A stretch of 64,000 nt of DNA, taken from assembly GCA_018828125.1 (NCBI GenBank), contig JAHJWB010000022.1, positions 62,001 through 126,000 of the forward strand, read 5' to 3'. The notes below the pieces were generated by a model that was not told the DNA's origin, did no database searches, and saw nothing but the letters and a program-made list of their open reading frames with translations. This document shows positions 1 through 64,000 of the stretch, piece after piece; position 1 is the first letter of the stretch, and every line of letters starts with the position of its first letter. Source of the DNA: Gammaproteobacteria bacterium. GTDB lineage: Bacteria; Pseudomonadota; Gammaproteobacteria; Burkholderiales; Burkholderiaceae_C. Made by a program: the position numbers and the translations under genes.

Positions 1-1
1 G

Positions 2-349
2 CGGGAGCATGGCCTGACGCGTTTCGAGGCGCTGATCGACGCCTGCCACAAGCGTGCGCGGCCCATCATCATGACCACGCTGGCCATGGGCGCGGGGATG
101 TTGCCCATCGCGATCGGCTTCGGCGCGGCGGATGCGAGCTTCCGCTCCCCGATGGCGGTGGCGGTGATTGGCGGGCTGATCACGTCGACACTACTGAGCC
201 TGCTGGTGATTCCGGCCGTGTTCACGGGGGTGGACGATGTGGGAGCCGGTGTAGGTCGGTTGCTGCGCCGCTTGCGCGGTGCGCACCATGGCGAACCTCC
301 CGCCGCGGTGCCTCCCTCCGTCCCGGTGCCGCCGCAACCCTTGCCGTGA
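2..349 (+). CDS. RND efflux transporter inner-membrane subunit, C-terminal fragment
   Basis: Only the last 115 or so residues lie in the window; the frame is open from base 2. The tail RPIIMTTLAMGAGMLPIAIG, then RSPMAVAVIGGLITSTLLSLLVIPAVF, is the characteristic end of the last two membrane helices of AcrB/HAE1/CusA-type proton-driven exporters. The protein would sit in the inner membrane and pump drugs, metals or solvents through a periplasmic adaptor and an outer-membrane channel. After the final helix come a basic LLRRLRG stretch and a proline-rich tail, which are typical cytoplasmic ends. Substrate cannot be inferred from this fragment. Any adaptor genes would lie upstream, outside the window. 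Confidence 0.85.
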   Translation, partial: REHGLTRFEALIDACHKRARPIIMTTLAMGAGMLPIAIGFGAADASFRSPMAVAVIGGLITSTLLSLLVIPAVFTGVDDVGAGVGRLLRRLRGAHHGEPPAAVPPSVPVPPQPLP

Positions 350-478
350 GGTCGCAGCGGGTTGTGGCGACGTTGAGGTGGCGCACATGCACCCCAACTT
401 CTTCCAAAAAGCGGGGCAATCCCCTGGGTTGCCCCGGCTTTGGAAGGGTGATGCGCGTTGGATAATGGCGCGAGAACT

Positions 479-1684
479 ATGAACCTCGTCAGCCTCAACA
501 TCGAATCCATCCAGGTCGGCCACCCCCTGCCGTTTGTGCTGCGGGGTGCCGACGGCGCGCTGTTGGCCCAAAAGGGTTATGTCATCCGCACGCGGGAGGA
601 GCTGGCCACCCTGGTGGCGCGGGGCCGCGAGCTGTGTGTGGACACCGACGAGTCGGGTGGCAGCCACCGGGCTTACCTGGCGCAGCTCCAGCGCATGTTG
701 ATCGCCGACACCAATCTGGGCGAAATTGCGTCGATGAAGATGACGGCTGCCGAAGAAGCAGGTGCGCGCGGCCGGGGTGGCAAGACACTGCCCGATTGGC
801 CCGAGCTGCAACTGCGCGCCACACAAATTCTGCGGGCCCCTTCGGCCAGCGACTTTGGCGGACGGTTTCAGGCGCTGCACGATGAGCTGAACCGCCTTTG
901 TGAGCAGACGCCCGACGCCACGCTGCTCGCGCTCATCTACCTCTCGGCCCAGGAAACGCGGATGTACAGTGCCACGCATTCCATGCTGGTGAGCTGTGTG
1001 TGCATGGTGGTCGCGCGCGAAATGCTGCGCTGGCCCGAGGCGCGCGTCCAGCAGGTGGGGCACGCCGGGCTGAGCATGAACATCGCGATGACCGAGCTGC
1101 AAGACCAGCTCGCCCAGCAAACCCAACCCCTGACCGCGGCCCAGATTGCGGCAGTGGAAGACCACGCTGCCCGCTCGGAGGCGCTGCTGCGCCAGCTGGG
1201 GGTGGCCGACCCGTTGTGGCTGGAGGCCGTGCGCTGCCACCACCACCGCAACCCCGGTCCGCTGGACAAGAAGTCGGAAGCCCAGCAGATGGCCCGGCTG
1301 GTGCAGCGCGCTGACATATTTGGCGCCCGCCTCGCGCCCCGCGTAGCCCGTTCGCCCATGCCCGTCACGGCAGCCATGCAGGCGAGTTACTACGACGAAG
1401 ACCACAAGGTGGACGAGATGGGGGCCGCGCTGGTGAAAACCTTGGGCGTGTACCCCCCAGGCGCGTTCGTGCGACTGGCCAGCCAGGAGGTGGGTGTGGT
1501 GATCCGCCGCGGCGCTACAGCCACCACCCCGCGGGTGGCGGTGGTCACCAACCGCGACGGCATGCCCACCGGCGAGCCGATTCCACGCGAATCGGGCATG
1601 CCGCCATGGAAGGTCACCGGCGTGGTGGTTTTCAAGGACGTGCGGGTCACGCTCCCGCTCGACCGACTGCTCAGCCTGGTCTGA
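479..1684 (+). CDS. HD-GYP-like domain protein with degenerate metal site
   Basis: A 401-residue soluble protein. Residues about 150-335 align by eye with HD-GYP phosphodiesterase domains: YSATH (H167), QQVGH (H195), RCHHHRNP (254-258), RADIFGARLAPR (277-288) and a C-terminal GVYPPGAFVRL. True HD-GYP enzymes hydrolyse cyclic di-GMP. Here the HD doublet and following DIGK-type motif read HAGLSMNIA, so the metal-binding Asp is missing and the GYP motif is not recognisable. It may therefore be a catalytically dead sensor or binding protein. An in-frame TTG at 458 would add seven residues; I prefer the ATG at 479 because MNLVSLNIESIQVG resembles the usual N-terminus of this family. It is followed by a 283-bp gap in which I see no gene. 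Confidence 0.65.
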   Translation: MNLVSLNIESIQVGHPLPFVLRGADGALLAQKGYVIRTREELATLVARGRELCVDTDESGGSHRAYLAQLQRMLIADTNLGEIASMKMTAAEEAGARGRGGKTLPDWPELQLRATQILRAPSASDFGGRFQALHDELNRLCEQTPDATLLALIYLSAQETRMYSATHSMLVSCVCMVVAREMLRWPEARVQQVGHAGLSMNIAMTELQDQLAQQTQPLTAAQIAAVEDHAARSEALLRQLGVADPLWLEAVRCHHHRNPGPLDKKSEAQQMARLVQRADIFGARLAPRVARSPMPVTAAMQASYYDEDHKVDEMGAALVKTLGVYPPGAFVRLASQEVGVVIRRGATATTPRVAVVTNRDGMPTGEPIPRESGMPPWKVTGVVVFKDVRVTLPLDRLLSLV

Positions 1685-1967
1685 GCGCAGGCGCACAGGC
1701 GCTCTGCCCATTCGTTCGCCCGCCAGATCGGCGCGGCGAGTGACGTAAATCGCTCCTCACTGACGGCACCCCAGGCGGTTCCGCGCGGATTTGGCGCGCC
1801 CGTGCGCAGCCGCGCCCATGAGGCGGCGCGTAACACCCCACCCCCGTGTCAGGAAATTGAATCCAAATCGCCCCGAACCGCGTATACCGTTCAGTACAAA
1901 TAAAAACTCATGTGGACAAAAAATGATGAAATGGTTAAATTGGGCGTAACCAAGCGCTGCAACTCTT

Positions 1968-2552
1968 ATGAATACCCTTTCACGACTCCTATCGGCCATC
2001 AGCCTCGGCGCCACCGCAATGCTGACGACCCCCGCCGCCCAGGCCGCCGACGCACCGGTGAAATGCCCCGCCACGCTCCAGCACACCGTGCCCCGGTTAC
2101 AGGACGAAAAGCCGCAGTCGCTGTGCCAATACAGCGGCAAGGTGGTGCTGGTGGTCAACACGGCCAGTTTTTGCGGGTTTACCGGCCAGTACAAGGGGCT
2201 GGAGGAACTGTATGCCCGCTATAAGGACAAGGGGTTGGTGGTGTTGGGTTTTCCCTCCAACGACTTTTCCCAGGAGTCGGGCAGCAACCAGGAGATTGCA
2301 GAGTTTTGCGAAAACACGTTTGGCGTGAAGTTCCCGATGTTTGCCAAGAGCAGCGTGAAAGGGGCCGATGCCTCGCCGCTCTTTCGCCAACTCACCGAGT
2401 TGTCGGGCACCGCACCCCGCTGGAACTTCCACAAATACCTGCTCGGCCGTGACGGCAAACTGGTGGACCACTATTCCAGCCTGACGGGCCCGGACAACAA
2501 GGGACTGGTGCGGGCGATTGAGCAGCAACTGGCAGCGTCGGCGCCGCGGTGA
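1968..2552 (+). CDS. Glutathione peroxidase family protein, exported
   Basis: A 194-residue thiol peroxidase of the GPx/BtuE family, which reduces hydroperoxides with thioredoxin or glutathione. A Sec signal peptide (about residues 1-26, ending PAAQAADA) predicts periplasmic location. The active-site block reads NTASFCGFTGQYKGLEEL, with the peroxidatic Cys in the usual place. FPSNDFSQESGSNQEI matches the family FPCNQFGGQEPG block with Cys replaced by Ser. WNFHKYLLGRDGK supplies the conserved Trp-Asn pair. Length is normal for an exported GPx. It lies directly upstream of the lipid-modification operon in the same orientation, 244 bp away, which fits a shared role against lipid peroxides; that link is inference. 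Confidence 0.9.
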   Translation: MNTLSRLLSAISLGATAMLTTPAAQAADAPVKCPATLQHTVPRLQDEKPQSLCQYSGKVVLVVNTASFCGFTGQYKGLEELYARYKDKGLVVLGFPSNDFSQESGSNQEIAEFCENTFGVKFPMFAKSSVKGADASPLFRQLTELSGTAPRWNFHKYLLGRDGKLVDHYSSLTGPDNKGLVRAIEQQLAASAPR

Positions 2553-2600
2553 TCGTGATGTTTTCTTTACGTTTCTTTAAAAAAAACCACCGCCCGCTCT

Positions 2601-2629
2601 GGAACTTCGCGGCGCAGGCCTCACTCTAT
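2601..2629 (+). promoter_or_regulatory. Candidate ECF-sigma (sigmaE-like) promoter for the lipid operon
   Basis: GGAACTT at 2601-2607 matches the -35 element used by many sigmaE-type ECF factors. After 17 bases it is followed by TCTAT, which resembles the -10 TCTGA. It lies in the gap between the peroxidase gene and the FAD oxidoreductase. Matches of this length occur by chance, so this is only a candidate. No ECF sigma or anti-sigma gene is in the window. Confidence 0.3.
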
Positions 2630-2667
2630 TCCTTGCGCAACACGATTGCGCGCCGTACAGTTTTAAC

Positions 2668-2769
2668 GTTGCGAAGCCTTTCGGGCCCCCGGGTTCCGAC
2701 TGACCTCCTGGAGCGCTTCTCCTCCCTCCCTCTCTTATTCGTTTCGGGACGCTTCGCAACCTTTTTATT
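2668..2769 (+). other. Leader-region inverted repeat followed by T tract
   Basis: GTTGCGAAGC at 2668-2677 is perfectly complementary to GCTTCGCAAC at 2751-2760, and the second arm runs straight into CTTTTTATT. It lies 28-129 bases before the start of the FAD oxidoreductase gene. It could be a large-loop terminator for the peroxidase transcript or a leader structure for the operon. Confidence 0.35.
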
Positions 2770-2796
2770 CCGTGCGCCGGCCAGAGGGAGCCGGTC

Positions 2797-4116
2797 ATGA
2801 AAATCGCCATCATTGGCTCCGGCATTTCAGGCTTGTCCGTTGCGCACCAGTTGCGCGGTCAGGCGGACCTCACGCTCTATGAATCGGGTGACTACTTTGG
2901 GGGGCACACCCACACGGTCGATGTCACGTTGCCGGATGCGTCGGGCACCCCTGTCACCCACGGCGTGGACACCGGCTTTCTGGTGTTCAACGAGCGCACC
3001 TATCCGAACCTGATTCGGCTGCTGGCGGAATTGGGCGTGGAGACGGCCCAATCGGACATGTCGTTTTCGGTGCACGTGCCAGGCGCCCTGGGTGGCTCAG
3101 GTGGCGGTCGTGCACTGGAGTGGAGCGGCACCAGCCTGAACACTGTGTTCGCTCAGCGATCGAACCTGCTCAACCCCCGCTTTCTGGGCATGCTGCGCGA
3201 TCTGCTGCGCTTTAACAAGCTGTGCACCCGCATTGCAGAAGCCAAGGCCGACGCGGCCCTGATGCAACCTTTGGGCGACTTTTTACGCGAGCACCGCTTT
3301 GGCGATGCCTTTCGCGACTGGTACTTTTTGCCCATGCTGGGCTGCATCTGGAGTTGCCCCACCGACCAGATGCTGAAGTTCCCTGTGGCCACCATGATCC
3401 GGTTCTGCCACAACCACGGTTTGATCCAGGTCAGCAACCGCCCCCAGTGGTGGACGGTGGCGGGTGGCGCGCGCCATTACGTCGACAAGATCGTGTCGGG
3501 CATTGCGGACAAGCGCTTGTCCACGCCCGTGCGCCGTATTGAGCGTGACGCAGCTGGGGTGCGCGTGGTGACCGATGGCCTGGTCGAGCACTTCGACCAA
3601 GTGGTGCTGGCCACACATTCCGACCAGTCGCTCGCGCTGCTGGCCCAGCCCACCACGCAAGAGCGGGCGGTGTTGGGGTCTATCCGCTACCAGGCCAACC
3701 GCGCCGTGTTGCACACCGACACCTCGGTGCTGCCCGAGCGCCGCGCCGCCTGGGCCGCGTGGAACTACGAGCGCGCCCAGCAGCGCAGCCGCGAGTCCGC
3801 CCGCGTGTGCCTGCACTACCTCATCAACCAACTGCAGCCGGTGCCGTTTGCCCAGCCCGTGGTGGTGTCCCTCAACCCTGTGCGCGATATCGCGCCCGAA
3901 CACGTCATTGGCAGCTACGAATACGCCCACCCGGTGTTTGACATGGCGGCGATTCGCGCGCAGCAGCAGCTTGGCAAGATTCAGGGGCGTGAGCACACCT
4001 GGTTTTGCGGTGCGTGGACGGGCTACGGCTTTCATGAAGACGGCCTCAAATCGGGCCTGGCTGTGGCAGAGCAATTGCTGGCCGCCATGCCTGCCCCTTT
4101 GGCGGAGGCCGCGTGA
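2797..4116 (+). CDS. NAD(P)/FAD-dependent oxidoreductase (flavin amine-oxidase type)
   Basis: A 439-residue cytoplasmic flavoprotein. The N-terminus MKIAIIGSGISGLSVAHQL is a Rossmann FAD-binding motif (G7, G9, G12), followed by an acidic strand end, LTLYESG. The C-terminal block WFCGAWTGYGFHEDGLKSGLAVAEQLL is the second FAD-contacting motif of the protoporphyrinogen-oxidase/amine-oxidase/desaturase fold. Homologues are often annotated 'cyclopropane fatty acid synthesis protein' because they sit next to cfa-like genes, as here. A likely role is oxidation or desaturation of an acyl chain or of the methylated product of the downstream enzyme; this is inference. GGGAG precedes the ATG. It is the first gene of an eight-gene operon and its stop overlaps the next start by 4 bases. 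Confidence 0.85.
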   Translation: MKIAIIGSGISGLSVAHQLRGQADLTLYESGDYFGGHTHTVDVTLPDASGTPVTHGVDTGFLVFNERTYPNLIRLLAELGVETAQSDMSFSVHVPGALGGSGGGRALEWSGTSLNTVFAQRSNLLNPRFLGMLRDLLRFNKLCTRIAEAKADAALMQPLGDFLREHRFGDAFRDWYFLPMLGCIWSCPTDQMLKFPVATMIRFCHNHGLIQVSNRPQWWTVAGGARHYVDKIVSGIADKRLSTPVRRIERDAAGVRVVTDGLVEHFDQVVLATHSDQSLALLAQPTTQERAVLGSIRYQANRAVLHTDTSVLPERRAAWAAWNYERAQQRSRESARVCLHYLINQLQPVPFAQPVVVSLNPVRDIAPEHVIGSYEYAHPVFDMAAIRAQQQLGKIQGREHTWFCGAWTGYGFHEDGLKSGLAVAEQLLAAMPAPLAEAA

Positions 4117-4901
4117 GCCACTCCGCCGCGCCTCAGGTGCCCCTCATCGGTTTTGGCGAGGTGCGCCACACACGGTTGCGACCCAAAAAGCATGCGTTTG
4201 CGTACCGCACGTTTTTCCTGATGCTGCCGATGCGCAGTTTGTCTAATGCGCCGAGCGCGCTGGCGGTGAACCGTCCTGGCGCCATCAGTTTTCATGATGT
4301 GGACCACGGCGACGGCCGCAGCGCCGCGCAGGGCGGGGCGCTGGCGTGGCTGGATGCCCTGCTGCGCGCAGAAGGCATTGACGACGCGACGGGCGAAGTC
4401 TGGCTGCACTGCTATCCCCGGGTGCTGGGCTACACCTTCAAGCCTGTGAGCTTCTGGTACTGCCACCGCTCGGATCAGAGCCTGCGCGCCATCGTGGTCG
4501 AGGTGAACAACACCTTTGGCGAGCGCCACTGCTATCTATTGGATGCCCCGCAGTACGGCGTGGAACAACAGGCGCGCAAGGTGTTCCATGTGTCGCCGTT
4601 TTGCGAGGTGAACGGGGGTTACCGCTTCCGCTTTATGCGCACGGAGGTCCATACGCAAGACGCAGGTCGTACCGTGGCGCGCATTGACTACGACGACACC
4701 AGCGGTCCGCTCATCCAGACCAGCGTGAGTGGCACGCTGCAGCCCGCCAACGCCCGCACCTTGCGCCAGGCGCTGTGGGGCTACCCCGCCATGACGCTGG
4801 CCATCATGGCCCGCATCCACTGGCACGCGCTGCAGCTGTGGCTCAAGCGCGTGCGTTTCCATCGAAAGCCCGAGGCCCCCGCCTCCATCGTGACCCGTTG
4901 A
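4113..4901 (+). CDS. DUF1365 domain protein
   Basis: A 262-residue member of the DUF1365 family. Typical blocks are the N-terminal GEVRHTRLRPKKHAFAYRTFFLMLP, then WLHCYPRVLGYTFKPVSFWYC, EVNNTFGERHCYLL, KVFHVSPFCEVNGGYRFRF and the C-terminal YPAMTLAIMARIHWHALQLWLKR. The family has no firmly established reaction that I can cite. It is strongly associated with FAD oxidoreductase and cyclopropane-synthase-like genes and with lipid metabolism. The GTG start sits in a GTGA overlap with the preceding stop, so translation is probably coupled. A C-terminal amphipathic or hydrophobic helix suggests peripheral membrane association. The start is well fixed by the overlap. Confidence 0.88.
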   Translation: MSHSAAPQVPLIGFGEVRHTRLRPKKHAFAYRTFFLMLPMRSLSNAPSALAVNRPGAISFHDVDHGDGRSAAQGGALAWLDALLRAEGIDDATGEVWLHCYPRVLGYTFKPVSFWYCHRSDQSLRAIVVEVNNTFGERHCYLLDAPQYGVEQQARKVFHVSPFCEVNGGYRFRFMRTEVHTQDAGRTVARIDYDDTSGPLIQTSVSGTLQPANARTLRQALWGYPAMTLAIMARIHWHALQLWLKRVRFHRKPEAPASIVTR

Positions 4902-4906
4902 TCTCC

Positions 4907-6172
4907 ATGTCGATCCAGCCCCGCGAGACCGCCGCCATGAACTCCACCACCGCCCCCCGCTCCGCCCCACGATCTGCGCAGGCGTTGCCTGCGGACACAC
5001 CTGCCGCAGCGCGCACGGCGCTCAAGCTCCTGCAACGGTTGCAGCACGGCCACCTCACCGTGCAGTTGCCCGACGGCACATTGCAGCACTTCGGGCACGG
5101 CAACGGGCCGTCAGCCGCCATCACGCTCAAGAACTGGAACGTGTGCAGCGCCGCGCTCCGCTCGGGTGACATCGGTTTTGCCGAGAGCTACATCGCGGGC
5201 GACTGGACCACGCCACACCTCACCGACCTGCTCAAGCTCTTTGTCGCCAACCGCCAGCAGGTCGAAGGCGTGATCTACGGCACCTGGGCCGGGCGGTTGC
5301 TGTACCGCATCAAGCACCTGCTCAACCGCAACACGCGCGCCAACAGTCAGAAAAACATCCATGCCCACTACGACCTGGGCAACGCGTTCTACGAACTCTG
5401 GCTGGACGACACGATGAACTATTCGTCCGCCTGGTTCGAGGGCGACGCGGGTGGCGACATGCGCGCGGCCCAGCACGCCAAGGTGCGCCGCGCGCTGCGC
5501 ATGGCGGGCGTGCAGGCCGGGGACCGCGTGCTGGAGATCGGCTGCGGCTGGGGCGCGTTGGCCGAAATGGCGACCACCGAGTTCGACGCATCGCTGACGG
5601 GCGTGACCTTGTCCACCGAGCAACTTGCGTTTGCGCAAAAACGCATGGCGACCCGGGGGGTGGAGGGCAAGGCGGATCTGCGGCTGCAGGATTACCGCGA
5701 TATCCACGACGGCCCGTACGATGCGATCTGCTCCATCGAGATGGTGGAAGCCGTGGGCCGCGAGTATTGGCCCACCTATTTCCAGTCGGTCAACCGCCTG
5801 CTCAAACCGGGCGGCAAGGCCTGCATCCAGAGCATCGTCATCGACGACAGCCTGTTTGACCGCTATATCAGCTCCACTGATTTCATCCAGCAGTACATCT
5901 TCCCGGGTGGCTGCCTGCCCTGCCCGCGCGAGTTTCGCCGCGAGGCCGAGGCCGCAGGCCTGCGCGTGGTGGACGAGTTCGCCTTCGGCCAGGACTATGC
6001 GGAGACCCTCAAACGCTGGCGCGAGCGTTTTCTGGCGCAGCGCGCACAGATCCTTCAACTGGGCTTCGACCAGCGCTTCATGCACATCTGGGAGTTCTAC
6101 CTGGCGTATTGCGAAGCAGCGTTTGCGATGAGCAACATCGACCTGGTGCAGTACACGCTGGTCAAAGACTGA
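4907..6172 (+). CDS. Cyclopropane-fatty-acyl-phospholipid synthase family SAM methyltransferase
   Basis: A 421-residue protein with the full CFA synthase layout: an N-terminal lipid-binding domain (LKNWNVCSAALRSGDIGFAESYIAGDWTTPHL), then NIHAHYDLGNAFYELWLDDTMNYSSAWF, then the SAM-binding motif VLEIGCGWG and EMVEAVG. The C-terminus IQQYIFPGGCLPCPREF through LYYCEAAF-type residues matches the family. These enzymes transfer a methyl or methylene group from SAM to the double bond of a phospholipid acyl chain at the inner membrane. In this operon context it may make methylated, and perhaps later oxidised, acyl chains rather than plain cyclopropanes. Start: the ATG at 4907 is 5 bases after the previous stop; the ATG at 4937 is an alternative. 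Confidence 0.9.
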   Translation: MSIQPRETAAMNSTTAPRSAPRSAQALPADTPAAARTALKLLQRLQHGHLTVQLPDGTLQHFGHGNGPSAAITLKNWNVCSAALRSGDIGFAESYIAGDWTTPHLTDLLKLFVANRQQVEGVIYGTWAGRLLYRIKHLLNRNTRANSQKNIHAHYDLGNAFYELWLDDTMNYSSAWFEGDAGGDMRAAQHAKVRRALRMAGVQAGDRVLEIGCGWGALAEMATTEFDASLTGVTLSTEQLAFAQKRMATRGVEGKADLRLQDYRDIHDGPYDAICSIEMVEAVGREYWPTYFQSVNRLLKPGGKACIQSIVIDDSLFDRYISSTDFIQQYIFPGGCLPCPREFRREAEAAGLRVVDEFAFGQDYAETLKRWRERFLAQRAQILQLGFDQRFMHIWEFYLAYCEAAFAMSNIDLVQYTLVKD

Positions 6173-6191
6173 CGGCGGAAAGATCATTACT

Positions 6192-6782
6192 ATGAAAAAT
6201 ATAGCTATTACCGCTTTACTGATAAGCGCTACAGCCGTTTTTCATTCAAATTTTGCGGTCGCGCAGGCTGTGCAGCCCAACCCGCCCGCTTTGGCCGCTG
6301 GCGGGCCTGCCACCACGCCCCTGGCTGGCGCGCGCATGGCGGGGCAGGGTACGTTGCGGTTTTTGGGATTTGATATTTACCGCGCGCGCTTGTGGGTGCA
6401 GCCGGGGTTTGATGCAGAGAACTACAGCGCCCATCCGCTGGCGCTGGAGTTGACCTACCAACGCAACTTCACGGCCGAGGCCATTGCCAAGCGATCAATT
6501 GAAGAGATGCGGCGCGTGGGCAGCTTCAGTGCGCAGCAAGCCACGCGGTGGCAGCAGTTGTTGCAGCAGGTACTGCCGGATGTGAAACCCGGAGACCGGT
6601 TGCTGGGCGTGTACCAGCCGGGCGCTGGCGCAGTGTTTCAAATGGGCGGCCGTGTCGTGGGCGAGGTGCCCGACGCCGAGTTTGCGCGCCTGTTCTTTGG
6701 CATCTGGCTGTCGCCGCAGACCTCGGAACCAGGTCTGCGTGCCGAGCTGATTGCCGCCCTCGGCACTGCGGGCCAGCCATGA
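6192..6782 (+). CDS. Chalcone isomerase-like exported protein
   Basis: A 196-residue protein with a Sec signal peptide (about residues 1-24) and a chalcone-isomerase-like domain: GQGTLRFLGFDIYRARLWV, LELTYQRNFTAEAIAKRSIEEMRR, GDRLLGVYQPGAGAVFQMGG and FARLFFGIWLSPQTS. The bacterial members of this fold are not known to isomerise chalcones; plant and bacterial relatives bind fatty acids. A role as a periplasmic lipid- or acyl-binding factor for the operon is inferred. Its signal peptide is encoded by a copy of the dispersed repeat (6198-6253), so the export signal looks acquired or remodelled by the repeat. The stop overlaps the next start (ATGA). Confidence 0.85.
   Translation: MKNIAITALLISATAVFHSNFAVAQAVQPNPPALAAGGPATTPLAGARMAGQGTLRFLGFDIYRARLWVQPGFDAENYSAHPLALELTYQRNFTAEAIAKRSIEEMRRVGSFSAQQATRWQQLLQQVLPDVKPGDRLLGVYQPGAGAVFQMGGRVVGEVPDAEFARLFFGIWLSPQTSEPGLRAELIAALGTAGQP
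6198..6253 (+). repeat. Dispersed repeat copy 1, inside signal peptide coding
   Basis: ATAGCT at 6201-6206 and AAGCGCT at 6224-6230 are separated by 17 bases, followed by ACAGCC and a T-rich end (CATTCAAATTT). It is in frame within the chalcone-isomerase-like gene and encodes residues about 3-21, the hydrophobic core of its signal peptide. Confidence 0.85.
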
Positions 6783-8071
6783 CCTTTGCCCCGCCCATCC
6801 GTGCCGGCGGCGGGCTGGCCTATGGGCTGCTGGGCCTGCCCTTGGCGTTTGTGGCGTTGCCGCTGTACGTGCTGCTGCCCAACCACTACGCGCGGGAGTT
6901 CGGCATGCCGCTGGCCACGCTGGGCGCAGTGCTGCTGGCGGCCCGGCTGTTTGACGCCATTTCGGACCCGCTGCTGGGCCGATTGTCGGACCACCTGTTT
7001 GCTCGCTCGGTGCGCGCGGTGCTCGGCGTGGGTGCGGTGTCGGCCACGGTGCTGGCGATGGGGCTGACCAGCCTGTTTTTTCCGGCGGTGCGCGGCCCCG
7101 ATGCGTTGATTGTGTGGGCGCTGGTGGCCTTGCTCATCACCTACACCGCGTACAGCCAGCTCAGCATTGCACACCAGTCGTGGGGCGCGCGCCTGGGCGG
7201 CGACGAGCTGCAGCGCGGCCGCATCGTGGCCTGGCGTGAAGGTGCTGCGCTGGTCGGGGTGGTGCTGGCGTCGGTGTTGCCGGCCCTGCTGGGGCTGCCG
7301 GTCATGCTCAGTGTGTTTGCCATCACCTTGTTGATGGGCTGGTGGGCGTGGACGCGAGCTCCGCGCCCTGCAGCCCACGCGGGTGCCATCGCGGGGGTTT
7401 ATCGCCCACCGCAGCGCGCCAGCCTGTGGCGGCCCTGGGGGCGCGCAGCATTCCGCCGCCTGCTGGTCGTGTTCATGCTGAACGGCATTGCCAGTGCCAT
7501 CCCGGCCACTCTGGTGCTGTTCTTCATTCAAGACCGGCTGCAGGCCCCGCCCGCGCAAGAGCCGATGTTCCTTGCGGCGTACTTCGTCTGCGCGGCACTG
7601 TCCATCCCGCTATGGCTGCGCGCTGTGGCGCGGTGGGGCCTGGCGCGCACCTGGCTGGTCGGCATGCTGCTGGCGATTGCCGTGTTTGTCTGGACCGCGT
7701 TCCTGGGGGCCGGTGATGTGGTGCCGTTTCTCATCGTCTGCGCACTCTCTGGCGTGGCCCTGGGTACAGACCTGGCCTTGCCCAGTGCACTGCTCGCTGG
7801 CGTGGTGGCCACCGAGGGCGACAGCGGCCAGCACGAGGGCGCGTACTTTGGCTGGTGGAACTTCGCGACCAAGCTCAACCTGGCGCTGGCCGCAGGCCTG
7901 GCACTGCCCCTGCTGGGCTGGGTGGGCTACACCCCCGGCACCCGCAGCGAAGACGGTCTGCAAACCCTGGGGCTGGCCTACGCGGTGCTGCCCTGTGTGC
8001 TCAAACTGCTGGCGGCGGCTGCGCTGTATGGCCTCATCCTGCGGCGGCCGCCAGCGGCGCCGATTTCCTGA
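6779..8071 (+). CDS. MFS transporter (GPH/MelB-like)
   Basis: A 430-residue inner-membrane transporter with about 12 hydrophobic helices. The block ARLFDAISDPLLGRLSDHL after helix 2 is the signature Asp-rich loop of the glycoside-pentoside-hexuronide/MelB branch of the major facilitator superfamily, and of the lipid-linked relatives of MFSD2. HEGAYFGWWNFATKLNLALAAGLALPLLGW near the end matches the conserved helix 10-11 region of that branch. Given neighbours that modify acyl chains, the cargo may be a lysophospholipid, acyl compound or other lipid-related solute; the substrate is not shown by the sequence. The start overlaps the preceding gene by 4 bases, so translation is coupled. Confidence 0.85.
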   Translation: MTFAPPIRAGGGLAYGLLGLPLAFVALPLYVLLPNHYAREFGMPLATLGAVLLAARLFDAISDPLLGRLSDHLFARSVRAVLGVGAVSATVLAMGLTSLFFPAVRGPDALIVWALVALLITYTAYSQLSIAHQSWGARLGGDELQRGRIVAWREGAALVGVVLASVLPALLGLPVMLSVFAITLLMGWWAWTRAPRPAAHAGAIAGVYRPPQRASLWRPWGRAAFRRLLVVFMLNGIASAIPATLVLFFIQDRLQAPPAQEPMFLAAYFVCAALSIPLWLRAVARWGLARTWLVGMLLAIAVFVWTAFLGAGDVVPFLIVCALSGVALGTDLALPSALLAGVVATEGDSGQHEGAYFGWWNFATKLNLALAAGLALPLLGWVGYTPGTRSEDGLQTLGLAYAVLPCVLKLLAAAALYGLILRRPPAAPIS

Positions 8072-8100
8072 ACGCGACTTCCGAACCCAAGGCACTCACG

Positions 8101-8643
8101 ATGATGCAACGACGTCTCCTCCTCTCGGCCGCTGTGGCGGCGCCCGTGGTGCTGTCTGGCTGCGCCAGCCAGAACATCGATGGCTATGCCGGCGAAAAGC
8201 CGGTGCTGGACCTCGCCCAGTATTTCACCGGCACGATCGACGCATACGGCATCTTCCAGGACCGCAGCGGTCAGATCGTCAAACGCTTCACCGTCGTCAT
8301 GGTCTGCGAATGGAAGGGCAACGAAGGGGTTCTGGACGAAGCCTTCACCTATTCAGACGGCACCACGCAGCGCCGCATCTGGCGCCTGACCAAGCACGCC
8401 GATGGTCGCTACACGGGCGTCGCCGACGACGTGGTGGGCACCGCCAACGGGCAGACACGCGGCAACGCCTTTCGCTGGAACTACACGCTGGCCCTGCCGG
8501 TGGATGGCAAGGTCTACAACGTCGATCTGGACGACTGGATGTACCTCATCGACGACCGTGTGATGCTCAACCGCGCCACCATGAGCAAGTTCGGATTCCG
8601 TCTGGGCGAGATCACCTTGTCCTTTACCAAACGCGCACCATGA
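8101..8643 (+). CDS. DUF3833 family lipoprotein
   Basis: A 180-residue predicted lipoprotein: MMQRRLLLSAAVAAPVVLSGC ends in a lipobox with the lipidated Cys at position 21. The mature part carries the DUF3833 pattern (LAQYFTGTIDAYGIFQDRSGQIVKRFTV, then DGTTQRRIWRLTK, GNAFRWNYTLALPVDGK and FDDWMY-like LDDWMYLIDDRVMLNR). The family is unassigned but recurs in the same gene set as DUF1365 and CFA-like genes. Its beta-rich, lipocalin-like character suggests a lipid-binding or lipid-transfer role on a membrane face, which is inference. Spacing is 29 bases to the MFS gene and a 4-base overlap to the SDR gene. Confidence 0.85.
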   Translation: MMQRRLLLSAAVAAPVVLSGCASQNIDGYAGEKPVLDLAQYFTGTIDAYGIFQDRSGQIVKRFTVVMVCEWKGNEGVLDEAFTYSDGTTQRRIWRLTKHADGRYTGVADDVVGTANGQTRGNAFRWNYTLALPVDGKVYNVDLDDWMYLIDDRVMLNRATMSKFGFRLGEITLSFTKRAP

Positions 8644-9422
8644 GCCTCAACCCTCCCCTGCGCGACTGGCGCGGCCGCCGGGCCTGGCTCATCGGGGCCA
8701 GCAGCGGCATCGGCCGGGCTACGGCGGCGGCGCTGCATGCGCGCGGCGCGCAGGTCATCGTGTCGGCGCGCAGCGGCGATGCGCTGGAGGCCTTTGTGGC
8801 CCAGCATCCCGGCAGCATGGCGTTGCCGATCGACACGGCGGAGCCGGCTCAGGTGCAAGCAGCCGCCGCGCAGGTGCTTGCGGGCGGTCCGCTCGATATG
8901 GTGTGCTATTGCGCAGGCTACTACCGCGACATGCGTGCCACCGATTTCGACCTCGCGGTGGTCTTGCGCCACGAGCAGGTGAACTACAACGGTGTGCTGC
9001 ATGTGCTGGCCGCGGTTTTGCCCGGCATGCTGGAGACGGCGCAGGCCGGGCGCCCTGGGCACGTGAGCGTCATCAGCAGCGTTGCGGGTTTCAGGGGGCT
9101 GCCCAAAAGCCTGGCCTACGGGCCCACCAAGGCCGCGCTTATCAACCTGGCTGAGGCGTTGTACCTGGACCTGCATGACGTGGGCATGGGCGTGAGCGTG
9201 ATCAACCCCGGCTTTGTGGCCACGCCGCTCACGGCCGGCAATGATTTCACGATGCCCGCGCTGATTTCCCCCGAGGCTGCTGCCGCGGCCATCGTGCAAG
9301 GTTGGGAGCGGGGCCACTTCGACATCCACTTTCCCAAGCGCTTCACGCGGGTGATGAAGCTGCTGCGGCTGCTGCCGTATCGGTGGTACTTTCCGGCGGT
9401 TCGCAAGTTCACAGGCCTTTGA
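8640..9422 (+). CDS. SDR family NAD(P)-dependent oxidoreductase
   Basis: A 260-residue classical short-chain dehydrogenase. The cofactor motif AWLIGASSGIGRATAAALHARGAQVIVSAR is at residues 14-43, with basic residues after strand 2 that favour NADP(H). The catalytic Ser comes from VISSVAGF, and Tyr-Lys from LAYGPTKAALI. VINPGFVATPLT follows as expected. It would interconvert a hydroxyl and a carbonyl on a small or acyl substrate. In the operon it probably acts on the oxidised or methylated acyl product; no specific substrate can be given. It starts in an ATGA overlap with the lipoprotein gene and is followed by the last operon gene after 5 bases. Confidence 0.88.
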   Translation: MSLNPPLRDWRGRRAWLIGASSGIGRATAAALHARGAQVIVSARSGDALEAFVAQHPGSMALPIDTAEPAQVQAAAAQVLAGGPLDMVCYCAGYYRDMRATDFDLAVVLRHEQVNYNGVLHVLAAVLPGMLETAQAGRPGHVSVISSVAGFRGLPKSLAYGPTKAALINLAEALYLDLHDVGMGVSVINPGFVATPLTAGNDFTMPALISPEAAAAAIVQGWERGHFDIHFPKRFTRVMKLLRLLPYRWYFPAVRKFTGL

Positions 9423-9427
9423 CTCCT

Positions 9428-9883
9428 ATGCTGCCTCCCTACACCGCGCCCGCCACCGAAGAGGCCGTCACGCGCGTCATCGCGTTCTTTGAAAATCTCT
9501 CCCCGACCGATGTGGCCACCATCGGCCAGCTCTATGCGCCGCAGGCGCGTTTCAAGGACCCGTTCAACGAGGTGTTGGGCGTGCCCGCCATCCAGGCTAT
9601 TTTTGCCCACATGTTCGAGTCGCTGGAGCAGCCGCGTTTTGTGGTCACCGGGCGGGTGGTGCAGGGGCAGCAATGTTTCCTGACCTGGGACTTCGTGTTC
9701 GCTTTCAAGCGCTTTGAAAAGGGCGTGACGCAGACGGTGCGGGGTGCCTCCCACCTGGTGCTGGACGACCGCGGCCTGGTCACGCTGCACCGCGACTACT
9801 GGGATGCGGCGGAGGAACTGTACGAGAAACTGCCCGTGGTGGGGGCGCTGATGCGTTGGCTCAAGAAGCGCGCCAATAGCTAG
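9428..9883 (+). CDS. Nuclear transport factor 2-like protein
   Basis: A 151-residue protein of the NTF2/SnoaL-like cone fold. EEAVTRVIAFFENLSPTDVATIGQLYAPQARFKDPFNEVLG, then GVPAIQAIFAHMFESLEQPRFVV and DRGLVTLHRDYWDAAEELYEKLPVVGALMRWLKKR are standard for the branch found next to DUF3833 and SDR genes. The fold forms a hydrophobic pocket used for ligand binding or isomerase chemistry, so a cytoplasmic role on the same acyl intermediates is plausible. It is the last gene of the operon and ends 7 bases from the converging dehydratase gene. The ATG at 9428 follows the SDR stop closely and fits the domain boundary. Confidence 0.85.
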   Translation: MLPPYTAPATEEAVTRVIAFFENLSPTDVATIGQLYAPQARFKDPFNEVLGVPAIQAIFAHMFESLEQPRFVVTGRVVQGQQCFLTWDFVFAFKRFEKGVTQTVRGASHLVLDDRGLVTLHRDYWDAAEELYEKLPVVGALMRWLKKRANS

Positions 9884-9890
9884 GGCCTGT

Positions 9891-10796
9891 TCACCCCACT
9901 GCCCGGATGCGCGAATGCCCTGGCAAGGGCACTGCGCGTTGCAGCACCCCCTCGGCCAGCCACAGCGCGCTGTTCCAGGCTCGCTGCGCCACATAAGGCA
10001 GCGGGAGCTGCTGGTAGTCGTCGTTGAAGACTTCAAAGCTGTAGTCGCCCTGGTAGCCCATTCCGTCGAGCGTGCGCACCAGCGCGGCCAGCGCCTGGCT
10101 GTGAACGCCTTCGCCCGGGAACACGCGAAAGTGGCGTGCGGTGTCGATGCGCTCCTGAACTGTGCGGGTCTCCTGCCACATGAAGTCCGAGAGCTGCACC
10201 AGATAGATCTTGTCGGGGTCCACATCCGCGAGGGCCGCCAGCGGTGTGCTGGTAGCGAACTGGTGGTACGAATCGACGGCCAGGCCGAGGTTGGGGCAAT
10301 CGGCATGTTCGACCGCTGCCCAAGCCTGGTGTACCTCGTTGATGTGCCTGCCCCATGAAAGCCCTTCAAACGCCACGCGGATGCCGTGGGGCAGCGCCAG
10401 CAGGGCCAGTTTGCGCAGGTCGCGGGCAATGGCCTCGGCATCGGCCGTGGCGTGCGATGAGGTCGAACTGCAGGCCAGCAGCACGGGTGCGCCCAGGTCG
10501 CGCGCCATCAAAATCATCTGCTTGGCGATGTCCACCTTGTAGCTGTGCAGGTGGCCCGACAGCCCTTCAAAGTCGCGCAGCACCTGGAACCCCGTCACGC
10601 GCAGGCCACTGCTGCGCACGGCGTGCACGGCCGCTTCGATACCTTGCGGATGGCCCACGAGGTCGCGGGCGGCCAGCATGATCTGGCCAAAGCCGGCGGC
10701 CTTGACGGCGGCGAGCTTGGCTTCAAGCGGACCGGCCAGGCTGATGGTGTCCATGCCGAAGTCGGCAACGTTGCGTTGCATGGTGGATGTGCGCAT
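9891..10796 (-). CDS. 3-dehydroshikimate dehydratase, TIM-barrel component (split enzyme)
   Basis: A 301-residue sugar-phosphate isomerase/epimerase-type TIM barrel. Likely divalent metal ligands are visible in order: Glu in FEGLSWGRH, Asp in AVDSYHQ, Gln in LVQLSD and Glu in FEVFNDDY, the pattern of the DSD half of QsuB/QuiC enzymes. That activity dehydrates 3-dehydroshikimate to protocatechuate. In the two-domain enzymes this barrel is fused to a C-terminal HPPD-like domain; here that domain is the adjacent upstream gene, 15 bases away. The shikimate dehydrogenase and TRAP transporter upstream support the assignment. GGGAG lies before the start. It is the last gene of the catabolic operon. 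Confidence 0.8.
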   Translation of the reverse strand: MRTSTMQRNVADFGMDTISLAGPLEAKLAAVKAAGFGQIMLAARDLVGHPQGIEAAVHAVRSSGLRVTGFQVLRDFEGLSGHLHSYKVDIAKQMILMARDLGAPVLLACSSTSSHATADAEAIARDLRKLALLALPHGIRVAFEGLSWGRHINEVHQAWAAVEHADCPNLGLAVDSYHQFATSTPLAALADVDPDKIYLVQLSDFMWQETRTVQERIDTARHFRVFPGEGVHSQALAALVRTLDGMGYQGDYSFEVFNDDYQQLPLPYVAQRAWNSALWLAEGVLQRAVPLPGHSRIRAVG

Positions 10797-10811
10797 GGGT
10801 GATCTCCCGGC

Positions 10812-11711
10812 TTAGCGTGCGTCCAGCACCAACTCGAAACTGGGCGAGCCCACATCGGCGCGCGTGAGGGCACCGCGGGTGCCGGTGTGCACGCCCGTGG
10901 GGGACTCGACAAAGTCCACGCCCCGCGCACGCAGTGCGTTCACCGTGGCCAGCACATCGGGCGTGCCAAAGGCCACGCGCTGCAGCAGTTCCTCGGGGTC
11001 GGCGTCAATGGCATCCACGAGGGGCTCAATCAGCTGCCAGTGCAGCGTGCCGCAAGGGCTGGCCAGAATGCGGCCATGGGTGAGCACGCCAAACGACTGC
11101 TCGGGCGAAAGCTCCGCAAAACCAAACAGCTCTGCGTAGAAATGAATCCAGTCCTGCGCGCGGCCCAGGCCGATGTACTGCACCACGCCGAAGAGATGCA
11201 AACCCGTCAGCACGACCGGTGGAGACGCCACGACTGGGATCGACACAAAGTCCACGTCGTAGATCGAGAATTCCTTGAACCGGTCCACAAAATAGATGCG
11301 GCTGGATCCCACGCCGTGAATGGCAGGGATGTTCAACTCCATCACTTCGACCTCGGTGTGTACGGCCCAGGCGCCCAGTTCCAGCACACGGCGGTAGGCG
11401 GCGGCGGCATTGCCCACCCGAAACGCGATGGCGGTCAGCACCGGGGCTTCCGTCAGCGCCGGGGGGGCGTGGATACCGGTGCGTTCGTTGTCCTGATGGG
11501 CGTTCACAATGATGTTCATGTCGCCCTGTCGGTACAGCAGCACTTCGCGCGAGCGGTGGCGTGCCACGGGCTGAAAGCCCATGCGCTCCAGCGCCTGGCC
11601 CAGCGCCTGCGGTCGACTGGTGGCGTATTCAATGAACTCCACCCCTTGCAGACCCAGGGGGTTGGGCAGATCGCCCAGCGCTTCGCGGGTGGCCATCATG
11701 GGGGTGCTCAT
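10812..11711 (-). CDS. VOC-fold HPPD-like component of 3-dehydroshikimate dehydratase
   Basis: A 299-residue protein with two vicinal-oxygen-chelate modules resembling 4-hydroxyphenylpyruvate dioxygenase and the C-terminal half of bacterial two-domain dehydroshikimate dehydratases. The N-terminal module starts LGLQGVEFIEYATSRPQALGQALERMGF and the second starts LTGLHLFGVVQYIG. Of the three expected iron ligands, His172 and Glu293 (SFELVLDAR) are present. The middle one, normally His in a QHIAF-type motif, reads QRVAF (Arg245). A working dioxygenase is therefore unlikely, and a structural or regulatory partner for the barrel protein is more plausible. AAGGAG precedes the ATG. In databases it may be labelled HPPD. 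Confidence 0.75.
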   Translation of the reverse strand: MSTPMMATREALGDLPNPLGLQGVEFIEYATSRPQALGQALERMGFQPVARHRSREVLLYRQGDMNIIVNAHQDNERTGIHAPPALTEAPVLTAIAFRVGNAAAAYRRVLELGAWAVHTEVEVMELNIPAIHGVGSSRIYFVDRFKEFSIYDVDFVSIPVVASPPVVLTGLHLFGVVQYIGLGRAQDWIHFYAELFGFAELSPEQSFGVLTHGRILASPCGTLHWQLIEPLVDAIDADPEELLQRVAFGTPDVLATVNALRARGVDFVESPTGVHTGTRGALTRADVGSPSFELVLDAR

Positions 11712-11749
11712 GGGTTCGACTCCTTGTGATTTGCGGCAGGTAGTGGGAT

Positions 11750-12610
11750 TCAGCGGGCGCTGACCAGACGGCGGAAATGCGCGTCCATGCGGGTTGCGTC
11801 AGGGGCCTCGCCGGTGAAAAGCTCGAACGCGCCCAAGGCCTGGCCCACAGCCATGCCGCCGCCGTCCGACACCTTGCAGCCCAGGGTTCGCGCGGCCTGC
11901 ACCAGTGCGGTGTCGAGCGGGAAATACACCACCTCGGACACCCACATGTCAGGTCGCAGCAAGGCCACATCAAGCGGCAGCCCGGGCAGCTTGTCCATGC
12001 CGGTGGGCGTGGCGTGGATCAGGCCGGTGGCCTGCGCCATGGCCGAGCGGATCTCGGCGGCCTCTGACCGGGGGCCATAGAGCGCGTTCACATCAGCGGC
12101 CAGTTGTGCGGCCCGTTCAGGTTGGGCATCCACGATGCTCAGGTGCTTTGCACCCAGCCGCAGCACCGCGTGCGCGATGGCCGCCCCCGCACCGCCCGCG
12201 CCCAGCAGCACTGCGTGGCCCAAGTCGGCGCCTGGCAGCGCGCGGGTAAAGCCCCAGGCCCAACCCGATCCATCGGTGTTGTGCCCCACCAGCTGGCCAT
12301 CTTCGACCACCACGGTGTTGACGGCGCCCATTGCCTGCGCTTCTTCAGACAGGCGGTCCAGATGGGGGATCACCGCCTGTTTGCACGGGTAAGTTACGTT
12401 GCACCCGGCATAGCCCATGATGCGTGCGGCCGACAGCAGCGTGGGCAGCTGTTCGACCGTAGAGGCCGAGTGGTCCAGGTCAATCAGCTGGTAGTGCAGG
12501 CGCATGCCATGGTGGCGTGCTTCCTCTTCGTGCAGCGCGGGCGACAGCGACTTCTGGATGCCGGCACCGATCAGCCCGATCAGCACCTTGCGGGGGCTCG
12601 TGGAAGACAT
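11750..12610 (-). CDS. Shikimate/quinate dehydrogenase (catabolic AroE-like)
   Basis: A 286-residue shikimate dehydrogenase family protein. Substrate-binding SLSP is near the N-terminus, the catalytic Lys is in NVTYPCKQ, the Asp is in HNTDGSG, and the nucleotide motif is LLGAGGAGAAIAHAV. The strand-2 end reads SIVDAQPERA; an Asp here in place of the NRT-type basic loop favours NAD+ over NADP+, as in catabolic YdiB/QuiA-type soluble enzymes. It would oxidise shikimate (or quinate) to the 3-dehydro compound, which feeds the dehydratase genes downstream. Start chosen at MSSTSPRK, 126 bases after dctP; an upstream ATG at 12661 would add 17 residues that look non-conserved. Confidence 0.85.
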   Translation of the reverse strand: MSSTSPRKVLIGLIGAGIQKSLSPALHEEEARHHGMRLHYQLIDLDHSASTVEQLPTLLSAARIMGYAGCNVTYPCKQAVIPHLDRLSEEAQAMGAVNTVVVEDGQLVGHNTDGSGWAWGFTRALPGADLGHAVLLGAGGAGAAIAHAVLRLGAKHLSIVDAQPERAAQLAADVNALYGPRSEAAEIRSAMAQATGLIHATPTGMDKLPGLPLDVALLRPDMWVSEVVYFPLDTALVQAARTLGCKVSDGGGMAVGQALGAFELFTGEAPDATRMDAHFRRLVSAR

Positions 12611-12736
12611 GATGGGCTCGGTGGTGGGAGTGATCGGAAGATCAAGGAGCGGGATGCTCATGGAAAAAAATGAAATTCGGCGGGCGCTGACAACGCGGTA
12701 TTGCCGCAAGCCAGCGCACGGTTGGCTGCGTTCAGA

Positions 12737-13741
12737 TCACTTGCCGCCGCGCAGTTTGGCCAGCGTGGCGTAGACCTCTTGCACTGTCTCGGCGCCGACC
12801 TTGTCGCTGTGTTTTTCCACGACGGGCTTGACCTTGGCGCGCAGCTTGTCGACCTCTGCGGGAGAGAATTCAGTGACCTGCATGCCGGCCTTTTTCAGCT
12901 CTTCCAGCGCCACGTCGGCCTGCGAGCGCGATACGCTGCGCTGGAAGGTTGTGGCCTCGGCCATGGCTTCGGTCACGGCCTTTTGGTCGGCCGGGTTCAG
13001 ACTGTCCCAGAACTTCTTGCTCAGGATGACGGCTTGCGGGTTGTACATGTGGCGCGTGATCGTCAGGTGCTTTTGCACCTCGGCGAACTTGGACGACAGA
13101 ATGGTCGAGAACGGATTCTCCTGACCGTCCACCGCTTTTTGCTCCATGGCGGTGTACAGCTCGGGGAACGGCATGGGCACAGCGTTGGCGCCCAGCGCAT
13201 TGAACATGTCAATGTAGATGGGCGACTGGATCACGCGGATCTTGAGGCCCGCAATGTCTTCGGCCTTGGTGATGGGCTTCTTGCTGTTGGTGAGGTTGCG
13301 AAACCCCAGCTCCCAGTAGCCCAGACCCACCAGATTCTTGGCCTGCAGCTTGTCGAGCAATTTCTTGCCGAACGGGCCATCGGTCACGGCATCGGCTTCT
13401 TGTGGCGAAGCAAACAGAAACGGGAAGTCGTAGATGCCGAATTCCTTGGCCTGTGCCGACAGGATGCCGGCATTAAGCACCGTCATTTCCACCGTGCCAC
13501 CTTGCAGTGCAGACACCGTCTGCAAGTCACCCCCCAGCGTACCGCCCGGGAAAAGCTTGACGGCAATGCGTCCATTGGTCTTAGCCGCCACGAGGTCGGC
13601 AAATTTCTGCGCGCCTTGGGCTTGGGGGTGTTCCTTCTGGTTCTGGAATGCGAACTTGATGGTGCGCTCCTGCGCATGCGCGGCAGGTAGCAGCGATGCG
13701 GCAATCAGGGCTGTGGCGAGCAGGGTTTTGAACAGCTTCAT
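12737..13741 (-). CDS. TRAP transporter solute-binding protein (DctP family)
   Basis: A 334-residue periplasmic binding protein with a Sec signal peptide (cleavage near AAHAQE). Family blocks include TIKFAFQNQKEHPQAQGAQKFADLV, KLFPGGTLGGDLQTVSALQGGTVEM, the arginine-containing GLKIRVIQSPIYIDMFNALGANAVPMPFPELYTAMEQKAVDGQENP, and the KHLTITRHMYNP strand. The Arg in the RVIQSP block normally pairs with the substrate carboxylate, so an organic acid is expected; by context shikimate, quinate or dehydroshikimate. AGGAG lies 8 bases before the ATG at 13741 and only 2 before an upstream ATG at 13747, so I chose 13741. It works with the adjacent DctM and DctQ membrane proteins. Confidence 0.92.
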   Translation of the reverse strand: MKLFKTLLATALIAASLLPAAHAQERTIKFAFQNQKEHPQAQGAQKFADLVAAKTNGRIAVKLFPGGTLGGDLQTVSALQGGTVEMTVLNAGILSAQAKEFGIYDFPFLFASPQEADAVTDGPFGKKLLDKLQAKNLVGLGYWELGFRNLTNSKKPITKAEDIAGLKIRVIQSPIYIDMFNALGANAVPMPFPELYTAMEQKAVDGQENPFSTILSSKFAEVQKHLTITRHMYNPQAVILSKKFWDSLNPADQKAVTEAMAEATTFQRSVSRSQADVALEELKKAGMQVTEFSPAEVDKLRAKVKPVVEKHSDKVGAETVQEVYATLAKLRGGK

Positions 13742-13816
13742 GGACATGTCTCCTTGGGTTTTTGGCGAGGTAAATACAAATCAGGGGTGGGTATCGGGGC
13801 GGGGCGCATGGCGTGC

Positions 13817-15097
13817 TCAGCCGGCAAGCCAGCGCAGCGGCACCGTGACGAGGGATGGAATAATCACCAGCAGCAATACGATGGCAAACTGCGCGGCCAC
13901 AAAGGGCAAGACGCCTCGCGTGACCTCGCCCATGGACACCCGGCCGACACCGGCCACCACGTTCAGCACGGTGCCTACCGGCGGGGTGATAAGGCCTATG
14001 GCGTTGACCATGATGAACAGCACCCCGAAGTAGACCGGGTCAATGCCAGCGGCCTTGACGACCGGCATGAGCACCGGCGTCATGATGAGAATGGTGGGTG
14101 TCATGTCCATGGCGGTGCCCACCACCATCACCAGCACCATGATGGCCAACAGCAGCACGGTCTGGTTACCCATGAACGGCTGGAGCATGTCGATCACCTT
14201 GCTTGGCATGTCCGCCACGGTGATCAGCCACGCCGACACCATGGCAGCGGCCACCAGGAACATCACGATCGCGCTGGTGCGCGCTGCGGACTGAAAAATC
14301 TCAGCCAGTTGGCGCAGAGTCAGTTCGCGGTACACCAACATGGCCACACACAGCGCGTACACGGCTGCCACGACCGCTGCTTCGGTGGGGGTGAACACCC
14401 CCATGCGCAGTCCGACCAGAATGATGACCGGCAGGCCCAAAGCCCACACAGACTCCTTGAGAGCTATCAGAACCTCTGCGCGCGAGGCCTTGGCGGGCGG
14501 AGCGACCTGCTCCTTGCGCACCAGCCACCACCAGGTGCCCGCCAGCGCCACACCCAGCAGCAGTCCGGGCACGATGCCTGCCAGAAACAACTTGCTGATC
14601 GACACATTGCCCGCGACCCCAAAAATCACGAACCCGATGGACGGTGGAATGACCGGCGCGATGATGCCGGCCGAGGCAATCAACCCCGCCGACCGGGCCT
14701 TGTTGTGGCCTGCGGCCACCATCATCGGCAACAGCAACGAGGCCAGCGCAGCAGCATCGGCCACCGCCGAGCCCGACACGGCGGCCAGAATGACTGCTGC
14801 CATGATGGCCACGTAACCCAGCCCGCCGGGCACATGCCCGACCACGGCCAGAGCGAGCTTGACGATGCGGCGCGACAACCCGCCCACGTTCATGATTTCG
14901 CCTGCGAGCATAAAGAACGGCACGGCCAGCAGCGGAAAGCTGTCAGCCCCGTTGATCACGTTCTGCGCGAGGATTTGCGCGTCAAACAGATCCAGGTGCC
15001 ACATCAGCGCCACGCCGCTGATCAAGAGTGCAAACGCGATCGGGATGCCAATCGCCATGGCGAGCAGCAGGGACCCGAGAAAAATGGTGATGGTCAT
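13817..15097 (-). CDS. TRAP transporter large permease (DctM family)
   Basis: A 426-residue inner-membrane protein, nearly all hydrophobic helices. It begins MTITIFLGSLLLAMAIGIPIAFALLISG. It contains PFFMLAGEIMNVGGLSRRIVKLA, SAVADAAALASLLLPMM and SAGIIAPVIPPSIGFVIFG, hallmarks of the DctM permease. Related helices recur in the second half (MDMTPTILIMTPVLMPVVKAAGIDPVYFGVLFIMVNAIGLITPPVGTVLNV). It carries the sodium-coupled transport path of the TRAP system and accepts substrate from the DctP protein encoded next. The gap to dctQ is 25 bases. Confidence 0.94.
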   Translation of the reverse strand: MTITIFLGSLLLAMAIGIPIAFALLISGVALMWHLDLFDAQILAQNVINGADSFPLLAVPFFMLAGEIMNVGGLSRRIVKLALAVVGHVPGGLGYVAIMAAVILAAVSGSAVADAAALASLLLPMMVAAGHNKARSAGLIASAGIIAPVIPPSIGFVIFGVAGNVSISKLFLAGIVPGLLLGVALAGTWWWLVRKEQVAPPAKASRAEVLIALKESVWALGLPVIILVGLRMGVFTPTEAAVVAAVYALCVAMLVYRELTLRQLAEIFQSAARTSAIVMFLVAAAMVSAWLITVADMPSKVIDMLQPFMGNQTVLLLAIMVLVMVVGTAMDMTPTILIMTPVLMPVVKAAGIDPVYFGVLFIMVNAIGLITPPVGTVLNVVAGVGRVSMGEVTRGVLPFVAAQFAIVLLLVIIPSLVTVPLRWLAG

Positions 15098-15122
15098 CGT
15101 TGCGCCGTGTGATTGCGTGGAT

Positions 15123-15677
15123 TCAGTGGCGCTTGTCGGCCGCAGAGGTCGGCGCTATGGGTTCTTCGCTACCAGCAGCCATGACCAGGTCCTGTGCGTC
15201 CGCTGCATGGAGCAACGTGTGGAGGAGGTCGCGCAGCAAGATGGCCAGGGCTGATGCGCCCATCAGCACACCGCTCGCGTAAAAAATGCCCACTGATGCG
15301 CCCGTCACCGGCGCCTCGGTCTCCCAATTGATCAGCATCTGCGCCCAGCTGCCACGCAGTAGCAACCACGACACATACAACATGGCCAGCTGCGCTACCA
15401 CAAGGCAGGCCTTCTTGCCCCGGGCGGGCAGGCGTGCCACCACGATGTCGGTGCCCAGGTGGCCATGTTCGCGCAGCGCCACCACTGCACCCATGAAGGT
15501 CAGCCACACAAACAGCCAACGCGACAGCTCTTCAGAGATGGTGATGCCCGTGTTGAACACGTAGCGCAGCACAACATTGCCAAACACCAGCACCACCATC
15601 GCGGCCAGGAACAGGCCGCCCAATGCATCAAGCACGCGGGTGTATCCCCGCAGCATGCGGTCGGCCAGTGCAAACAT
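15123..15677 (-). CDS. TRAP transporter small permease (DctQ family)
   Basis: A 184-residue inner-membrane protein with four predicted helices. GLFLAAMVVLVFGNVVLRYVFNTGITISEELSRWLFVWLTFMGAVVALREHGHLG is the diagnostic DctQ segment, including the EELSR and REHGHLG motifs. It forms the membrane complex with DctM. GGAG lies just before the start. Upstream, 41-56 bases before the ATG, is a 16-bp palindrome that is the best candidate operator for the TetR-type regulator encoded next. This is the first gene of the transport and catabolic operon running down to 9891. Confidence 0.92.
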   Translation of the reverse strand: MFALADRMLRGYTRVLDALGGLFLAAMVVLVFGNVVLRYVFNTGITISEELSRWLFVWLTFMGAVVALREHGHLGTDIVVARLPARGKKACLVVAQLAMLYVSWLLLRGSWAQMLINWETEAPVTGASVGIFYASGVLMGASALAILLRDLLHTLLHAADAQDLVMAAGSEEPIAPTSAADKRH

Positions 15678-15717
15678 GGTGTCTCCATTCGTTGTGAGTG
15701 CCTGGAAAAGAATTTTG

Positions 15718-15733
15718 TACGAACTGGTTAGTA
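15718..15733. promoter_or_regulatory. Candidate TetR operator before dctQ
   Basis: TACGAACTGGTTAGTA is an imperfect palindrome (TAC-N-AAC-NN-GTT-N-GTA, 12 of 16 positions symmetrical). It lies in the AT-rich gap between the TetR gene and dctQ. Length and symmetry suit a TetR dimer, and the position would block the operon promoter. Confidence 0.5.
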
Positions 15734-15877
15734 TTTAAACTAGGGGCAAACCCTTGTCGTGTAGACGGCGAAAAAATCGGATCGAAATGCGGCGCGGCGC
15801 GGTCTTGCGCTGTGGCGGGTGTTGCGCAATCGGCTCGCTTCTTTTTCCGGGAAGGCGCGAAGCGCCTCAGGAGAACG

Positions 15878-16591
15878 TCACTTCAGGAAGCGGACGATCA
15901 TCTCGATGATGGATTCCCGACGCTGCGCAGTGGCGGCGGGGGTGTCGAGCGAGCGCTTGAAGATGGCGCCAAAGGTGTGGCGGTTGGCCACGTTGAAAAA
16001 ACACAGTGCCGAGATCGACATGTGCAGATCCACCGGGTCCACGTCAGGGCGAAACACGCCGGAGGCCACGCCACGCTCATACACGTCGCGAACCGCATGG
16101 ATGACGGGGATGTTGAGTTCCTGGATGGTGGTGGACTGGCTGATGAACTCGCCCCGGTGCATGTTTTCATTCATGACCAAGCGAATGAAATCAGGGTTGG
16201 CAAGCTGGTAGTCCACTGTAAAACCCACCAGCGTACGCAAGGCCTGCTCCGGAGGCAGGTCTTCCAGGTGCAGTTCGGATTCAATGCGCCGGATGCGGCG
16301 GTAGGCGTCCTCCAACACCGCTACATACAGACCTTCCTTGCTACCGAAGTAGTAGTAGATCATCCGCTTGCTGGTGCTGGTCAGCGCCGCTATCTCGTCA
16401 ATGCGCGCGCCCGCCAGCCCCTTGTCTGCAAACTCAGCCGTGGCCACCTGCAGGATGTTGGCCATGGTGCGGTCGGGGTCGTTCACCCGGACGCGGTCGG
16501 CGCCGGGTGTGGCCGCCGCATCGCGGGCTGCGCGCTGCCGCGTTGCGCGCACACTGGCTGCTTTCGAAGGGTTTTGAACCATTTCGTTCAT
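15878..16591 (-). CDS. TetR family transcriptional regulator
   Basis: A 237-residue regulator. After a basic Ala/Arg-rich extension (residues 10-30), the HTH lies at about 40-90: TMANILQVATAEFADKGLAGARIDEIAALTSTSKRMIYYYFGSKEGLYVAVLEDAYRRIR, the typical TetR DNA-recognition block. The C-terminal ligand domain contains ALRTLVGFTVDYQLANPDFIRLVMNENMHRGEFI, shared by the AcrR-like group that controls catabolic operons. It lies immediately upstream of, and co-oriented with, the TRAP/shikimate operon, 200 bases away. It is probably a repressor released by a pathway intermediate such as dehydroshikimate or protocatechuate; that ligand is inference. GGAG precedes the start. Confidence 0.88.
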   Translation of the reverse strand: MNEMVQNPSKAASVRATRQRAARDAAATPGADRVRVNDPDRTMANILQVATAEFADKGLAGARIDEIAALTSTSKRMIYYYFGSKEGLYVAVLEDAYRRIRRIESELHLEDLPPEQALRTLVGFTVDYQLANPDFIRLVMNENMHRGEFISQSTTIQELNIPVIHAVRDVYERGVASGVFRPDVDPVDLHMSISALCFFNVANRHTFGAIFKRSLDTPAATAQRRESIIEMIVRFLK

Positions 16592-16677
16592 AAGCTCCGT
16601 AGCATACGGCAGGTCAAGGAGGCATCAGCACCGGACTTTGCGGCAGCACTGGCCGCTAGCAACCCGCAGGGTACAGG

Positions 16678-17292
16678 TCAGTACGGTTTGGTGTCAGCAA
16701 AACTGGCGCGCAGCGCCAGTTTGTCGAGCAGCTTGCCCAGGTTGGGATACTCGTTGCGCCAGGCGATCTCCGGAAAACGAAACTCCAACCAGCCCAGCGC
16801 GCAGCCCACGGCGATGTCGGAAAGGCTCAGGTGAATGCCGCTGCAAAAAGGCTTGTCGCCCAGGCCCTGGCTCATGGACTTGAGGCCGTCGTTCACCTTG
16901 ATGAGCTGGCGGTCGATCCAGGCCTGGCTGCGTTCGCTGTCTTTGCGGTGGGCCCAGGTGGCCTCCAGCCGGGCCAAAATTGCAGCGTCCATCACACCAT
17001 CGGCCAGGGCCTCCCAGGTCTTCACTTCAGCGCGTTCACGGCCTTGGCTCGGGATCAGCTTGCCCACTGGCGACAGCGTGTCCAGGTACTCCACAATCAC
17101 ACGCGAGTCGAAGACGGCTTCACCACCTTCCATCACCAGGCAAGGCACCTTGCCCAGTGGGTTGGAGGTGGCAATGGCGGTGTCGTCTGCCCAGACGTTC
17201 TCCTGTACGAACTGGTAGTCGAGCTTTTTTTCGGCCATCACGATCCGCACCTTGCGGACGTAAGGGCTGGCTGAGGCTCCGATCAATTTCAT
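16678..17292 (-). CDS. Glutathione S-transferase family protein
   Basis: A 204-residue GST. The thioredoxin-like N-terminal domain begins MKLIGASASPYVRKVRIVMAEKKLDYQFV, with a SxSPYVRKVR motif whose Ser is the expected glutathione-activating residue. The cis-Pro block NPLGKVPCLV and the EAVFDSRVIVEYLD glutathione-binding turn follow. The helical C-terminal domain holds LSLSDIAVGCALGWLEFR. It is related to YibF-type single-copy GSTs of proteobacteria. Substrate unknown. It diverges from purB across a 116-bp region that must hold both promoters. Start chosen at MKLIGAS, the domain start, preceded by GGAAG; a longer frame upstream is not GST-like. Confidence 0.9.
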   Translation of the reverse strand: MKLIGASASPYVRKVRIVMAEKKLDYQFVQENVWADDTAIATSNPLGKVPCLVMEGGEAVFDSRVIVEYLDTLSPVGKLIPSQGRERAEVKTWEALADGVMDAAILARLEATWAHRKDSERSQAWIDRQLIKVNDGLKSMSQGLGDKPFCSGIHLSLSDIAVGCALGWLEFRFPEIAWRNEYPNLGKLLDKLALRASFADTKPY

Positions 17293-17366
17293 GGTTTGTC
17301 TTCCAGTGCGCGAGGTAGCTGAACAATTGACTTTGATTCTATCGGGAGCTGCCCACCCGAAGCTGA

Positions 17367-18788
<1,422 letters not shown>

Positions 18789-18798
18789 TCCACAGATT

Positions 18799-18853
18799 TA
18801 TAGCCTTTTTGGCCTCTAGCGCTTATTGAATAAGCGCTAGCAGCTATCTATTT
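18799..18853 (-). repeat. Dispersed repeat copy 2 (intergenic, purB-yaeQ)
   Basis: Reverse orientation: AGCGCTT at 18819, spacer, AGCTAT at 18842-18847, with near-perfect inner arms (CTAGCGCTTATT / AATAAGCGCTAG). It sits directly after purB and may also act as a transcription-ending or mRNA-stabilising hairpin. Confidence 0.85.
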
Positions 18854-18867
18854 AGTAGTGAGGCTGC

Positions 18868-19428
18868 ATGGCCATCAAATCCACCATCTTCAAGGCGAAC
18901 CTTGCCATCGCCGACATTGACCACGGCTACTACGCCGACCACGCGCTGACGCTGGCCCGCCACCCGAGCGAGACCGACGAACGCATGATGATCCGGCTGA
19001 CCGCGCTGGCCATTCAGGCGCACCAGCTCAACGACCTGTGCAACGGCGACGCCACGCTGGCGTTTGGCGCGGGCCTGTCGGACCCGGATGATCCGGATGC
19101 GTCACTGACTGACTACACCGGCCGCCGACGCGTGTGGATCGAGGTGGGCCAGCCCGAAGACAAACCGCTGACCAAAGCCTGCAGCAAGTCCGATTCCGTG
19201 CTCGTCTATTGCTTCAACCACGCGGCCGAGATCTGGTGGAAGGGCATTGAGACCAAGCTGTCGCGGCTGGAGAAGCTGCAGGTGTGGCGCATCCCGACCG
19301 AGGCGTCCCAGGCGCTGGCGCAACTGGCGGAGCGCAGCATGCAGCTGCAAGCCACGGTGCAAGAAGGCGCCATCACGCTGAGCAGCACGCAGGGCAGCGT
19401 GCATGTAGAGCCTGTGCGCTGGAAGTAA
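18868..19428 (+). CDS. yaeQ: YaeQ family protein
   Basis: A 186-residue YaeQ protein. MAIKSTIFKANLAIADIDHGYYADHALTLARHPSETDERMMIRLTALAIQAH is the family's conserved opening, with later blocks WIEVGQPEDKPLTKACSKSD, VYCFNHAAEIWW and LQVWRIP. YaeQ has a nuclease-like (PD-(D/E)XK-type) fold, and early work suggested it can suppress loss of the RfaH antiterminator; its molecular function is not settled. The conserved E and K of the core (WIEVGQPEDK) are present. The gene sits between two copies of the dispersed repeat, which may insulate it from purB and from the converging DUF2007-like gene. Confidence 0.92.
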   Translation: MAIKSTIFKANLAIADIDHGYYADHALTLARHPSETDERMMIRLTALAIQAHQLNDLCNGDATLAFGAGLSDPDDPDASLTDYTGRRRVWIEVGQPEDKPLTKACSKSDSVLVYCFNHAAEIWWKGIETKLSRLEKLQVWRIPTEASQALAQLAERSMQLQATVQEGAITLSSTQGSVHVEPVRWK

Positions 19429-19440
19429 AGCAAAAAATTC

Positions 19441-19497
19441 CAGCCAAATTGGCCGCTAGCGCTTGATGGATGAGCGCTGCCAGCTATCAATTTAGTA
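19441..19497 (-). repeat. Dispersed repeat copy 3 (intergenic, after yaeQ)
   Basis: Reverse-orientation copy with arms CTAGCGCTTGATGG and TGAGCGCT, ending AGCTATCAATTTAGTAGTA. It lies between converging genes, just after yaeQ, and could serve as a bidirectional terminator. One arm carries a G instead of A (TGAGCGCT). Confidence 0.85.
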
Positions 19498-19506
19498 GTA
19501 TTTGCT

Positions 19507-19812
19507 TCAGTCCCGAGGCATGAGCGTGCCACATTGCCAACACTGCTCAAACCCGCCTTCCACCGTCTCGCCGCACCGGCATACCCAGTGGCGCTGTGGG
19601 AGGTCTTGCAGGTTTTGCAGCAGGGCCCTGGCGCGGGTGGCGTGTTCGTCATGGTCCAGCCAGATCTCAGGCAGGCATTGGTCCGGCGGCAGGTGCCCGG
19701 CGGCGGCCCCCAGGTACTGGCGCTGCACCGAGGCCGTCATGCCCGCCTCACACAACAAGTCTGCCCACAGGGTGGCAATCGCAATGTTGGGGGCTTGGGT
19801 CAGGCGCAGCAT
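19507..19812 (-). CDS. DUF2007-like small protein with C-terminal zinc ribbon
   Basis: A 101-residue protein. The N-terminal ~65 residues (LTQAPNIAIATLWADLLCEAGMTASVQRQYLGAAAGHLPPDQCLPEIWLDHDEHATRARALL) match the 'putative signal transducing protein' DUF2007 pattern. The C-terminus has four cysteines spaced CRCG...CWQCG, a rubredoxin-like zinc ribbon. Function is unknown in this family; a PII-like fold has been proposed. It converges on yaeQ and is the first of two small conserved genes on this strand. The N-terminal methionine follows weak ribosome-binding sequence, so the start is moderately secure. Confidence 0.75.
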   Translation of the reverse strand: MLRLTQAPNIAIATLWADLLCEAGMTASVQRQYLGAAAGHLPPDQCLPEIWLDHDEHATRARALLQNLQDLPQRHWVCRCGETVEGGFEQCWQCGTLMPRD

Positions 19813-19924
19813 GGCCTCACCTTAGCGGCTTGAGCGTCGCACGTACAGGTCTTCAACCCTGGGGCATGGCAAGCATCTGCCTTGCCGCCTTGCCTTCTTG
19901 CCTCCGGGTGCACCGCTGCAGCCT

Positions 19925-20368
19925 CTAGGGAGAGGGCGCATCCGAAGCCCGTTCGGCAGAGGGGCCCTCAGCAGCGCGTTCCGCATAGCGGTTGAAGCGC
20001 CAGGCGGAATGCTCCAGCGTGATACGGCGCCACACGGTGCGCTTTTCGGCGGGAGACATGCCCGGCCAGAACTGGACTTCGTCAAAGGTGCGGCCACACC
20101 CCTTGCACAGATCATCGCCCTGGCTGGTGGAGCAAATGGCAATACACGGCGTATCGGGGGTGGAGTCGTACCAGATGCGCCATGCGGCCATGGCCGCTGA
20201 CGGAAAGCTGCCTTCGTCCGCCTCTTCCTCGTGCCAATACACCATCAGCGCATAGACCTCGGCGAGCGCGCGCAACTCGGGCGCGAGGGTGACGCCATCG
20301 GGCGACGGAGCGCGGCTGCGCCAGTGGTTAATGGCAGCTTCGATGTCGGTGATGTGGATGGCGGCCAT
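19925..20368 (-). CDS. DUF3717 / DUF1289 domain protein
   Basis: A 147-residue protein with two small domains. Residues about 1-60 (IHITDIEAAINHWRSRAPSPDGVTLAPELRALAEVYALMVYWHEEE) are DUF3717-like. Residues about 70-120 (TPDTPCIAICSTSQGDDLCKGCGRTFDEVQFWPGMSPAEKRTVWRRI) are a DUF1289 module with the conserved PC...C...CxGC cysteine set followed by E..W. DUF1289 proteins are suspected metal or Fe-S binding proteins. The fusion of the two is common in Burkholderiales. The tail is Ala/Ser/Glu-rich and probably disordered. No function can be assigned. Confidence 0.8.
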   Translation of the reverse strand: MAAIHITDIEAAINHWRSRAPSPDGVTLAPELRALAEVYALMVYWHEEEADEGSFPSAAMAAWRIWYDSTPDTPCIAICSTSQGDDLCKGCGRTFDEVQFWPGMSPAEKRTVWRRITLEHSAWRFNRYAERAAEGPSAERASDAPSP

Positions 20369-20894
20369 GGGACGGGATTGCGCAAAGGGGCTGGATCATA
20401 GCTGCCAGTCAGGTGCACGCCAGCGGCGTTGTGGTTGTCGGCGCAGTGTGTGTGGGCAATGGCAGATGTGATCCTGTCCTGCACCCCATGGACTCCCCGC
20501 CAAAGATCAATTGCAAGGTGGCATACGCACTATCCACAATCGCACCGCACTTGCGCGCCCGCGCTGGCAATGTTCCAATCGCTGCTTCGAAGGGGAGTAG
20601 CTCCCGACGTGCTTCTTTTCCATGCAAGCCATGGTAGCTGGGGGGCACGGCATCGGCACTGTCGTCAATACGAAGCACAGCTTCCGGCGGTCCGGGCTCA
20701 GCGCACACAGCGGCGCTGGGCCGAGCAAGACCTTTGATGGGCCCTTTGTGGGCTGATCAAGGCCGTCCCTTCGCTTGTCTCTGCCCCCTGCGGCACGCTC
20801 TTGATCTGCCCACTGCAAAACCCTATCCCTGGGACGGACTCGGCGCTACAGTGACAGCCAATCCGTCCTTTTGCGTATTGATACTGAGGAATAT
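20369..20894. other. 526-bp non-coding region ahead of terC
   Basis: No convincing gene. The region holds the riboswitch at 20587-20737. Downstream of it is a short GCCC/GGGC hairpin (20741-20753) and paired GATCAAG / CTTGATC segments (about 20754-20807) that could belong to the expression platform. The remainder shows nothing I recognise. Confidence 0.6.
20587..20737 (+). ncRNA. yybP-ykoY (Mn2+) riboswitch upstream of terC
   Basis: The closing stem pairs TCGAAGG (20587-20593) with CCTTTGA (20731-20737). The 5' conserved loop GGGGAGTAGC follows immediately. An internal GTCAATACGAAGC resembles the second conserved loop, and the 3' end GAGCAAGACCTTTG matches the consensus. This manganese-sensing class commonly precedes TerC/Alx and MntP genes, and a terC gene follows here on the same strand. 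The leader from riboswitch to ATG is about 157 bases. Confidence 0.78.
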
Positions 20895-21623
20895 ATGGAC
20901 TTTTTGGCATCGCCCGCATTCTGGCTCGCACTCGGCCAGATCATCATCATCGACATCTTGCTGGGTGGCGACAACGCGGTGGTCATTGCCTTGGCCTGCC
21001 GCAAATTGCCTCCTGCCCAGCGTACTAAGGGCATCATCTGGGGCACGGCCGGTGCCATCATCCTGCGCGTGATCCTGATCGCTTTTGCGATGACGTTGCT
21101 GGCATTGCCCTTCCTCAAGTTTGTCGGCGCTATTTTGCTGGTGTGGATCGGTGTGAAGCTGTTGGCGCCGGACGAAGAAGGCCACGGCGACGTGCAGACC
21201 AGCGACAAGCTCTTTGCCGCCATCAAGACCATCATCGTGGCCGACCTGGTGATGAGCGTGGACAACGTGATCGCCATTGCGGGCGCCGCGCAGAACGCTG
21301 GTGACCACCAGATGCTGCTGGTAGTGCTGGGCCTGTTGATCTCGATCCCGATCATCGTGTGGGGTAGCCAGCTGGTCATCAAGCTCATGGACCGGTTCCC
21401 GTTCATCATCATCCTGGGCGGCATGCTGCTGGGCTGGATTGCTGGCGGCATGCTGGTGACCGACCCGGTCTTTGCCAACCCTGACAAGTGGCAGTGGATG
21501 TTCAAGATTGCGCAGACCGACGTGATCCGCTACGGTGCCAGCGTGGCAGGTGCGCTGCTGGTGTTTGTGATTGGCAAGGCCATCCTGGCGCGCCGCGCCG
21601 CTGCGGCTCCTGCGCAAGGCTGA
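20895..21623 (+). CDS. TerC family integral membrane protein (YjbE/Alx-like)
   Basis: A 242-residue membrane protein with seven or so helices. The two signature acidic motifs are ILLGGDNAVVIALACRKLP (helix 1-2) and DLVMSVDNVIAIAGAA (helix 4-5), whose Asp/Asn residues are expected to bind divalent cations. The family exports manganese or loads it onto exported enzymes. A Mn-sensing riboswitch lies upstream, which supports a manganese role here. The ATG at 20895 is preceded by GAGGA; an in-frame upstream start would only add a short non-conserved leader. A paralogue is encoded at 37172-37858 with no recognisable riboswitch. Confidence 0.9.
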   Translation: MDFLASPAFWLALGQIIIIDILLGGDNAVVIALACRKLPPAQRTKGIIWGTAGAIILRVILIAFAMTLLALPFLKFVGAILLVWIGVKLLAPDEEGHGDVQTSDKLFAAIKTIIVADLVMSVDNVIAIAGAAQNAGDHQMLLVVLGLLISIPIIVWGSQLVIKLMDRFPFIIILGGMLLGWIAGGMLVTDPVFANPDKWQWMFKIAQTDVIRYGASVAGALLVFVIGKAILARRAAAAPAQG

Positions 21624-21676
21624 TCGAGAACCTGAAATCGCCAACAACTGGCGAACTGGCTGACGAACGGGCTGAT

Positions 21677-21704
21677 ACAAAGGGGGCATGTTGCCCCCTT
21701 TGTT
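21677..21704 (+). terminator. Terminator after terC
   Basis: ACAAAGGGGGCA and TGCCCCCTTTGT form a perfect 12-bp stem around a 4-base loop, followed by a weak T-containing tail (TGC). It lies 54 bases after the terC stop. Confidence 0.65.
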
Positions 21705-21728
21705 GCTGGCCCCTCATCTGGAGGTGGT

Positions 21729-22181
21729 ATGGACAGAGTCATCGTGTATGTGGACGACGCAGCCTATGCGCAGCAGATACTCGCCCCGTTGCTGGCCCGC
21801 GAGGCCGCGGCCAATACGCGCTGGGTTTTGGTGGCGTGCGCGCCGCGCATGACGCACCGCATCAGCAAATGGGTGAGCCACAGCGCCCGTGAGAACTGGC
21901 GTGCCAAGTGGGCCGACAAGCTGTTTGCCCAGATCGTCCCGATGCTGCCCCTGTCCGGTGCCCGCGTCACCACCTTGGTGGCGAAAGGGCCCTTGGCGGA
22001 GTTGACCGACCAATTGCAGGCCGAAGAAGCGGCCGCTGCGCAGGTGCTGGACGCGCGCCGCCCCAAGATGGATGCCCCCCAAGAACCTGCCATGGCCAAG
22101 CCTCGGTGGTCCTCATTGCCCGGCACGCTGGGCAGCTTGTTGACCGGCTGTGGCGCGCTGTGGATGTTGGCGGTTGAGTAG
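21729..22181 (+). CDS. Hypothetical protein, UspA-like N-terminus
   Basis: A 150-residue protein of unknown function. The opening MDRVIVYVDDAAYAQQILAPLL...TRWVLVACAPRMTHRISKWVSHSARENWRAKWADKLF looks like a short nucleotide-binding-type beta-alpha unit of universal-stress-protein flavour, but no ATP-binding Gly motif is visible. The C-terminus LPGTLGSLLTGCGALWMLAVE is hydrophobic and could be a membrane anchor. GGAGG precedes the ATG at a good spacing. It lies between terC and the 4-TM protein on the same strand, downstream of a terminator, so it probably has its own promoter. Confidence 0.6.
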   Translation: MDRVIVYVDDAAYAQQILAPLLAREAAANTRWVLVACAPRMTHRISKWVSHSARENWRAKWADKLFAQIVPMLPLSGARVTTLVAKGPLAELTDQLQAEEAAAAQVLDARRPKMDAPQEPAMAKPRWSSLPGTLGSLLTGCGALWMLAVE

Positions 22182-22283
22182 TCCGCAGGTAGCGGTTCAA
22201 GACAGCGCCAAAGAGCAACTTCAAGGGCCGCGCCAGCCGTGGCTGTCATGGTCCAGGCTCAGCGCCAGTGCTATTCTCCCGCC

Positions 22284-22637
22284 ATGAAAATTCTTATCAA
22301 ATGGTTGCTCAGCGCCGCAGCGCTGCTGTTTGTGGCCTATGTCTACAGCGGCGTCGAAGTGCAGAGTTTCACTTCGGCGTTGATTGCGGCTTTTGTCATT
22401 GGCCTGTTCAACGTGGTGCTGCGGCCGGTGTTGGTGCTGCTGACGCTTCCCGTCACTATCGTCACCCTGGGTCTGTTCCTGTTTGTGATCAATGCCCTGA
22501 TGTTCTGGGCTGCTGCCACAGTGTTGAGCGGGTTCCAGGTCAGCGGTTTTATCGCGGCGTTGGTGGGCTCGCTGATTTACACCGTGCTGGGTGTGCTGAT
22601 TGAATCAGCGCTCGGCGGTCTGTTCTCGAAGAAGTAG
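22284..22637 (+). CDS. Phage holin family / 4TMS membrane protein (PF04020-like)
   Basis: A 117-residue, almost wholly hydrophobic protein with four helices: MKILIKWLLSAAALLFVAYVYSGVEV, SALIAAFVIGLFNVVLRPVLVLLTLPVTIVTLGLFLFVINALMFW and a C-terminal GLFSKK. The NVVLRPVLVLLTLPVTIVTLGLF stretch is diagnostic of this widespread family. Despite the name, it is a chromosomal housekeeping-type protein and not evidence of a prophage. Function is unknown. Its last 33 bases overlap the end of the converging M48 protease gene. Confidence 0.88.
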   Translation: MKILIKWLLSAAALLFVAYVYSGVEVQSFTSALIAAFVIGLFNVVLRPVLVLLTLPVTIVTLGLFLFVINALMFWAAATVLSGFQVSGFIAALVGSLIYTVLGVLIESALGGLFSKK

Positions 22638-24152
22638 CTCCACGGCACGCAGCCGCGTGTCGATGATGGATGCCTCAATGTGGTCGGCAGCTGCGCCCCC
22701 ACGGCGCGCCATGTCCTGGCCCGCCTTGAATCGGTCTACCGCCGCGGCATAGTCGTACCGCGCCGCGTGGGCCTCCGCCTCCGCACGTATCGCGCGCAGC
22801 GGCTGGTTTTGCGCTTGCCAGGCCGTCGCCAGCCATTGCCAGGCAGCGGCATCTCGGGGGTGCGTGGCCACCCAGGTTTGCAACCCCCCGGTGCCTTCAC
22901 CGGCCCGCTCCGTGCGGAGCAGGGCTTGTGTGCGCAATGCCAGTTCTGGCCTGCGGGTGGTGGTGGGACCGCTGGGGAGGGCGCTCAGCGCGGCGTCTGC
23001 ATTGCCAGCTGCCAGTTCAATTTCTGCGTGCAGCAGGCGCACCAATCGGTGGGCCGCGGGGTCTTGGCGTGCCAGGTCATCGAGTTGTTTGGCGGTAGTC
23101 CGAGCCCCCGAAGCATCCCGCAACTGGTTGCTGCTCAGCGCTGCCGCATACAGCACAGCGGCGCGCCGGGCCACAGGCTGGCTGGCAAAGCCCGTGCTTT
23201 GGGGCTCAGCAATCCACTGGCGCAGCGCGTCGACCCCTGGGTTCGACAGCACGCGCGCTCTGGCAGCAACCATCGCGTGTTCCAGAGTCGTTTCGGGGAG
23301 GGTCGATTTGGTGGTGGTGGAACTGGGGGGCACGCGGGACTGCATGTCCGCCATGCGCTCGGTGGTCAAAGGATGGCTGCGCAGGTAAGGCCATGAACCG
23401 TTGTCGTTCAAGCGGTTGGCTTGCTGCAGCTTGTCAAACATGCTGACAAAACCCTGGGGCGCAAAACCTGCGGGCGCCATTAACCCATAGCCAATCCGGT
23501 CTGCCTCGCGCTCCATGTCACGCGAGAAATTCAGTTGGTTCTGCATTGCCAGCGCCTGCCCGCCCACCACTAGCGCCTGCGTTGCACCTGGGTTTTTGCT
23601 GGCAGCCAAGGCCCCCAGAATCATTGCGCCCAGCAACAGCGGTGTTTGCTTGCTCTGCTGGGTGATCAGGCGCGAAATGTGGCGTTGCGTCACGTGGCTG
23701 AGCTCGTGTGCGAGAACGGACGCCAGTTCGTCCCGGGTCGTCACGACCCCGATCAGGCCTAAGTGAACACCCAGATAGCCGCCTGGCAACGCAAAAGCGT
23801 TCACCGTGCGGTCTCTGCCCAGCAGGATCTTCCACGCAAACCGTTCGTCCAGTTCAGGCGACAACTCCCCCCGGGTCCGCGCAGCGGCCATCAACGGTAG
23901 CCAGAGGCTTTGCACGTACTCAGAAAGGATGGGGTCGTCGATGTAGTCGGGGTCTCGGTACAGCTCGCGGATGATGCGATCACCCAGGCGGCGTTCGGCG
24001 CTGGTGGTCAGGTCGCTGCTGTCGCCCAACGTGGGCAAACCGGCCTGGGCAACGGCCTCTGGGATACATAAAGCGTTGCTTGATGCAATAACTATAGCTA
24101 CCAGCGCTTTACCAGTAAGCGCTAGAGCCCAATTTGGCTTGAAATTCGGCAC
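22605..24152 (-). CDS. M48 family metalloprotease with C-terminal TPR-like region (BepA/YfgC-like)
   Basis: A 515-residue exported protease. The signal peptide (MPNFKPNWALALTGKALVAIVIASSNALCIPEAVAQ) is encoded by a dispersed repeat copy. The catalytic motif is VLAHELSHVTQRHISR (HExxH) with the third zinc ligand in DMEREADRIGYGLMAPAGF. ERFAWKILLGRDRTVNAFALPGGYLGVHLGLI precedes it, as in BepA. The C-terminal half (about 270-515) is helical and TPR-like. BepA in E. coli is a periplasmic chaperone-protease that supports outer-membrane protein assembly; the same role is inferred. The start is GTG with AAAGGA upstream. It diverges from moaC. Confidence 0.9.
   Translation of the reverse strand: MPNFKPNWALALTGKALVAIVIASSNALCIPEAVAQAGLPTLGDSSDLTTSAERRLGDRIIRELYRDPDYIDDPILSEYVQSLWLPLMAAARTRGELSPELDERFAWKILLGRDRTVNAFALPGGYLGVHLGLIGVVTTRDELASVLAHELSHVTQRHISRLITQQSKQTPLLLGAMILGALAASKNPGATQALVVGGQALAMQNQLNFSRDMEREADRIGYGLMAPAGFAPQGFVSMFDKLQQANRLNDNGSWPYLRSHPLTTERMADMQSRVPPSSTTTKSTLPETTLEHAMVAARARVLSNPGVDALRQWIAEPQSTGFASQPVARRAAVLYAAALSSNQLRDASGARTTAKQLDDLARQDPAAHRLVRLLHAEIELAAGNADAALSALPSGPTTTRRPELALRTQALLRTERAGEGTGGLQTWVATHPRDAAAWQWLATAWQAQNQPLRAIRAEAEAHAARYDYAAAVDRFKAGQDMARRGGAAADHIEASIIDTRLRAVELLLREQTAER
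24092..24145 (+). repeat. Dispersed repeat copy 4, inside M48 signal peptide coding
   Basis: ATAGCT at 24094-24099, 17-base spacer, AAGCGCT at 24117-24123, then AGAGCCCAATTTGGCTTGAAA. The gene reads the opposite strand, so the repeat encodes residues about 3-20, including the start of the hydrophobic core, in antisense orientation compared with copy 1. Confidence 0.88.
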
Positions 24153-24252
24153 GAAGATCCTTTGTCCACCCCAAGGGCCGCGCCACCGCGGCGGCCCGTG
24201 CTAACGCCGTATGATGCCTTCGCTTTCGAAACGTTTCGCCCCATTGACCACC

Positions 24253-24747
24253 ATGTCCACGCCCACCTCCCCCCTCACCCACTTCGACGCCCAAGGCCAA
24301 GCCCACATGGTGGACGTAGGCGCCAAGCCCGCCACCCACCGCATTGCGGTCGCCAGCGGCCGGATCGAAATGTTGCCGGCCACCTTGGCGCTGATTGAAT
24401 CCGGAACTGCCAAGAAGGGCGACGTGCTGGGCATTGCGCGCATCGCGGGGATCATGGCTGCGAAGAAGACGAGTGAATTGATTCCGCTGTGCCATCCGCT
24501 GGCGTTGACGCGGGTTGCGATTGAGTTTGAATCAGCTAGCGCACGCCAGCCCGGCGTTACAGGTATATTTTGCTCTACAACGGTAGAAACCGTGGGGCCG
24601 ACGGGAGTGGAGATGGAGGCGCTGACTGCGGTGCAGGTGGCCTTGCTGACCATTTACGACATGTGCAAGGCGGTGGACCGGGGGATGGTGGTCCATGGAG
24701 TGCGAGTAGTGGAAAAGCGGGGGGGGAAAGCGGAAGGGATCACGTAA
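24253..24747 (+). CDS. moaC: Cyclic pyranopterin monophosphate synthase
   Basis: A 164-residue MoaC, which converts the MoaA product into cyclic pyranopterin monophosphate in molybdenum cofactor synthesis. Typical blocks: [55 protein letters not shown] (active-site HP), and [29 protein letters not shown]. Length is standard. The region between them, residues about 94-112 ([20 protein letters not shown]), looks less like the family than its surroundings and may derive from a decayed dispersed repeat (24530-24575). Start chosen at [11 protein letters not shown]; the longer frame from 24211 has no matching extension. moaA or moaB are not adjacent. Confidence 0.93.
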
Positions 24748-24890
24748 TAATAATCCCCAGGGCAGCCATCTAGACTGCCATAAACTTTACGTAGCCCGTG
24801 GTCATGGCTATCACAACAGCCGCATGAGCATCATTTTTGCTTGGTCTCAATTCATCCTGCCCATCCACGCAATTCCAGAACTTTTAATCA

Positions 24891-27800
24891 ATGACATCTC
24901 CTTTCAAAAGCTCGCGCCTTGGCTTGCTCGCAATTTTTGTCATCTCCGGTTTTGCTGGGCTGATATATCAGTCAATTTGGTCACACTATCTGGGGCTCTT
25001 TCTTGGCCACGCCGCATATGCACAGGCCCTGGTGCTGGCGATCTTCATGGGCGGAATGGCGGCGGGCGCCGCGTGGATTGCTCAGGCGGGGCAACACTGG
25101 CGCAATTTGATCCAGAGTTATGCCGTCATTGAGGCAATCATTGGCGTCCTTGGTTTGCTGTTCCACTGGGTCTTCACGGGCGTGGCCGGTTTCAGCTACG
25201 ACACCCTGATTCCGGCGCTGGGCTCACCACTGGCGGTGGACATTGCCCGCTGGAGCATTGCAGCGCTGCTGATCCTTCCGCAAACCATTCTTCTCGGTAT
25301 GACCTTCCCGCTCATGAGCGGCGGTTTAATCCGGCGCTACCCCGGCAGCGCAGGCAACCTTCTGGGCGGCCTGTATTTCACCAACAGTATTGGCGCGGCT
25401 ATTGGGGCGCTGGCAGCCGTCTTCGTGCTGCTGCCCTGGGTCGGCCTGCCCGGTGCCATGGTCACTGCCGGGATTTTGAACTTTGTTGTTGCTGCACTGG
25501 CCTGGTGGCTGGCACGGGAGCCTGAACCCGCCCCCGCCAAACCCGTCACAGAGGCCGACGCTCCTGGGCAATCCCTGCGCACAAACCCTCTGCTGCGCTT
25601 CGTGTTGTTCGGCACCGCCTTGTCCGGCGCGGCGTCCTTCGCGTATGAAATCATCTGGATTCGCATGCTCAGCATGGCCGTCGGCAGCACCATGCACGCG
25701 TTCGAGTTGATGCTTGCCTCTTTCATCGCCGGCATTGCACTGGGCGGATTGTGGGTCCGCAAACACGCCGACAAGACAGATTCACCCCTGCGGCTGGTGG
25801 GTTGGATGCAAGTTTTTATGGGCATCGCGGCACTGGCGTCTCTCTTTGTCTATGCCAATGCCTTTACTTGGGTGGGCTGGCTGATGCAGGCACTGGCCAA
25901 ATCCGACGGTGGCTACGCCCTGTTCAATCTGGGCACCGCAACCATCGCCATCGCGATCATGTTGCCCGCGGCATTCTTTGCGGGCACCACCCTGCCACTG
26001 TTCACTGTGGCGCTGCTGCGCGCTGGGCAAGGCGAGCGCGCCATTGGCCGGGTGTATGCATGGAACACCCTGGGCGCTATCTTGGGCGTATTTGCCGCCA
26101 TCCACCTGTTGATTCCTGTCCTAGGCCTCAAGCTCGCCTTGTGCGTTGCAGCCATCGTGGATATTGGCATTGGCCTGTTCCTGCTGCGGGCCCAGGCCGA
26201 GGACAAACGATCCATGCTTCGCTTTGCGGTGGCTGGCGGCTTGGCCGCCACGGCGCTCGTTCTCGCCGTGCGCGTGCCTTTCGACCCCATGACCATGGCC
26301 TCTGGCGTGTTTCGCCATGGTCGCACGAGCCTTATGGCTGATGATCGAATCCTCTACTACCAGGACGGGAAAACTTCCAGTGTGTCGGTGGTCGTATCGC
26401 CGGAGGGGGGCGTTCAAATTGCCACCAACGGAAAAATTGATGCATCCATCGCCATGAAGGATGGTGTTGAGCCTATTGTTGATGAACCCACAATGACATT
26501 GGCGGCCGCGCTACCTCTCGCGATGCACGCCGATCCAAAACGCATAGGCGTCATTGGCTTCGGCTCGGGCCTGACGACCCATACGCTGCTGGGCGATTCA
26601 AGGGTGGAGCGTGTCGATACTATCGAAATTGAAGAGGCAATGGTTGTAGGCGCTCAAGCGTTTGGGGATCGCGTGAAGCGAGCGTATACAGATCCGCGGT
26701 CGCGCATTGTGATCGACGATGCAAAATCCTATTTTGCAGGTCAAAAAACCAAATACGACATTATCGTATCCGAGCCCTCTAATCCCTGGATCAGCGGCAT
26801 TGGTGCTCTTTTTTCTAAAGAGTTTTACAAGTTTGTCCCTACGCAATTGAATGAGAATGGACTCTTTGTTCAATGGATTCAGCTTTATGAAATTGATGAG
26901 TCGCTCGTGGGGTCTATATTGAATGCCATGTCTCCGGCGTTTGACGATTATTCGGCCTGGCTTAGCAATTACTCCGATCTATTGATCGTGGCCAGTCCTA
27001 AAGGCCCGCTTCCGAAGTTGGAAGTAGACCGCTTGATGGCAGGCCCACTGAAGGCCGAGCTGGCTCGATTGGGAATTGGCACCGCTGAGCAGCTTAATTT
27101 CCGGAAGGTAAGCGACGGTAGATTGCTGCGGGCGTTTGCGCGCACACACTCCACCCGACCAGCAAATTCCGATTATTTTCCGATACTAGGCTTGAATGCG
27201 CCAAAAACAAGATATAAAGTTATTGAAGCTGCGGAATTGGTGCAATTGCCGATCCAGCCGCTCCTGTTTTTAGAGGCGCTCAAAATCAGAGCACCATTGC
27301 CAGCAGCAGTTCAGCCGACGGAAATCAATCATTTTTTACCTGAAATATTTACACGGCGCGCCCGTGCGTTGGCGGCCGATCTGCGTGGTGAGCTGACGGA
27401 TGATCCGGTGAGGGGGCTGTTGCCAAAGGTGTACGAGCCGACCATATTGCTTCGAGCAGCAGTACCCGCCTGTGGGAAAATCTGGTCCCCTGCGCAAACC
27501 GAAATTTTGGCAGAACGCCTTCTGGATGTCGCAGAAATGACGATCAGCTATCTGCCAGGGGAATTACTGAAGGGTGTTTGGATTGAACCAAAATGGCATC
27601 AATGCGAGATCATGCCAGATGATTTTAAACGCACCTTTAAAATGTTGGACGTTATGGCTCGCCGAGATTACCCAGCCGTGGAACATGTAAGCAGGGAGTG
27701 GCTTGAAAAAACGCCTGAAAATTCAGCGCTGCGAAAGTACTTTGCGCCAGTGGCCTTGTCCAATATCCTTGTCTCACTGGCTCGCGATGAAAAGTGGGAA

Positions 27801-27899
27801 GATGTAATTTCAACAGAAAATGTCTTGGGAAGTAATGTGGCATCTAAAGGAGCATATCTTCAGCAGCGCCTGTTTTTGAAAGCCATGGCAGTTGATTGA
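24891..27899 (+). CDS. Fused MFS-type membrane domain / spermidine synthase-like protein
   Basis: A 1002-residue polytopic protein. Residues about 1-460 form some 12 hydrophobic helices (SGFAGLIYQSIW, GMTFPLMSGGLIRRYPG, NSIGAAIGALAAVF are typical of the 'fused spermidine synthase' group). Residues about 490-740 resemble a SpeE aminopropyltransferase Rossmann domain: GVIGFGSGLTTH (about 551), DTIEIEEAM, and VSEPSNPWISGIGALFSKEFY (about 626). The usual catalytic DSSDP gate reads SEPSNP, so true spermidine synthesis is doubtful. Residues 740-1002 match nothing I know. The 3' half is clearly more AT-rich than the 5' half. It neighbours pilin genes. Group function is unknown; some membrane-linked SAM or dcSAM chemistry is possible. 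Confidence 0.8.
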   Translation: MTSPFKSSRLGLLAIFVISGFAGLIYQSIWSHYLGLFLGHAAYAQALVLAIFMGGMAAGAAWIAQAGQHWRNLIQSYAVIEAIIGVLGLLFHWVFTGVAGFSYDTLIPALGSPLAVDIARWSIAALLILPQTILLGMTFPLMSGGLIRRYPGSAGNLLGGLYFTNSIGAAIGALAAVFVLLPWVGLPGAMVTAGILNFVVAALAWWLAREPEPAPAKPVTEADAPGQSLRTNPLLRFVLFGTALSGAASFAYEIIWIRMLSMAVGSTMHAFELMLASFIAGIALGGLWVRKHADKTDSPLRLVGWMQVFMGIAALASLFVYANAFTWVGWLMQALAKSDGGYALFNLGTATIAIAIMLPAAFFAGTTLPLFTVALLRAGQGERAIGRVYAWNTLGAILGVFAAIHLLIPVLGLKLALCVAAIVDIGIGLFLLRAQAEDKRSMLRFAVAGGLAATALVLAVRVPFDPMTMASGVFRHGRTSLMADDRILYYQDGKTSSVSVVVSPEGGVQIATNGKIDASIAMKDGVEPIVDEPTMTLAAALPLAMHADPKRIGVIGFGSGLTTHTLLGDSRVERVDTIEIEEAMVVGAQAFGDRVKRAYTDPRSRIVIDDAKSYFAGQKTKYDIIVSEPSNPWISGIGALFSKEFYKFVPTQLNENGLFVQWIQLYEIDESLVGSILNAMSPAFDDYSAWLSNYSDLLIVASPKGPLPKLEVDRLMAGPLKAELARLGIGTAEQLNFRKVSDGRLLRAFARTHSTRPANSDYFPILGLNAPKTRYKVIEAAELVQLPIQPLLFLEALKIRAPLPAAVQPTEINHFLPEIFTRRARALAADLRGELTDDPVRGLLPKVYEPTILLRAAVPACGKIWSPAQTEILAERLLDVAEMTISYLPGELLKGVWIEPKWHQCEIMPDDFKRTFKMLDVMARRDYPAVEHVSREWLEKTPENSALRKYFAPVALSNILVSLARDEKWEDVISTENVLGSNVASKGAYLQQRLFLKAMAVD

Positions 27900-27939
27900 C
27901 GCTTCAAGGATCGGAATTTTCGATAAATAAATGCGCAGC

Positions 27940-28719
27940 TCAAAATCCATCGATTGCGACATATTCGATGGGTTGAAGGGTTTTGGAATCAAGAATTGCA
28001 ACCCAATCCTTGGTCATTTTGCTGGTTATTGGCAAATAAAGTAAATCGCTCTTGTTAATATTGATTCCGTCCAATTTTCGCGCCAACACTTCTGCCGTCA
28101 AGGTGCCGCGTGCTGCAAGTTCGAGTAGTGGTTTGGCGCGATATCGAATTGCATTCTCCGCCTGAGAATATGGTATCCACCAAGAAGGCCTTGCGCTGGG
28201 CTCTACGCCTTGCAATGAAAATTCAAGACTTTGCAACCGTTCGTCGGCATCCTTTGGTTGCCGTACTGCGGCCAGTTGAATGCCTGTCGATGGTAGTGTC
28301 TGGAATTCAGGAAGTGCTCTGGAAAATTCGGCTTCATTAATTTCAACAGCCGTGACGACCACGAGACGGTCGTTCTCAAAAATCACCATGACGGGCCGCG
28401 CCTCCCAAAGCGCATGCATACCATAAACCAATGCGCCAAGTTGGATGACGCCTACAGCGATCCAATCCACCAGCAACGCCCGGCGTGTTTTGGTCGGGTT
28501 GCTGAGATAAAAATTCAACAATGGCCCGCACACTACATCTACAGCAATCAGTACGGCGACAAGGGTACTTACACCAAGCATCTCGCCGAACGGTGCTGCA
28601 TACCAACCCTTGAAAATCCAGAGTGCTGCCAATACAGCGATCATCAAACTGAGAAGCGCGTGCCAGGCAGCAATGCGAACCGCGAATTGCCATCGCGTTG
28701 AATTCCATACTCGATTCAT
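27940..28719 (-). CDS. TfpX/TfpZ family type IV pilin accessory protein
   Basis: A 259-residue inner-membrane protein. It opens with a helix (FAVRIAAWHALLSLMIAVLAALWIFKGWYAAPFGEMLGV), then VAVLIAVDVVCGPLLNFYLSNPTKTRRALLVDWIAVGVIQLGALVYGMHALWEARPVMVIFENDRLVVV, which is the diagnostic TfpX/TfpZ block. The second half is soluble and probably periplasmic (DWVAILDSKTLQPIEYVAIDGF end). In Pseudomonas such proteins are encoded directly downstream of particular pilin alleles and are needed for normal assembly of that pilin. The same arrangement is seen here: it follows pilA on the same strand, across a terminator that probably allows partial read-through. Base composition is AT-rich, like pilA surroundings. 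Confidence 0.85.
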   Translation of the reverse strand: MNRVWNSTRWQFAVRIAAWHALLSLMIAVLAALWIFKGWYAAPFGEMLGVSTLVAVLIAVDVVCGPLLNFYLSNPTKTRRALLVDWIAVGVIQLGALVYGMHALWEARPVMVIFENDRLVVVTAVEINEAEFSRALPEFQTLPSTGIQLAAVRQPKDADERLQSLEFSLQGVEPSARPSWWIPYSQAENAIRYRAKPLLELAARGTLTAEVLARKLDGININKSDLLYLPITSKMTKDWVAILDSKTLQPIEYVAIDGF

Positions 28720-28729
28720 TTTTTCTCCA

Positions 28730-28758
28730 AAAAAAAGAGTGCCGAGGCACTCTTTTCA
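28730..28758 (-). terminator. Terminator between pilA and the accessory gene
   Basis: AAAAGAGTGCC and GGCACTCTTTT form an 11-bp stem; read on the minus strand it is followed by a run of eight T. It lies just after pilA and would reduce expression of the downstream accessory protein relative to the abundant pilin. Confidence 0.85.
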
Positions 28759-28784
28759 TTTACAGGCCCAAAGGCCAGTCGATT

Positions 28785-29324
28785 TTAACGGCAAGTGGCA
28801 GGCGCGTACTTCGCTTCCAGCGTACCGGCCTTCGCACCAGCCATGCCGGCCTTGGTTGCGGAGACCCCCGTTACGGAGGAGCAGGCCCAGTCAAGCGCGC
28901 CGCTGGTGCCAGCCGTCAAAGCTGCAGCCAGGGTAACGGACGTGCCCTTGGCCGCCGTGCGCACATAAGGCGAGATTACCAGCGTATTCTTTGCCGCAGC
29001 AACCCCGGTGGAGGCAGCGTTGTATGTCACCGTAATCGGGCCGCCAGCGGCAATCTGCACGCTGTCAACAAACTTGGAGTTGGCGCCGGTATTTGCATTC
29101 TGGGCATTCCAAGTCAAGACGACGTTAGCCAGTTCGTTGGTGCTGGTGCCGTCAGTGGCGATCATGTTCTTCGCGCCTTGGGCCAAGTTCAGGCCTTCGG
29201 TCACACGGGTACGCACGGTGTAGTCCTGATAAGCCGGCAGCGCGATGGCCGCCAGAATACCAATGATGGCTACCACGATCATCAGTTCGATCAGGGTAAA
29301 ACCCTTTTGCATAAAACGCTTCAT
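28785..29324 (-). CDS. pilA: Type IV major pilin PilA
   Basis: A 179-residue type IVa prepilin. The leader MKRFMQKG is followed by the N-methylated Phe9 and [45 protein letters not shown], the canonical hydrophobic spine with Glu5 of the mature protein. PilD would cut after Gly8. The globular part is Ala/Thr-rich, with a C-terminal disulfide loop between Cys in LDWACSS and the terminal PATCR. It assembles into type IV pili for twitching, adhesion or DNA uptake. Strong ribosome site (AAGGAG). A sigma-54 promoter and upstream palindrome precede it. The variable globular domain is the part expected to differ between strains. Confidence 0.95.
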
Positions 29325-29386
29325 AAAAACTCCTTGGGGGTCAATTGCAATTGAAACCTGAAGAACATATCAGGTTGTGGGTGTTA

Positions 29387-29402
29387 CGCAGCTTTCGTGC
29401 CA
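29387..29402 (-). promoter_or_regulatory. Sigma-54 promoter of pilA
   Basis: On the minus strand TGGCACGAAAGCTGCG matches the -24/-12 consensus TGGCAC-N5-TTGCW, with invariant GG and GC present and one change (C for T) in the -12 box. It lies 63 bases before the pilA ATG. pilA is RpoN- and PilR-dependent in many proteobacteria. Confidence 0.75.
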
Positions 29403-29485
29403 CACACCATGGCCTGCCCTTTTGCTCTCAATACGGCTGAAAAACCGGAAATTCCGTAACGACATGTGTTCATTGTTGTGAAGGG

Positions 29486-29513
29486 TGACATTTTTGATCG
29501 ATCAAGATTGTCA
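29486..29513. promoter_or_regulatory. Candidate PilR upstream activating palindrome
   Basis: A 28-bp near-palindrome: TGACA, three bases, TTGATCGATCAA, three bases, TGTCA (24 of 28 positions symmetrical). It is about 85-110 bases upstream of the sigma-54 element, where an enhancer-binding protein acts. The TGTC end resembles PilR half-sites described for Pseudomonas. Confidence 0.55.
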
Positions 29514-29645
29514 GGTTTGCCTTGCATGCCTGCGATACCGCAGGAGCCGGACCGTGTGCGGGACCAAATCGGATTGCATCGTGGACCATCGGCATGCAAC
29601 GGCAGCACAAAGTAGTCGCAGCAGTGCTCGTTGGTCAGTCCGCGG

Positions 29646-30437
29646 CTACATCACAAACTCTTGGCCCGCTTTCAGCCAACGAATGTCGAGCGGTGCCGTA
29701 AACCCTTCGGGCATGTGCGCTTCAAACTGTCGAATCTCTTTCATGATGAGTTCAGTCTCCGAAGGTTTGGTGTGGGTGATATAGATTGGGTAACGCTGGC
29801 CTGGGAGTATGTTGGCCAGCTCTTCTGCCAAAGTGAAAGGCGACAGATGCAAGCTACGGTTAGCTAGCTCGACTTCGCGGTTGCTGAAGGCGGTCTCGAT
29901 AATGAGGAGGGCAATGGGCAGCGTGTTAACGCGAGCCCAGAACGCGGGGTTGCGTCCGGTGTCCCCACTGAACGCCAACCAGCCGTCGGCGCCGCGCACC
30001 GCATACCCCACTGCGGGAACGGTATGCAACGCCGGAAGGGCCTCGATCAGAATGCCACCCGCATCAATCTGCTGCCCCGTCTGGATGGCGTGGTACTGCA
30101 TGAAGGGCTCCGCAGTTGACGGGATGGCGCTAAAGTCGGGCCATATGACATCATTGAACACATGGGTCTGCAGCGCGGCGATAGTGCCCAGTAGAGCGTA
30201 GACCTGAACAGGCGTGTTACGTAAGGAAGACACCGCATCCAGCATCAGCGGCAACGCCGCAATGTGATCCAAATGCGAATGCGTCAAAAACACATGGTCA
30301 ACCTTGCTCATCTCTTCCAGCGTCAGGTCCCCCACGCCGGTGCCTGCATCAATCAGGATGCTGTCACCGATCAAGAACGAAGTCGTGCGACAGTCCTTGG
30401 CGATGGCGCCTGAGCATCCGAGCACGCGTACCTTCAT
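29646..30437 (-). CDS. MBL-fold cyclic-nucleotide phosphodiesterase (class II, CpdP-like)
   Basis: A 263-residue metallo-beta-lactamase-fold hydrolase. The zinc motif is HVFLTHSHLDHIAALPL (H53, H55, D57, H58), which matches the class II cyclic nucleotide phosphodiesterase pattern HxHLDHxxG. GYAVRGADGWLAFSGDTGRN supplies the bridging Asp, and IIETAFSN and ITHTKPSE complete the site. The class cleaves 3',5'-cAMP or cGMP. It lies 33 bases after the CHASE2 adenylate cyclase gene, so cyclase and phosphodiesterase appear co-transcribed. No signal peptide is seen, so it is probably cytoplasmic. It is the last gene of the signalling operon. Confidence 0.82.
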   Translation of the reverse strand: MKVRVLGCSGAIAKDCRTTSFLIGDSILIDAGTGVGDLTLEEMSKVDHVFLTHSHLDHIAALPLMLDAVSSLRNTPVQVYALLGTIAALQTHVFNDVIWPDFSAIPSTAEPFMQYHAIQTGQQIDAGGILIEALPALHTVPAVGYAVRGADGWLAFSGDTGRNPAFWARVNTLPIALLIIETAFSNREVELANRSLHLSPFTLAEELANILPGQRYPIYITHTKPSETELIMKEIRQFEAHMPEGFTAPLDIRWLKAGQEFVM

Positions 30438-30470
30438 GTATTGCCTTCTGTTCTGGTATAGACGGCTAAA

Positions 30471-32732
30471 TTACTTGCTGTCGAAATTGGTGGCGCCGTC
30501 CCAGTCAGGGGTGAATCCCTGTTGGCGTAACAGAGCTACACGCGAGGCATATAGGTCATAGAGTGTGCTGCCTTGACGAACATTGTTGAGACGGGAGAGG
30601 CAACCATCGCATTGTGCCCACTCTTGTGCCCAGTAGGCTGTGAGGAATTGCCCCCATTCTTCAAGTTCGCGTTCTTCAGCAGGGCTCACAGCCTCCAACT
30701 TTGACTGGGGCCAGAAAATAGCTACCGCTTCGGCCTTGCCCTTCACACGCACGAGATCGAGTTGTTGCCAGGCAAACTGCGGTGCTTGCAGTTTGGTGCT
30801 CTCGCTCACGACAATTGACTTGCCGTAATGTTTGGACAGTCCCTCTAGGCGAGAGCCGAGGTTGACCGCATCGCCAATGACCGTGTAGCTGCGGCGTATG
30901 TCCGAGCCCATGTCACCAACACACATGGTTCCCGTATTCAGGCCGATCCCGACGCCAATCTCAGGCAAGCCGCGTTGACGGTGGCCTTCGTTGATTTCTG
31001 CAATAGCGTTTGCCATATCGATGGCGGCGGCCACGGCCAATTGTGCATGGTCGGGGGTAGTGACCGGCGCACCCCAGAAAGCCATGACGCAGTCCCCCAT
31101 GTACTTATCAATCGTTCCCCTGTGTCTGCGGATGACGTGGGTGAGTTTGCTGAACACGTCATTAAGCAGGGCCTGCAGTTGCAAGGGCTCCATTTGTTCG
31201 GACATGGCGGTGAATCCTCGCATGTCGCAGAACATGACCGTCAGCTCTCGGCTAGCGGCCTCCATACTGTAGTTCTCCGGCTCCTTGACCATTTCGTCCA
31301 CCAGCTCTGGCGGAACGTATGTTCCAAAGAGTGCGGCCAGTTCGCGTTTTGACTTGCTTTCTACGAAGTAGCCGTAGACCATATTGAGCGCGAAAGCGAG
31401 CACTGACATCAGCACAGCGGTCGCCAGCGGTAGTGCGAGGCCATGCGATATGTAGAGCCACAGGTTCATACCAGTCAGCACCACCACCACACTGCTGCTC
31501 AGTGCCACCGCTGGCCCCGCAGCCAGCAAGGGAAGAGTAATGGCGAGCAGGATACCTGCGCATAGCAGCTGCAAAGCGTCAAACCCGATGGCGTAGCCGG
31601 GCCGCACGATGTTTTTGCCGTCGAGCAATGCCGATAGAACGTTGGCGTGTGTTTCAACGCCTGGGTATGTTCTGCCTACGGGGGTCACACGCAAATCGAG
31701 CAACCCGGGGGCAGTGGAGCCGACGAGCACCACCTTGTCGCGCAAACTGGCCTCCGGGAGTACCCCCTCAAGTGCATCTGACGCTGAGATGTACTGAAAC
31801 GACCCACCCAGGACATCACCCGGTCCGCGAAACGGTATGAGGGTGGCGAGCTGGTCGTCTACAGGGATGGCCAGCGATCGGCCATCTTGGCGCAGGATGA
31901 TGCTTTGCAGTGTGTCGTAGTCACCTTGTGCATTGCGATTGGCATAACCTGGAGCAACTTCTGGCATGCCCATGACCGTGCGGTACATAGCCAGAGCCAA
32001 CGATTCATAATACTGACCCCCGTGCTCCGCCAATAAAGGCAAGGACCGCACAACACCGTCTTCGTCGGTGATGGAGTTGAAGAACCCGGCGACTGGAGCG
32101 GCCTGCGCCAAGACTTCGATATTGGCGCCGTACCCGTTCCACGATGTTGCACGCAGCGGGAGGCCGCGCAGTTGATCGGCGTTGAGGGCCGGGCTGGGCA
32201 AGGTGCCTCGGGTGCGGCCATCGCGGTCACTGGTGAGGTAGAAGCCCAGCACAGCGGTGCGCCCGGTGAGTGACTGAGCGAAAAGGCCGTCGTAGTTTAG
32301 GGTGGGAGCGAGTTTTGCCAGCAGGTCTGAGAAACCTGATTGGCTTTTGAAAGGCCCCGCGGCCAGGCGCTGCAGGTTACTCAAGCCCGAGCTGCCATCC
32401 GCTTCGGCAAAGATCACATCGAAGCCAACGGCCGCCACTTGCTGACGCTCGAACAACTCCTGCGAAAGAGCTGCCATCTTGTCGCGGCCCCAGGGCCATT
32501 GACCAATCCGACCAAGGCTTTTTTCATCAATGTCGATGATGACGATGCGCTCGTCGAGCGTGCGCGGCATCGTGGCGCGCAGCCGGGTGTCGTAAATGAT
32601 GTTGTCCAAGCGCTCCAGCACCTGAAGGTGCAGCACGTTCGATACATGCAGCAAGGCGAACAACAGGGGCAGCAGCGTAATGCCAATACGGCGCCACCGG
32701 TGGCGAAACAGGTGCGAGAGCTGTTGCCGCAT
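30471..32732 (-). CDS. CHASE2 sensor adenylate cyclase (class III)
   Basis: A 753-residue membrane protein. One N-terminal helix (residues 16-38), a periplasmic CHASE2 domain (about 40-355; DERIVIIDIDEKSLGRIGQWPWGRDKMAAL is diagnostic), three helices (about 370-450), then a class III cyclase domain (about 490-690). ELTVMFCDMRGFTAMSE carries the first metal Asp and DKYMGDCVMAFWGAP the second. The purine-selecting pair is Lys (IDKYMGD) and Thr (RSYTVIGD), the combination of adenylate rather than guanylate cyclases. GIGLNTGTMCVGDMGSDIRRSYTVIGDAVNLGSRLE is complete, so it should be active. AGGAA precedes the ATG. It is the fourth gene of the signalling operon. Confidence 0.9.
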   Translation of the reverse strand: MRQQLSHLFRHRWRRIGITLLPLLFALLHVSNVLHLQVLERLDNIIYDTRLRATMPRTLDERIVIIDIDEKSLGRIGQWPWGRDKMAALSQELFERQQVAAVGFDVIFAEADGSSGLSNLQRLAAGPFKSQSGFSDLLAKLAPTLNYDGLFAQSLTGRTAVLGFYLTSDRDGRTRGTLPSPALNADQLRGLPLRATSWNGYGANIEVLAQAAPVAGFFNSITDEDGVVRSLPLLAEHGGQYYESLALAMYRTVMGMPEVAPGYANRNAQGDYDTLQSIILRQDGRSLAIPVDDQLATLIPFRGPGDVLGGSFQYISASDALEGVLPEASLRDKVVLVGSTAPGLLDLRVTPVGRTYPGVETHANVLSALLDGKNIVRPGYAIGFDALQLLCAGILLAITLPLLAAGPAVALSSSVVVVLTGMNLWLYISHGLALPLATAVLMSVLAFALNMVYGYFVESKSKRELAALFGTYVPPELVDEMVKEPENYSMEAASRELTVMFCDMRGFTAMSEQMEPLQLQALLNDVFSKLTHVIRRHRGTIDKYMGDCVMAFWGAPVTTPDHAQLAVAAAIDMANAIAEINEGHRQRGLPEIGVGIGLNTGTMCVGDMGSDIRRSYTVIGDAVNLGSRLEGLSKHYGKSIVVSESTKLQAPQFAWQQLDLVRVKGKAEAVAIFWPQSKLEAVSPAEERELEEWGQFLTAYWAQEWAQCDGCLSRLNNVRQGSTLYDLYASRVALLRQQGFTPDWDGATNFDSK

Positions 32733-32798
32733 GGTTCAGATTCCTGGGGCCAATCCGGCGTCAAGACTGGCTGAAAGACCTGCTTTTCCTGACGCGTG

Positions 32799-33455
32799 TC
32801 AGCTCTGCTCGAACTGCATTTCGGTTCCGGCGAGTTCCAGCATATCACCGTGCTTCAAGGGCACAGGCGATGCGCCGATGGCCGCACCGTTCAACATGGG
32901 CATATCGGGGCCTTCCACATGCGCCAGCACAAATCCATGGTGGCGTTTGGTGATGGAAGCCACGGCTACGCCCGGTTTACCGATGGTAGTGACGACCTTT
33001 TGCAGTGACACCTCGCGCCCGGCGGCGGCGCCCGACATGACGCGTATCACCGCCGAAATGGGCGCAGGAGCGGGTGTTGGCGCCAACGACGCTGGCCGGG
33101 ATGCGGATCCGATTGGCGGAACCATTCCAGGCTTGAAGATCATGGTCTTTTCGAAGTTCTGGCCTTCCGCTTCATGGAAGAAGCGAATCTTGTACTTGCC
33201 GACCTCAACCGTGTCACCATTGCGCAGTTCTTGGCGCTTGACGGCTTTTGCGTTGACGTAGGTGCCATTGGTGCTGCCCAGGTCTTCGATCTCCACCTCG
33301 TGGCCAGCCATGTGGATCACGGCGTGTTCGCCGCTCACGGCGAGGTTGTCAATCACAATGTCGTTGTAAGGCCGCCGACCAAGGGTGGTCCTCTCCTTGG
33401 TCAACTGCACTTCCTTGATGACGACCCCGTCGATTGAAACGATCATTCTGGGCAT
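32799..33455 (-). CDS. FHA-domain phosphothreonine-binding protein
   Basis: A 218-residue soluble protein. The N-terminal FHA domain (about 1-92) has the binding-site residues: RTTLGRRPYNDIVIDNLAVSGEHAVI and DLGSTNGTYVN. A linker with FEKTMIFKPG and a Pro/Ala-rich stretch follows. Residues about 140-218 (VIRVMSGAAAGREVSLQKVVTTIGKPGVAVASITKRHHGFVLAHV...DMLELAGTEMQF) look like a second, degenerate FHA fold lacking the canonical N-G-T loop. It would read phosphothreonines made by the kinase of the same operon. The start at MPRMIVS has AGGAG at good spacing; a TTG start 15 codons upstream is less likely. Confidence 0.9.
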   Translation of the reverse strand: MPRMIVSIDGVVIKEVQLTKERTTLGRRPYNDIVIDNLAVSGEHAVIHMAGHEVEIEDLGSTNGTYVNAKAVKRQELRNGDTVEVGKYKIRFFHEAEGQNFEKTMIFKPGMVPPIGSASRPASLAPTPAPAPISAVIRVMSGAAAGREVSLQKVVTTIGKPGVAVASITKRHHGFVLAHVEGPDMPMLNGAAIGASPVPLKHGDMLELAGTEMQFEQS

Positions 33456-33496
33456 GATCCACTCCTGATGTGATGAATTGTTGTAGTTCGGTCCGC

Positions 33497-34306
33497 TCAA
33501 GCGGCACCTAGCAAACGGGACATAAGGCCGCGCTTCTTGCCTCCAGCGGCGGCCTGCACCAGCAGCACACTGACGTTATCACGACCACCGTTCGCATTGG
33601 CGGTGTCGATGAGCAGTGTGGCTTTTTCCTCCAATGCAAGCGGCGCACGGACCATCTCTGCCAGATCCGCGTCCGTCACCATGTCGGTAAGGCCGTCGGA
33701 GCACATCAGAAACAGGTCGTTGGGCGCCACCTGGAACTCGTTGACTTCCATCATGACGTTGGGCTCCACGCCCAGGGCTCGGGTGACGAGGTTGCGGTTG
33801 GATGAAAGCGCTGCCTGCTGCGAAGTAAGCAGGCCAGCATCGACCTGTTCCTGCAGCCAAGAGTGATCGCGAGTGATCTGTTGGATGGCGCCATCCCGCA
33901 AGCGGTAGCAGCGGGAGTCGCCTATATGTCCCAGGATCAGCCGGCTGCCATGGAATACGCCCACCACCAGGGTGGTTCCCATGCCCGCGTACTGCGGGTT
34001 GGACAGCGACGCGCCCAAAATGGCGTGGTTTGCGTTTTCCACGCAAATTTCCAGTGCACGTCGTACGTCGGTGGATTGTGGCGTGGTGCCTGCCTGGGCC
34101 AACCAGCGACCCATCTCTGTACGTATAAAGGTGGTGGCCATGCCACTGGCTACTTCGCCTGCGTTGTAGCCCCCCATGCCATCGGCCAGGATGGCCACCT
34201 GGGCGTCGCGGTCCACAGCTACCGCGTCTTCGTTGTTCGTGCGCACGCGACCCTTGTCGGTCCGTGCGAAAAATTCGTAGGTCATGGATGTTGCGGCGAG
34301 CGTCAT
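33497..34306 (-). CDS. PP2C-family serine/threonine phosphatase
   Basis: A 269-residue cytoplasmic PPM/PP2C phosphatase. All metal-binding motifs are visible: RTNNEDAVAV, ILADGMGGYNAGEVAS, GHIGDSRCYRLRDGAIQQITRDHS, FLMCSDGLTDMV and GGRDNVSVLLV. It resembles bacterial Stp1/PstP enzymes, which dephosphorylate the partner kinase and its targets. It begins in an ATGA overlap with the kinase gene, so the two are translationally coupled and made in similar amounts. The FHA gene follows 41 bases later. A second in-frame ATG seven codons in (MTYEFF) is an alternative start. Confidence 0.95.
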   Translation of the reverse strand: MTLAATSMTYEFFARTDKGRVRTNNEDAVAVDRDAQVAILADGMGGYNAGEVASGMATTFIRTEMGRWLAQAGTTPQSTDVRRALEICVENANHAILGASLSNPQYAGMGTTLVVGVFHGSRLILGHIGDSRCYRLRDGAIQQITRDHSWLQEQVDAGLLTSQQAALSSNRNLVTRALGVEPNVMMEVNEFQVAPNDLFLMCSDGLTDMVTDADLAEMVRAPLALEEKATLLIDTANANGGRDNVSVLLVQAAAGGKKRGLMSRLLGAA

Positions 34307-36963
34307 CGGGCGCCTGAAGATGGCGGGGATGCCGCACCCCGCACAGCGGGTGGCTCCATCACGGTTTCCTGAAAATCCGCCATCTTATGCCCTGTTGCAT
34401 CGCGGTCCGCATCATAGACGACTGCTTCGGCGGCAGCCAGCACTCCCGCGGGCTCCGCCGCGGCTGCCCTCAGGTCTGCCGCAAACTGGCGGCCGGTCTG
34501 GTAGCGGGCTTCGGGGCGCTTCTTCAGCGCTGCTGCCACAACCTTGGCCACCGCAGGCGATACATCTGGGCGCAACTGGCGCACATCGGGGGCGTCTACG
34601 GAGGCAATCTTGTGCATCAACTCGGTCATGGACTCGCCGCGCAAGGGCAGTGTCCCGGTGAGCAACTGAAACAGCGTGACACCCAGCGAGTACAGGTCCG
34701 ACCGTCCATCCACTTTCTTCCCGGCAAGTTGCTCGGGGGACATGAAGCTAGGTGTGCCTAGCACCAGGCCTGTGCGGGTCTTGCTGGAGTCCGTGATGCG
34801 CGCAATACCAAAGTCTGTGACTTTGACGGCGTCCGATGCGCGATCGAACATGATGTTGGCGGGTTTGATATCACGATGCACCACATTGTGCGCATGCGCG
34901 TAATCCAGGGCATCGGCCACGCGGGCGGTGATGGAGAGCACAGTGGCGACGGGAAGCAAGTGTTCTTTGTGGCAGACCTGTGTGAGGTCGGTGCCTTTGA
35001 GGAACTCCATGGCGATATAGGCCAGATCGTGTTCCTCGCCTGCATCAAAAATGGTCACGATGTGGGGATGCTGCAGACGGCCCGCAGTTTCGGCCTCGCG
35101 GAAAAAGCGCGCGCGAGCGTCGATGAGTGCATCGCCCTCGAACTCTTGCCCTAACGCGAGGGTCTTGATGGCGACCACCCGGCCAATTTTGGGGTCGCGC
35201 CCGCCATAAACCACGCCCATGGCGCCTTTGCCCAGCTCTTTCTCGATCTGGTAGCGCCCCAGCATGGGTATACCCCCTGCCGCATCACCCGGTAGGCGTG
35301 GTCGGTTGCCTTCTGGAGACAGGGTTGGTGGAGTGCTGGATGGGCCCTCGGAGTCTTTTTGAAGTTTTGCGCGGGCACGCTTATAGCGGGCTCGGGCGTC
35401 TTTGTACTGCCGGTTGTGGCGCAGGATGTGTTCATAGGCGGCCTTGGCCTTCGCAAAGTTGCGTTGGCGCTCGAAGTCCTGTGCCAAGTGGTACAGGTTG
35501 TCCATCAAGGCATCACTGGGTGGGACTTTGCGCAGCCGGTCAAAAGCCATATCCAACTGGCCTTGACCATGCAGTGCGAGGCCCATCATGCGGTCGGCTT
35601 CAGCTGTTTCTGCAGACTGGTTTGAGTTGGATGAATGGCCCAGGCTACGGCTTACTGCCATCGCTGCCGCTCCGGCTAACAGGCCGATGGCAACCAGCAA
35701 CATTCCCGGCAGCCATGTTCCTGCATAACGGAGCAGGCTCCATTCCACACCCACCGCCACCAGCACCAGTGCAAGACTTGCACCCAGCCCAACCATCAAC
35801 GGCAAACGCGGCACCACCATGGCGGCAAACAGCAACCCAGTCAGCGTCGCGGCCCACCACGTGATCGAGGGCGCCTCTTTGACGGTGAGCCCCTGCCGCA
35901 TGTTGGACACTGTATGGGCAAGCAATTCAACGGGAGCTACAAAATGCCCGCCAGACTGCGTTGAGGGCCCTGCGGCGGTAATGCCTGTTTCCCCCACCAG
36001 CACAACCTTGTCCTTGAACACGGATGCCCCGGTTTTACCTTCAAGCACAGCAACAAACGACGCAGTGGCAAAAGGCGATGTCCCTTCGGTGGATTCATAC
36101 AAGCGGGTTCGCATCATTGCCGCGGCGTCGGTCGCAATCTCCAGGCCGCCGAGGCGCAATGCAGGTGGCGATGCCTGGATACGCAGGTCGTCCGCGCTGA
36201 GGTGCAAGCTGTGCCGCGCAGCAAGCAGGGCAAGAGACGGAATGCCGGCCTCGTCGTACCGTAGCAGAAGGGGTACTTGGCGTACTGCGCCGTCCAGATC
36301 GGCTACAGCATGCAGATGTCCTACGCCCAAAGCCACAGAGCCCAGCGCTGCAATAGGGTGTTGGGCCGACTGGACAGGTGTCGCAAAGGCACCGGGGTCT
36401 GGCAGAGTGCCGCGGCGTGCATAGGCAGGAAGCGCCGTAGGCCTGCCCGATGTGGCGTAGCTGGAGGCCAAAAACACATTGCCCGCCTTCTGAATGCTGG
36501 ATGCCAGCAGGGCATCTATGTCCAGCGCACTTTCGGCCTCCATGGCCACCCGGCTGAGTTCGGCCGCCAATGGGGATCCGTCGCCCGCACTGGCCAATGT
36601 TGCCTTGATTTTGCGGATCTGGTGAAGCGCGGATTCAGACTGAGGGGCCGAGAACGAGGGGGTGTAGACGATGGTTTTGGCGCCTGCCGCCGCCAGTCTG
36701 TCGATCAGCCGTGCATGCACATCTCGCGGCCAGGGCAAAGGGCCCAGCGCAGCCACGCTGGCGTCGTCCATGCCGATGATGGCGATTTCCGCAAGCGGCG
36801 CCGGCGTTGAAATGCGGGTGGCAGCGTCGTAAAGTCGGAGGTCCAGACGATCAGCCACCCCGGCAACAGCGCATAGCACCACAACGGCAACAGCCGCGGT
36901 GGCATTCCAAAAGCCCTCGGTACGCCAAATATCAAGCCGCCGCGCCGAGGTTCTTCGTCCCAC
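34303..36963 (-). CDS. CHASE2 sensor serine/threonine protein kinase
   Basis: An 886-residue membrane kinase. Order: N-terminal helix (about 20-37), periplasmic CHASE2 domain (40-350; APLAEIAIIGMDDASVAALGPLPWPRDVHARL), three helices (365-438), a TPR-like helical segment (455-535), then a Hanks-type kinase (570-830). Kinase motifs: GKGAMGVVY, VAIK (K600), HRDIKPAN (D698), DFG (717-719), GTPSFMSPEQ. The tail holds MADFQETVMEPPAV, a possible autophosphorylated FHA ligand. It senses an unknown extracytoplasmic signal. It is the first gene of the five-gene operon. The start is GTG and uncertain by a few codons; no clear ribosome site is visible. Confidence 0.9.
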   Translation of the reverse strand: MGRRTSARRLDIWRTEGFWNATAAVAVVVLCAVAGVADRLDLRLYDAATRISTPAPLAEIAIIGMDDASVAALGPLPWPRDVHARLIDRLAAAGAKTIVYTPSFSAPQSESALHQIRKIKATLASAGDGSPLAAELSRVAMEAESALDIDALLASSIQKAGNVFLASSYATSGRPTALPAYARRGTLPDPGAFATPVQSAQHPIAALGSVALGVGHLHAVADLDGAVRQVPLLLRYDEAGIPSLALLAARHSLHLSADDLRIQASPPALRLGGLEIATDAAAMMRTRLYESTEGTSPFATASFVAVLEGKTGASVFKDKVVLVGETGITAAGPSTQSGGHFVAPVELLAHTVSNMRQGLTVKEAPSITWWAATLTGLLFAAMVVPRLPLMVGLGASLALVLVAVGVEWSLLRYAGTWLPGMLLVAIGLLAGAAAMAVSRSLGHSSNSNQSAETAEADRMMGLALHGQGQLDMAFDRLRKVPPSDALMDNLYHLAQDFERQRNFAKAKAAYEHILRHNRQYKDARARYKRARAKLQKDSEGPSSTPPTLSPEGNRPRLPGDAAGGIPMLGRYQIEKELGKGAMGVVYGGRDPKIGRVVAIKTLALGQEFEGDALIDARARFFREAETAGRLQHPHIVTIFDAGEEHDLAYIAMEFLKGTDLTQVCHKEHLLPVATVLSITARVADALDYAHAHNVVHRDIKPANIMFDRASDAVKVTDFGIARITDSSKTRTGLVLGTPSFMSPEQLAGKKVDGRSDLYSLGVTLFQLLTGTLPLRGESMTELMHKIASVDAPDVRQLRPDVSPAVAKVVAAALKKRPEARYQTGRQFAADLRAAAAEPAGVLAAAEAVVYDADRDATGHKMADFQETVMEPPAVRGAASPPSSGAR

Positions 36964-37171
36964 TTGCTGTTATTCCACTCAGGTATTGAACTGCTGTTTA
37001 AGCAATATCTGCGCCCAACCTGGCGGTCTAATTTTGAAGATGGGAACGCATCGTTCAGGCCCAAATGCGCGCCCTTCAAGTCGTTCTTGTCGCTGGGATT
37101 ACCTTCTTGGCGCCGGCTATGCCATTTTTGTCACATCGACCCAGTCCATGGACTCGGGACCGTTCCCGATC

Positions 37172-37858
37172 TCACGCGGCGGATTCGCGCCGCGCTTTGG
37201 ACGGCCAGAACTTTCCGATGCCCACCACCAGCGTTGCGCCCAAAGCCGCGGCCACATAGTGCAACGCGGGATGCGCCAAGGCATAGTCGTGCAGGATGGC
37301 GTCACTGGCGATGGTTTCGCCGCCTACCCACCCAATCAGTGCCGCGCCCAACACCACAATGAAAGGGAAGCGTTCCATCAGCTTGATCATAAGCGTGCTG
37401 CCAAAAATCACCAGCGGAATGCTGATGGCCAGGCCGAGGATCAGCAGGGTCGTGTTGCCCTGAGCCGCAGCGGCGACAGCGATCACATTGTCCAAACTCA
37501 TCACCAGGTCAGCGATCAGGATGGTCTGGACCGCGGCCATCAGGGTGCTGTAGGTCTTGGATTCCCCTTCGTCCGCATCGTCGTCGCTGAGCAACTGGAA
37601 CCCGATCCACAAAAGCAGGCAACCGCCGACGATCTGCAAAAACGACAGCTCCAGCAGCTTTGCCGCCACGACGGTCAGCAGAATCCGAAGCACCACGGCA
37701 GCGCCGGAGCCCCAGAAGACGGCTTTCTTTTGTTGGTGGGGGGGAAGCGATCGTGCAGCCAGGGCAATGACCACGGCGTTGTCGCCTGAAAGAATGATGT
37801 TGATCCAGACGATCTTCATCAGGCCGATCCAGAAATCGGCATTTTGCAAAAACTGCAT
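37172..37858 (-). CDS. TerC family integral membrane protein (second paralogue)
   Basis: A 228-residue membrane protein with about seven helices and the two TerC acidic motifs, IILSGDNAVVIALAARSLP and DLVMSLDNVIAVAAAAQG. The helix following (SIPLVIFGSTLMIKLMERFPFIVVLGAALIGWVGG) closely parallels the paralogue at 20895. An acidic loop SDDDADEGESKTY links helices 3 and 4. A metal-export role (manganese or similar) is expected from the family. The start at 37858 has GGAG at good spacing, whereas the GTG at 37870 does not. A strong hairpin (37883-37917) lies just upstream, but no riboswitch consensus is seen. Confidence 0.9.
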   Translation of the reverse strand: MQFLQNADFWIGLMKIVWINIILSGDNAVVIALAARSLPPHQQKKAVFWGSGAAVVLRILLTVVAAKLLELSFLQIVGGCLLLWIGFQLLSDDDADEGESKTYSTLMAAVQTILIADLVMSLDNVIAVAAAAQGNTTLLILGLAISIPLVIFGSTLMIKLMERFPFIVVLGAALIGWVGGETIASDAILHDYALAHPALHYVAAALGATLVVGIGKFWPSKARRESAA

Positions 37859-37882
37859 ACTGAACTCCACTGTTATGAATGC

Positions 37883-37925
37883 AAGAAGCGCCCGGAACCA
37901 GGGTTCCGAGCGCTTCTCTTTTTAT
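37883..37925. terminator. Hairpin between sucD and terC paralogue
   Basis: GAAGCGCCCGGAACC and GGTTCCGAGCGCTTC pair over a short AG-containing loop with one mismatch, followed on the plus strand by TCTTTTTAT. On the minus strand, where the flanking genes are read, the tail is weaker (TTGCATTC). It probably ends the sucCD transcript and may structure the leader of the TerC gene. Confidence 0.55.
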
Positions 37926-38002
37926 GGGAGTCGCCAGTCTATCGGGCCAAAACGCCCGACGCGTCCGTAATTGTGCTTACGAACGGCGCTGGACTTGCAG
38001 GA

Positions 38003-38899
38003 TTACTTCAGCTGCGCCTTGAGCAATTTGCCCAATTCCGAAGGGTTGCGGGTGATGATGAAACCCGACTCTTCCATGATGGCCAGCTTCGCATCGGCCG
38101 TGTCGGCACCGCCGGAGATCAGCGCACCGGCGTGGCCCATGCGCTTGCCTGGAGGGGCAGTCACGCCAGCGATGAAACCCACGATAGGCTTCTTCATGTT
38201 GGCCTTGCACCAGAGGGCGGCTTCGGCTTCGTCCGGTCCGCCGATTTCGCCAATCATGATGACGGCGTCGGTATCGGGATCGTCATTGAAGGCGCGCATC
38301 ACGTCGATGTGCTTCAGGCCGTTGATGGGGTCGCCACCAATGCCCACGGCAGTCGACTGGCCCAGACCCACTTCGGTCAGCATGGCCACGGCTTCGTACG
38401 TCAGCGTGCCGGAGCGGCTCACCACGCCAATGCGTCCCTTGCGGTGGATATGGCCGGGCATGATCCCAATCTTGATTTCATCGGGCGTGATGATGCCGGG
38501 GCAGTTGGGGCCCAGCAGCAGGGTCTTCTTGCCACCGGCGGCTTCCTTGGCCTTCATCTTGTTGCGCACTTCCAGCATGTCGCGCACTGGGATACCTTCG
38601 GTGATGCAGATCGCCATGTCCAGATCGGCTTCGACCGCTTCCCAGATGGCAGCAGCGGCGCCTGCAGGCGGCACGTAGATCACCGACACGGTAGCGCCGG
38701 TTTGCGATGCGGCTTCCTTGACAGAGGCGTAGATCGGGATGTTGAAGATCGACTCGCCGGCCTTCTTGGGGTTGACGCCCGCCACGAAGGCGTTCTTGCC
38801 GTTTGCGTATTCCTGGCACTTCTCAGTGTGGAACTGGCCCGTCTTGCCCGTGATGCCCTGGGTGATGACCTTGGTGTCTTTGTTGATGTAGATCGACAT
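38003..38899 (-). CDS. sucD: Succinyl-CoA synthetase alpha subunit
   Basis: A 298-residue subunit of the TCA-cycle enzyme that makes ATP (or GTP), succinate and CoA from succinyl-CoA. It begins [28 protein letters not shown], the CoA-binding Rossmann start. [41 protein letters not shown] is the ligase signature. The phosphorylated active-site His is in [13 protein letters not shown]. Length matches E. coli SucD. It lies 15 bases after sucC. Cytoplasmic heterotetramer with SucC. GGAG precedes the ATG. Confidence 0.97.
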
Positions 38900-38914
38900 G
38901 TGTGTTCTCCGGGC

Positions 38915-40075
<1,161 letters not shown>

Positions 40076-40277
40076 GAGGTCTCTCTCAGGGAAGGGTGGT
40101 AGTTACCCGTTTACCATGAACAGTTGTCTGGCCGCGGGCTTGGGACATGGCAACCGTCGACTGTATCATGCTGCAATGCACCATCCTTGTGCGTAGCTTA
40201 CGCCGCTGGCCGCGCCGCCGGTCCCCCTTTTCGATTTTTTGAGGCAGACGCTGCCGACCATTTGCAGGAGCACTTCT

Positions 40278-41210
40278 ATGTCCAAAGTCTTTATTGATGG
40301 CGAAGCCGGTACTACAGGCCTGCAGATTCGCGAGCGCCTGCAAGCCATGCCGCAAGTCGAACTGGTCAGCATTGCGCCCGAGCTGCGCAAGGACCCCGAG
40401 GCCAAACGCGACCTGATCGCAGGGGTGGATCTGGTGGTTCTGTGCCTGCATGACGACGCTGCGCGCGACACCGTCGCGATGGTGGACGGGATCGAGCAGG
40501 CCACAGGCCGCAAGATCAAGATCATTGACGCCAGCACCGCTCACCGCACCGCGCCAGGCTGGGTGTTTGGCTTTCCCGAACTGGCTGCAGGCCAGCCCGA
40601 AGCCGTGGCGGCAGCCACCCGAGTGGCCAACCCCGGCTGCTATGCCACGGGCGCGATTGCGCTGTTGCGGCCCTTGGTCGATGCGGGTCTGATCCCGGCG
40701 GATTTCCCGCTGGCACTGCCGTCGGTCAGCGGCTACTCGGGCGGTGGACGCACCATGATCGAGTCCTACCAGAAGGGCGAAGCGCCCCTGTTTGAGCTTT
40801 ACGCCCTGGGCCTGGCGCACAAGCACCTGCCGGAAATCATGCACTACACCGGCATCACCCGCCGGCCTATCTTCGTGCCCTCGGTGGGCAACTTCGAGCA
40901 AGGCATGCTGGTGCAACTGCCCCTGCACCTGGACACCCTGCCCGGCGCTCCCAAGGCCAGTGATCTGCACGATGCACTGGCTGCGCATTACGCCAAGAGC
41001 AACACCGCCGAGCAATGGGTGAACGTGCTGCCCGCCACCGCCGATGGCAAGCTCGACGCCCTGGCGCTCAACAACACCAATAAGCTGGAGTTGCGCGTGT
41101 TCGCCAACGAAACCTACCGCCACGCGGTGCTGGTGGCACGCCTCGATAACCTGGGCAAGGGCGCCAGCGGCGCCGCGGTGCAAAACCTCAAGCTCATGCT
41201 GGGTCTGTGA
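40278..41210 (+). CDS. argC: N-acetyl-gamma-glutamyl-phosphate reductase (type 2)
   Basis: A 310-residue NADPH-dependent reductase of arginine synthesis, converting N-acetylglutamyl phosphate to the semialdehyde. [21 protein letters not shown] is the cofactor motif of the shorter ArgC type 2 group. The catalytic Cys is in [15 protein letters not shown], with [12 protein letters not shown] and the His-containing LAHKHLPEI. At about 310 residues it fits type 2 rather than the ~345-residue type 1. GCAGGAG is placed well before the ATG at 40278. No other arg genes are adjacent. Confidence 0.94.
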
Positions 41211-41320
41211 TTTTCTGTACGCCCCGCTGCGGAAGCCCGGTCTGCGTGGCGGTGGGTGGCGGGCCCAGGCGCTCATAATCGTGCCAGCCCGGGCCTCCGC
41301 CCGGCACCGAAAGGCGTGGC

Positions 41321-42373
41321 ATGAAGAAGCACAGGGCGTTTCCCGGGTGGGTGGTGGCTGCAGCAGCGCTGCTGGCCGTATTGACCGGCCCCGCGTGGGC
41401 CCAGACCCGTGTCCCAACGCAGGACATCAAGGGGCTGACCGACCCGGCTGGCTTCAAGCGCTACACAGGTGCCGTGCTCTTGTACCGGGACGATGCTGCC
41501 TATGACGAAGTGCGGTTTCCTGCGGCCAAGGTGGCTGGCCAAAATGACAAGCTCGTGGCACCGCGCAACCTGGACCGCGCTGGCCAGCGTATGGCGTTGC
41601 AATACGTGGCACCCGCTGGTCGGTCGTCGCTGGAGGTACTGCGGGGTTACCAGCAAGAGCTGAAAGCCGCGGGATTCGAGACTGCTTATGAATGCGCGGG
41701 CGACGCGTGCGGAGGCTCCAACATCTTTACCTACAGCTTGCCGCGATCGCTGCTGCCTGCGGGATGGGCGGGCAAGGTGGGCGACAACAGCCCTGCGGCC
41801 TGCGCAGCGGGCGGCACCGCCAGTGACCTGCGTTATGCATTGCTCGACAACAAGGCCAGCGGCGCCACCCTGGCAGTGCTCACCTGGAACCCTGACATCA
41901 CCTCGGTCTACTGCGACGAAAAAGAGTTCCAGAAGCGCGCCACCATTGCTGTGGTGCGCGTGGAACCCAAAGCGCGGGAGCAGCAGATGGAAACCTTGTC
42001 CTCCAGCGAGATCGCCAAGGGGCTCGACGCCAACGGCAAGGTGGCCATCTACGGCATTCTTTTTGACACCGGCAAGGCTGACATCAAGGCTGAAAGCAAG
42101 GCCTCCCTTGACCAGATTGGTGGCTTGCTCAAGCAGCAAACGGGTCTGAAGCTGCATGTGGTGGGGCACACCGACAACGTGGGCAACCTGCCCGCCAACC
42201 TCGACTTGAGCCGCCGCCGCGCCGATGCGGTGGCCGCCGCCCTGGCAAAGGATTACGGCATTGCCCGCGACCGCCTGACCGCTAACGGCGTTGCCAGTCT
42301 GGCGCCCGTGGCGTCCAACGGCAGCGACGCTGGACGGGCGAAGAACCGGCGTGTCGAATTGGTTTTGCAGTAA
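41321..42373 (+). CDS. OmpA-family protein with DUF4892-like N-terminal domain
   Basis: A 350-residue exported protein. Signal peptide 1-27 (AVLTGPAWAQ). Residues about 30-225 resemble DUF4892: DIKGLTDPAGFKRYTGAVLLYRDDAAYDEVRFPAAKV, then LEVLRGYQQELKAAGFETAYEC and CGGSNIFTYSLPRSLLP with several paired cysteines. Residues about 235-350 form an OmpA peptidoglycan-binding domain: IYGILFDTGKADIKAESKASLDQIGGLLKQQTGLKLHVVGHTDNVGNLPANLDLSRRRADAV and a C-terminal KNRRVELVLQ. The Asp and Arg that hold diaminopimelate are present. It probably tethers an outer-membrane complex or envelope structure to peptidoglycan. Confidence 0.88.
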   Translation: MKKHRAFPGWVVAAAALLAVLTGPAWAQTRVPTQDIKGLTDPAGFKRYTGAVLLYRDDAAYDEVRFPAAKVAGQNDKLVAPRNLDRAGQRMALQYVAPAGRSSLEVLRGYQQELKAAGFETAYECAGDACGGSNIFTYSLPRSLLPAGWAGKVGDNSPAACAAGGTASDLRYALLDNKASGATLAVLTWNPDITSVYCDEKEFQKRATIAVVRVEPKAREQQMETLSSSEIAKGLDANGKVAIYGILFDTGKADIKAESKASLDQIGGLLKQQTGLKLHVVGHTDNVGNLPANLDLSRRRADAVAAALAKDYGIARDRLTANGVASLAPVASNGSDAGRAKNRRVELVLQ

Positions 42374-42398
42374 CCCGTTGCGGCTGTTTACTGCATAT

Positions 42399-42452
42399 TT
42401 GATAGCTGCTAGCGCTTGATGGATAAGCGCTAGGGCACAAAAAGGCTTGAAA
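42399..42452 (+). repeat. Dispersed repeat copy 5 (intergenic)
   Basis: ATAGCT 42402-42407, 17-base spacer, AAGCGCT 42425-42431, then AGGGCACAAAAAGGCTTGAAAC. The inner arms CTAGCGCTT / AAGCGCTAG pair. It lies between the converging OmpA-family and recX genes. Confidence 0.88.
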
Positions 42453-42484
42453 CCTGGTTGCGAGAGCAAGGCCAGTCGTTGTTG

Positions 42485-42958
42485 TCAGATGCTCTCGCAA
42501 CCGTCTTCGTCCACTGTGCCGCGCAGCACGCGCCGCACCACGTCGCCCGAGAAACCGCGTGTGAGCAAAAAGCGGGTTTGCCTGGCGTTCTCTTGCGGGG
42601 TTTGAGGGGGCTGTGCAAACTTACGCGCCCATACGCCGCGGGCGCGGTCCAGTTCGCTGTGTTTGAGCTGGTCCACGGCCTGCTGCACGGCTTCGGCAGG
42701 CAAGCCTTTGGACTGCAGCTCTTGCCGGATGCGCGCGCCCCCCAGGCGGCTGGCGCGCCGGTGCACCACCGACTCCAGCACCCGCGACTCATTGATGAAG
42801 TCCTTGGCCTCCAGCTCATCGAGCACGGCCCCCAGGTCTTCGCCGTCTTGCACATGCGGGGTCAGTTTTTTCGTCAGCTCGGCCCGCGAATGCTCGCGCT
42901 GGCTGAGCAGGCGCAGCGCACGGCCTTTGAGCGAAGGAGTGCTAAATCCCATGGTCAA
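42485..42958 (-). CDS. recX: Regulatory protein RecX
   Basis: A 157-residue RecX, which binds RecA filaments and limits recombinase and SOS activity. The three-helix repeats are visible: LKGRALRLLSQREHSRAELTKKLTPH, LDELEAKDFINESRVLESVVHRRASRLGGARIRQELQSKGLPAEAV and ARKFAQPPQTPQENARQTRFLLTRGFSGDVVRRVL. It follows recA on the same strand, the usual order, but a dispersed repeat copy lies in the ~100-bp gap between them and may lower recX expression. MTM or MGF are alternative starts two codons apart. Confidence 0.93.
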   Translation of the reverse strand: MTMGFSTPSLKGRALRLLSQREHSRAELTKKLTPHVQDGEDLGAVLDELEAKDFINESRVLESVVHRRASRLGGARIRQELQSKGLPAEAVQQAVDQLKHSELDRARGVWARKFAQPPQTPQENARQTRFLLTRGFSGDVVRRVLRGTVDEDGCESI

Positions 42959-42980
42959 CCCAACACCTGAAACTATGAAA

Positions 42981-43036
42981 TCGATAGCTGTAAGCGCTTG
43001 CCAGATAAGCGCTAGAGGCCATTTTCATTCATTTTT
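42981..43036 (+). repeat. Dispersed repeat copy 6 (recA-recX gap)
   Basis: ATAGCT 42984-42989, 17-base spacer, AAGCGCT 43007-43013, AGAGGCCATTTTCATTCATTTTTT. It lies within the recA-recX transcript, where its hairpin could separate expression of the two genes. Confidence 0.88.
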
Positions 43037-43060
43037 TCAGGGGTGGCTTATGTCGGTGGC

Positions 43061-44176
43061 TTACTTGTCTTCCTTGTCCGCTTTGTCAGCCTTCTCGCCC
43101 TTGGTGGGCTTGGCTGCTGGGGGTGCTTCCGCCAGGGGCGGCAGCAGGGCAATACCCAGGCTTTCGCGCACCTTGTTTTCAATCTCGTGGGCCAGATCGG
43201 CGTTCTCGCGCAGAAATTCGCGGGCATTGTCACGGCCCTGGCCGATTTTTTCGCCGTTGTAGGCATACCAGGCTCCGGCCTTTTCCACGATCTTGGCGTT
43301 CACGCCCATGTCGATGATTTCGCCTTCGCGGCTGATGCCCTCGCCAAACAGGATGTCGAACTCGGCCGTCTTGAAAGGCGGGCTCACCTTGTTCTTCACC
43401 ACCTTCACCTTGGTTTCGTTGCCGATGGCTTCATCGCCCTTCTTGATGGTGCCGGTGCGACGGATGTCCAGGCGCACCGAGGCGTAGAACTTCAGCGCAT
43501 TGCCGCCGGTCGTCGTTTCGGGCGAACCGAACATCACGCCAATCTTCATGCGGATCTGGTTGATGAAGATGACCATGCAGTTGGTCTTCTTGATGGTGGA
43601 GGTCAGCTTGCGCAGCGCCTGGCTCATCAGGCGGGCTTGCAGACCCGGCAGGCTGTCGCCCATTTCGCCTTCGATTTCGGCCTTGGGGGTCAGTGCGGCG
43701 ACCGAGTCGATCACGATCAGGTCCACGGCACCTGAGCGCACCAGGCTGTCCACGATTTCGAGCGCCTGCTCACCGGTGTCAGGCTGGCTGATCAGCAGGT
43801 CGGACAGTTGCACGCCCAGCTTCTGGGCGTATTGCACGTCGAGCGCATGTTCTGCGTCGACAAACGCGCAGGTGCCGCCCTGCTTTTGCATTTCGGCAAT
43901 CACCTGCAGGGTCAGCGTGGTCTTGCCCGACGATTCCGGGCCGTAGATTTCGACCACACGGCCACGGGGCAGGCCGCCCACGCCCAGGGCGATGTCGAGG
44001 CCCAGCGAGCCGGTGGAGACGACCTGGATGTCTTCGATCACCTCTCCTTCACCCAGGCGCATGATCGTGCCCTTGCCGAATTGCTTCTCGATCTGAGCCA
44101 GCGCAGCGGCCAGAGCCTTGGCCTTTTCGGTGTTCACTGGCAATGCGGGGTTGGTGCCTTTGACTGCGACGTCCAT
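43061..44176 (-). CDS. recA: Recombinase RecA
   Basis: A 371-residue RecA, the DNA strand-exchange ATPase that also triggers LexA cleavage. Walker [11 protein letters not shown], Walker [14 protein letters not shown]-region [18 protein letters not shown] and the L2 loop [24 protein letters not shown] are all intact. The C-terminus is a charged Lys/Asp/Glu tail ([13 protein letters not shown]), somewhat longer than in E. coli RecA. AAGGAG precedes the ATG. It is followed by recX and diverges from a MarR-type gene; a near-consensus LexA box lies 62-77 bases upstream. Confidence 0.98.
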
Positions 44177-44198
44177 GAGAAAACTCCTTGAAAAACAA

Positions 44199-44248
44199 CA
44201 GGTTGGATGCTTGCATCGCTCTGCGGTTAATCACAGGCTGGATGCTTG
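44199..44248. repeat. Direct repeat in recA promoter region
   Basis: CAGGTTGGATGCTTG (44199-44213) and CAGGCTGGATGCTTG (44234-44248) are direct repeats with one mismatch, 35 bases apart. The second overlaps the candidate LexA box. Confidence 0.7.
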
Positions 44249-44253
44249 AACAG
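44238..44253 (-). promoter_or_regulatory. Candidate LexA box for recA
   Basis: CTGGATGCTTGAACAG fits CTGT-N8-ACAG with one mismatch. Position 62-77 bases before the recA ATG suits SOS control. On both strands the spacing of the half-sites is that of the E. coli-type box. Confidence 0.55.
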
Positions 44254-44294
44254 TAGTCTATGCGAGCTGTTGCAACCCTTTCAAGGAGAATTTA

Positions 44295-44309
44295 GTCAGT
44301 TTGCCTGAC
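44295..44309. promoter_or_regulatory. Palindrome before the MarR-type gene
   Basis: GTCAGTTTGCCTGAC has perfect 5-bp arms around a 5-base spacer and ends 10 bases before the MarR start codon. It is a candidate autoregulatory operator. Confidence 0.45.
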
Positions 44310-44318
44310 AATCGATAT

Positions 44319-44816
44319 ATGCCCGAAATCCCCTTTTCGTTCCCTGTCGAGGACGGCTGGCGCCAAACCCATCTGGGCCGCCTGTTCGGCCACGCCATGC
44401 GGCGTTTTGACGCCCGGGTGCTGCAGCTCATGGCACGCAATGTCGAGGTGCCGCTGGCGCTGTCCAACCTGGCGGCACGCGACCAGGTCACGGCGGCGCA
44501 TGTGCACATCACCCGCCACTTGGCACTGCAAGGCGACCGGCTCACCGACCTGGCCCAGCGCGCGGGCATGACCAAACAGGCCATGGCCAACCTTGTAGAC
44601 CAGTGCGAGGCCTGGGGTTTGGTGACGCGCACCGCAGACCCGCTGGATGCGCGCGCGCGGCGGGTGTGTTTTACGCCGACGGGGCTGGCCTGGCTGCAGG
44701 CTTTTCAGGACGCGGTGGCACAGGCCGAAGCCGAGTTTCGCGACGAGGTGGGGCAGGACGTGGCCACGGTGGTAGCCATTGGGCTGGAAGCCTACGCCGG
44801 TGCGGCCGGTGGTTGA
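44319..44816 (+). CDS. MarR family transcriptional regulator
   Basis: A 165-residue winged-helix regulator. AAHVHITRHLALQGDRLTDLAQRAGMTKQAMANLVDQCEAWGLVTRTADPLDARARRVCFTPTGLAWLQAF is the MarR recognition helix, wing and dimer region (about 55-125). Such proteins respond to phenolics, oxidants or other small molecules; the ligand is not evident. The start chosen is the ATG at 44319; a TTG at 44301 would fuse the palindromic operator into the coding region. It diverges from recA and its 3' end overlaps the converging LysR gene by about 25 bases. Confidence 0.88.
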   Translation: MPEIPFSFPVEDGWRQTHLGRLFGHAMRRFDARVLQLMARNVEVPLALSNLAARDQVTAAHVHITRHLALQGDRLTDLAQRAGMTKQAMANLVDQCEAWGLVTRTADPLDARARRVCFTPTGLAWLQAFQDAVAQAEAEFRDEVGQDVATVVAIGLEAYAGAAGG

Positions 44817-45757
44817 AGCAGGGCTGCCGCGTCAATGACACCCGCTGGCGCGGCACAGGCCAGCAGCCACTGCAGAAAACACTGCAGTGCGTGCAGCTGC
44901 GTGCGGCCTTCGGGGTAGCAGAACCAGTAGCCCATGTCGCTTTGGTAGCCGCCTCGCAGGTACACATCTGCCAAAGGCTCGCGCACCAGCCCCGCCGTGA
45001 TTTCGTCCTGCACCAGACAGCGCGGTACCAGCGCCAAGCCCATGCCCGCCTGCACGGCGCGGATCATGGTCTGGAACTGGTCAAACTGCGGGCCCGCCAA
45101 CGGGTCGATGGCACCCTCCACGGCATGGGTTTCGCTCCAGCGCAGCCAGGCCTCGGGCACCGTCACATGGCGCAGCAGGGTTTGTTGGGCCACGTCGCGC
45201 GGGGTGTGAATCGCCCAGTCGGCCACCCTGGCGCGCGGCGCGATCAGCGCCACATCGTTGCCTGTGATGTGGTGAGCGTGGGCGCCGGGCCAATGGCCGT
45301 CCCCGAACAAAATCGCGCAGTCCAGCTCGGGTCGAGTGAAGTCGTAGCTGTGCACATACGGCACAAAGTGCAGCGTGATCTGCGGGTGCTGCTGCTGAAA
45401 CTGCGGCAACCGGGGAATGAGCCACTTGGCCGCAAACGTGGGCAGGCTGGACAGGTGCAGCGCGCCACCGCCGTCATCGCTGGTGATCAGCTCCAGCGTC
45501 GCGGCCTCCAGCTGCGCCAGCACGCCGCGCACGGCTTTTTCATAGCGCTCGCCCGCCGGGGTCAGCGCCAGGCGTTTGCGGCTACGTTCGAACAGCGGCA
45601 CGCCCACCCAGGTTTCCAGTTCCTTGATCTGCTTGCTGACTGCGCTCTGGGTCAGGTGCAGCGCCTCTGCCGCACGCGAGATGCCGCCAAACCGCGTAAC
45701 GGTGGAGAACGCACGTAACAAGTGCAGAGGCGGTGAAAGGCGTCGCAGAGAGGACAT
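44792..45757 (-). CDS. LysR family regulator (GcvA-like)
   Basis: A 321-residue LysR regulator. The HTH (about 10-70) reads LLRAFSTVTRFGGISRAAEALHLTQSAVSKQIKELETWVGVPLFERSRKRLALTPAGE, close to GcvA/AmpR. The effector domain contains LSSLPTFAAKWLIPRLPQFQQQHPQITLHFV. It diverges from a Bug-family binding protein gene, with a 17-bp palindrome between them, so it probably controls that uptake component. Effector unknown; a carboxylate is plausible by context. Confidence 0.9.
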   Translation of the reverse strand: MSSLRRLSPPLHLLRAFSTVTRFGGISRAAEALHLTQSAVSKQIKELETWVGVPLFERSRKRLALTPAGERYEKAVRGVLAQLEAATLELITSDDGGGALHLSSLPTFAAKWLIPRLPQFQQQHPQITLHFVPYVHSYDFTRPELDCAILFGDGHWPGAHAHHITGNDVALIAPRARVADWAIHTPRDVAQQTLLRHVTVPEAWLRWSETHAVEGAIDPLAGPQFDQFQTMIRAVQAGMGLALVPRCLVQDEITAGLVREPLADVYLRGGYQSDMGYWFCYPEGRTQLHALQCFLQWLLACAAPAGVIDAAALLQPPAAPA

Positions 45758-45772
45758 AGTAAGTTCTCAAAT

Positions 45773-45789
45773 CATTCCATATCGGAATG
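45773..45789. promoter_or_regulatory. Candidate LysR operator
   Basis: CATTCCATATCGGAATG has perfect 6-bp arms around ATATC and contains T-N11-A. It lies between the divergent LysR and Bug-family genes, 16 bases upstream of the LysR start. Confidence 0.55.
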
Positions 45790-45864
45790 TTATCAGGCAT
45801 ATCCATTGCTTGGTAGAGGGCGTTGATTCCATTAACCTCAATGCACTTCATAGGAGAAATGCCC

Positions 45865-46830
45865 ATGCAACGCCGTCACGTCCTTTCCGCTTTGGCTGCC
45901 GTATCTTTCGTTCCTGGAATGTCTTTGGCGCAAGAGGGCAAACCTCTTCGCATCATCGTTCCCTTCCCGCCCGGGGGCGCCACGGACATCACGGCCCGCA
46001 GCCTGCAAGAGTCGCTGGCCCGCATCCTCAAGCAACCCGTGGTGCTGGAAAACCGCGGCGGCGCGGGTGGTTCCATCGGTATGGCCGAAGTGGCCCGCGC
46101 CACGCCAGACGGCCTCACCATTGGCGTGGCCACCTTGTCCACCCACGGTGTGAACCCTGCCGTGTACACCAAGCTGCCCTACAACCCCACCAAGGATTTC
46201 GTCGGCGTGACCGAGATCGTGAAGGCGCCGGGCGTCATCGTGGTCAACCCCGCCACGCTGCCCGTCAAGGACTTTGCCGATCTGGTGAAGTACCTCAAGG
46301 CCAACCCCGGCAAGGTGTCGTACGCGACGCCTGGCAACGGCACCATCGGCCACATGTGGGGCGAGCTGTTCAAGAGCGCCACGGGCACCTCCATGGTGCA
46401 CATCCCCTACCGTGGTGCAGGCCCGGCCATCAACGACGTGCTGGCCGGCCAGGTGGCGGTGTACTTTGACCAGGTGGCCTCGTCGCTGCCACACGTCAAG
46501 TCCGGCAAGCTCAAGGCACTGGCCGTGTCGTGGCCCCAGCGCCTGGACGTGTTGCCCGATGTGCCCACCTACGGCGAACTGGGCTACAAGCAGGCCAATG
46601 AACCATCGTGGTTCGGCTTGGTGGCACCCGCAGCCACTCCGCCTGCCGCAGTAGAGCGCATCCAGCAGGCCGTGTCCCAGGCGCTCAAGGAAACCGCCGT
46701 GCGCGAGCGGCTGGCGGGCCAGGGCCTGTACCCCTCGGGCACGACGCCCAAGGAGTTCACGGCCCAGATCGCCAGCGAGATCGACAAGATGAAGCGCGTA
46801 GCCGCCTATGCCAAGGTGGTGCTGGACTGA
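45865..46830 (+). CDS. Bug/TctC-family periplasmic binding protein
   Basis: A 321-residue tripartite tricarboxylate transporter receptor of the Bug family. Sec signal peptide to about residue 23 (GMSLAQ). The ligand motif is RIIVPFPPGGATDITARSLQESLA, followed by VVLENRGGAGGSIGMAEVARATPDG and the second carboxylate-contact region GNGTIGHMWGELFKSATGTSMVHIPYRGAGPAINDVLAGQVAVYFDQ. No TctA/TctB membrane genes are adjacent, as for most orphan Bug proteins in this family. AGGAG is best spaced for the ATG at 45865 rather than 45859. A close paralogue is encoded at 53789. The divergent LysR gene probably controls it. Confidence 0.93.
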   Translation: MQRRHVLSALAAVSFVPGMSLAQEGKPLRIIVPFPPGGATDITARSLQESLARILKQPVVLENRGGAGGSIGMAEVARATPDGLTIGVATLSTHGVNPAVYTKLPYNPTKDFVGVTEIVKAPGVIVVNPATLPVKDFADLVKYLKANPGKVSYATPGNGTIGHMWGELFKSATGTSMVHIPYRGAGPAINDVLAGQVAVYFDQVASSLPHVKSGKLKALAVSWPQRLDVLPDVPTYGELGYKQANEPSWFGLVAPAATPPAAVERIQQAVSQALKETAVRERLAGQGLYPSGTTPKEFTAQIASEIDKMKRVAAYAKVVLD

Positions 46831-46972
46831 CCTGACGCGTCCCCGGGCCTGTGCCCGGACCGGCCACAGCCGGGATGTGAGGACTATCGCGGCCCTGTTT
46901 TCAGGGATAACCATAGTCACATCCCGGTCTGGGCGGCTAGGCCAGCCGCCCTCCTTTGCGCACACTCTGCCT

Positions 46973-47905
46973 ATGCATGCAGCCTTGAAACTGATCCACC
47001 ACCGATTTATGCAAGCCCAGCCCGGCGTCACCGGTTCGCCCGGTCTGTCCAGCAGCCCGGCCGCTTCCATGGTGACCACCGTGCCCGGCACGACCCCGCT
47101 GGTGCTCGACTCCCCGCACAGCGGCACCCGCTACCCCGACGACTTCGGCTCCGCCTGCGACCTGCCCACGCTGCGCCGTGCCGAAGACACGCATGTCGAA
47201 AAGATATATGCCTTTGCGCCCGCGCTCGGCGTGGCCTGGGTCGAGGCGCACTTCCCGCGCATCTACCTCGACGCCAACCGCGACACCACCGAGCTGGACA
47301 TCACCTTGCTCGACGGCGAATGGACCGACCCCATCTCCACCGACCCGCAGGTGCTCAGCAAGGTGCGCCTGGGCAAGGGCCTGATCTGGAAGTTCACCGA
47401 CGAAGGCGAGCCCATCTACAACCGCCAGCTCACCGTGGCCGAAGTGCGCGCCCGCATCGACCGTTGCTGGCGCCCGTACCACGCGGCTGTGCAGCACGCC
47501 ATTGACGCCGCGCACGCGCGCCACGGCTACAGCATCCACATCAACTGCCACTCGATGCCCGCCGTGGCCGCCAGCCACGCCACGGATTTTCCGGGCCTGG
47601 TGCACGCCGACTTTGTGGTGGGCGACCGCGACGGCAGCACCGCCAGCCCCGCGCTGTCGGCCCTGGTGTGCGAACACCTGCGCGGCTGCGGCTACAGTGT
47701 GGAGCACAACCACCCCTACAAAGGCGTGGAGCTGGTGCGCCGCTACAGCAACCCCGCAGAGCACCGCCACAGCATTCAGCTGGAGATCAACCGCAAGCTC
47801 TACATGGACGAGAAGTCTCTGGCGCAGCACCCCGACGGCATGGCGCGCCTGCAGGCTGACTTGCAGGCGCTGGTGCACAAGCTGCTGGCAGTCGACCCGC
47901 GTTAG
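46973..47905 (+). CDS. N-formylglutamate amidohydrolase family protein
   Basis: A 310-residue enzyme of the HutG/FGase family, which removes formate from N-formylglutamate at the end of one histidine degradation route. PLVLDSPHSGTRYPDDF is the N-terminal signature with a metal His; further blocks are DTHVEKIYAFAPALGVAWVEAHFPRIYLDANRDTTELD, IHINCHSMPA, DFVVGDRDGSTASP, EHNHPYKGVELVRRYSNP and SIQLEINRKLYMDE. No other hut genes are nearby, so it may act on another N-formyl or N-acyl amino acid. Start uncertain: ATG 46973 used, ATG 47009 is equally possible; neither has a strong ribosome site. Confidence 0.87.
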   Translation: MHAALKLIHHRFMQAQPGVTGSPGLSSSPAASMVTTVPGTTPLVLDSPHSGTRYPDDFGSACDLPTLRRAEDTHVEKIYAFAPALGVAWVEAHFPRIYLDANRDTTELDITLLDGEWTDPISTDPQVLSKVRLGKGLIWKFTDEGEPIYNRQLTVAEVRARIDRCWRPYHAAVQHAIDAAHARHGYSIHINCHSMPAVAASHATDFPGLVHADFVVGDRDGSTASPALSALVCEHLRGCGYSVEHNHPYKGVELVRRYSNPAEHRHSIQLEINRKLYMDEKSLAQHPDGMARLQADLQALVHKLLAVDPR

Positions 47906-47965
47906 CCACCGAAGCGGACCCGCTGCAGACCCGGCGGCCTGCGCGGTCGCGCCGTGGTGTGTGGG

Positions 47966-48985
47966 TTACGCCGCGAACGTCACCACCACCTTGCCCAGCG
48001 GCCCGTGGGCCAGGTGCGCCAGCGCTTCGTGCAACTGGGCCGCCGGGTACCGCGCCGCCACCACGGGCTGCAGCCCGCCCGCGTCTGCGGCCCGCACCAG
48101 ATCCTGCAGGGCACGCCGGTGCCCCACGCTCACCCCCTGCACACGCGCCCGTTTGGTGATCAGATCGAACCCTGAGCCAGAAAAGCCCGCGCCTTCCATC
48201 ACGCCGATGTAGGCCACATGGCCGCCCTGCGCCAGCGCCTGCAGCGACTGGCCCAGCGTGGCGCCGCCAGCCGTCTCCAGCACATGGTCCACTCCCCGGC
48301 CGTCCGTCAGGGTGAGCAGCTCGGCGGGCCACGGGCCCGAGCGCGGCAACACCTGCGCGGCACCCAACGCCAGCACTGCGGGAGTTTTCTCAGGGCTGCC
48401 GCTAGTCACATACACCTGTGCGCCGTGGAGGCGTGCAATCTGCACGCCAAACAGCGCGACACCGCCCGTGCCATGCACCAGCACCGTCTGGCCCGCGCGC
48501 AGCCCGCCGTTTTCGACCAGCGCCATCCAGGCCGTGAGCCCGGCGCAAGGCAAGGTGCTGGCTGCGGCGGCATCCAGCGTGGCCGGCGCCGCCACCAGCC
48601 AGTCTTCGTGCAGCAGCACATGGGTGGCCAGCATGCCCGGTCCGGGCACCCCCAGGGGCATTGCGCCGGCAGGGGCCTGGCCGTCCAGCCACCCGGCCGT
48701 GAAGGTGCTGATGACGGCCTCGCCGTGTTTCCAGCGGGTCACGCCGGGGCCTGTCGCCACCACCTGGCCTGCCATGTCAGAGCCCGGCGTGAAGGGGGGC
48801 GCGGCGCCCATGCCGTACTGGTTGTCAATCACCAACTGGTCGCGGTAGTTCAGTGAGACTGCGTCCACCCTCACCAGCACCTCACGGCCTGTGGGACTGG
48901 GCATGGGGGCTTCCACGTACGCCAAGTGTTGGACACCAAAATCGGCCAGTTGCCAGCGCATCAAGGTCGAGGGAAGAGAGGTCAT
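47966..48985 (-). CDS. Zinc-type alcohol dehydrogenase-like (MDR) oxidoreductase
   Basis: A 339-residue medium-chain dehydrogenase/reductase. The N-terminal domain shows VRVDAVSLNYRDQLVIDNQYG and FTPGSDMAGQVVATGPGVTRWKHGEAVI. The cofactor domain shows GQTVLVHGTGGVALFGVQIARLHGAQVYVTSGS and VDHVLETAGGATLGQSLQAL. The catalytic-zinc Cys is replaced by Asn/Tyr (SLNYRD), as in quinone-oxidoreductase-like members, so zinc-independent reduction of a C=C or carbonyl is likely. Substrate unknown. It diverges from a LysR gene across 157 bases, and that regulator is its probable controller. Start at MTSLPSTLMRW; upstream frame is not conserved-looking. Confidence 0.88.
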   Translation of the reverse strand: MTSLPSTLMRWQLADFGVQHLAYVEAPMPSPTGREVLVRVDAVSLNYRDQLVIDNQYGMGAAPPFTPGSDMAGQVVATGPGVTRWKHGEAVISTFTAGWLDGQAPAGAMPLGVPGPGMLATHVLLHEDWLVAAPATLDAAAASTLPCAGLTAWMALVENGGLRAGQTVLVHGTGGVALFGVQIARLHGAQVYVTSGSPEKTPAVLALGAAQVLPRSGPWPAELLTLTDGRGVDHVLETAGGATLGQSLQALAQGGHVAYIGVMEGAGFSGSGFDLITKRARVQGVSVGHRRALQDLVRAADAGGLQPVVAARYPAAQLHEALAHLAHGPLGKVVVTFAA

Positions 48986-49142
48986 GGTCTGTGTGCTCCG
49001 CAGAGATAAATAAAACAGAACCGATGCTATTGGTGACATGAGTGCGCGTGTGGCGGATAATTTTCGTTTGATTGGCGCGCACTTGTCCTCAATGGTGCAT
49101 CCGCGCGCCGCGTGACTGGCCCGCAACACGAAAGACACCGCC

Positions 49143-50096
49143 ATGAGCGACCGCCTTCAGGGCCTTGATATCTTTGTCGCCGCCGTCGAATCCGGCAGCT
49201 TTGCCCGGGCTGCCACGCGGTTGCACCTCACGCGGTCTGCCGTGGGCAAGGGTGTGGCGCGGCTGGAATCGCGGCTGGGCGCGCGGTTGTTTCACCGCAC
49301 CACGCGCTCGCAGGCGCTCACGGACGAAGGCCAGCGCTACTACGAGCGCTGCCGCCGGGCGCTGGACGAGCTAGACGCGGCCGAGGCCGCCGTGCAGGCC
49401 GGGCGCGAGGAGGTGGTGGGCCGGCTGCGCTTGACCTGCCCTGAGCTGCTGGGCCGGCGCTGCGTGGGGCCCGTGCTGCTGGCGCTGGCGGGCGAGCACC
49501 CGCGCCTGGTGGTCGAGGCGCACTTCAGCGACCGGCCCTCGCACCTCATCGACGAAGGGCTGGACCTGGCCATCCGCAGTGGCCCGTTGCCCGACAGCAC
49601 CCAGTTTGCCGCGCGGCTGCTGGGCCACCAGTGGATGGGCGTGTACGCCGCTCCGGCATACCTTGCCACCCATGCGCGCCCGGCTGATACCGCCGATCTG
49701 GCCGCCACCCGCGACCAGCATGCGTTTGTGGTGTACGGCAGCGATGGGTGGGCCAAACCCTGGCTCTTCAACGGCCCCCAGGGCCGCCCGTTCGAGCTAG
49801 ATGTCACCCCGCGCTTCACCGCCAACAGCCTTGAAGTGCTGGCGCAGGCAGCCACTGAAGGCATGGGCCTGGTGCGCCTGCCCATCTGGCTGGCGGCACC
49901 CGCGGTGGCCAGCGGTGCGCTGGAACCGGTGTTTGAAGAGGCCGTGCCCTTTGGCTACCCCTTGCATGCGCTGTGGCCGCAGTCGCGGTCCATGCCCACG
50001 CGCCAGCGCATCGTGATCGATGCACTGGCGCAGCGGGTGCCAGAGCTGATCGACGCGGGGCGGGGCATCCTGAGCGGCAGCCAAGCCGCGGCCTAA
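49143..50096 (+). CDS. LysR family transcriptional regulator
   Basis: A 317-residue LysR regulator. HTH (about 1-65): LQGLDIFVAAVESGSFARAATRLHLTRSAVGKGVARLESRLGARLFHRTTRSQALTDEG. The effector domain shows GRLRLTCPELLGRRCVGPVLLALAGEHPRL and DEGLDLAIRSGPLPDS, typical of the CrgA/DhcR-like subgroup. It diverges from the MDR oxidoreductase gene, the standard layout for control of the neighbour in the presence of substrate. Immediately downstream is a 162-bp palindromic element. Confidence 0.9.
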   Translation: MSDRLQGLDIFVAAVESGSFARAATRLHLTRSAVGKGVARLESRLGARLFHRTTRSQALTDEGQRYYERCRRALDELDAAEAAVQAGREEVVGRLRLTCPELLGRRCVGPVLLALAGEHPRLVVEAHFSDRPSHLIDEGLDLAIRSGPLPDSTQFAARLLGHQWMGVYAAPAYLATHARPADTADLAATRDQHAFVVYGSDGWAKPWLFNGPQGRPFELDVTPRFTANSLEVLAQAATEGMGLVRLPIWLAAPAVASGALEPVFEEAVPFGYPLHALWPQSRSMPTRQRIVIDALAQRVPELIDAGRGILSGSQAAA

Positions 50097-50116
50097 AATC
50101 GCGGCACAGGCGCGGC

Positions 50117-50278
50117 GAGCCTGTCGGACTTGGAGCGTCGAAAAGCGAAAATTGGCCCCAGCGAGGACAGTTTTTGCCGGATTTGCAGCCGCATAGCCAA
50201 GCTATGGGGCAAAAAGACGGTGAAAAATGGACCGCTGCGGTCAATTTGCAGCCGACGATTTCCAAGTCCGACAGGCTC
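50117..50278. mobile_element. 162-bp palindromic MITE-like element
   Basis: Perfect 18-bp terminal inverted repeats, GAGCCTGTCGGACTTGGA (50117-50134) and its complement (50261-50278). Inner parts are also imperfectly complementary (CGTCG...AAAATTG-CC against GG-CAATTT...CGACG), and a CATAGC/GCTATG pair lies at the centre. The whole can fold into one long hairpin. No coding capacity and no evident target duplication. Confidence 0.7.
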
Positions 50279-50311
50279 CTAGACCGTTGCCAACCACCAG
50301 GAGACACCCCC

Positions 50312-50986
50312 ATGCGCATCCTCATTGCCGAAGACGACCAGGTGCTGGCCGATGGCCTGCTGCGCACATTGCGCGCCTCGGGGGCCGTGGTGGACCACGT
50401 CGCCAGCGGCAGCGAGGCCGATGCAGCCCTGCTGACCAACAACGAGTTCGACCTGCTCATCCTGGACCTGGGCCTGCCCCGCATGCACGGGCTGGAGGTG
50501 CTCAAAAAACTGCGCAGCCGGGGCTCTGCGCTGCCGGTGCTCATCCTCACCGCGGCCGACAGCGTGGAAGAGCGTGTGAAAGGCCTGGACTTCGGCGCCG
50601 ACGACTACATGGCCAAACCCTTCAGCCTGCAAGAACTGGAAGCCCGGGTGCGTGCGCTCACGCGCAGGGGCATGGGCGGCACCAGCAGCGCCATCAAGCA
50701 CGGCCCGCTGGTGTACGACCAGGCGGGCCGCGTCGCCACCATCGACGGCAAGATGATCGAGCTGTCGGCGCGTGAACTGGGCCTGCTGGAAGTGCTGCTG
50801 CAGCGTGCCGGACGGCTGGTGAGCAAGGAGCAATTGGTGGAGCGCCTGTGCGAGTGGGGCGAAGAGGTGAGCAACAACGCCATCGAGGTCTACATCCACC
50901 GCCTGCGCAAAAAAATCGAAGGTGGCCCCATCCGCATCGCCACGGTACGCGGTCTGGGATATTGCCTGGAGAAAATTCCAGGATGA
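50312..50986 (+). CDS. OmpR/PhoB-family response regulator (TctD-like)
   Basis: A 224-residue two-component regulator. Receiver domain 1-118: acidic pocket EDD (7-9), phosphorylation site D52 in LLILDLGLPRMHG, Thr in LILTAAD, and Lys in YMAKPFS. Winged-helix DNA-binding domain about 130-222: LSARELGLLEVLLQRAGRLVSKEQLVERL and NNAIEVYIHRLRKKIEGGPIRIATVRGLGYCLE. It resembles TctD and QseB. The kinase gene follows, but a dispersed repeat separates them. CAGGAGACACCCCC precedes the ATG. It is downstream of the 162-bp palindromic element, which therefore lies in its promoter region. Confidence 0.93.
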   Translation: MRILIAEDDQVLADGLLRTLRASGAVVDHVASGSEADAALLTNNEFDLLILDLGLPRMHGLEVLKKLRSRGSALPVLILTAADSVEERVKGLDFGADDYMAKPFSLQELEARVRALTRRGMGGTSSAIKHGPLVYDQAGRVATIDGKMIELSARELGLLEVLLQRAGRLVSKEQLVERLCEWGEEVSNNAIEVYIHRLRKKIEGGPIRIATVRGLGYCLEKIPG

Positions 50987-50992
50987 TCAAAA

Positions 50993-51046
50993 ATGATAGC
51001 TAATGGCGCTTGATGGATAAGCGCTAGAGGCTAATTTCATTCAAAT
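50993..51046 (+). repeat. Dispersed repeat copy 7 (between regulator and kinase genes)
   Basis: ATAGCT 50996-51001, 17-base spacer, AAGCGCT 51019-51025, AGAGGCTAATTTCATTCAAAT. It fills the gap of a regulator-kinase operon and ends 19 bases before the kinase TTG start. Confidence 0.88.
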
Positions 51047-51064
51047 CTCACTCCGGCACACGTT

Positions 51065-52516
51065 TTGAAGATCTTCCAGCGAGAGCAGCGCTCCCTCTTC
51101 GGCGAGATCCTCGACTGGATGCTCACGCCGCTGCTGCTGCTGTGGCCCGTGAGCCTGGCGCTGACCTGGCTGGTGGCGCAGGGGCTGGCCAACAAACCGT
51201 TTGACCGGGCGCTTGAATACAACGCCCATGCGCTGGCCCAGCTGGTCACCGTGGTGGACAACAAGGTCCAGTTCAACCTGCCCCAGCCCGCCAGCGAGAT
51301 CCTGCGGGCTGACGACTCCGACATCGTGTACTACCAGGTGGTGGGCCCCGGCGGCGAGTTCCTGTCGGGCGAACGCGAGTTGCCCGACCCCCCGGCCGAC
51401 GAGGTACCCACGTCCGGCGAGGTGCGCCTGCGCGATGGCGAAATGCGCGGCATCGATATTCGTGTTGCCTACATCTGGGTTCGGCTGCCGCTGGAGGACA
51501 CGCCCGTGGCGCTGGTGCAGGTGGCCGAGACGCGCGAAAAGCGCAGTGTGCTGGCCACCGAAATCATCAAGGGCGTGATGCTGCCGCAGTTCGTCATCTT
51601 GCCACTGGCCGTGCTGCTGGTGTGGCTGGCGCTGGCACGCGGCATCCAGCCGCTGAATCAGCTGGAGCAGCGCATCCGGGCGCGTAACCCCGACGACCTC
51701 TCGCCACTGGACGACCGCACCGTGCCGCTCGAAGTGGCGCCGCTGGTGTCGTCCGTTAACGATCTGCTCACGCGCCTGAACGATTCGCTGGCCACGCAAA
51801 AGCGCTTTCTGGCCGACGCCGCGCACCAGCTCAAGACCCCGCTGGCGGGCCTGCGCATGCAGGCCGACCTGGCCCAGCGCGAGGGCACCAGCACCGAAGA
51901 ACTCAAGCGGTCATTGCAGCAGATCGGCCGCTCCAGCATCCGCGCCACGCACACCGTCAACCAGTTGTTGGCGCTGGCGCGCGCCGAAGGCAGCGGCGTG
52001 GGCATTGCCCGCCAGCCGTGTGACCTGGCGCGCCTGGTGATCGAGGTGGTGCGCGACTCGGTGCCCCGCGCGCTGGAGAAACAGATCGACCTGGGCTACG
52101 ACGGCGCAGAGCCTGGATCGCCCGGCGTGCTGGTGGATGGCAACCCCACCTTGCTCAAGGAGCTGGTGCGCAACCTGGTGGACAACGCCATCAACTACAC
52201 ACCCTCAACCCCCGAAAAACCCGGCGTGGTCACGGCCCGCGTGCTGGCCGACACCTTTGGCCATGTGCTGCTGCTGCAGGTCGAAGACTCGGGCCCCGGT
52301 GTGCCCGAGCCCGAGCGCGAGCTCGTCTTTCAGCCGTTTTACCGGGCGCTCGGCAGCGAGGCCGATGGCTCGGGCCTGGGCCTGCCCATCGTGCTGGAGA
52401 TTGCAGGCAAACACGATGCCGAGGTCACGCTCGAAGACGCCCGCCCCGGCCACCACCCACCGGGCGCGTGTTTTACGGTGCGGTTTACGGCACGCGACGG
52501 CATGGCGGGTAGCTGA
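51065..52516 (+). CDS. Sensor histidine kinase (TctE-like)
   Basis: A 483-residue inner-membrane kinase. Helix 1 at about 17-40; periplasmic domain 41-165 of the two-component sensor N-terminal type found in TctE (LANKPFDRALEYNAHALAQLV, DDSDIVYYQVVGPGGEFLSGE); helix 2 at about 172-192; HAMP-like linker; H-box FLADAAHQLKTPLAGLR (H254); N-box ELVRNLVDNAINYT; G-boxes EDSGPGVP and GSGLGLPI. TctE systems govern tricarboxylate uptake, and a TctC-type binding protein lies two genes downstream. The only in-frame start consistent with the domain is TTG at 51065, since a stop codon lies at 51032 in the repeat. Confidence 0.92.
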   Translation: MKIFQREQRSLFGEILDWMLTPLLLLWPVSLALTWLVAQGLANKPFDRALEYNAHALAQLVTVVDNKVQFNLPQPASEILRADDSDIVYYQVVGPGGEFLSGERELPDPPADEVPTSGEVRLRDGEMRGIDIRVAYIWVRLPLEDTPVALVQVAETREKRSVLATEIIKGVMLPQFVILPLAVLLVWLALARGIQPLNQLEQRIRARNPDDLSPLDDRTVPLEVAPLVSSVNDLLTRLNDSLATQKRFLADAAHQLKTPLAGLRMQADLAQREGTSTEELKRSLQQIGRSSIRATHTVNQLLALARAEGSGVGIARQPCDLARLVIEVVRDSVPRALEKQIDLGYDGAEPGSPGVLVDGNPTLLKELVRNLVDNAINYTPSTPEKPGVVTARVLADTFGHVLLLQVEDSGPGVPEPERELVFQPFYRALGSEADGSGLGLPIVLEIAGKHDAEVTLEDARPGHHPPGACFTVRFTARDGMAGS

Positions 52517-52615
52517 CTTCGCTTTTTGCCCCTTGGCACTGCCCGGCGCCCGAGGCTGCGGCATCATGCAAAACACCAAAACCCGCCGAAGAACCCGTTC
52601 AAAGCTGCACCGCCC

Positions 52616-53674
52616 ATGTCCTCACTGCCTGGCTCGCCACCGCCATCACCTCCATCCCCCTCACCGCCGGAATCCTCCGGCACCCGCCGCCGGTTTGCCA
52701 ACACGCACCCGGAGGTGGTCATCGGCAACTTCCCCTGGTACGAAATGGTGTGGCGATCGCTGCGGGGCGACTTCAAGCCCTTGTCTGAACCTGCAGGCGG
52801 GTATGCCGCGTTTGCGCAGCAGTGGCACCAGCCCGCCGACCTGGCCCGACTGGCGCAGCGCCAGCAGGCGCCTGTGGTGACGTGGCTGGGCCATGTCTCC
52901 ATGCTGATGCAGGTGGCGGGGTTGAATGTGCTGATCGACCCCACGCTGGCGGACTACGCAGGCCCGCTGGGTCGCTTCGGCGCGCCGCGCCGCGTGCCAG
53001 CGCCCCTCACGCCCGAGCAGTTGCCGCCCATCGACGTGGTGCTGATCTCGCACAACCATTACGACCACCTGTGCTCCGCCACGCTGCGCCGCCTGCACGC
53101 GGCAGGCCAGTCACCCCGGCTGGTGGTGCCGCAAGGGCTGGGCAAATGGTTCGAAAAACGGGGCATGGGCCCCGTGAGCGAAATGGACTGGTGGGAACAC
53201 ACCGAACTTGCCCCCGGCGTGCGCGTGCACTTCACGCCGTCGCAGCACTGGAGCCGCCGCAGTCTGGGCGACACCAACGCATCGCTATGGGGTGGATTCT
53301 TGCTGGAGTGGACGCGGCCTGAATCGGCTGCACCGTGGCGCTTTCTGTTCCCTGGCGACACCGGCTACAGCGGCGACTTCAAGGCCATTCGCCACCGCAT
53401 TGGCGCAGTGGACTTCCTGGCGCTGCCCATCGGCGCCTACTTGCCGCGCGACTTCATGAAGCCCATGCATGTCAATCCAGACGATGCCGTGCAGCTGATG
53501 CTGGACGTCGAGGCCAAGCAGGCTATGGGCGTGCACTGGGGCACATTCATGCTCACGCAAGAAGCGTTTGACCACCCGCCGCGCGACCTGGCGGCGGCGC
53601 TGGCGCAGCGCAATGTTCCGCAGGACCGCGTCTGGCTGCTGCGCCAGGGCGAAACACGGGCAATCCACCCATGA
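52616..53674 (+). CDS. MBL-fold metal-dependent hydrolase (NAPE-PLD-like)
   Basis: A 352-residue metallo-beta-lactamase-fold protein. TWLGHVSMLMQVAGLNVLIDPTL, then VVLISHNHYDHLCSATLRRL (HxHxDH), TPSQHWSRRSLGDTNASLWGGFLLEW, FLFPGDTGYSGDF and the C-terminal MGVHWGTFMLTQE form the pattern of the N-acyl-phosphatidylethanolamine phospholipase D group. A bacterial role in hydrolysing phospholipid-like esters or nucleotide derivatives is possible, but none is certain. The first 30 residues are Pro/Ser-rich and probably disordered; no signal peptide. It lies about 100 bases after the kinase gene. Confidence 0.85.
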   Translation: MSSLPGSPPPSPPSPSPPESSGTRRRFANTHPEVVIGNFPWYEMVWRSLRGDFKPLSEPAGGYAAFAQQWHQPADLARLAQRQQAPVVTWLGHVSMLMQVAGLNVLIDPTLADYAGPLGRFGAPRRVPAPLTPEQLPPIDVVLISHNHYDHLCSATLRRLHAAGQSPRLVVPQGLGKWFEKRGMGPVSEMDWWEHTELAPGVRVHFTPSQHWSRRSLGDTNASLWGGFLLEWTRPESAAPWRFLFPGDTGYSGDFKAIRHRIGAVDFLALPIGAYLPRDFMKPMHVNPDDAVQLMLDVEAKQAMGVHWGTFMLTQEAFDHPPRDLAAALAQRNVPQDRVWLLRQGETRAIHP

Positions 53675-53788
53675 AGCGCTGACCCGCCCAGCATGTATTC
53701 CGACCAGGACTGGGCTGAGTTCAAAACGTCGTTATCCACCGCGGCGCTAACTGCCCAGAATGGCCTCACCACCATCACGAGGCCCGCT

Positions 53789-54769
53789 ATGAAACGACGC
53801 ACCCTGTTGACCGGCATCGCTCCGGCTTGGCTCAGCCACAGCGCCTGGGCGCAGACGGGGCGGTCGCTGGCTGCAGACTCCCGGCCTGTGCGTCTGCTGG
53901 TTCCGTTCGCAGCCGGAGGCGCCACCGACATCACGGCGCGCGCCATTGCCGGACCGCTTTCGCAGCGCTTGCAAGTACCGGTGACGTTAGAGAACCGGCC
54001 CGGGGCCGGGGGCGCCACCTGCATGGTCGAGGTGGCGGCCGCTGCACCCGATGGCCGGACATTGGGGGTTGCGACACTGTCCACCCACGGCGTGAACCCG
54101 GCGGTGTATCGCAACCTTCCGTACCGCGCCATCGACGACTTCACGCCCATCACCGAGATCGTCAAGGCGCCCGGTGTTCTGGTGGTACACCCGGACTTGC
54201 CCACCAAGGATTTCGCGCAGTTCATCCGCCATGTCAAAGCGCAGCCCGGCAAGGTGTCGTTTGCGTCGCCGGGCAACGGCACCATCGGGCACATGTGGGG
54301 TGAGCTGCTGAAAAGCACCACCAACACCTTCATGACCCACGTGCCCTACCGGGGCGCAGCCGCTGCGCTGGCCGATGTCATCGCTGGCAAGGTGCCTGTG
54401 TATTTTGACCAGGTGGCGTCTTCGCTGCCGCACATCCAGGCGGGGCGGTTGCGTGCATTGGCCGTGTCGTGGCGAGAGCGGCTGGACGTGCTTCCTGCTG
54501 TGCCGACGTATGCAGAGCTGAGCCTTTTCTCCAGCAACGACCCCTCGTGGTTTGGCCTCGTCGCCCCGGCGGGAATGCCGTCTGCCATGGCGCGGCAGTG
54601 GCGCGACGCCGTGGCGCAGGTGCTGCAGACACCATCGGTCCAGGCGCTGCTGGCAGAGCAGGGTCTGTTTGGCTCGGGCAGTCTGCCGGACGAGTTCGGT
54701 GCGCAGATCTGCAAGGAGGTCGACAAGATGCGGCGTGTCAGCCGGTTTGCGCGCATCACGCTCGACTGA
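53789..54769 (+). CDS. Bug/TctC-family periplasmic binding protein (second paralogue)
   Basis: A 326-residue exported binding protein. Signal peptide ends near HSAWAQ; basic MKRRTLL at the start. Ligand blocks VRLLVPFAAGGATDITARAIAGPLS and PGNGTIGHMWGELLKSTTNTFMTHVPYRGAAAALADVIAGKVPVYFDQ are intact. It is strikingly similar to the protein at 45865 (shared GVATLSTHGVNPAVY, EIVKAPGV, VPVYFDQVASSLPH-like runs), so the two may bind related carboxylates. GAGG precedes the ATG. It follows the TctDE-like pair and an MBL gene, and may be controlled by that two-component system; this is inference. Confidence 0.92.
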   Translation: MKRRTLLTGIAPAWLSHSAWAQTGRSLAADSRPVRLLVPFAAGGATDITARAIAGPLSQRLQVPVTLENRPGAGGATCMVEVAAAAPDGRTLGVATLSTHGVNPAVYRNLPYRAIDDFTPITEIVKAPGVLVVHPDLPTKDFAQFIRHVKAQPGKVSFASPGNGTIGHMWGELLKSTTNTFMTHVPYRGAAAALADVIAGKVPVYFDQVASSLPHIQAGRLRALAVSWRERLDVLPAVPTYAELSLFSSNDPSWFGLVAPAGMPSAMARQWRDAVAQVLQTPSVQALLAEQGLFGSGSLPDEFGAQICKEVDKMRRVSRFARITLD

Positions 54770-54793
54770 GCGCGCGGGAGGGCGCGATGGGGA

Positions 54794-55498
54794 TCAGCCG
54801 CAGGTGCGCAGCGTCTTGCCCGCCATGGCGGGGCGCAGGGCGTCGAGCTGCGGGCGCAGCGCGTCGGTCACGGCAGGCAGGCGCAGCGTGAAGCCAGGGG
54901 ATTCGGGACGCTCCTGAATCACACGGGCCGTGCGCACGCCCTTGTTGCTCAGGTTCTGCAGTTCGCGTTTGGCGGCTTCGTCGGATGCAAAACGGCCCAG
55001 CGATAGGCCGTATTCCCAGGTGCCCCCTGCGCGGTCAAAAGGCACGTTGCGGGCGCGCAGCTCGGCCCGTTTTTTGTCCAGCGTGTCCATGTCGTCAAAA
55101 CGGCCCATGTACACCATCCAGCGCCCGGGCACCGGTGTGGGCTCCAGCACCCAGCTGCCCTGGGGCAGGCCTGCGGCGGCAGTGCGCAATGCGTCGGCCT
55201 GGCGCTCGTCAAACACACCGGCTTGCAGGCACTCGGCGGCTTCGGCAGGGGCTGGCGTTGACGCATCTGCGGTGGTCGTGGTGGCGGCAGGCGGTGAAGG
55301 GGTGGCTGCGGGCGCAGCCGACACCTTGCCGGGATTCACGCGCAGGATCTGCAGCGTCTCGGGGCGAATCTGCTGGTTCATGCGCTGGGGCTCGGCCTGC
55401 TCTTGTGGCCCATAGCCCCACTGGCGCAGATGGCCTTGCGACCACGCAAAGTAGCCCGCGTTGGCCAGCAGCAGCACGATCACAACGAGTCGCAGCAT
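54794..55498 (-). CDS. SPOR-domain membrane-anchored protein
   Basis: A 234-residue protein with an N-terminal helix (LRLVVIVLLLANAGYFAWSQGHL), a Pro/Thr/Ala-rich linker (about 60-85) and a C-terminal SPOR-like module (about 85-175: ECLQAGVFDERQADALRTAAAGLPQGSWVLEP...WMVYMGRFDDMDTLDKKRAELRARNV, then YGLSLGRFASDEAAKRELQNL). SPOR domains bind denuded glycan strands at the division septum. It lies directly downstream of birA on the same strand, a common Burkholderiales arrangement. Role in cell division or envelope maintenance is inferred from the domain. Confidence 0.82.
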   Translation of the reverse strand: MLRLVVIVLLLANAGYFAWSQGHLRQWGYGPQEQAEPQRMNQQIRPETLQILRVNPGKVSAAPAATPSPPAATTTTADASTPAPAEAAECLQAGVFDERQADALRTAAAGLPQGSWVLEPTPVPGRWMVYMGRFDDMDTLDKKRAELRARNVPFDRAGGTWEYGLSLGRFASDEAAKRELQNLSNKGVRTARVIQERPESPGFTLRLPAVTDALRPQLDALRPAMAGKTLRTCG

Positions 55499-55547
55499 GG
55501 AGCACGGCCTTTCAAGAACATCAAGATCAACAAGAACGGAAGCGCCA

Positions 55548-56429
55548 TCACACCGCAGGCATCGTCGCGGGCCGTACGCTGATTTCGGAGCTGGTGATGG
55601 CCTGCATTCCGCCAGCAGTGTGCACCAGCAGTGCGCCGTCTTCTCCCACGCCGTGCGCGGTGCCGGTGTGGCCGTCGCTCAGCGTCACGGCGCGGCCCTG
55701 CAACACGTCGCGCGTGGCAAACCGGGGCTGCATGGGGCCAAAACCATAGCCCGCAAACGACTGCAGCATGGCCACCAGCGGCGGCACGATGCGCAATAGG
55801 GCCGTGGGCGCGTCCAAGCCGGGTTCCACGTCTTGCAGGCTACCGGGCGGCATGCTCATGCCCTCGGCACTGCGCGGCAGCACATTGATGCCAATGCCCA
55901 CCACCACGTACCGTGCGGTGCTGGCCGTGCCGGGTGTCGCCCTGCCCGTGACATCGGTGGTGGGTGCCCCTTGGGGCTGCACAAAACTGGCCGTCTCCAC
56001 CAGGATGCCACCCAGCTTGCGGTCGCCCGGGGTGCCGCCCAGCCAGAGGTCGTTGGGCCACTTCAGCCCCACACGCGCCGGTTGGCCCGCGCCCAGGGGC
56101 GGCAGCACGGGCTGCAGGCTTTCGGCCACGCTCACGCCTACGGCCAGCGACAGGCCCGACCAATCGACCGGCGCCAACGGCAAGCCCAGCGACATCATCA
56201 ACGACGCGCCCACATCGCTTTGCCACACCCGGCCCAGCCGCCCGCGCCCGGCGGTCTGCTGTTCGGCCACCAGCAACGTGGGCTCACATTGCCCGGTGCG
56301 TGCACGGCGCATCAGCTCGGTATTGGTCGAGTCGATGGTGGGCAGCACCTCCACGGTAAAACCCGGTAACAGGGGTGACACGGCCTCCCAGACGGCCTCT
56401 GCGGGCCAGCGGATAGGGGCTGTGGTCAC
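55548..56429 (-). CDS. birA: Biotin--[acetyl-CoA-carboxylase] ligase, monofunctional
   Basis: A 293-residue biotin protein ligase, which attaches biotin to the carboxyl carrier protein of acetyl-CoA carboxylase. STNTELMRRA and TLLVAEQQTAGRGRLGRVWQS contain the biotinyl-AMP-binding GRGRxGR loop; GLKWPNDLWLGGTPGDRKLGGILVE has the catalytic Lys. There is no N-terminal helix-turn-helix, so it cannot be the repressor form of BirA. The GTG start overlaps the SET-gene stop in a GTGA, indicating translational coupling. The gap to the SPOR gene is short. Confidence 0.92.
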   Translation of the reverse strand: MTTAPIRWPAEAVWEAVSPLLPGFTVEVLPTIDSTNTELMRRARTGQCEPTLLVAEQQTAGRGRLGRVWQSDVGASLMMSLGLPLAPVDWSGLSLAVGVSVAESLQPVLPPLGAGQPARVGLKWPNDLWLGGTPGDRKLGGILVETASFVQPQGAPTTDVTGRATPGTASTARYVVVGIGINVLPRSAEGMSMPPGSLQDVEPGLDAPTALLRIVPPLVAMLQSFAGYGFGPMQPRFATRDVLQGRAVTLSDGHTGTAHGVGEDGALLVHTAGGMQAITSSEISVRPATMPAV

Positions 56430-57040
56430 TGGGGGCGACCTCTTGCAGCGGTTTTCTTCTTCTTCGGGGACTTGGCAGGCTTGGGCGCAGCCTTGGGTGC
56501 CTTGCGCGCCTTGGTGGCGGGCTTGGACGGTGGCAGGGGCACCGGCGGTGCCCAGCCGCGCTTGGGCGCCAGTAACGTGCCCCGGCAGTTCTTGCTGCCA
56601 CACCAGCAGGGGTATTCGGCCTTGAGCTTCGGGGTGTACCGCTCTTCAATGATCAGGCCGTAGTCGTAGTTCAGCTCTTCGCCCGCCAAAATGTTGCGCA
56701 GCGCGGTGATGAAGATGCGGTTGTCGCGTTCGTCGGCGTAGCAGTTGGGGTTGCAGCTGTGATTGATCCAGCGCGACGAGTTGCCGCCGAACTTTGCGTC
56801 GATCACGTGGTCTTCATCCACATGAAAGTAAAACGTGTGGTTGGGTTGCAGGGGGTCGTGCGGGTGCCGGTCCTGTGCTTCCTGCCAGCCGATCACTTCA
56901 CCCGTGTACTCCACAAGGACTTCGCCTTCCGCAATATCCTGCACGGCAAACACGCCCTTGCCATGAACACCCGAGCGCCGGGTCTGGATGCGGCGGCCCG
57001 GTGCAAGGGCGGGGGCGGCGGGCGATGCTAAGCGGGGCAT
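56426..57040 (-). CDS. SET-domain lysine methyltransferase-like protein with Lys-rich tail
   Basis: A 204-residue SET protein. Residues 15-50 RRIQTRRSGVHGKGVFAVQDIAEGEVLVEYTGEVI (SAM-binding GKGVFA), 90-100 RWINHSCNPNC (NHSC pseudoknot motif), 121-128 EELNYDYG (catalytic Tyr), and post-SET cysteines CWCGSKNCRGTL (145-156). It should transfer methyl groups from SAM to protein lysines. The tail 170-204 is Lys/Ala/Pro-rich and histone H1-like, suggesting DNA association or self-methylation. Targets are unknown. It diverges from topB and is upstream of birA. Start at MPRLASP; the frame upstream runs into alternating-purine DNA and is unlikely to be translated. Confidence 0.9.
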   Translation of the reverse strand: MPRLASPAAPALAPGRRIQTRRSGVHGKGVFAVQDIAEGEVLVEYTGEVIGWQEAQDRHPHDPLQPNHTFYFHVDEDHVIDAKFGGNSSRWINHSCNPNCYADERDNRIFITALRNILAGEELNYDYGLIIEERYTPKLKAEYPCWCGSKNCRGTLLAPKRGWAPPVPLPPSKPATKARKAPKAAPKPAKSPKKKKTAARGRPQ

Positions 57041-57064
57041 GGCAAAAACTCTGTTAACTTGATA

Positions 57065-57111
57065 GTGCACACACATGTGTGCGTGCGCGTGTATGCGTGT
57101 ACGTGCGCGTA
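57065..57111. promoter_or_regulatory. 47-bp perfect purine-pyrimidine alternation (Z-DNA prone)
   Basis: Every base from 57065 to 57111 alternates purine and pyrimidine, mainly GT/GC steps. It lies in the shared upstream region of topB and the SET gene, 63 bases before the topB ATG and 25 after the SET start. Such tracts flip to left-handed DNA under negative supercoiling. Confidence 0.8.
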
Positions 57112-57173
57112 AGAGCCGAATTGTAGAAGCGCCCGGAACCCGGGCAACCAGAATGACTGGCGAGAGCCCCAAA

Positions 57174-60128
57174 ATGACCAAGACCCTGGTAATTGCAGAA
57201 AAACCCTCCGTCGCACAAGACATCGTGCGCGCCCTGACCCCCGTGGCCGGCAAGTTTGACAAACACGACGACCACTTTGAGAACGACCGCTACGTCGTCA
57301 CCAGCGCCGTAGGCCACCTGGTAGAGATCCAGGCACCCGAAGAATTTGACGTGAAGCGCGGCAAGTGGAGCTTTGCCCACCTGCCCGTCATCCCGCCGTA
57401 CTTTGACTTGAAGCCCGTGGACAAGACCAAGACGCGCCTGAACGCCGTGGTCAAGCAGGCCAAGCGCAAGGACGTGACGCAACTCATCAACGCCTGTGAC
57501 GCGGGCCGCGAGGGCGAACTGATCTTCCGCTTGATCGAGCAATACGCGGGTGGCAGCAAACCCCTGGGCAAACCCGTCAAGCGCCTGTGGCTGCAGTCCA
57601 TGACACCCCAGGCCATCCGCGACGGCTTTGACGCCCTGCGCTCCGAGCAACAAATGGCAGGCCTGGCCCACGCCGCGCGCAGCCGCTCCGAGGCCGACTG
57701 GCTGGTGGGCATCAATGGCACCCGCGCCATGACGGCGTTCAATTCGCGCGATGGCGGGTTCTTCTTGACCACCGTGGGCCGGGTGCAGACGCCCACGCTG
57801 TCGCTGGTGGTGGAGCGCGAGGAAAAGATCCGCAAGTTCATCAGCCGCGACTATTGGGAAATCCACGCCACCTTTGGCGCGCAGGCCGGTGAATACCCCG
57901 CCAAGTGGTTCGACCCCAAGTGGAAGAAGGGCGAGGACGTGGAAATGCGTGCCGACCGCGTCTGGTCTGCCGCCGAGGCACAGTCAATAGCCAACGCCGT
58001 GCGCGGCAAGCAGGCCACCGTCACCGAAGAGAGCAAGCCCACCACGCAAGCCTCCCCCTTGCTGTTCGACCTGACCAGCCTGCAGCGCGAGGCCAACGGC
58101 AAGTTCGGTTTTTCTGCCAAGACCACGCTGGCCCTGGCGCAAAGCCTGTACGAGCGCCACAAGGCCCTGACCTACCCGCGTACCGATTCACGCGCGCTGC
58201 CCGAGGACTATTTGCCCGTGGCCAAGCAGACGTTTGAAATGCTGGCCGACAGCGGCATGCGCCACCTGGCGCCGCACGCGCTCACCGCGCTGAACAACAA
58301 CTATGTGCGCCCGTCCAAGCGTATCTTTGATAACAGCAAGGTCAGCGATCACTTTGCCATCATCCCTACGTTGCAGGCACCGAGCGGCCTTTCTGAAGCC
58401 GAGCAGAAGCTGTACGACCTGGTCGTGCGCCGCTTCATGGCCGTGTTCTTCCCCAGCGCTGAATACACGGTGACCACGCGCATCAGCACCGTGGCGCCCC
58501 ACAGCTTCAAGACCGAAGGCAAGGTGCTGGTCAAGCCCGGCTGGCTGGCCATCTACGGCAAAGAAGCGGCTGAGGAAGTCGAAGGTGGCAAGGATGGCGA
58601 CAAAGGCCAGAACCTGGTGCCGGTGAAACCCGGCGAAATGGTCAACACCCTGCAGGTCGATCCCAAGGGCCTCAAGACCAAGCCGCCCGCCCGCTACTCC
58701 GAAGCCACACTGCTCGGCGCCATGGAAAGCGCGGGCAAGCAGATCGACGACGACGAGCTGCGCGAAGCCATGCAGGAAAAAGGCCTGGGCACGCCAGCCA
58801 CGCGCGCGGCCATCATCGAAGGGTTGCTGACTGAAAAGTACATGCTGCGCGAAGGCCGCGAGATCATCCCCACGGCCAAGGCCTTCCAGCTCATGACGCT
58901 GCTGCGCGGGCTGGAGGTGGAAGAACTCTGCCGCGCCGACCTGACCGGCGAGTGGGAGTTCAAGCTCTCGCAGATGGAAAAGGGCCTGCTCAGCCGCGAG
59001 GCCTTCATGCAGCAGATCGCCGCCATGACCGAGCGCATGGTCAAGAAGGCCAAGGAATACGACCGCGACACCATCCCTGGCGACTACGCCACGCTCGAAT
59101 CGCCGTGCCCCAACTGCGGCGGTGTGGTGAAGGAAAACTACCGCCGCTTTGCCTGCGTGGGCAAACCGGCTGGATCAGGAGCCGCCGGCCAAGCCGGCGA
59201 GGAGCCCTGCGGCTTCAGCTTCGGCAAGTCACCCGCAGGCCGCACGTTTGAAACCGCCGAGGCCAATGCCTTGTTGCGCGACAAGAAGATCGGCCCGCTG
59301 GAGGGCTTTCGCTCCAAGGCCGGCTGGCCTTTCACGTCCGAGATCGTCATCAAGTACGACGACGAGGCGCACAACTACAAGCTCGAATTCGACTTTGGCG
59401 ATGACAAGAAGGGCGAAGAATCTGGCGAGATCGTCGAGTTTGAAGACGCGTCGCTGGGTGCCTGCCCCATCTGCGGATCGGAAGTGCACGAGCACGGCAG
59501 CAACTACGTGTGCAGCAAGGCCGTGCCCACCGCTGCGCAGCCCACACCCAGCTGCACCTTCAAGAGCGGCAAGATCATCCTGCAACAGCCTGTGGAGCGC
59601 GAGCAGATGACCAAGCTGCTGGACACCGGCAAGACCGACCTGCTCGACAAGTTTGTGAGCATGCGCACGCGCCGTGCGTTCAAGGCCCACCTGGCATGGG
59701 ACAAGGAGGCGGGCAAGGTCAACTTTGAGTTCGCACCATCCAAGTTCCCGCCCCGCCCTGGCGTTGCTGCAAAAGCCATAGCTTCCAAGGCAGGAAAGAC
59801 AAGCGCTGCAGCCAAAAAAGCTGCTAAACCTGCCGCAGCCAAGAAGGCCCCGGCCACCAAGACCACCGCCGCCAAGGCACCGCGCAAGGCCGCTGCGGGC
59901 AAGGCCCCCAGTGCCGCCCTGGCCGCTGTGATTGGCGCCGAGCCGGTGGCACGGCCCGAGGCGGTCAAGAAGATGTGGGAATACATCAAAGCCCACAACC
60001 TGCAAGACCCCAAGGACAAGCGCACCATCGTCGCGGACGACAAGCTGCGCGCCGTGTTCGGCAAAGACTCGGCAGGCATGTTCGAGCTGGCGGGCATCCT
60101 GGGCAACCACCTCGGAGGTGAAGGATGA
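57174..60128 (+). CDS. topB: DNA topoisomerase III with Lys-rich linker and C-terminal SWIB domain
   Basis: A 984-residue type IA topoisomerase. TOPRIM domain at the start (KTLVIAEKPSVAQDI, CDAGREGELIFR). The strand-cleaving Tyr is about Y334 in YPRTDSRALPEDY. Two cysteine-rich modules follow at about 644-690 (CPNCGG...CGFS) and 763-800 (CPICGSEVHEHGSNYVC). Then a Lys/Ala-rich linker (about 860-918), and a SWIB-type domain (920-984; RPEAVKKMWEYIKAHNLQDPKDKRTIVADDKLRAVFG). It relaxes and decatenates DNA. Part of the linker (868-886) is encoded by a dispersed repeat. The longer in-frame start at 57075 lies in the alternating tract and is rejected in favour of ATG 57174. Confidence 0.93.
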   Translation: MTKTLVIAEKPSVAQDIVRALTPVAGKFDKHDDHFENDRYVVTSAVGHLVEIQAPEEFDVKRGKWSFAHLPVIPPYFDLKPVDKTKTRLNAVVKQAKRKDVTQLINACDAGREGELIFRLIEQYAGGSKPLGKPVKRLWLQSMTPQAIRDGFDALRSEQQMAGLAHAARSRSEADWLVGINGTRAMTAFNSRDGGFFLTTVGRVQTPTLSLVVEREEKIRKFISRDYWEIHATFGAQAGEYPAKWFDPKWKKGEDVEMRADRVWSAAEAQSIANAVRGKQATVTEESKPTTQASPLLFDLTSLQREANGKFGFSAKTTLALAQSLYERHKALTYPRTDSRALPEDYLPVAKQTFEMLADSGMRHLAPHALTALNNNYVRPSKRIFDNSKVSDHFAIIPTLQAPSGLSEAEQKLYDLVVRRFMAVFFPSAEYTVTTRISTVAPHSFKTEGKVLVKPGWLAIYGKEAAEEVEGGKDGDKGQNLVPVKPGEMVNTLQVDPKGLKTKPPARYSEATLLGAMESAGKQIDDDELREAMQEKGLGTPATRAAIIEGLLTEKYMLREGREIIPTAKAFQLMTLLRGLEVEELCRADLTGEWEFKLSQMEKGLLSREAFMQQIAAMTERMVKKAKEYDRDTIPGDYATLESPCPNCGGVVKENYRRFACVGKPAGSGAAGQAGEEPCGFSFGKSPAGRTFETAEANALLRDKKIGPLEGFRSKAGWPFTSEIVIKYDDEAHNYKLEFDFGDDKKGEESGEIVEFEDASLGACPICGSEVHEHGSNYVCSKAVPTAAQPTPSCTFKSGKIILQQPVEREQMTKLLDTGKTDLLDKFVSMRTRRAFKAHLAWDKEAGKVNFEFAPSKFPPRPGVAAKAIASKAGKTSAAAKKAAKPAAAKKAPATKTTAAKAPRKAAAGKAPSAALAAVIGAEPVARPEAVKKMWEYIKAHNLQDPKDKRTIVADDKLRAVFGKDSAGMFELAGILGNHLGGEG
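59775..59829 (+). repeat. Dispersed repeat copy 8, inside topB linker
   Basis: ATAGCT 59778-59783, exactly 17 bases, AAGCGCT 59801-59807, then GCAGCCAAAAAAGCTGCTAAA in register with copy 4. Inner arm partly lost. It encodes the AIASKAGKTSAAAKKAAK segment. Confidence 0.7.
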
Positions 60129-60340
60129 CGCAAACACACTCCAAATCCACCGCATCGCCAGCGTGGGGCGTCTGGCGCACCGTGCTGGTGGCGGCGGCCG
60201 TCGTCGGTGCGCTGGCTGGTTGCAGCAGCACATCGGGCTCCGCGCGCTCCAGCGACCCCGCCAGCCCACAACAGGGTTCCAGCGGCGTCACTGTGTTTGG
60301 CGACATCGATGTGGGCGTGACGCGGGAGCGCACGCGCTGA
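60125..60340 (+). CDS. Small predicted lipoprotein
   Basis: A 71-residue protein. Residues 15-33 are hydrophobic and end ALAGC, a lipobox with Cys33 as the lipidated residue. The mature part is short and Ser-rich, closing with GVTVFGDIDVGVTRERTR, a motif I have seen at the ends of similar small Burkholderiales lipoproteins but cannot name. The start overlaps the topB stop (ATGA), so translation is probably coupled. No function can be given. Confidence 0.7.
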   Translation: MTQTHSKSTASPAWGVWRTVLVAAAVVGALAGCSSTSGSARSSDPASPQQGSSGVTVFGDIDVGVTRERTR

Positions 60341-60570
60341 CGCCGCCGCTGCCGCAAGTGTGGAACCCGTGCGCAGCAGCCCGTCTTCAGGCGGGGAGCG
60401 CAGGGCTTCGACAAACCTGACCACCCGATACGGATTTGCGTTCCATCCTTCCGCTCCGGCCAGGTTGAGCCCCTCGACAAGCGCAGCGTGATTGTTGATA
60501 TTTTTCAGAGGCAAATGGGTGAGGGCCCGCCGAAGGGCTCAGCCAACCAGGGTCCGTAGGGAGAACAAGC

Positions 60571-61347
60571 ATGGGCGAACCCGCACTGTCCTTGCAGATT
60601 GCCACCACCGTCCACCACCGCATCCACACCGTCACGGTGCGCATGGATTCGGTGGGCTGGGTGGTGTCGGGCACCAAGCACCTGGTGACGCCCGGGGGTG
60701 GGCACCGCTACCCCAGCGGGCGCGTGTTTGTGCTGCCGCGCGGCGCGCAGTGGGAGGTGGTGAACGACCCGGCGCCGCAAGGCCGCTATGTGGCGCGGCT
60801 CTTGTGTTTTGCGCCGGAGCTTGTGGAGCAGTTCCACCGCCAGTTCGGCCAGTTTGCTGCCGTGCCGTCGGTGCAGGGCTGCGCGGGGCTTGCGGCCGAC
60901 GCGGCGTTTGAAGACAGCTTTGTGCGCGCACTGGCCGCGCTGGAGAGCGACACCAGCTCGCAGGCACTGCGCGAGCACCGCGCGCTCGAAGTGCTGCTGA
61001 TGCTGGCCGAGGCGGGCATCGTGTTTGCGCCACCGGGCGAGTTGGGCTGGGCCGAACGCGTGCGCCGCCTCATCGGCCCCAGCCCCCAGGCCGACTGGAC
61101 GGTAGACCGCATCGCCGCCGCCTTTGCCACCAGCCCCAGCACGCTGCAGCGCCGCCTGGCACACGAAGGCGAAACCGTGAGCCAGTGCCTGCGCGACGTG
61201 CGGCTGGAGACTGCGCTGGTGCTGCTGCAAAGCTCCACGCTGCAGGTGTCCGAGATTGCGGGCCGCTGCGGCTATGAATCGCACAGCCGTTTCAGCGCGG
61301 CGTTTCGCGAACGCTTTGGTTTCCCTCCGTCGCAACTGCGGCCCTGA
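60571..61347 (+). CDS. AraC family transcriptional regulator
   Basis: A 258-residue regulator. The C-terminal double HTH (about 155-258) is clear: RRLIGPSPQADWTVDRIAAAFATSPSTLQRRLAHEGETVSQCLRDVRLETALVLLQSSTLQVSEIAGRCGYESHSRFSAAFRERFGFPPSQLR. The N-terminal ~150 residues form a cupin-like effector domain (HRYPSGRVFVLPRGAQWEVVNDP). The effector is unknown. The gene is isolated: 230 bases of non-coding sequence precede it and 309 follow, so no target is obvious nearby. Pattern of the HTH resembles GadX/YdeO-like subgroup members. Confidence 0.9.
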   Translation: MGEPALSLQIATTVHHRIHTVTVRMDSVGWVVSGTKHLVTPGGGHRYPSGRVFVLPRGAQWEVVNDPAPQGRYVARLLCFAPELVEQFHRQFGQFAAVPSVQGCAGLAADAAFEDSFVRALAALESDTSSQALREHRALEVLLMLAEAGIVFAPPGELGWAERVRRLIGPSPQADWTVDRIAAAFATSPSTLQRRLAHEGETVSQCLRDVRLETALVLLQSSTLQVSEIAGRCGYESHSRFSAAFRERFGFPPSQLRP

Positions 61348-61656
61348 CGCGGCGGCGCGGGTGCAGTTGTAGTTGTACTTGCAGTGGTGAATGCGGTCTG
61401 CATTCAGCACGGCGAGCCGCTCACACCGCCCTTCACACCCAGCCGGTTCTCGCTGAGCCTGTCGAAGCGCCGCGCAAGGCTTCGTAACTTCAGTGCGATT
61501 GGATTGGATTGGATGCAGAGCGGCGCAATGGCTACGCCAGCAGATTCCGTTTGACGCGCCGCGCACAGCCATTGACACCGCCGGGCCAGCGCCTTCGCGC
61601 CGCACGCAGCACCATCAAGGCCTTGTTTCACACCGCTATCGCAAGGAGCCATCCAG
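61348..61656. other. 309-bp non-coding gap with short repeats
   Basis: No gene seen. It contains GCTGAGCCTGTCGAAGCG (61452-61469), a type of short repeat frequent in beta- and gammaproteobacteria, and three tandem ATTGG units (about 61498-61512). No clear promoter or terminator. Confidence 0.5.
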
Positions 61657-62274
61657 ATGCCACACCCTTTCCCGCGCCACCCCCGCACACCTCTCGCTGC
61701 CGCCCTGCTGGGCCTTGCACTGGCCGCCAGCGCACTCACCCCATCCGCTGCCCACGCCCAGGCCTTCACCCTCACCAGCCCCGACTTTGCTCCAGGTGCC
61801 ACGCTGCCCCAGCGCTTTGAATTCAACGGCTTTGGCTGCGCTGGTGACAACCAGTCGCCCGCCCTGCGCTGGACCGGCGCGCCCGCAGGCACCCAAAGCT
61901 TTGCCGTCACGGCCTACGACCCCGATGCACCGACGGGATCGGGCTGGTGGCACTGGTCGGTGGTCAACGTCCCTGCCAGCACCACGGCGCTGGCGCCCGA
62001 CGCGGGTGCTGCGGGCAATGCCAAGCTGCCCGCAGGCGCCAGCCATGTACGCATCGACTACGGTGTGGCCGCGTGGGGTGGCGCCTGCCCGCCCGAGGGC
62101 GACGCACCACACCGCTACATCTTCACCGTGCATGCCCTCAAAGTGCCTCGCCTGGACCTGCCCGCCGACGCCACCGCTGCGCTGGCGGGCTACATGATCA
62201 ACGCCAACAGCCTGGGCAAGGCCACGCTGACGGCCAGCTACGGTCGCCCCGCCGCGAACAGCGCAAAACAGTGA
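61657..62274 (+). CDS. YbhB/YbcL-family PEBP-like exported protein
   Basis: A 205-residue protein with a Sec signal peptide (cleavage near AAHAQA) and a phosphatidylethanolamine-binding-protein fold: NGFGCAGDNQSPALRWTGAPAGTQSFAVTAYDPDAPTGSGWWHWSVVNVPAS (the DPDAP and GxWHW anion-pocket motifs), then GVAAWGGACPPEGDAPHRYIFTVHALKV. The bacterial members (YbhB, YbcL) bind small phosphorylated or anionic ligands; their physiological role is not clear. Two cysteines (GCAGD and GGACPP) may form a disulfide in the periplasm. The stop lies inside a short AAACAGTG tandem repeat. Confidence 0.9.
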   Translation: MPHPFPRHPRTPLAAALLGLALAASALTPSAAHAQAFTLTSPDFAPGATLPQRFEFNGFGCAGDNQSPALRWTGAPAGTQSFAVTAYDPDAPTGSGWWHWSVVNVPASTTALAPDAGAAGNAKLPAGASHVRIDYGVAAWGGACPPEGDAPHRYIFTVHALKVPRLDLPADATAALAGYMINANSLGKATLTASYGRPAANSAKQ

Positions 62275-62389
62275 AACAGTGAAACAGTAATGTGGGTGGT
62301 GGGCAGGGCCGCTGCGTTCCCTTAAGCTCAACAGCCTATGGCCCGTATTGCGCGGGACAGCTCCATTCACATCACCCAAGGGACCACCC

Positions 62390-62740
62390 ATGCGCAGCCG
62401 CACCGAACGCACTGTCCTCACCGCCATCGCGGTGGCCTTGGTGGCCGCGGCTGCCGCTGCGTGGTGGACGCGGGACCAGTGGGTGCCCCACGCCGGGCCG
62501 TGGTCTGAGCAGGTCTTGAAGAAGGTCACCCGCCCCGGTGCCGACACGCTGCCGCCAGGCAAGAAGCCCCCCGGCCAGCCCACACAAGCTCGGTCCGCGC
62601 AGGGCGCCGCGTCTCAACCCGTGGCCCCGCAGCCGCGCAAATGTGTGCGGGACGGCCGCACCAGCTACACCGACCAACCCTGCCCCAAAGGCAGCCAGGA
62701 GCTACCGGTGGACGGCGCCGTGACGTCGCTGCCGCAGTAG
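62390..62740 (+). CDS. DUF4124-like small membrane-anchored protein
   Basis: A 116-residue protein. Helix at about 8-27 (TVLTAIAVALVAAAAAAWW), a Pro/Gln/Ala-rich linker, and a C-terminal KCVRDGRTSYTDQPCPKGSQELPVDGAV. The pattern C-x-D/E-G-x-x-x-Y-T/S-D-x-P-C matches DUF4124, where the two Cys probably form a disulfide. The family is common in Betaproteobacteria, in envelope proteins of unknown function. The ATG at 62390 gives a normal N-terminal anchor; the longer frame from 62348 has no added feature. Confidence 0.75.
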   Translation: MRSRTERTVLTAIAVALVAAAAAAWWTRDQWVPHAGPWSEQVLKKVTRPGADTLPPGKKPPGQPTQARSAQGAASQPVAPQPRKCVRDGRTSYTDQPCPKGSQELPVDGAVTSLPQ

Positions 62741-62909
62741 CGGGCCGCGCTCATTTCGCACGCTCTATTGGTCTGCAGACCTGTTGCCAGGCTGTCCGCA
62801 GCGCCTTTTCCCTCTGTCCCTCCCGCGTCACCCGGCGCACACATGTCATGCCGCTGCCATGGAGCGCCCCTAGAGTCGGCCTCTTTTCCAAACACTGGAT
62901 CTGTTCGCC

Positions 62910-63893
62910 ATGAAAGCTTTCTCCCTCGCCGCAGTCTGCCTCTCTGCCCTCTTCGTTGCCGGCTGCGGCGGCAGCGACAACGACGTACCTGCGCAGCCCC
63001 AGGTCATTGCCCACCGCGGCGCCAGCGGATACCTGCCCGAGCACACGCTGGGGGGCTACGAGCTGGCCATCCGCATGGGTGCCGACTTCATCGAGCCCGA
63101 CCTGCAGATCACCAAGGACGGCGCGCTGGTGGCCATCCACGATGACACGCTGACCCGCACCACGAACGTGGCTTCGTTGTTTGCACAGCGCAACGGCAGT
63201 TACAAGGTGTCTGACTTCACCCTAGCCGAAATCAAAACCCTCACCGTCATCCCCACCAGCACCGGCAAGACCAGCTACCCCGGCTTTACCCCCAGCGCCA
63301 CCAACCCGTTTGGCGTGCCCACCTTTCAGGAAGTGGTGGACTTTGCCAAAAAGCAAAGCAGCGTCGTGGGCCGCGAAGTGGGCATCTACCCCGAGGCCAA
63401 ACAGGCCGACCCGGTGATGGAAGACGGCATCCTGAAAACGCTGAACGCCAACGGCTACAACGCCAGCAGCAAGCTCTTCATCCAGTCGTTCAGCGACGCC
63501 ACCCTGCGCAGCCTGCGCGCCAAGCAGATCGCACAGAACAACAAGATGCCCCTGGTGCTGCTGGGCGTGGCCACCACGGCGGCTGACGGCACCCCGCGCA
63601 TGGGCGTGACGGGCGCTACCGGCGTGCAAATGCTGACGCTCAAGGACGTGGCCGCGTTCAACGAAGGCGTGGGCGTGCTCATCAACAACACCACCTACCC
63701 CGTCACCAAGGCCTTCATCGACCAGGCCCACGCCGCAGGCCTGAAGGTGCACGGCTGGACCTTTGCGCAGGCGGACGCCACCGTGGCCGCCGCAGAGTTC
63801 CGCCGCTACCTGGACATGGGCATGGACGGCATGTTTGCCAACTACCCTGACCTCGCGGTGACCACGCGCAACGCGTACGTGCAGGGCAAGTAA
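62910..63893 (+). CDS. glpQ: Glycerophosphodiester phosphodiesterase, lipoprotein
   Basis: A 327-residue GDPD. MKAFSLAAVCLSALFVAGCGGSD is a lipoprotein signal with Cys19. The catalytic domain begins VIAHRGASGYLPEHTLGGYELAI (catalytic His-Arg) and continues GADFIEPDLQITKDGALVAIHDDTLTRTT with the metal Glu, Asp and second catalytic His. VGREVGIYPEAKQADPV and GLKVHGWTFAQ are later blocks, and RRYLDMGMDGMFANYPDLA closes the barrel. It hydrolyses glycerophosphodiesters from phospholipid turnover to glycerol-3-phosphate and an alcohol, on the periplasmic side. Closest to the GlpQ type by length. No glpT or other glp genes are adjacent. Confidence 0.92.
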   Translation: MKAFSLAAVCLSALFVAGCGGSDNDVPAQPQVIAHRGASGYLPEHTLGGYELAIRMGADFIEPDLQITKDGALVAIHDDTLTRTTNVASLFAQRNGSYKVSDFTLAEIKTLTVIPTSTGKTSYPGFTPSATNPFGVPTFQEVVDFAKKQSSVVGREVGIYPEAKQADPVMEDGILKTLNANGYNASSKLFIQSFSDATLRSLRAKQIAQNNKMPLVLLGVATTAADGTPRMGVTGATGVQMLTLKDVAAFNEGVGVLINNTTYPVTKAFIDQAHAAGLKVHGWTFAQADATVAAAEFRRYLDMGMDGMFANYPDLAVTTRNAYVQGK

Positions 63894-63909
63894 ACCCGGC
63901 CGTTGGTCG

Positions 63910-63937
63910 TGCCACCGGCGGCGCCGCCACGGTGGCA
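63910..63937 (+). terminator. Possible terminator after glpQ-like gene
   Basis: TGCCACCG and CGGTGGCA pair around a GC-rich 12-base centre, 17 bases after the stop codon. There is no T run, so its action is uncertain. Confidence 0.35.
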
Positions 63938-64000
63938 GGGCCTATCTGCGCACAGGGCCGCATGTCGGTTTTTTCCTATCCGGCAGTGGCGCTCCCCGCG

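Follow-up and report, generated by a model that had tools for sequence, protein, structure and literature searches.

A proteobacterial CHASE2 kinase, PP2C and FHA gene set adjoining genes for a CHASE2 adenylate cyclase and a putative phosphodiesterase

Serine/threonine kinases and cAMP signalling in bacteria have mostly been studied apart. In the threonine-phosphorylation pathway of type VI secretion, the kinase PpkA, the PP2C phosphatase PppA and an Fha protein work together, and in Pseudomonas aeruginosa type IV pili are controlled by CyaB through cAMP. The available part of PMC6733907 describes DgcB, in which an FHA switch controls a second-messenger cyclase, and gives a self-ligand rule for FHA switches (hydrophobic residues at −3, +2 and +3, and Glu at −2). 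Sinorhizobium meliloti CyaD1, CyaD2 and CyaK, which act with Clr, are presented in the available part of PMC13001267 as CHASE2 class III cyclases that make cAMP from an external signal, and no kinase/PP2C/FHA set is described there. Kinases with a CHASE2 domain are already known: cyanobacterial cbSTKII is a CHASE2 domain fused to a Hanks kinase. The accessible text of PMC2176072 describes no PP2C–FHA–cyclase–phosphodiesterase neighbourhood for it.

Here we describe a locus, found in a 64,000-nucleotide stretch of DNA from an Acidovorax-like bacterium (hereafter the window), in which a kinase, a phosphatase, a reader and a predicted phosphosite adjoin a cyclase and a candidate phosphodiesterase, as a set conserved across families. 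The preliminary description of the window knew of no system with this composition, and the open-access PMC literature that we searched likewise yielded no description of one.

Composition of the locus

Five co-oriented minus-strand open reading frames span window positions 36963 to 29646 and lie within a wider, continuous locus, with sucC, sucD and a TerC-family gene upstream and a pilin gene and a TfpZ-like gene downstream:

38915–40075, minus strand: sucC, conserved upstream neighbour
38003–38899, minus strand: sucD, conserved upstream neighbour
37172–37870, minus strand: TerC-family membrane protein, conserved upstream neighbour
34303–36963, minus strand: CHASE2–Ser/Thr kinase (KIN), GTG start, 886 aa; CHASE2 134.4 bits, Pkinase 180.3 bits
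33497–34306, minus strand: PP2C phosphatase, Stp1-like; NCBIfam Stp1_PP2C_phos (Stp1/IreP model NF033484) 247 bits, above the cut-off of 230 bits
32799–33455, minus strand: FHA protein, 218 aa; FHA domain, disordered linker and second degenerate FHA-like domain
30471–32732, minus strand: CHASE2 class III adenylate cyclase (CYC), 753 aa; Pfam CHASE2 and Guanylate_cyc
29646–30437, minus strand: MBL-fold candidate cyclic-nucleotide phosphodiesterase (PDE), 263 aa; PDEase_II and Lactamase_B_2
28785–29324, minus strand: type IV pilin, the sole strong PF00114 match in the genome
27940–28719, minus strand: TfpX/TfpZ-like pilin accessory protein, 185.6 bits, under the family cut-off of 200

The KIN and PP2C frames share 4 nt, and the intergenic gaps in the set are at most 66 nt. 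A promoter and terminator scan returned sites that were rarer than in shuffled sequences. The Pfam domains of all five proteins score above their curated cut-offs, and catalytic motifs of KIN, CYC and PDE, as well as the pocket residues of the FHA protein, were located, so that the five co-oriented genes and their family assignments in the preliminary description are borne out. At the level of sequence, the parts, their active-site motifs and their order are established.

KIN contains four hydrophobic segments and the residues K600, D698 and D717, which we take to be catalytic. It is not a PASTA kinase: the PknB/Stk1 model NF033483 matches the kinase domain only (306.9 bits, cut-off 450), and CHASE2 stands in place of the PASTA domains. 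In CYC we found D503, K543, D547, T617, N624 and R628, presumably including the metal-binding Asp pair and the transition-state Asn and Arg; together with the Guanylate_cyc domain, these identify a class III cyclase. CYC is related to structure 3r5g (E 1.1e-29), which we take to be P. aeruginosa CyaB. The CHASE2 and class III cyclase domains of CYC are also those of the S. meliloti enzymes, as far as the available text on them goes.

PDE carries HSHLDH at residues 53–58, H138, D159 and H222, presumably its metal site, and H53, H55, D57, H58, H138, D159 and H222 are invariant in the 17 of 17 proteins aligned. It matches PDEase_II (PF02112) with 41.8 bits (cut-off 23.7), and among solved structures its sequence is closest to yeast PDE1 (E 5.9e-14). 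The NCBIfam cyclic-nucleotide phosphodiesterase model gives 38.8 bits where 400 are needed, and the best matches of a fold search, with comparable E-values, are YhfI, yeast PDE1, BA1088, Apyc1 and RNase Z. Of the complete cyclic-nucleotide circuit proposed earlier, the class III cyclase stands; the name 'class II phosphodiesterase' reflects no more than family membership, and PDE is a candidate enzyme with predicted cAMP hydrolysis.

The genome holds five class III cyclase matches, and cAMP is therefore not set by this module alone. Among its 16 cNMP-binding matches, the best of those examined (L156) is Crp-like and has His at what we take to be the position of the cAMP-binding Arg; neither the Clr-type effector of the S. 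meliloti system nor the canonical Vfr of the P. aeruginosa system was identified in this genome.

The FHA linker threonine and the kinase

The FHA protein has R27, S41, H44 and N63, which we assume to form the phosphothreonine pocket, and these four residues are kept in 156/156 FHA homologues. Its linker is predicted to be disordered (pLDDT below 50 at residues 99–109 and 111–125) and contains one of two short threonine motifs at the locus:

33135–33155, minus strand: FEKTMIF in the linker of the FHA protein; its Thr104 is predicted to be phosphorylated by KIN and bound by the FHA domain as a self-ligand
34357–34374, minus strand: FQETVM in the KIN C-terminal tail with Thr867, candidate autophosphorylation or FHA-docking site

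FEKTMIF, recognised here for the first time as a putative phosphosite, fits the self-ligand rule, as stated in the available part of PMC6733907, and lies in a flexible segment. It adds a predicted substrate and reader site to the kinase, phosphatase and reader of the earlier account, whose claim of a complete phosphothreonine circuit holds. Among 82 distinct 11-mers, −3 is F/Y in 77, −2 is E in 76, +2 is I/V/M/L in 80 and +3 is I/L/F/V/M in 79, with +3 the one position left free by the search pattern.

The motif follows the kinase. Within the family it is present in 63/63 loci with KIN versus 13/38 without, and when the FHA domain is at least 60% identical to that of the reference L056, in 63/63 versus 13/29. 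Across all 156 FHA proteins the motif occurs in 112/115 with KIN, in 13/38 without and in 2/3 at contig edges, these three being excluded from the comparison. Identical FHA proteins were counted once; the two samples of relatives share loci, at least L060 and L075 of the named set being identical to L036 and L037 of the other. On a sucC and sucD tree of the 113 of 156 loci where both genes were usable, 10 supported independent pairs differ in KIN, and motif presence agrees in 6.8 and opposes in 0.1 (median p 0.016, range 0.008–0.22). Applied to 19 loci of other families, this search pattern detects the motif in 16, and the remaining three have Thr-containing variants as judged by eye. The motif and its dependence on KIN are likewise established at the level defined above. 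Because the pocket is never lost, loss of the motif is specific to the linker. The 25/38 kinase-less loci that lack the motif and retain the pocket imply that some different ligand occupies the FHA domain there, and the 13/38 that keep it suggest that another kinase may serve the motif, or that it has a second role.

In its fold, the FHA domain matches actinobacterial OdhI and GarA and Bdellovibrio DgcB at Z 16–18, and common to all is an FHA domain with a flexible-segment Thr that fits the same ligand rule. Here, however, the Thr follows the FHA domain and precedes a second degenerate FHA-like domain, genes for the kinase and PP2C are immediate neighbours, and the cyclase is a separate class III protein with no fused GGDEF. 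The FHA protein may work like OdhI and is not a member of its family (70 bits against the equivalog NF041660, cut-off 200). Kinship of the second domain with FHA rests on a profile comparison (probability 96) and on weak Pfam FHA matches in 6/10 members (best E 0.0003). A comparison with solved structures gave no match below E 0.1, and the VIA result says little on this domain because the first domain fills the list.

FxxT motifs are enriched in the kinase tails, with 95 matches in 85 tails compared with 5.6 in shuffles, and some genomes have several per tail. They are absent from the 30/115 kinases with tails shorter than 20 aa and from 13/85 longer tails, and only one of 20 other-family kinases has a match. 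The CHASE2 domains of KIN and CYC form two separate groups in a quick tree with long branches flagged, which led us to discard the idea that a single CHASE2 domain had recently been duplicated to give both receptors. CHASE2 was undetected in the kinase frame at 48/115 kinase-bearing loci, at least one of them (L150) owing to a contig end. Together, these two observations lend no support to the earlier suggestion that both branches read related envelope signals.

Conservation of the locus

The order is shared with relatives; an arrangement unique to this strain is what the preliminary description had considered damaging to its proposal. A CHASE2 kinase occupies the locus in 26/120 family genomes, and 23 of these 26 retain all five genes; the named set of relatives is the best 80 of 147. 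The complete set of five is also present in two environmental, presumably non-pathogenic Acidovorax strains, A. radicis N35 and A. delafieldii DSM 64. The recurring order across the family is recA-sucC-sucD-TerC-[KIN]-PP2C-FHA-[CYC]-[PDE]-pilin, in which the bracketed parts are lost separately, leaving PP2C–FHA alone, CYC–PDE without KIN, or KIN–PP2C–FHA without CYC or PDE. Of 127 loci with more than 5.5 kb downstream, the largest class (45) combines a CHASE2 kinase with CYC and PDE; 38 have PDE and no CYC, and 57 of 64 CYC loci also have PDE. Among 113 loci, 25 have KIN and PDE without CYC and 11 have CYC without KIN. Where CYC, PDE or CHASE2 is missing, the cause is in some cases the end of a contig. 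In other families, CYC lies within 5 kb of KIN–PP2C–FHA in 13/20 loci, nine of them on the opposite strand; these loci are 20 of 63 positive genomes at class level, mostly the best-scoring rather than a random sample. Many genera share the order, and the gene set is therefore more than a chance association. It is old and widely kept.

Signalling model and alternatives

For the phosphorylation branch, a kinase/phosphatase/FHA switch is the most likely reading. It follows from the linker motif that accompanies KIN, the kept FHA pocket, the related kinase-tail motif and the near-absence of a kinase-type Thr motif from CYC (1/71), PDE (1/104) and PP2C, which also led us to reject a phospho-motif common to these three proteins. 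We somewhat favour a model in which this switch is the core, plausibly meeting the CYC/PDE branch via the FHA protein, with the pilin system as likely output. The CHASE2 kinase would sense something outside the inner membrane and phosphorylate Thr104 in the FHA linker and, where present, the FxxT sites of its own tail. The FHA domain would then bind this phosphothreonine, either within the same chain or on a second one, in the manner of GarA, OdhI and DgcB. Such binding would alter the possible partners of the FHA protein until PP2C resets the switch. CYC and PDE would together set local cAMP, and the switch would meet this branch most plausibly by binding one of them. A single residue, Thr104, and a single kinase make the question of cross-talk directly testable, and natural losses of kinase, cyclase or PDE offer ready-made comparisons.

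A link to cAMP is suggested by recurrent adjacency, which other families show even between genes on opposite strands; at such loci (9/20) the adjacency of CYC to KIN–PP2C–FHA is not due to shared transcription. That arrangement, and the prevalence of the CHASE2 kinase–CYC–PDE composition, weigh against two independent cassettes sharing one syntenic locus, and perhaps one transcript, with no cross-talk. Such independence is nonetheless a real if lesser prospect, favoured by the separate losses, by the near-absence of the motif from CYC and PDE and by independent-pair tests that do not tie KIN to either (median p 0.22 for KIN–PDE and 0.63 for KIN–CYC; CYC–PDE, 0.125, is also non-significant). 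A lesser prospect of similar weight is that the MBL protein acts on another phosphodiester (RNA, a cyclic oligonucleotide or another cNMP) and works chiefly with the FHA branch: the loci with PDE and no CYC, the mixed fold matches and the low NCBIfam score fit this, whereas the Pfam class II match above cut-off, yeast PDE1 as best solved structure and the frequency of PDE at CYC loci do not.

That KIN acts directly on CYC or PDE, as proposed earlier, here with the FHA scaffold docking the phospho-kinase to them, appears improbable. Gene adjacency and the many FHA-ligand-like tail motifs agree with it; against it, substrate-like motifs are nearly absent and no conserved PDE Ser/Thr column follows KIN. 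A site on CYC is conceivable, as three of its Ser/Thr columns differ (0.90, 0.93 and 0.87 with KIN; 0.45, 0.55 and 0.55 in the 11 sequences without) and two more do so mildly (0.93 and 0.92 versus 0.73), in a comparison of few sequences that ignores kinship. We give scarcely any weight to a displaced type VI secretion pathway, which has the same three protein types: the FHA protein scores 37.5 bits against TagH (cut-off 120.25), so membership was rejected, and the conserved immediate neighbours are sucCD, TerC, the cAMP enzymes and pilin.

As in the P. aeruginosa system, a CyaB-related cyclase here has a pilin gene nearby. Pilin lies downstream in 19/29 loci with more than 10 kb downstream, 13/17 with KIN versus 6/12 without; since it follows both kinds, its adjacency may be mere synteny. 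The available part of PMC10385852, on A. citrulli pilA, does not describe that gene's neighbours. A tentative extension is a two-input envelope unit, in which a tandem FHA protein controlled by the CHASE2 kinase and PP2C switches CYC and PDE, so that phosphorylation would gate cAMP and piliation. The unit as so drawn would be spread over many proteobacterial families, with its piliation part limited to this one.

Conservation of the five-gene module

The preliminary description proposed that five adjacent genes in the window form an undescribed signalling module with a phosphothreonine and a cyclic-nucleotide branch. The module, which encodes the five proteins recognised there, and a further gene observed nearby are as follows.

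36963-29646, minus strand: co-oriented genes for a CHASE2 Ser/Thr kinase (KIN), a PP2C phosphatase (PP2C), an FHA protein (FHA), a CHASE2 class III cyclase (CYC) and a metallo-β-lactamase (MBL)-fold candidate phosphodiesterase (PDE)
24891-27899, plus strand: a 1,002-residue protein with MFS-like and spermidine-synthase parts

The KIN and PP2C genes overlap by 4 nt, and the remaining intergenic gaps are at most 66 nt. TerC, sucD, sucC and recA lie upstream of the module; downstream, a 321-nt gap separates PDE from genes for a type IV pilin and a TfpZ-like protein. This pilin is the sole strong PF00114 match in its genome, the second match being partial and barely over the cut-off.

The CHASE2 kinase has a counterpart matching over nearly its full length in at least 24 of the 120 genomes of the family Burkholderiaceae_C, counting the window's own. 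With genome G083, in which the kinase is split over two contigs (L149 and L150), and G058, with a more diverged CHASE2 kinase at the locus (L151), CHASE2-kinase genomes number 26, and others may have CHASE2 kinases elsewhere. The complete ordered set is present in 23 of these 26, confirming that the five-gene arrangement is real and conserved. The 23 include G019 and G083, where contig ends cut the set short. Of the other three genomes, G066 (L136) and G058 lack the cyclase, and G114 (L137) has one that looks interrupted by an apparent frame change. At another locus, L218, the FHA and PDE genes are apparently broken by frame changes. Across the 120 genomes, homologues of FHA (E 1e-20), PDE (E 1e-25) and CYC (E 1e-30) occur in 105, 89 and 70, respectively.

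A scan of the named set, the best 80 of 147 relatives (loci L056-L114), yielded an FHA protein from 54 of 59 loci, and 30 of these 54 carry the CHASE2 kinase, CYC and PDE on the same strand. These 30 belong mostly to Acidovorax, which includes the nearest named relatives of the window's Acidovorax-like genome, and also to Ramlibacter, Simplicispira, Hydrogenophaga, Gallionellaceae, Amantichitinum and others. One Acidovorax metagenome-assembled genome, C18_maxbin.065_sub, contains two module versions (L056 and L057; kinases 89% and 76% identical to that of the window), so that either the module is present twice or the bin is mixed. Kinase matches at E 1e-100 extend to 63 of 274 genomes of the wider class, a few of them confined to the catalytic part. 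Among the papers listed by searches of the open-access PMC literature, none describes the five-gene set.

Modular composition of the locus

Within the family, the genes occupy a recurrent frame, recA-sucC-sucD-TerC-[KIN]-PP2C-FHA-[CYC]-[PDE]-pilin, in which the bracketed genes vary. Three loci (L168, L179 and L226) have a tandem TerC pair ahead of the module.

Composition of 113 loci having sucC and sucD; some absences reflect contig edges
KIN + CYC + PDE: 45
KIN + PDE: 25
FHA, usually with PP2C, without KIN, CYC or PDE: 13
KIN alone: 9
PDE alone: 8
CYC + PDE: 6
CYC alone: 5
KIN + CYC: 2

Among the 127 loci with more than 5.5 kb downstream, the combination of CHASE2 kinase, CYC and PDE is also the commonest (45 loci). 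In other families of the class, represented by 20 mostly best-scoring loci from the 63 positive genomes, KIN, PP2C and FHA are consecutive in 19, 13 have a related cyclase no more than 5 kb away (on the opposite strand in 9 of them) and a PDE relative is present in 3. That the trio and the cyclase stay together even where their relative orientation has changed speaks for a functional link.

A linker threonine that tracks the kinase

The N-terminal FHA domain resembles those of OdhI, GarA and DgcB in fold comparison (Z 16-18). It is followed by a linker predicted to be disordered and by a second domain that profile comparison identifies as a degenerate FHA domain (probability 96), with weak Pfam matches in 6 of 10 proteins. 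The linker contains the sequence FEKTMIF, with the threonine at position 104. Among 82 distinct linkers, the surrounding positions are occupied by F/Y at −3 (77), E at −2 (76), K at −1 (72), M at +1 (70), I/V/M/L at +2 (80) and I/L/F/V/M at +3 (79); these linkers were selected by a loose pattern spanning −3 to +2, so that only the +3 count is unbiased. The raw linkers show the same preferences. A rule for self-recognising FHA domains has been published (PMC6733907, section 9): a hydrophobic residue at each of −3, +2 and +3, with Glu at −2. The DgcB peptide of that study contains LEKpTSIV.

The motif follows the kinase. In family loci it is present in 63 of 63 FHA proteins with a kinase versus 13 of 38 without, and the difference persists when the comparison is limited to FHA domains sharing 60% identity or more with the L056 reference (63/63 versus 13/29). 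Over all 156 FHA proteins, the counts are 112 of 115 with a kinase, 13 of 38 without and 2 of 3 at contig edges; a stricter pattern gives 110/115 versus 12/38. The other-family FHA proteins, all kinase-adjacent, match in 16 of 19 cases, and the remaining three are threonine-bearing variants by eye. A tree built from sucC+sucD shows 24 changes in kinase presence and 18 in the motif; in 10 supported independent pairs, 6.8 change in the same direction and 0.1 in the opposite direction (median p 0.016, range 0.008-0.22). Because the phosphothreonine pocket is retained in all 156 proteins regardless of the kinase, it is the linker threonine, rather than the FHA domain, that tracks the kinase. In kinase-less loci among L164-L243, FHA (usually with PP2C) persists, often near a pilin, with the pocket in 38 of 38; the linker threonine motif is still present in L224-L229, six PP2C-FHA loci from which KIN, CYC and PDE are all missing.

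A related motif, FxxT[VMILATQ], occurs in the stretch past the kinase catalytic domain, which is at least 20 residues long in 85 of 115 kinases. These long tails contain 95 matches, in 72 tails, versus 5.6 in 500 shuffles (largest 15), a count that takes related sequences separately (FQETV 20 times), with 85 distinct tail stretches remaining. The motif is absent from all 30 short tails and occurs in 1 of 20 other-family kinases, so it is not general. Similar motifs appear in 1 of 104 PDE, 1 of 71 CYC and 2 of 150 PP2C proteins. The FHA protein is therefore a likely target of the kinase, which in some members of the family probably also acts on itself. Kinase-bearing and kinase-less loci differ at three Ser/Thr columns of CYC; with only 11 kinase-less sequences, we do not build on them.

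Of the proposed phosphothreonine and cAMP module, the part that gains strength is a kinase/PP2C/FHA switch, with a named candidate threonine; that this switch is also linked to cAMP and to the pilin next to it is a plausible hypothesis.

CHASE2 domains and the cAMP branch

The suggestion that both input proteins read related signals found no support. In a quick tree (39 rows), the CHASE2 domains of the kinases and those of the cyclases each lie on their own side of a branch, with supports of 99 and 89. They look like old, separate lineages, so that a shared signal, though possible, gains no support from them. CHASE2 was detected in the kinase reading frame in 67 of 115 cases. A cyclase is present at 42 of 46 loci with CHASE2 on the kinase versus 5 of 30 without, an association that may reflect ancestry, as it includes only four supported independent pairs.

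CYC has the residues expected of a class III enzyme, and its genome encodes four further class III cyclase matches. PDE belongs to the MBL enzymes; its metal site is complete and does not vary among the 17 aligned sequences, and its structure was predicted with a pLDDT of 92. Its closest solved structure by sequence is yeast PDE1, and its closest folds are YhfI, PDE1, BA1088, Apyc1 and RNase Z; cAMP is a plausible substrate. Among the cNMP-binding matches examined in the window's own genome, we identified no receptor for the module's cAMP. On contig C4 of that genome, L282:2077-3396 encodes a fusion of a Ser/Thr kinase (Pkinase 165.4 bits) with a cyclic-nucleotide-binding domain (cNMP_binding 53.6 bits), possibly a cAMP-responsive kinase. 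A Crp-like regulator (L156:1225-2076) has a His in its cNMP pocket at the position occupied by Arg in cAMP-binding Crp.
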